Shown in pieces: positions 1-10,986 of a stretch of 10,986 bases of DNA. Under the pieces are notes generated by a model, which saw only the letters and a program-made list of their open reading frames with translations, was not told the DNA's origin and searched no databases. Numbering within the stretch: the first letter of the stretch is position 1; each line of letters starts with the position of its first letter. The position numbers and the translations under genes were made by a program. Origin of the DNA: Lachnospiraceae bacterium UBA2868 (GTDB taxonomy: Bacteria > Bacillota_A > Clostridia > Lachnospirales > Lachnospiraceae); contig DEEW01000174.1 of NCBI GenBank assembly GCA_002350465.1, positions 1 through 10,986 of the forward strand, given 5' to 3'.

Positions 1-936
1 TATATAGGACGCATTTCCCATATAATAGTCAACAAGCTCCCTTACCTGCCTCTTTCCCTCTTCGGAATAGACAGCCTCTCCCGCACGCTGGACTATATAC
101 GGAGCTCCGTTATATTTGGTGGCATGCCTTCTTGCCCACAGTGAATTGAGTGATACCCCTCCTCTTACAAGTTCCTTCGGCACTACCGCATATCCAAGGC
201 GAAGACCTGTAAATCCCGCATTTTTTGAAAAAGAACGAAGTTCTATGGCACATTCTTTTGCGCCTTTGCATTCGTATATGGAGTGAGGCACATCTTCCTC
301 ACTGATATAAGCCTCATAAGCCGCATCAAAGATTATCACAGCACCGCACCCGGCCGCATAATCAACCCACTGCTGAAGTTCCGCCTTCGTAAGCGCACTT
401 CCGGTAGGATTGTTCGGAGAACATATATAGATAATATCGTATTCCCTGTCCGGAACCCGTGGTTTGAAGCCGTTTTGTGCTTCACAGGGCAGATATGAGA
501 TCTGCCTTCCCGCCATCAGATTAGAATCAACATACACCGGGTATACCGGATCACACACAGCAACCGATGAGTCAGTCGAGAATATCTCCTGAATATTCCC
601 CGAATCCGGTTTTGCCCCGTCGGATACAAATATCTCATCCTCGTCTATATCGCAGCCTCTTAACCGGAAATCATTTTCACATATTGTCCTGCGCAGAAAA
701 TCATACCCTTTATCAGGCGCGTATCCCCTAAATGTACTCTCGTCTGCCATTTCATCCACAGCCGAATGAAGCGCCGATATGACAGCCTTCGGAAGCGGCC
801 TTGTAACATCACCTATCCCAAGTCTAATAACCTTCTTGTCGGGATGTTTTTCCGTAAAAGCAGAAACTTTCTTTGCTATCGTAGAAAACAGATAACTTCC
901 CTCAAGTCTGTTGTAATTGTCATTAATCTTAACCAT
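1..936 (-). CDS. dapL: LL-diaminopimelate aminotransferase, N-terminal 312 residues (3' end outside window)
   Basis: This is a PLP-dependent aminotransferase of fold type I. DapL converts tetrahydrodipicolinate to LL-diaminopimelate with glutamate as amino donor, feeding lysine and peptidoglycan synthesis in the cytoplasm. Translating the minus strand from ATG at 936 gives an open frame of 312 codons that runs off the left edge, so roughly 90 residues of a usual 400-410 are missing. Family marks are [12 protein letters not shown] (38-49), [10 protein letters not shown] (69-78), [27 protein letters not shown], the NNPTG motif (175-179), and [15 protein letters not shown] with the PLP-binding lysine at K238. 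A ribosome site (AGGAAAAA) precedes the ATG. It is the third gene of the glnA-like/ANTAR operon, 36 bases after the ANTAR stop codon. The match to DapL rather than a general class I/II aminotransferase is strong because the substrate-loop sequences are DapL-specific as I recall them. Confidence 0.93.
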
Positions 937-972
937 ATGATTTTTCCTGCCTTTTCCTAAGAGTCAATGCCT

Positions 973-1512
973 TTATTCATCGATCATGGAAATGATCATG
1001 TGCGCAGTTTCGCTTAGAGTCCTTCCCATATCCATACTGTTCTTCTGAAGATACCTGTATGCCTCCGGCTCGGTCATGTTGTTTCTTGCCATGAGAAGCA
1101 TCTTCGCCCTGTCTATTGTCTGCTTGTCAAGTGCCGATCTTGAAGGCGCTCTGCCTCGCCCTTTTTGCAGCGCTTCGGGCAGCAGCATTCGGGCGCTGTT
1201 AACAAGATCAGATGTCCTAAAGGGCATCTGAAGAACGATTATATTGCTCGAATACAGACCTAACTGTATATCTTTTGTCAGAAGCAGCATATTAAGCTTC
1301 GGCGGAAGATACCCGTGCAGTTCCTCATACCCCATATCCTTAAGCTTACGGGTACATATGATCAGACTTATGTCCATATCTTCGATCCTGCGCAGTATCT
1401 CAGAACCCGAAGAACATATAAGGGTATCCTCTCCTATCCCGCTCTGTCTGATGATAGATACGATCCGTTCCGAGTCTTCATGTTTGGGCATTGCCACGAT
1501 TATCGCGCCCAT
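973..1512 (-). CDS. ANTAR-domain RNA-binding antiterminator with degenerate receiver domain
   Basis: The protein has 179 residues. The N-terminal part (about 1-112) has receiver-like alternation of strands and helices, but the phosphoacceptor position reads ICTRKLKDM with no aspartate, and the usual conserved lysine is replaced around QMPFR. It is therefore a pseudo-receiver, as in AmiR. Residues about 120-176 form the ANTAR domain: an RAKMLLMARNNMTEPEAYRYL helix pair followed by an RTLSETAHMII helix. ANTAR domains bind paired hairpins in mRNA leaders and prevent terminator formation. In clostridia a similar protein (NitR) is encoded just downstream of glnA. Here the gene starts 18 bases after the glnA-like stop codon, with a good AAGGAGA ribosome site. 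Its likely target is the terminator hairpin in the glnA-like leader at 2845-2878. With no phosphoacceptor visible, activity is probably set by protein partners or ligands; this last point is inference. Confidence 0.9.
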   Translation of the reverse strand: MGAIIVAMPKHEDSERIVSIIRQSGIGEDTLICSSGSEILRRIEDMDISLIICTRKLKDMGYEELHGYLPPKLNMLLLTKDIQLGLYSSNIIVLQMPFRTSDLVNSARMLLPEALQKGRGRAPSRSALDKQTIDRAKMLLMARNNMTEPEAYRYLQKNSMDMGRTLSETAHMIISMIDE

Positions 1513-1530
1513 CGGATCTCCTTACGAATC

Positions 1531-2817
1531 TTACAGTTTTGCCAGATAATTACGAATTTCCCACTCTGTTACCTCAGAGATAAAATCATGCCATTCATCA
1601 CCTTTGATCTTAGTGTAGATATCCGTAAAATCACTGCCTAAAGCATTTTTTACGACATCATCTTTTTGAAGTTCATCCAAAGCTTCCTTAAGATCATCGG
1701 GAAGATGTCCGAATGAGCCGGCGCCTGCAGCAGTCATCTCTTCTCCCGGAGAAACCTTCCGGTTTAGCCCGTCAAGCCCCGCTGCAAAGCATGTGGCAAA
1801 GAGCAGATACGGATTGGCCGCACCGTCGGGGAACCGCATCTCGACCTTGACATCATCCGGTTCCGTTTCAATATTAACGAGTGCCTTTTCTCCCTTTGAT
1901 GCCCAGTTGATCATATAGGGCGCATCAAGTCCCGACAGTAGACGCTTGTATGAGTTGACCGTCGGATTGGCGATGGCAGCAAGCCCTCTCGCATGCTCCA
2001 TTATTCCGCCGGCGAACCACATTGCCTCATCCGAAGGCATTCCGTCAGAATTCATGAAAACATTTTTTCCGTCCTTCATAAGTCTCAGCCGTATATGCAT
2101 TCCCGAGCCGGCAACACCCTGACGCGGCATGGGCATAAATGTTGCATACAATCCGAATCTCTTGGCGATGGATCTGACCGCAAACTTGAAGGTCTGTATG
2201 GAATCCGCCATTACAAATGCATCGTCCTCTTTGAAATCAATTTCATGCTGCGCAGGAGCATGCTCATGATGAGATGACTCTATCTCAAAACCCATCTCCT
2301 CAAGCATCAGAACTATATCTCTTCTTGCGTTTTCACCGAAGTCCACAGGTCCTACATCCATGTATTCAGCCAGCTCATGGGAGGTAGTGGTGGGAAGCCC
2401 GTTTTCATCTGTGTGGAACAGGAAGAATTCACACTCCGGATCGACTATCAGACTGTATCCGGACTCCTTCGCTTTTTCAACCGTTTTCCTTAATATGTAT
2501 CTGGGCGCATTTTCAAAAGGAGTGCCGTCCTCAAGATGAATGTCACAGTATATCTTGGCAACCTTGCCCTGCTGGGGTCTCCACGGAAGTATCCTGAAAG
2601 TGTCGAGATCCGGATACAGATACAGCTTGTCATCAAGGTCATATCTGTTACCGTAAACAGCAGCTCCGTAAAAAGAATACCTGTTGGCAAACACCTTGCT
2701 CATCTGTCCGGGTGTAACCGCTATATTCTTAAGTTTTCCGAAGATATCAGTGAACTGGAGCCTTATGAACTCCACTCCCTCTTCGTCGATCATGCTCAGT
2801 ATGTCTTCTTTTTTCAT
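1531..2817 (-). CDS. Divergent type I glutamine synthetase family protein
   Basis: This 428-residue GlnA-fold protein contains the N-terminal beta-grasp domain and the full catalytic domain; ordinary GSI is about 440-470 residues. Retained metal or substrate residues are E128 and E130 (PECEFF), E185 (HHE), E192 (QHE), H241 (GSGMH), R292 (SYKRL), and E326 and R328 (EMRFPD). Changed sites, aligned from memory to Salmonella GlnA, are: the FDGSS loop is FYGAA, so catalytic D50 is Y50 and S53 is A53; the flap glutamate E327 is D298; NRS is GEK, so R339 is E310; and IRIP is VNIE, so R344 is N315. The position after H241 is R243, where Firmicute enzymes have N. The fold and ATP/glutamate frame look intact, but the ammonium site is altered, so it may ligate another amine to glutamate or act as a sensor. 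The start is fixed by AAGGAGA five bases upstream. It is the first gene of the operon with the ANTAR gene and dapL. I leave the symbol blank because glutamine synthesis is not assured. Confidence 0.88.
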   Translation of the reverse strand: MKKEDILSMIDEEGVEFIRLQFTDIFGKLKNIAVTPGQMSKVFANRYSFYGAAVYGNRYDLDDKLYLYPDLDTFRILPWRPQQGKVAKIYCDIHLEDGTPFENAPRYILRKTVEKAKESGYSLIVDPECEFFLFHTDENGLPTTTSHELAEYMDVGPVDFGENARRDIVLMLEEMGFEIESSHHEHAPAQHEIDFKEDDAFVMADSIQTFKFAVRSIAKRFGLYATFMPMPRQGVAGSGMHIRLRLMKDGKNVFMNSDGMPSDEAMWFAGGIMEHARGLAAIANPTVNSYKRLLSGLDAPYMINWASKGEKALVNIETEPDDVKVEMRFPDGAANPYLLFATCFAAGLDGLNRKVSPGEEMTAAGAGSFGHLPDDLKEALDELQKDDVVKNALGSDFTDIYTKIKGDEWHDFISEVTEWEIRNYLAKL

Positions 2818-2844
2818 TGCAGTCTCCTTCCGGAATTTTTGCTT

Positions 2845-2878
2845 AAAAAAGCGTCATGAAATAATCCATGACGCCTTT
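2845..2878 (-). terminator. Intrinsic terminator / attenuator in the glnA-like leader
   Basis: On the minus strand an exact 8-bp stem, GCGTCATG (2867-2874) with CATGACGC (2851-2858), closes an 8-base loop and is followed directly by six T (2845-2850). The three A and one G upstream of the stem can pair with the T run to lengthen it to 12 bp. The hairpin lies after the -10 box of the glnA-like promoter and before that gene's ribosome site, so it would stop most new transcripts as well as read-through from the upstream gene. With an ANTAR antiterminator encoded in the same operon, the natural reading is transcription attenuation relieved by that protein. I did not find the standard ANTAR pair of hairpins with A1/G4 hexaloops; the innermost six loop bases are ATTATT, which have A1 but not G4. 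Confidence 0.85.
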
Positions 2879-2889
2879 GTCCGACAGTT

Positions 2890-2918
2890 ATTATAAAATA
2901 TATTCACACGGGTTACAA
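2890..2918 (-). promoter_or_regulatory. Promoter of the glnA-like/ANTAR/dapL operon
   Basis: On the minus strand the -35 box is TTGTAA (2913-2918), the spacer is exactly 17 bp, and the -10 box is a perfect TATAAT (2890-2895). The -35 box begins only six bases after the stop codon of the large permease-signalling gene. Transcription would start near 2880-2884, giving a leader of about 65 bases that is almost entirely the terminator hairpin plus ribosome site. Confidence 0.78.
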
Positions 2919-2924
2919 GATAAA

Positions 2925-5900
2925 TCATGAATAAACTTTTCCGCCGGTTTTCTGTGGCGATATTCCTATTACCACATGATTTTCATCTCTGTTTCTTGTA
3001 TGAATAGTACGCATTACATATGGTTGCAGTTCATTCTTAATTTTCTTACTGTACAGTATCTCGCAAACCTCCGACGATCCTGCCCATTGCACAAGATTAT
3101 CCTTTGCAAGAGTTGCCAGAAGTCTCTCCCGATCCTCATCCGCCACATGCTTTGTTATCTCTCCTATGCCGGTTTCATAGAACGACGAGCCGTCGGCCTT
3201 AAGCTGCAGTTCGCCTCTCGGTCCCGAATAGAATTCAAGGTAGCAGTCTGACAAGGTATCAATATTGTAAATGCGTTCAAAATCATTTGTAAGAGCCTTG
3301 GAGATGCTTGTGTGATTCCTGCGCTCCTCAGGCAGCTGAGGCATTTTTATATGGCTTCTTTCCTCAAGGAGCGGTGTAAATTCCTCTTTCGGAAGGGGTT
3401 TGGAGAAATAATAACCCTGGACAATATCACATCCCATTGCTTTAAGGGTCAGATACTGCTCTTCGGTTTCAACACCCTCCGCAATCACAGGCACATTCAG
3501 ATAATCGGCAATATCTATGATAAGCTCTATCATCCTCATATCCCGATTTTCGCCGAATGCATTTCTAACAAAGGACATATCGAGCTTTAACACGTCTATG
3601 GGAAGATTGGACAGCATACCCAGAGACGAATAGCCTGTTCCGAAATCATCCATCTCGATCCGAAATCCCATATCCATGCCCCTGAGCTCACCCGCCATGG
3701 AAATGATCTGCTCCGAATCTCCGGTGTAAGCGCTCTCGGTGATCTCAAGAATGATATCATCGGCCGTAAGAGAAAATCTCTCCATGATCTCCTTGAATAT
3801 ACCCTTAAGATCCGGCATCAGCATATCTATTCTCGACACATTAACCGATATAGGAACGGAAAATCCGCAGTCATCCTTGCATTTTCTGATATATTCCGCA
3901 GTCTCGTTCCATACAAACCGGTCGAGCTCCAGGATCAGTCCGTGTTCCTCAAGAAGCGGTATAAACAGTCCCGGACTTATCATACCAAGTTCCGGATGAA
4001 TCCAACGCACAAGAGCTTCCGCACTTGAGAGGATGGGCTTCTTATGCCTGATATCAAACTTCGGCTGGAAGTACACGGTAAAATCCCTGTTATCAAGTCC
4101 GGCTCTGAAGTCCTCAAGAAGACGCTCCCTGAACATCATCTCCTTGTGCATATCCTCATCGTATCTGCCTATGGCATTTATGTAGTCGCCCCGTACATTA
4201 CTTGCAGCCATCTTGGCACGGTCAAAGCGTCTTTCTATATCTATGGATTTGTCCACGTTATAGTAGACTCCCAGCCTCAGGCGTACGATCCGGTCGGAAA
4301 CGGATGTATCCATTCCGTCGGGAAGTTCCAGCCCGTCGCAAAGCTTGTCGGACAGTCGTTCCAGAACATCCGTATAATCATCAGAATGGGGTGTGTACAG
4401 ACAGAATACGTCGGCACTCTGACGGCAGGTAACACCTCCGAGCTTTCTGGCCTGCTGCCGTACCCTCTCACCTACACGTCTAAGCAGCATGTCGCCGAAA
4501 GCTTTGCCGTACCGCTCGTTGATCATATGGAATCTGTTGATATCAACAACAACCGCATCCATTGGATTGTCCGGATAATGCTGGTCGAACAGTTTGACGT
4601 TGCGCTGGAAATAATCGGTAGTAAACAGATTCGTAAGGCTGTCTCTCTGAGTGGAGCTAATAATACTCCTGTCTTCATAGAGCTCTATACACTTGTTGAT
4701 TCTCGCCTTGATAACCTCAGGCAGCGGATAAGGTTTGGGGATAAAATCAGCCGCACCAAGCTTTAAGCATTCCACTTCGGAGTTCTGATCCGATGTCAGT
4801 ACAATAACCGGTATGATCCTGAACTCCGGATCCTCCTTCAGTCTGCCAAGGAGTTCCACTCCTCCCATTTTGGGCATCATAATGTCAAGCATTACAAGGG
4901 CAATATCTTCCCTGTGCTCAACCAGTTTTTCAAGTGCATCCTCACCGTCCGAAGCGTACAGCACTTCGTAATCATCCTCGATCATGTTGCCGAGAAGCTG
5001 CTGGTTGATCAGTTCATCATCAACGATCAGAATGCTTCTTCTGACATTCAGAATAACACTCTCATCTATGAATCCCTCAGGAAGCGATGATACGGAAGTG
5101 TTCTCAGGTACGGTCTGTGCCTCATCATCTCTTGACGCGGCTCCAAGACTCTTTAAGAGTTTCTTTTCTTCATACATCTTCTTGTCGGCTCTGTTGAAGA
5201 CGTTATTGACCTCAAAATCAATGTCGGGGATATAATCCGAGATACCGCCCGAAACAACAGCGCCGCCGTTTGTTATATGGTCTTTGGATCTCTCATGCAA
5301 TATACGCATAAGTTCTCCCCTGATGCTGTAATCCCTTCCGGATACGATCACCAGGAATTCGTCTCCCCCCACTCTGTATATAGGACTGTGCTGGAATATC
5401 TCTCCGATCATCCTTGCGGACGCAATGATGTATTCATCCCCTGCCTTGTGTCCGAGTGTATCGTTGACCTTTTTCAGGCCGTTTAGATCGCAGACGACAA
5501 TCGCAAAATTCCTGACGGTTCCCGCAAGAATCGTTTCGTTGATCTCCTTCTCCCGGACAAAATAGGCATGCTTGTTCCTGACTCCCGTCATGGAATCGGT
5601 ATTGGCTCTCATCTCGCTTTCGAGGGATCGTTTCGACATATATGTATGATTGGTAAGCATTACGGCAAGGACAAACGCAAAAACGATCATGGTGATGAAC
5701 ACAACATTTGTCGTGATGTTCTCCCTCATAGCGAACTGGCTTTCAATAAACGCCTCTACTTCCGCAGCTTCAACGCTGTCGGCCTCCGCAATGCTCTCAT
5801 AATGCTCGAGAACAGCCGCCTTGGTGGAGTCATCCGTAGCAAGCATCGACTGTTTCATCCACACAAACGCCACAAAAAAGACAAGGCTCATAAGCGCTAC

Positions 5901-7316
5901 CCATACTATGGCCGATGAGCCGAAACGTTTCTCTGTATCTCTCTTCAATATGTACCTGAAATACGCAAAGCCGAGAACACTCCATACTATGAACAGCAGG
6001 AATGTTTCCTTTGAGATCGTGCTTCTCGTTACAATGTCGGGAATAAGCAGGTAACTGCCGAATACCGCCATCAGGACAAGTCCGATATAACCAAACCTCG
6101 CCTCGTTCTTATCTCCCGAATCCTTTGCAAGTTTAACCGCAGAAGCACAGGTAAGTGCATAGATAATAGTCGCTCCTATCGTGGTTACGTCCACAATCCA
6201 GCCTATTGCTGTTCTTCCCACAAAGGGAATAATTAATGATACAGCCCCAACAAGCACAACAGCCCTCTTCGGAATCCCGTTATCGTATATCCTGTCCAGT
6301 TTCCCCGGCAAAACCCTGTCCTTGGACAGAGAATAAAACAGTCTGCCGATAGCACTTATGTTGCCAAAAAGGCTTGTGATGACAAGGGACAGCAGGACAA
6401 GCATCAGTATATACACACCACTGTCTCCCATATAGTAATGTGCCGCATAAAAAGGCGGAAGAGCTTCTATTCCGCTAAGATTGCCGATATCCGCAATATA
6501 CTCAGTCCAGTTTGAATACCTGTCGGGATATGCGGTAACGGACATAAGAGTAATCATTATATACAAGGCAAGCGTTATTGTTACCGATACTGTAAAAATC
6601 CTGCCAAGCTTTCGTCTGTCGAATGTAAACTCCTCAGTAAAATGCGAGATATTCTCAAACCCGATAAAAGCCCATGGTGAGATAACGGCTATCTCCACAA
6701 TCTGCTTTACGGCATTTGTATCTTCGATAAAATAGGGCTTTCCCACAATGCCTCCGCCGGACAGTGCCGACACAAAGCAAACCGCTATTCCAAGTATAAG
6801 TATTCCGGCGAGAACAACCATAACCGTATCAACCGCACGCTTGAAATTGGCGCAGATAAGTGTAGCCACTGCCGTAGCCGCAATCGACAGAAGTATTTCA
6901 CCGAAATAAACGTCATATCCGAAAATCGTATAAAGTTTTCCTACCTTGAACAGTCCCCCCAGAAATATACGCCCGAAGAGAGGAAGTGATGTGATATTGG
7001 CCCATAGTATCGCCAGATACGTCATGGCCAGAAACCATGCTGACAGAAATCCGTAGTCGTATCCCAGCACTTCTTTGGAGTAACTGTATGCTCCTCCTGC
7101 CTCGGGATACATCCTCATCAGATATGTGTAGCTCCGGCTGATAATAAGCATTGCTACTGCGCCGATGATAAGGCCCAGCACACTGCCTGCCGGTCCGGCA
7201 CCTGCCAGATATGTATTACATGTTACAACAAGGGAGCCCCATCCGATGCTTGTGCCTATGGAAAATGCAAGCGCAGCAAGCGGCGACATATGCTTTTTCA
7301 GTTGATTTTCATTCAT
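2925..7316 (-). CDS. APC-family amino acid permease fused to GGDEF-REC-GGDEF-EAL-PAS c-di-GMP signalling module
   Basis: I take ATG at 7316 as the start (1463 residues), because AGAGGG lies 8 bases upstream; the in-frame GTG at 7325 overlaps that site. Residues 8-455 are a 12-helix APC permease, with the helix-1 motif GTSIGWGSLVV and FENISHFTEEF in helix 6. Two further helices (about 467-487 and 537-556) flank an acidic outside loop. GGDEF domain 1 (about 570-715) is intact (D610, GGDEF 650-654) with no RxxD inhibitory site. A receiver (760-878) has D766/D767, phosphoacceptor D811, T841 and K861. GGDEF domain 2 (887-1050) has SADVF (967-971) in place of GGDEF and is probably inactive. The EAL domain (1072-1315) keeps E1100, N1159, E1191, D1223/D1224, K1244, E1280 and Q1300, so it is probably an active c-di-GMP phosphodiesterase. 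Residues about 335-1453 from the end region, specifically 1335-1453, form a PAS-like tail. The likely role is membrane sensing or uptake of an amino acid linked to c-di-GMP level; the ligand is unknown. Confidence 0.92.
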   Translation of the reverse strand: MNENQLKKHMSPLAALAFSIGTSIGWGSLVVTCNTYLAGAGPAGSVLGLIIGAVAMLIISRSYTYLMRMYPEAGGAYSYSKEVLGYDYGFLSAWFLAMTYLAILWANITSLPLFGRIFLGGLFKVGKLYTIFGYDVYFGEILLSIAATAVATLICANFKRAVDTVMVVLAGILILGIAVCFVSALSGGGIVGKPYFIEDTNAVKQIVEIAVISPWAFIGFENISHFTEEFTFDRRKLGRIFTVSVTITLALYIMITLMSVTAYPDRYSNWTEYIADIGNLSGIEALPPFYAAHYYMGDSGVYILMLVLLSLVITSLFGNISAIGRLFYSLSKDRVLPGKLDRIYDNGIPKRAVVLVGAVSLIIPFVGRTAIGWIVDVTTIGATIIYALTCASAVKLAKDSGDKNEARFGYIGLVLMAVFGSYLLIPDIVTRSTISKETFLLFIVWSVLGFAYFRYILKRDTEKRFGSSAIVWVALMSLVFFVAFVWMKQSMLATDDSTKAAVLEHYESIAEADSVEAAEVEAFIESQFAMRENITTNVVFITMIVFAFVLAVMLTNHTYMSKRSLESEMRANTDSMTGVRNKHAYFVREKEINETILAGTVRNFAIVVCDLNGLKKVNDTLGHKAGDEYIIASARMIGEIFQHSPIYRVGGDEFLVIVSGRDYSIRGELMRILHERSKDHITNGGAVVSGGISDYIPDIDFEVNNVFNRADKKMYEEKKLLKSLGAASRDDEAQTVPENTSVSSLPEGFIDESVILNVRRSILIVDDELINQQLLGNMIEDDYEVLYASDGEDALEKLVEHREDIALVMLDIMMPKMGGVELLGRLKEDPEFRIIPVIVLTSDQNSEVECLKLGAADFIPKPYPLPEVIKARINKCIELYEDRSIISSTQRDSLTNLFTTDYFQRNVKLFDQHYPDNPMDAVVVDINRFHMINERYGKAFGDMLLRRVGERVRQQARKLGGVTCRQSADVFCLYTPHSDDYTDVLERLSDKLCDGLELPDGMDTSVSDRIVRLRLGVYYNVDKSIDIERRFDRAKMAASNVRGDYINAIGRYDEDMHKEMMFRERLLEDFRAGLDNRDFTVYFQPKFDIRHKKPILSSAEALVRWIHPELGMISPGLFIPLLEEHGLILELDRFVWNETAEYIRKCKDDCGFSVPISVNVSRIDMLMPDLKGIFKEIMERFSLTADDIILEITESAYTGDSEQIISMAGELRGMDMGFRIEMDDFGTGYSSLGMLSNLPIDVLKLDMSFVRNAFGENRDMRMIELIIDIADYLNVPVIAEGVETEEQYLTLKAMGCDIVQGYYFSKPLPKEEFTPLLEERSHIKMPQLPEERRNHTSISKALTNDFERIYNIDTLSDCYLEFYSGPRGELQLKADGSSFYETGIGEITKHVADEDRERLLATLAKDNLVQWAGSSEVCEILYSKKIKNELQPYVMRTIHTRNRDENHVVIGISPQKTGGKVYS

Positions 7317-7324
7317 ACCGTGCA

Positions 7325-7330
7325 CCCTCT
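7325..7330 (-). promoter_or_regulatory. Ribosome binding site that sets the start of the permease-signalling gene
   Basis: AGAGGG on the minus strand ends 8 bases before ATG at 7316. The alternative GTG at 7325 begins on the last base of this site and could not be served by it. This favours the ATG start, which is three codons shorter. Confidence 0.7.
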
Positions 7331-7354
7331 GTTTTTACAGTACTTCAAATATTA

Positions 7355-7383
7355 ATAATAGCATTTCGTCCATCAAAAAACAA
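7355..7383 (-). promoter_or_regulatory. Probable promoter of the permease-signalling gene
   Basis: On the minus strand there is a weak -35 box TTGTTT (7378-7383), a 17-bp spacer, and a -10 box TATTAT (7355-7360) preceded by TGC, which makes it an extended -10. It lies in the 81-base gap between the MATE stop codon and the permease start. No convincing terminator separates the two genes, so read-through from the MATE operon is also possible. Confidence 0.6.
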
Positions 7384-7397
7384 TACGACAGCCTGTG

Positions 7398-8762
7398 TCA
7401 GCCTGTCTCCTCTCTTGTTATATTCTGTGCCCACTTATACGAATAAAAATGCTTAAAAACCCATGGCCATTTCACAAATTCATCGGTGCATAACAGGAAA
7501 TACACCCACTTAACCGGGAGCTTTAGGACAAAGGCCGCGATCAGCCCCAGCGGCACCGCGTATACCCACATATCGATCAGATCGCACATAAATCCGAAGC
7601 GGCTGTCTCCACCGGCTCTGAATACTCCCGCAATAAGTGTGGTATTAACCGCAGTACCCAAAACATAGTAAATATTGATCAGCAGCATAAACTTCAGGTA
7701 ATCAAGTGCCGTTTCCCTTAGCGAAACAAACCTGAATGTTACCGGCATCAGCGCCAGTACGATCAGTCCTCCAATAATTCCTGTTACAACCGACAGTCTC
7801 AGACAGGCATGACCCGCCTTTATTCCCTCATCCCGATTACCTTCTCCGAGTATCTGACCGACGATTATTCCCGAGGCACTTCCTATCCCGTAACACATAA
7901 CCGTTCCCAGATTTCTCACAACATTTACAATTGAATATGCGGCAACGGCATCATCCCCCATATGTCCGAGTATCATCGCATATACCGAAAATGCAAGGGA
8001 CCAGACAAGATCATTCCCTATTGCCGGCATAGCCATAACAAAAAAATCATGCTCCAGAATCCGGTATCTCGCAAACACAGTTGAAAAAGTAAGAGGCACA
8101 CCGGGTTTTAGGTAAAACGAAACAAAGACGCAGCCTATAAACTGGATCAGACGGCTTGAGGCTGTAGCGATCGCAACCCCCACAACTCCCAGTCTGGGAG
8201 CTCCGAACAGTCCAAATATGAATACGGCATTCAGGGTAACATTACATACAAGTGCTGTGGCCTCAAGGGCGGTACTTATCATGACTTTTCCGATACATCT
8301 GAGGATAGACATGTAAACCGCGCTGACAGCCCAGAAAATAAGACCCGGAGCAAAATAGAACAAATATCGTGCACCGATGGCAACAAGCGCTTCATCATTT
8401 GTATATATGCGCATGAGAGTCGAGGGGATAAGAACAGCTCCCGCTCCTCCGATCAGCGCAACAAGGAGTGAAAACTTAAGTCCTATGCCTTCGATCTTCT
8501 CTATGGTCTTGAGATCTCCCTTGCCGTAATACTGCGCGGCAAGCATGGCAATTCCCGTACCTATACCGTACAGGAACATGAAGAATATTCCTATCATGCT
8601 GTTTGCAAGTGATACGGCACTTATCGCCGACTGCCCCACATAGTTGAGCATCAGCACATCCACCGAATTCACGGCAGCATCGATAAGATTCTGAATTATG
8701 ATAGGAAGGGCTACAACCCATATTTTTTTGTTAAGATTTCTGTCTGAAAACCACCTGTTCAT
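7398..8762 (-). CDS. MATE family efflux transporter
   Basis: This 454-residue membrane protein has two homologous halves of six helices, the normal layout and size for multidrug and toxic compound extrusion carriers, which export organic cations or metabolites against a sodium or proton gradient. Visible family marks are the helix-1 proline in VALPIIIQNL (P20), GIGTGIAMLAAQYYGKGD in the first half (QYYGKGD at 77-83), and the matching GIGSASGIIVGQILGEGN in the second half (GQILGEGN at 302-309). The substrate cannot be read from sequence. The start codon follows the Nudix stop with no gap (TAAATG) and has no clear ribosome site at the usual distance; the nearest AGGA is about 16 bases upstream. 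Translation is therefore probably coupled to the Nudix gene. It is the last gene of the lipoprotein-Nudix-MATE operon. Confidence 0.93.
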   Translation of the reverse strand: MNRWFSDRNLNKKIWVVALPIIIQNLIDAAVNSVDVLMLNYVGQSAISAVSLANSMIGIFFMFLYGIGTGIAMLAAQYYGKGDLKTIEKIEGIGLKFSLLVALIGGAGAVLIPSTLMRIYTNDEALVAIGARYLFYFAPGLIFWAVSAVYMSILRCIGKVMISTALEATALVCNVTLNAVFIFGLFGAPRLGVVGVAIATASSRLIQFIGCVFVSFYLKPGVPLTFSTVFARYRILEHDFFVMAMPAIGNDLVWSLAFSVYAMILGHMGDDAVAAYSIVNVVRNLGTVMCYGIGSASGIIVGQILGEGNRDEGIKAGHACLRLSVVTGIIGGLIVLALMPVTFRFVSLRETALDYLKFMLLINIYYVLGTAVNTTLIAGVFRAGGDSRFGFMCDLIDMWVYAVPLGLIAAFVLKLPVKWVYFLLCTDEFVKWPWVFKHFYSYKWAQNITREETG

Positions 8763-9368
8763 TTACTGTTTCTGTCTGCTTTTCCTAATAGCCAAAAGCC
8801 ATGCGACTATATGCATCGCCTGTTGAAATTTGCCGTTTTGTATCATTTCTTCGATCTCATCCGGCGTATGGTTTTCTATATTCAGAAACTCGGTATCGTC
8901 AAGACTTTGTCCGGCAACTTTACGGCAACCTCTTGCAACAAATAAGTGTGCATAATTGTCCGCAATCGTTGCATTTGAAGGAAGTGTCAGAAGATGCTGC
9001 CAGTCCTCCGATTCATATCCGGTCTCTTCAAGCAGTTCCCGTTTTGCGGCAGCAAGTGCGTCCTCGGCACAAAGGTCTCCATCGCCTCCGTACTGTCTGC
9101 CGTCGCTTCGCTCTATACCTCCTGCCGGAAACTCACAGGTTACCTTTTTGATCCCCTGCCTGTACTGTCTGACACACAGATAGTTTCCGTCCATATCCTC
9201 GGCTACAATGACAACATAATCTCTTCTGCTGTAGCTGTAAAACGGCTCAAACACACTTCCGTCAGGAAATCTGTATGCGGATTTCCTAATATCGATCCAC
9301 TCATCCCTTACTATATGTTCCGTGCTTATCTCTTCCCACTCAAGCGGGTCTTTGTTCTCTTCTTTCAC
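8763..9368 (-). CDS. Nudix hydrolase, ADP-ribose pyrophosphatase type
   Basis: The protein has 201 residues. The Nudix box is clear at 102-118, with E102, then seven residues, then R110-E111-L112-L-E114-E115-T-G117-Y118. The leading glycine of the motif is shifted by one residue because of a glycine/aspartate-rich insert (GGDGD) just before the box. PAGGIE (81-86) and the preceding beta-strand VVIVAEDMDGNYLCVRQYR are typical of ADP-ribose pyrophosphatases, which split ADP-ribose or related nucleoside diphosphate sugars to AMP and a sugar phosphate. The exact substrate is inferred, not proven. The start is a GTG at 9368, supported by GGAG seven bases upstream; the ATG at 9390 is out of frame. 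The gap from the lipoprotein stop is 25 bases, and the stop codon abuts the MATE start, so all three genes are probably one transcript. Confidence 0.88.
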   Translation of the reverse strand: MKEENKDPLEWEEISTEHIVRDEWIDIRKSAYRFPDGSVFEPFYSYSRRDYVVIVAEDMDGNYLCVRQYRQGIKKVTCEFPAGGIERSDGRQYGGDGDLCAEDALAAAKRELLEETGYESEDWQHLLTLPSNATIADNYAHLFVARGCRKVAGQSLDDTEFLNIENHTPDEIEEMIQNGKFQQAMHIVAWLLAIRKSRQKQ

Positions 9369-9393
9369 TTCTGCGCTCCACTCTGCTCATCTG

Positions 9394-10065
9394 TCAGTCT
9401 GCCTCGTCAAGAAGCCCGATGATGATCCGCTCCCATTCTTCACCGCTTTTCGATCCCAGCATGGGGCCTGCCAGCAGGTTTCCACTTTCATCGACAAAGA
9501 ATGTGGTTGGAACTGCCGTTATCTGCGCGTACCCTACGAGATCCGCACTTGCGAAGCATATCGGATATTCCACACCGGTCTGCTCCAGTATATCATCCGC
9601 ATCCTTAAGAATATCCTGTATCAGGCCACCCTTTTCATAATCGGTCGCATCTGTTGTCACGCCCACGATCTCAAACCCTTTATCCTTGTATTCCTTCTCG
9701 ATCCTGGCCAGTTCGGGCATTTCACCGATGCAGGGTCCACAGAAGGTTGCCCAGAAATTGATCATTGTTACCTTGTTTCCGGTTACATATTCGGACAGCT
9801 TCTGTTCATTTTGGGATCTGTCGTATACCGCAAAACCCGTAAGTTTTTCTTCCGGGACAGTTTCATTCACAGTTTCATTCACAGTTTCGTTCGCAGGTTC
9901 ATTCACAGCTTCATTCACAGGTTCATTCGCAGTTTCATTCGCAGGTTCATTCACAGTTTCATTCGCAGATTCATTCACAGCTTCATTCGTGCTTTCACAG
10001 GCTGTTGTTAAGCCCACAACAAGTATAAAAGCGATCATTAAAATAAGTGTTGTTCTCTTCTTCAT
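9394..10065 (-). CDS. TlpA/ResA-like thioredoxin-fold lipoprotein with tetrapeptide-repeat linker
   Basis: This 223-residue protein begins with a basic and hydrophobic signal peptide (1-22) ending in LTTAC, so C23 is the likely lipidated cysteine and the protein sits on the outer face of the membrane. Residues 27-70 are eleven units of N-E-x-V/A (x mostly T, P, A or S), an acidic, probably extended spacer. The thioredoxin domain spans about 75-220, with the active site WATFCGPC (C109, C112) and cis-proline P186 in AVPTTF; an additional cysteine is at C170. TlpA/ResA proteins reduce or exchange disulfides in exported proteins and usually receive electrons from CcdA, which is not encoded here. 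The start is supported by GGGAGG seven bases upstream. It is the first gene of the operon with Nudix and MATE genes. The partner and substrate are unknown. Confidence 0.92.
   Translation of the reverse strand: MKKRTTLILMIAFILVVGLTTACESTNEAVNESANETVNEPANETANEPVNEAVNEPANETVNETVNETVPEEKLTGFAVYDRSQNEQKLSEYVTGNKVTMINFWATFCGPCIGEMPELARIEKEYKDKGFEIVGVTTDATDYEKGGLIQDILKDADDILEQTGVEYPICFASADLVGYAQITAVPTTFFVDESGNLLAGPMLGSKSGEEWERIIIGLLDEAD
9856..9987 (-). repeat. Eleven-unit 12-bp in-frame tandem repeat in the lipoprotein gene
   Basis: On the plus strand the unit is close to NTTCATTC(A/G)CAG, repeated in register from 9861 with the copy nearest 9992 degenerate. On the coding strand it gives eleven N-E-x-V/A units. 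Units differ mainly at the codon for x and at the V/A codon, while the N-E codons are almost fixed. A 12-bp period keeps frame whatever the copy number, so the linker length could vary between strains without breaking the protein. Confidence 0.92.
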
Positions 10066-10100
10066 GGCACGACCTCCCTTAATATAATCAAATTTTTATC

Positions 10101-10129
10101 AGTATATCACGATGTCAAAGGATTGCAAA
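10101..10129 (-). promoter_or_regulatory. Promoter of the lipoprotein-Nudix-MATE operon
   Basis: On the minus strand there is a -35 box TTTGCA (10124-10129), a 17-bp spacer, and a -10 box TATACT (10101-10106) preceded by TGA, an extended -10. Transcription would start near 10094, about 30 bases before the ATG at 10065, which has a strong GGGAGG ribosome site. Confidence 0.65.
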
Positions 10130-10151
10130 GAATCCCAACTGTCAATAAAAT

Positions 10152-10181
10152 TTGTATGTAATACCTTACCTGTACTATAAT
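10152..10181 (+). promoter_or_regulatory. Probable promoter of the Y-family polymerase gene
   Basis: A perfect -10 box TATAAT lies at 10176-10181 with TTGTAT (10152-10157) 18 bp upstream as the best -35. The start of transcription would be near 10188, giving a leader of about 36 bases. I looked for a Firmicute LexA operator (GAAC, four bases, GTTC) in 10066-10223 and saw none, so SOS control is not supported by the sequence. Confidence 0.6.
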
Positions 10182-10223
10182 ATTTCCGGTAACGATAACA
10201 GGCTTTGGATACGGGGGCAGATA

Positions 10224-10986
10224 ATGGATCATATTTATATATCGATAGATCTGAAGAGTTTCTATGCCTCCGTGGAGTGCGTCGACAGAGAACTGGATCC
10301 TCTTGATACCAACCTTGTTGTGGCTGACTCTTCACGCACCGAGAAGACCATATGTCTTGCCGTCTCCCCGGGGCTCAAATCATACGGTATTCCCGGCCGG
10401 CCCAGACTGTTTGAAGTAATTCAGACAGTCAAAACCGTTAACGCCGGAAGACGGAGCCGGATCCGTAACCGAAATTTTACAGGCAGTTCATACGTTACTT
10501 CCGAGCTTAACTCGGACCCGAACCTCGAAGTTGATTTCATTACCGCTGTACCAAGGATGTCAAGGTATATGCAGGTAAGCACCGAAATATACAAGATCTA
10601 CCTGAAATATATAGCCCCCGAGGATATCCTTGTCTATTCCTGTGATGAAGTATTTATGGATGTAACCGCATATCTTGACACATATCGCATGAGCGCACAT
10701 GAACTGGCCATGACCATGATCAGAGATGTACTTTCATCCACAGGTATTACGGCTACCGCCGGGATAGGAACAAACCTGTTTTTATGCAAAGTTGCCATGG
10801 ATATAGTAGCAAAACATATTCCTGCCGATAAGGACGGAGTCAGGATCGCCGAGCTTGACGAGATGAGTTTTCGCAGAAAGCTATGGGATCATACTCCGAT
10901 AACCGACTTCTGGCGCGTGGGCCCCGGCATCGCGCGGCGCCTAGCGGACCTGGGCATTTACACCATGGGCCAGCTGGCAATGTCCC
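10224..10986 (+). CDS. Y-family DNA polymerase (DinB/UmuC-like), N-terminal 254 residues (3' end outside window)
   Basis: A translesion polymerase of the Y family copies past damaged bases with low fidelity. The frame from ATG at 10224 stays open to the window end. It shows the first catalytic motif IDLKSFYASVE with D9 and E18, the nucleotide-contact region SRTEKTICLAVSPGLKSYGIPG, and the second catalytic motif YSCDEVFMDVT with D141 and E142 (usually YSIDEAF, so C140 is a small change). A segment of about 40-50 residues between PRLFEV and PRMSRYM is longer than in ordinary DinB; I recall this insert in Lachnospiraceae versions. TAGIGTNLFLCKVAMD and FWRVGPGIARRL (helix-hairpin-helix region) follow. 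The ribosome site is GGGGG six bases upstream. It is transcribed away from the lipoprotein operon. Codon use changes sharply after about 10911 toward GC-rich codons. Confidence 0.92.
   Translation, partial: MDHIYISIDLKSFYASVECVDRELDPLDTNLVVADSSRTEKTICLAVSPGLKSYGIPGRPRLFEVIQTVKTVNAGRRSRIRNRNFTGSSYVTSELNSDPNLEVDFITAVPRMSRYMQVSTEIYKIYLKYIAPEDILVYSCDEVFMDVTAYLDTYRMSAHELAMTMIRDVLSSTGITATAGIGTNLFLCKVAMDIVAKHIPADKDGVRIAELDEMSFRRKLWDHTPITDFWRVGPGIARRLADLGIYTMGQLAMS

Follow-up and report, generated by a model that had tools for sequence, protein, structure and literature searches.

An open reading frame from Lachnospiraceae bacterium UBA2868 encodes, in one polypeptide, an APC permease, two added membrane helices, a GGDEF domain (GGDEF1), a receiver (REC), a degenerate GGDEF (GGDEF*), an EAL domain, and a PAS-like end. 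We put a probability of roughly 60% on the reading that this protein is a membrane receptor-enzyme in which the permease is the input and acts through a TM13/TM14 hairpin on the GGDEF1 cyclase, while REC-GGDEF*-EAL operates under a phosphorelay. The gene lies in the window, which is the whole stretch of DNA analyzed (contig DEEW01000174.1, 10,986 nucleotides), and its features are collected in table 1.

Table 1. Features of the fusion gene and its surroundings, in window coordinates
Feature	Position	Strand	Basis or remark
Whole fusion gene	2925..7316	minus	1463 aa, ATG start, TGA stop
APC permease, 12 TM helices, res 11–460	5937..7286	minus	Pfam PF13520 and predicted fold
TM1 unwound motif G25-W26-G27 (= GkApcT G42-T43-G44)	7236..7244	minus	Alignment mapping
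TM6 P214-WAFIGFE221	6654..6677	minus	W215 = GkApcT F231 gate, E221 = GkApcT D237 (alignment)
TM13, extracytoplasmic helices, TM14, signaling helix, res 461–571	5604..5936	minus	AF2 model and hydropathy
GGDEF1, res 571–719	5160..5606	minus	Pfam; intact active site, without RxxD I-site
Receiver domain, res 762–870	4707..5033	minus	Pfam
Degenerate GGDEF (GGDEF*), res about 885–1052	4161..4664	minus	SADVF where GGDEF expected
EAL phosphodiesterase domain, res 1069–1307	3396..4112	minus	Pfam E 1.2e-57
PAS-like C-terminal domain, res 1338–1454	2955..3305	minus	Optional extra; predicted PAS topology
14-bp stem-loop then U run, between fusion and glnA	2847..2878	minus	Terminator-like, fold z -2.65
Glutamine synthetase glnA, next gene	1531..2817	minus	PF00120
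ANTAR response regulator	973..1512	minus	PF03861

The fusion gene and its neighborhood

The fusion is real and under selection, far beyond chance. Its ORF spans 2925–7325 on the minus strand, with the ATG at 7316–7314, the stop at 2925–2927, and no internal stops, as expected from the earlier note, which described a single frame of about 4.4 kb free of stops and frameshifts. The domain order and intact motifs given there are borne out by Pfam matches to AA_permease_2 (11–425), GGDEF (in two stretches), Response_reg, and EAL, all four well over curated cut-offs, and by residue conservation in 119 homologs. The homolog search scored 7988 candidates and found 917, of which the best 120 were taken; 119 of these, including the window's near-copy (P0001), are full-length (at least 1305 aa), and the sole exception is a 993-aa partial sequence (P0120). 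Relative to the G027 copy, dN/dS is 0.07 in both the permease and the hairpin, 0.025 in EAL, and 0.013 in GGDEF1, with dS near saturation in some domains.

An assembly or annotation artefact uniting two genes has a negligible probability. Split two-gene versions do exist (L093 and others), but such an error is ruled out by the 119 full-length homologs among the best 120 of 917, by a copy (L042) on a 3.86-Mb contig of Lachnospiraceae bacterium strain AC2029, and by a 90% identical copy (L032) on a 154-kb contig. Close relatives, from which absence of the fusion would have spoken against it, all carry it in a single frame: the nearest are 98% (G001), 90% (G027), and 60–62% (G036, G033, and G023) identical to the fusion, and the lone TGA reported in G036 is the gene's own stop. 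Restriction to one species is ruled out by a survey of relatives (best 80 of 586).

The gene glnA also adjoins the fusion in L031/L041 (same species) and L032, and both glnA and the ANTAR gene adjoin it in the window copy and G027. In L034/L043, the fusion is surrounded by genes for glutamine synthetase, an Amt-PII fusion, a GATase, and an Ala symporter; in L035/L044, AsnB and an Ala symporter are beside it and a glutamate-synthase-type GATase is 4.5 kb away. Altogether, nitrogen-assimilation genes were recognized beside four of 30 long forms examined, two of the four being one lineage, and none was recognized by eye beside the other 26, several of which are at contig ends; many ORFs listed around long forms are not real genes. 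Neighbors are not conserved, and this context was set aside as a key to the ligand. The stem-loop behind the fusion was not listed by the terminator scan, scans for promoters and terminators found no more than they did in shuffled sequences, and the window has no Rfam matches at E ≤ 1.

The permease as a candidate receptor

The permease part matches PF13520 over its cut-off and has a predicted LeuT/APC fold with 12 TM helices; the rows supporting a LeuT-type fold cover model residues 3–469. Besides two APC models, the membrane part has a single Pfam match at E ≤ 0.1, a sub-threshold Arch_flagellin at 534–577. Loss of the substrate-binding backbone in helices 1 and 6 had been named as an argument against amino acid sensing, but mapping on GkApcT places invariant G25/G27 and A216/G219 in the unwound TM1 and TM6. 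The G25-W26-G27 motif is invariant in all 95 of 97 rows that have letters at those positions, W215, A216, G219, and F220 occur in 97 of 97, and position 221 is E in 95 rows and D in two. Mean entropy is 0.43 bits across 15 pocket columns versus 1.52 bits across 295 other TM columns (p = 3e-6). APC proteins usually conserve the TM1/TM6 turns, and conservation of these turns, as read from the alignment, points to retention and not to sensing.

In none of the 97 rows is there a charged or amide residue (K/R/H/D/E/N/Q) at residues 168–182 (TM5, the region of GkApcT Lys191) or an acid at the GkApcT Glu115 position in TM3, which is T99 in 82 rows. The fusion permease therefore lacks the residue pair of a GkApcT-type proton-coupled transporter, making transport of that style doubtful. 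The GkApcT Lys191Ala variant keeps binding and loses transport (PMC5803215, available text). With a conserved pocket and no equivalent of the lysine needed for GkApcT transport, this permease could plausibly be a receptor that transports little or nothing. Loss of the TM5 lysine as a specific mark of sensors is ruled out since the lysine is also absent from L025 and 11 stand-alone relatives examined, and the loss is thus a trait of the wider subfamily. An amino acid or a closely related compound is the most likely ligand, but W26 stands in place of GkApcT Thr43 in the carboxylate-binding turn, so the ligand may differ from ordinary alpha-amino acids.

These features bear on two readings in which the permease still transports. 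One, a working transporter whose c-di-GMP enzymes only localize it or feed back on it, with no sensing of ligand, fits the complete predicted 12-TM fold and the purifying selection on the permease. We consider it unlikely, as the TM5 lysine is absent, the outputs found across the family include kinases and HD-GYP, which fits an input role, and both a PilZ match and an I-site are missing for an effect of c-di-GMP on transport. The other, a true transceptor whose signal comes from transport itself rather than from occupancy, a possibility also considered for CbrA, is less likely still. CbrA imports and binds histidine and carries a kinase (PMC13022988, in the text available), and a LeuT-type fold is common to it and the fusion permease; against this, TM5 Lys and TM3 Glu are both missing, and the GkApcT variant separates binding from transport.

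Between the permease and GGDEF1, the AF2 model has two hairpin helices (470–511 and 517–571; pLDDT of the hairpin blocks 74–90), with hydropathy peaks at 469–487 and 536–554. The model is confident into GGDEF1, and the second helix is predicted to continue unbroken into that domain. The predicted permease-to-GGDEF connection goes via a hairpin, likely the coupling element, that was missing from the chain as first pictured. The hairpin was seen only in signaling fusions; the stand-alone relatives that were examined lack it. Of the 41 permease matches that 397 family genomes yielded, the 33 fused to signaling output all extend past TM12, none of seven stand-alone matches does, and one is cut by a contig end. 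No hairpin-bearing protein lacking an output was seen among these matches, though such a protein would have scored high.

The hairpin could itself be the true sensor, resembling a four-helix-bundle sensor if dimerized, with the permease as scaffold or anchor. This would account for two long helices that, in the AF2 model, project out of the membrane and continue into the output, and for a TM pair that signaling fusions have in addition to what the stand-alone permeases have. It is nevertheless improbable: conservation is lower in the hairpin than in the permease (mean majority 0.57 versus 0.69), several kinase forms (L133, L134, and some of L159–L167) carry a short or reduced version of the hairpin, and an anchor does not need near-invariant pocket columns. 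Under the receptor-enzyme reading, ligand occupancy or transport conformation of the permease would shift TM12/TM13, and the shift would travel along the long hairpin into GGDEF1, where dimerization, and so diguanylate cyclase activity, would change. We infer this coupling path, the dimer, and the direction of the response.

Output domains, the joined back half, and exchanged outputs

Residues of an active diguanylate cyclase (GG[D/E]EF, metal-binding Asp, and substrate Asn) are present in GGDEF1, with D610, N618, G651, D652, and E653 in 119 of 119 homologs and G650 in 118. The RxxD of the I-site is absent across these homologs, which carry F/Y in place of its R and S in place of its D. In the receiver, D811 (118/119), T841 (115/119), and K861 (119/119) are conserved; in GGDEF*, the motif E is replaced in every homolog. 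EAL has its full catalytic set (E1100, N1159, E1191, D1223, D1224, K1244, and E1280) in all 119. We take the listed GGDEF1, EAL, and receiver residues to be metal, substrate, catalytic, and phospho-acceptor sites. The PAS-like end proposed earlier stands in part: the C-terminal model (pLDDT 79) has PAS topology, but the last 150 residues have no Pfam match and the top Foldseek matches, mostly PAS/Cache, are weak (best E 1.7e-3, none < 1e-3). HisKA/HATPase, PilZ, and Ammonium_transp have no Pfam match in the window protein.

REC-GGDEF*-EAL is also found as a separate gene adjoining short APC-GGDEF genes. In the back-half tree, 30 fused rows fall into a single clade (SH-aLRT 100); 13 separate rows group with it, of which 12 adjoin such genes. 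In eight of nine split pairs, 6 to 76 bases separate the stop of the first gene from the earliest start available to the second; in split pair L056, an ATG overlaps that stop. We read the back half, from these trees and gene arrangements, as a former neighboring gene that was joined. Because its separate relatives often have HPt and hybrid-kinase genes nearby, one polypeptide probably integrates two signals. The chain is single, as the earlier note held, but its back half is probably a second input: REC-GGDEF*-EAL would be a c-di-GMP phosphodiesterase under control of a putative phosphorelay partner, and the joined protein would balance, at a single site in the membrane, synthesis set by a nutrient signal against breakdown set by a phosphate signal from a hybrid kinase and HPt.

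The same permease and hairpin are joined to GGDEF alone, GGDEF-REC-GGDEF*-EAL, PAS-GGDEF, HD-GYP, or a hybrid histidine kinase (HK-REC), and appear from sequence to be a mobile input module. This reuse with other kinds of output independently supports a sensing role. All 80 loci among the best 80 of 586 relatives are fusions, and histidine kinase is the commonest output in the 397 sampled family genomes (27 of 33 fused matches); profile A1 used in both searches (14 fused rows and one stand-alone row) favored fused forms. Domain calls in relatives were made with small purpose-built HMMs, with a Pfam check on the window's protein and 11 other fused proteins, and alignment A2 has 76 of the 80 available relatives. 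Parsimony on a quick permease tree gives 12 changes across seven output classes, a count in which split pair and stand-alone are classes. Trees have SH-aLRT supports only and many open forks, and permease pieces < 330 residues and back halves < 400 were excluded. Organism names of relatives are mostly from metagenome bins, and a short Desulfovibrio contig may be misbinned.

The architecture that drew attention to this gene is therefore genuine but not unique; it is one branch of a larger, widespread, and apparently undescribed family. In line with the expectation that it had no characterized precedent, no description of an APC-GGDEF or APC-kinase fusion was found in the open-access literature (subscription papers being mostly outside the search), and the available text of PMC7918813 and PMC10433425 has no match to GGDEF or diguanylate. 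Tentatively, since the odds are somewhat against so broad a claim, the family may be a previously undescribed class of nutrient receptor: APC permeases without ordinary proton-coupled transport whose hairpin drives exchangeable outputs (diguanylate cyclase, HD-GYP, and histidine kinase). Capture of a phosphorelay-controlled phosphodiesterase partner in the window's branch would have created a single-chain, two-input switch between synthesis and breakdown.

Comparison with known systems

Many c-di-GMP enzymes have inputs that are still unknown. If the reading is true, a 12-TM permease input would be a direct link between c-di-GMP and the nutrients available to gut and rumen bacteria. GkApcT, the SLC7 CAT and LAT transporters, and AdiC differ from the fusion in lacking signaling domains, and GkApcT has the TM5 lysine and TM3 glutamate that the fusion permease lacks. 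MASE-type modules are not 12-TM APC permeases, and neither is 5TMR. They nevertheless resemble the fusion input as integral membrane modules with exchangeable outputs, which for 5TMR include GGDEF, EAL, and HK (PMC11109136, available text) and for MASE-type sensors are on GGDEF proteins (named in the available text of PMC8846402); a 5TMR-NRAMP fusion is another transporter joined to a receptor (PMC11109136, same text). RmcA and STM1987 are like the role proposed here in that an amino acid, arginine, alters c-di-GMP via one enzyme (PMC8846402, available text), but they sense it by periplasmic SBP_bac_3 or dCache domains and not a permease, a word absent from the available main text of that sensory census.

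LysP/CadC pairs an APC permease, LysP, with a separate transcription factor and without c-di-GMP. Like the fusion, it has a permease that also acts in signaling (PMC12764776, in the part available). Ks-Amt5 (Amt-histidine kinase, Kuenenia) is likewise a transporter fold turned receptor and has lost transport, but it is a trimer of Amt fold with a kinase output, and the available text makes no mention of a hairpin (PMC5764959). CbrA (SLC5-STAC-PAS-histidine kinase, Pseudomonas) is similar in having a LeuT-type transporter fold and a signaling output in one chain (PMC13022988, available text). It differs in having SLC5 instead of APC, a soluble STAC where the fusion has a predicted TM13/TM14 hairpin, and a histidine kinase instead of c-di-GMP enzymes; the window protein has an APC match and no kinase match, and Pfam search finds no STAC-type match between transporter and output, where a TM hairpin is predicted. 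The fusion family is a new form of the transporter-receptor idea. Since its cyclase, HD-GYP, and kinase outputs share an input, and since the family includes both fused and split versions, swaps of naturally occurring domains offer a way to test how a transporter fold turns into a receptor.

Reality and conserved motifs of the fusion

The fusion is real. As the earlier note had described, the frame is open across all 1463 codons. When the fusion was sought in relatives as a test against assembly error, copies were present at 98% identity in related genome G001, at 90% on a 154-kb contig in related genome G027, and on a 3.86-Mb contig in strain AC2029 (61% identity over the permease part). Among the 120 homologues listed of 917 found, 119 (counting the near-copy of the window) are full-length with an identical set of precomputed Pfam domains. 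Relative to the G027 copy, all domains are under purifying selection (dN/dS of 0.01–0.10, with dS high in some domains).

The GGDEF1 and EAL motifs, noted earlier as intact, are near-invariant to invariant in the 119 full-length homologues. The GGDEF1 motif, the metal-binding D610, and N618 vary only by one Ala at G650 and one Tyr at F654, and the catalytic positions of the EAL domain do not vary. In these homologues GGDEF1 lacks the RxxD of a product-inhibition I-site and has F/Y and S at the R and D positions. The receiver Asp is kept in 118 of 119 and its Lys in all, and the second GGDEF has lost the motif E in every one. The C-terminal 150 residues are predicted to adopt a PAS-like fold (pLDDT 79), for which Foldseek returned weak matches, mostly PAS/Cache (best E of 1.7e-3). 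Since this tail was found in 17 of 30 distinct long forms listed (one, at locus L103, is cut by the contig end), it is optional.

Locations of features in the window, the window protein, and related loci
Feature	Location	Sequence	Basis or remark
Uninterrupted reading frame	2925–7316 (−)	window	
Permease	residues 11–425	window protein	Pfam
Hydrophobic helices	residues 469–487, 536–554	window protein	hydropathy
Hairpin helices	residues 470–511, 517–571	window protein	AlphaFold
GGDEF1	residues 571–719	window protein	Pfam
Receiver	residues 762–870	window protein	Pfam
EAL	residues 1069–1307	window protein	Pfam
Stem-loop	2847–2878 (−)	window	14-bp stem, U run
TlpA/thioredoxin-like protein	9394–10065	window	
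Ammonium transporter–P-II fusion	1714–3465	L034	
Stand-alone permease	2760–4193	L025	same genus
Long fusion	7997–11917	L066	in-frame stops in deposited sequence
Long fusion	7749–12089	L083	in-frame stops in deposited sequence
Long fusion	7932–12244	L109	frame break in deposited sequence
Permease-sensor genes	4544–14706	L105	

The hairpin and its exchangeable outputs

The earlier note had the permease running into GGDEF; both domains do lie in one protein, but the passage is not direct, as a helical hairpin that went unmentioned lies between them. Hydropathy identifies two further hydrophobic helices beyond TM12, about 50 residues apart. An AlphaFold model of residues 1–735 (77-row alignment, pLDDT 90.7, pTM 0.80) places a hairpin between TM12 and GGDEF1, with its second helix continuous up to the start of GGDEF1. 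In the stand-alone relative at L025, a natural control for transport assays, the chain stops shortly past TM12 without a hairpin.

A scan of 397 genomes from the family gave 41 matches at E ≤ 1e-100, spread over 33 genomes. Signalling fusions account for 33 of the matches (27 histidine kinase, three long, and three GGDEF, two of which are ∼1200 aa; L149, the one of these two checked by Pfam, has PAS_4), stand-alone permeases of about 450–505 aa for seven, and in L170 the contig ends before TM12 is complete. Two hydropathy peaks follow TM12 in 27 of 29 scanned fusions (one peak in L161 and L167) and none in the stand-alone permeases of this sample. At the level of order, 27 of 295 genomes have a match at E ≤ 1e-60, and each of the three matches spanning to the hairpin end belongs to a long frame (826, 990, and 1469 aa). 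Thus, in the material examined, an extra TM pair and a signalling output occurred together. The hairpin, rather than the permease, might be the sensor.

Outputs vary. Within the same genus, the permease-hairpin also occurs joined to GGDEF alone, a PAS-type stretch, or hybrid kinases. When named genomes were scanned with a permease-hairpin alignment and the best 80 of 586 relatives kept, all 80 were fusions: 29 long forms like that of the window (among them the interrupted L066, L083, and L109, and L103, truncated by its contig end), 45 short APC-GGDEF, one PAS-GGDEF (L113), two HK-REC (L092 and L116), and three HD-GYP (L064, L097, and L090, of which L090 breaks off where its output begins and was assigned from few residues only). 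By record title, hosts of these 80 are mainly Bacillota, with Coriobacteria, Treponema, Anaerolineaceae/Chloroflexi, and one Desulfovibrio; the rumen or ruminant gut appears in many titles. A quick tree built from 97 permease domains requires 12 changes by parsimony over seven classes (split pair and stand-alone permease each counted as a class) versus a shuffled mean of 39.9, so outputs were exchanged several times; fewer changes are forced if branches are limited to well-supported ones.

Single loci (L105, L083, L084, L060, and L061) can carry two or three permease-sensor genes with differing outputs. The interruptions in the long fusions of L066, L083, and L109 could reflect pseudogenes, errors, or recoding. 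Another branch of the permease subfamily (L135, L136, and L137) is fused, without the hairpin, to an iron-containing alcohol dehydrogenase-like domain, assigned by Pfam for L135 and by reading the tails for the others.

Separate back halves and gene neighbourhood

The back half, REC, degenerate GGDEF, and EAL, is also encoded as a separate protein. When 60 such units were placed on a quick tree rooted at its midpoint, the 30 fused rows grouped into a single clade (SH-aLRT of 100), and 12 of 13 separate rows grouped with them adjoin a same-strand short APC-GGDEF gene (L055, L056, L065, L069, L073, L075, L077, L078, L085, L088, L089, and L093; in L069, an HPt gene sits between the two). Among loci L041–L120, 12 of 49 APC-hairpin-GGDEF genes (L113 counted) have an adjoining back half. 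The gap from stop to first possible start is 6–76 bases in eight of nine split pairs checked; in L056, a possible ATG start of the second gene overlaps the stop of the first. We conclude that the window protein is a joined pair. On the permease tree, long forms are split into at least two groups, requiring front-end swapping after one joining, or repeated joining and splitting. Separate back halves near other APC sensors (L105 and L107) are placed elsewhere on the tree, on long branches.

HPt genes directly adjoin separate back halves in L036, L039, L040 (confirmed by Pfam), L069, L089, L105, and L107, and are near but not adjoining in L037, L038, and L073. Hybrid kinases adjoin five split pairs (L056, L073, L075, L077, and L078), that of L077 being PAS-PAS-HK-REC by Pfam. 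These neighbours suggest that a phosphorelay feeds the receiver.

The gene neighbourhood of the fusion is not conserved. Four of 30 long forms examined have recognisable nitrogen-assimilation genes beside them, judged by eye from nearest ORFs and, in the case of the window, L034, and L035, by Pfam; two of the four, the window and G027, are one lineage. In L034, an ammonium transporter–P-II fusion lies two genes upstream of the long fusion. In the window, a stem-loop that had no Rfam match occupies the gap separating the fusion from glnA, and the gene downstream of glnA encodes an ANTAR regulator. ANTAR proteins are RNA-binding antiterminators, and the stem-loop is possibly an ANTAR-controlled attenuator of glnA. 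The window also encodes a TlpA/thioredoxin-like protein in which an N-terminal hydrophobic stretch is followed by a low-complexity NE-rich repeat.

Proposed mechanism and known systems

Most likely, ligand occupancy of the permease would tilt TM12/TM13 and the hairpin would relay the tilt to GGDEF1, probably within a dimer. Phosphorylation of the receiver would act on the degenerate GGDEF and EAL, and synthesis and breakdown of c-di-GMP would be balanced in one polypeptide. Here we infer ligand, sign, dimer, and partner.

Judged by listings, none of the open-licence literature searched describes an APC-GGDEF or APC-kinase fusion. The idea of a transporter as receptor is already known; the permease-hairpin-output family is undescribed in the literature searched. 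CbrA (SLC5-STAC-HK; PMC13022988) and Ks-Amt5 (Amt-HK; PMC5764959) illustrate that a transporter fold can serve as a receptor, and in LysP/CadC a permease signals via a separate partner (PMC12764776). In the parts of these sources consulted, none of the three has a c-di-GMP output or is described with such a hairpin.
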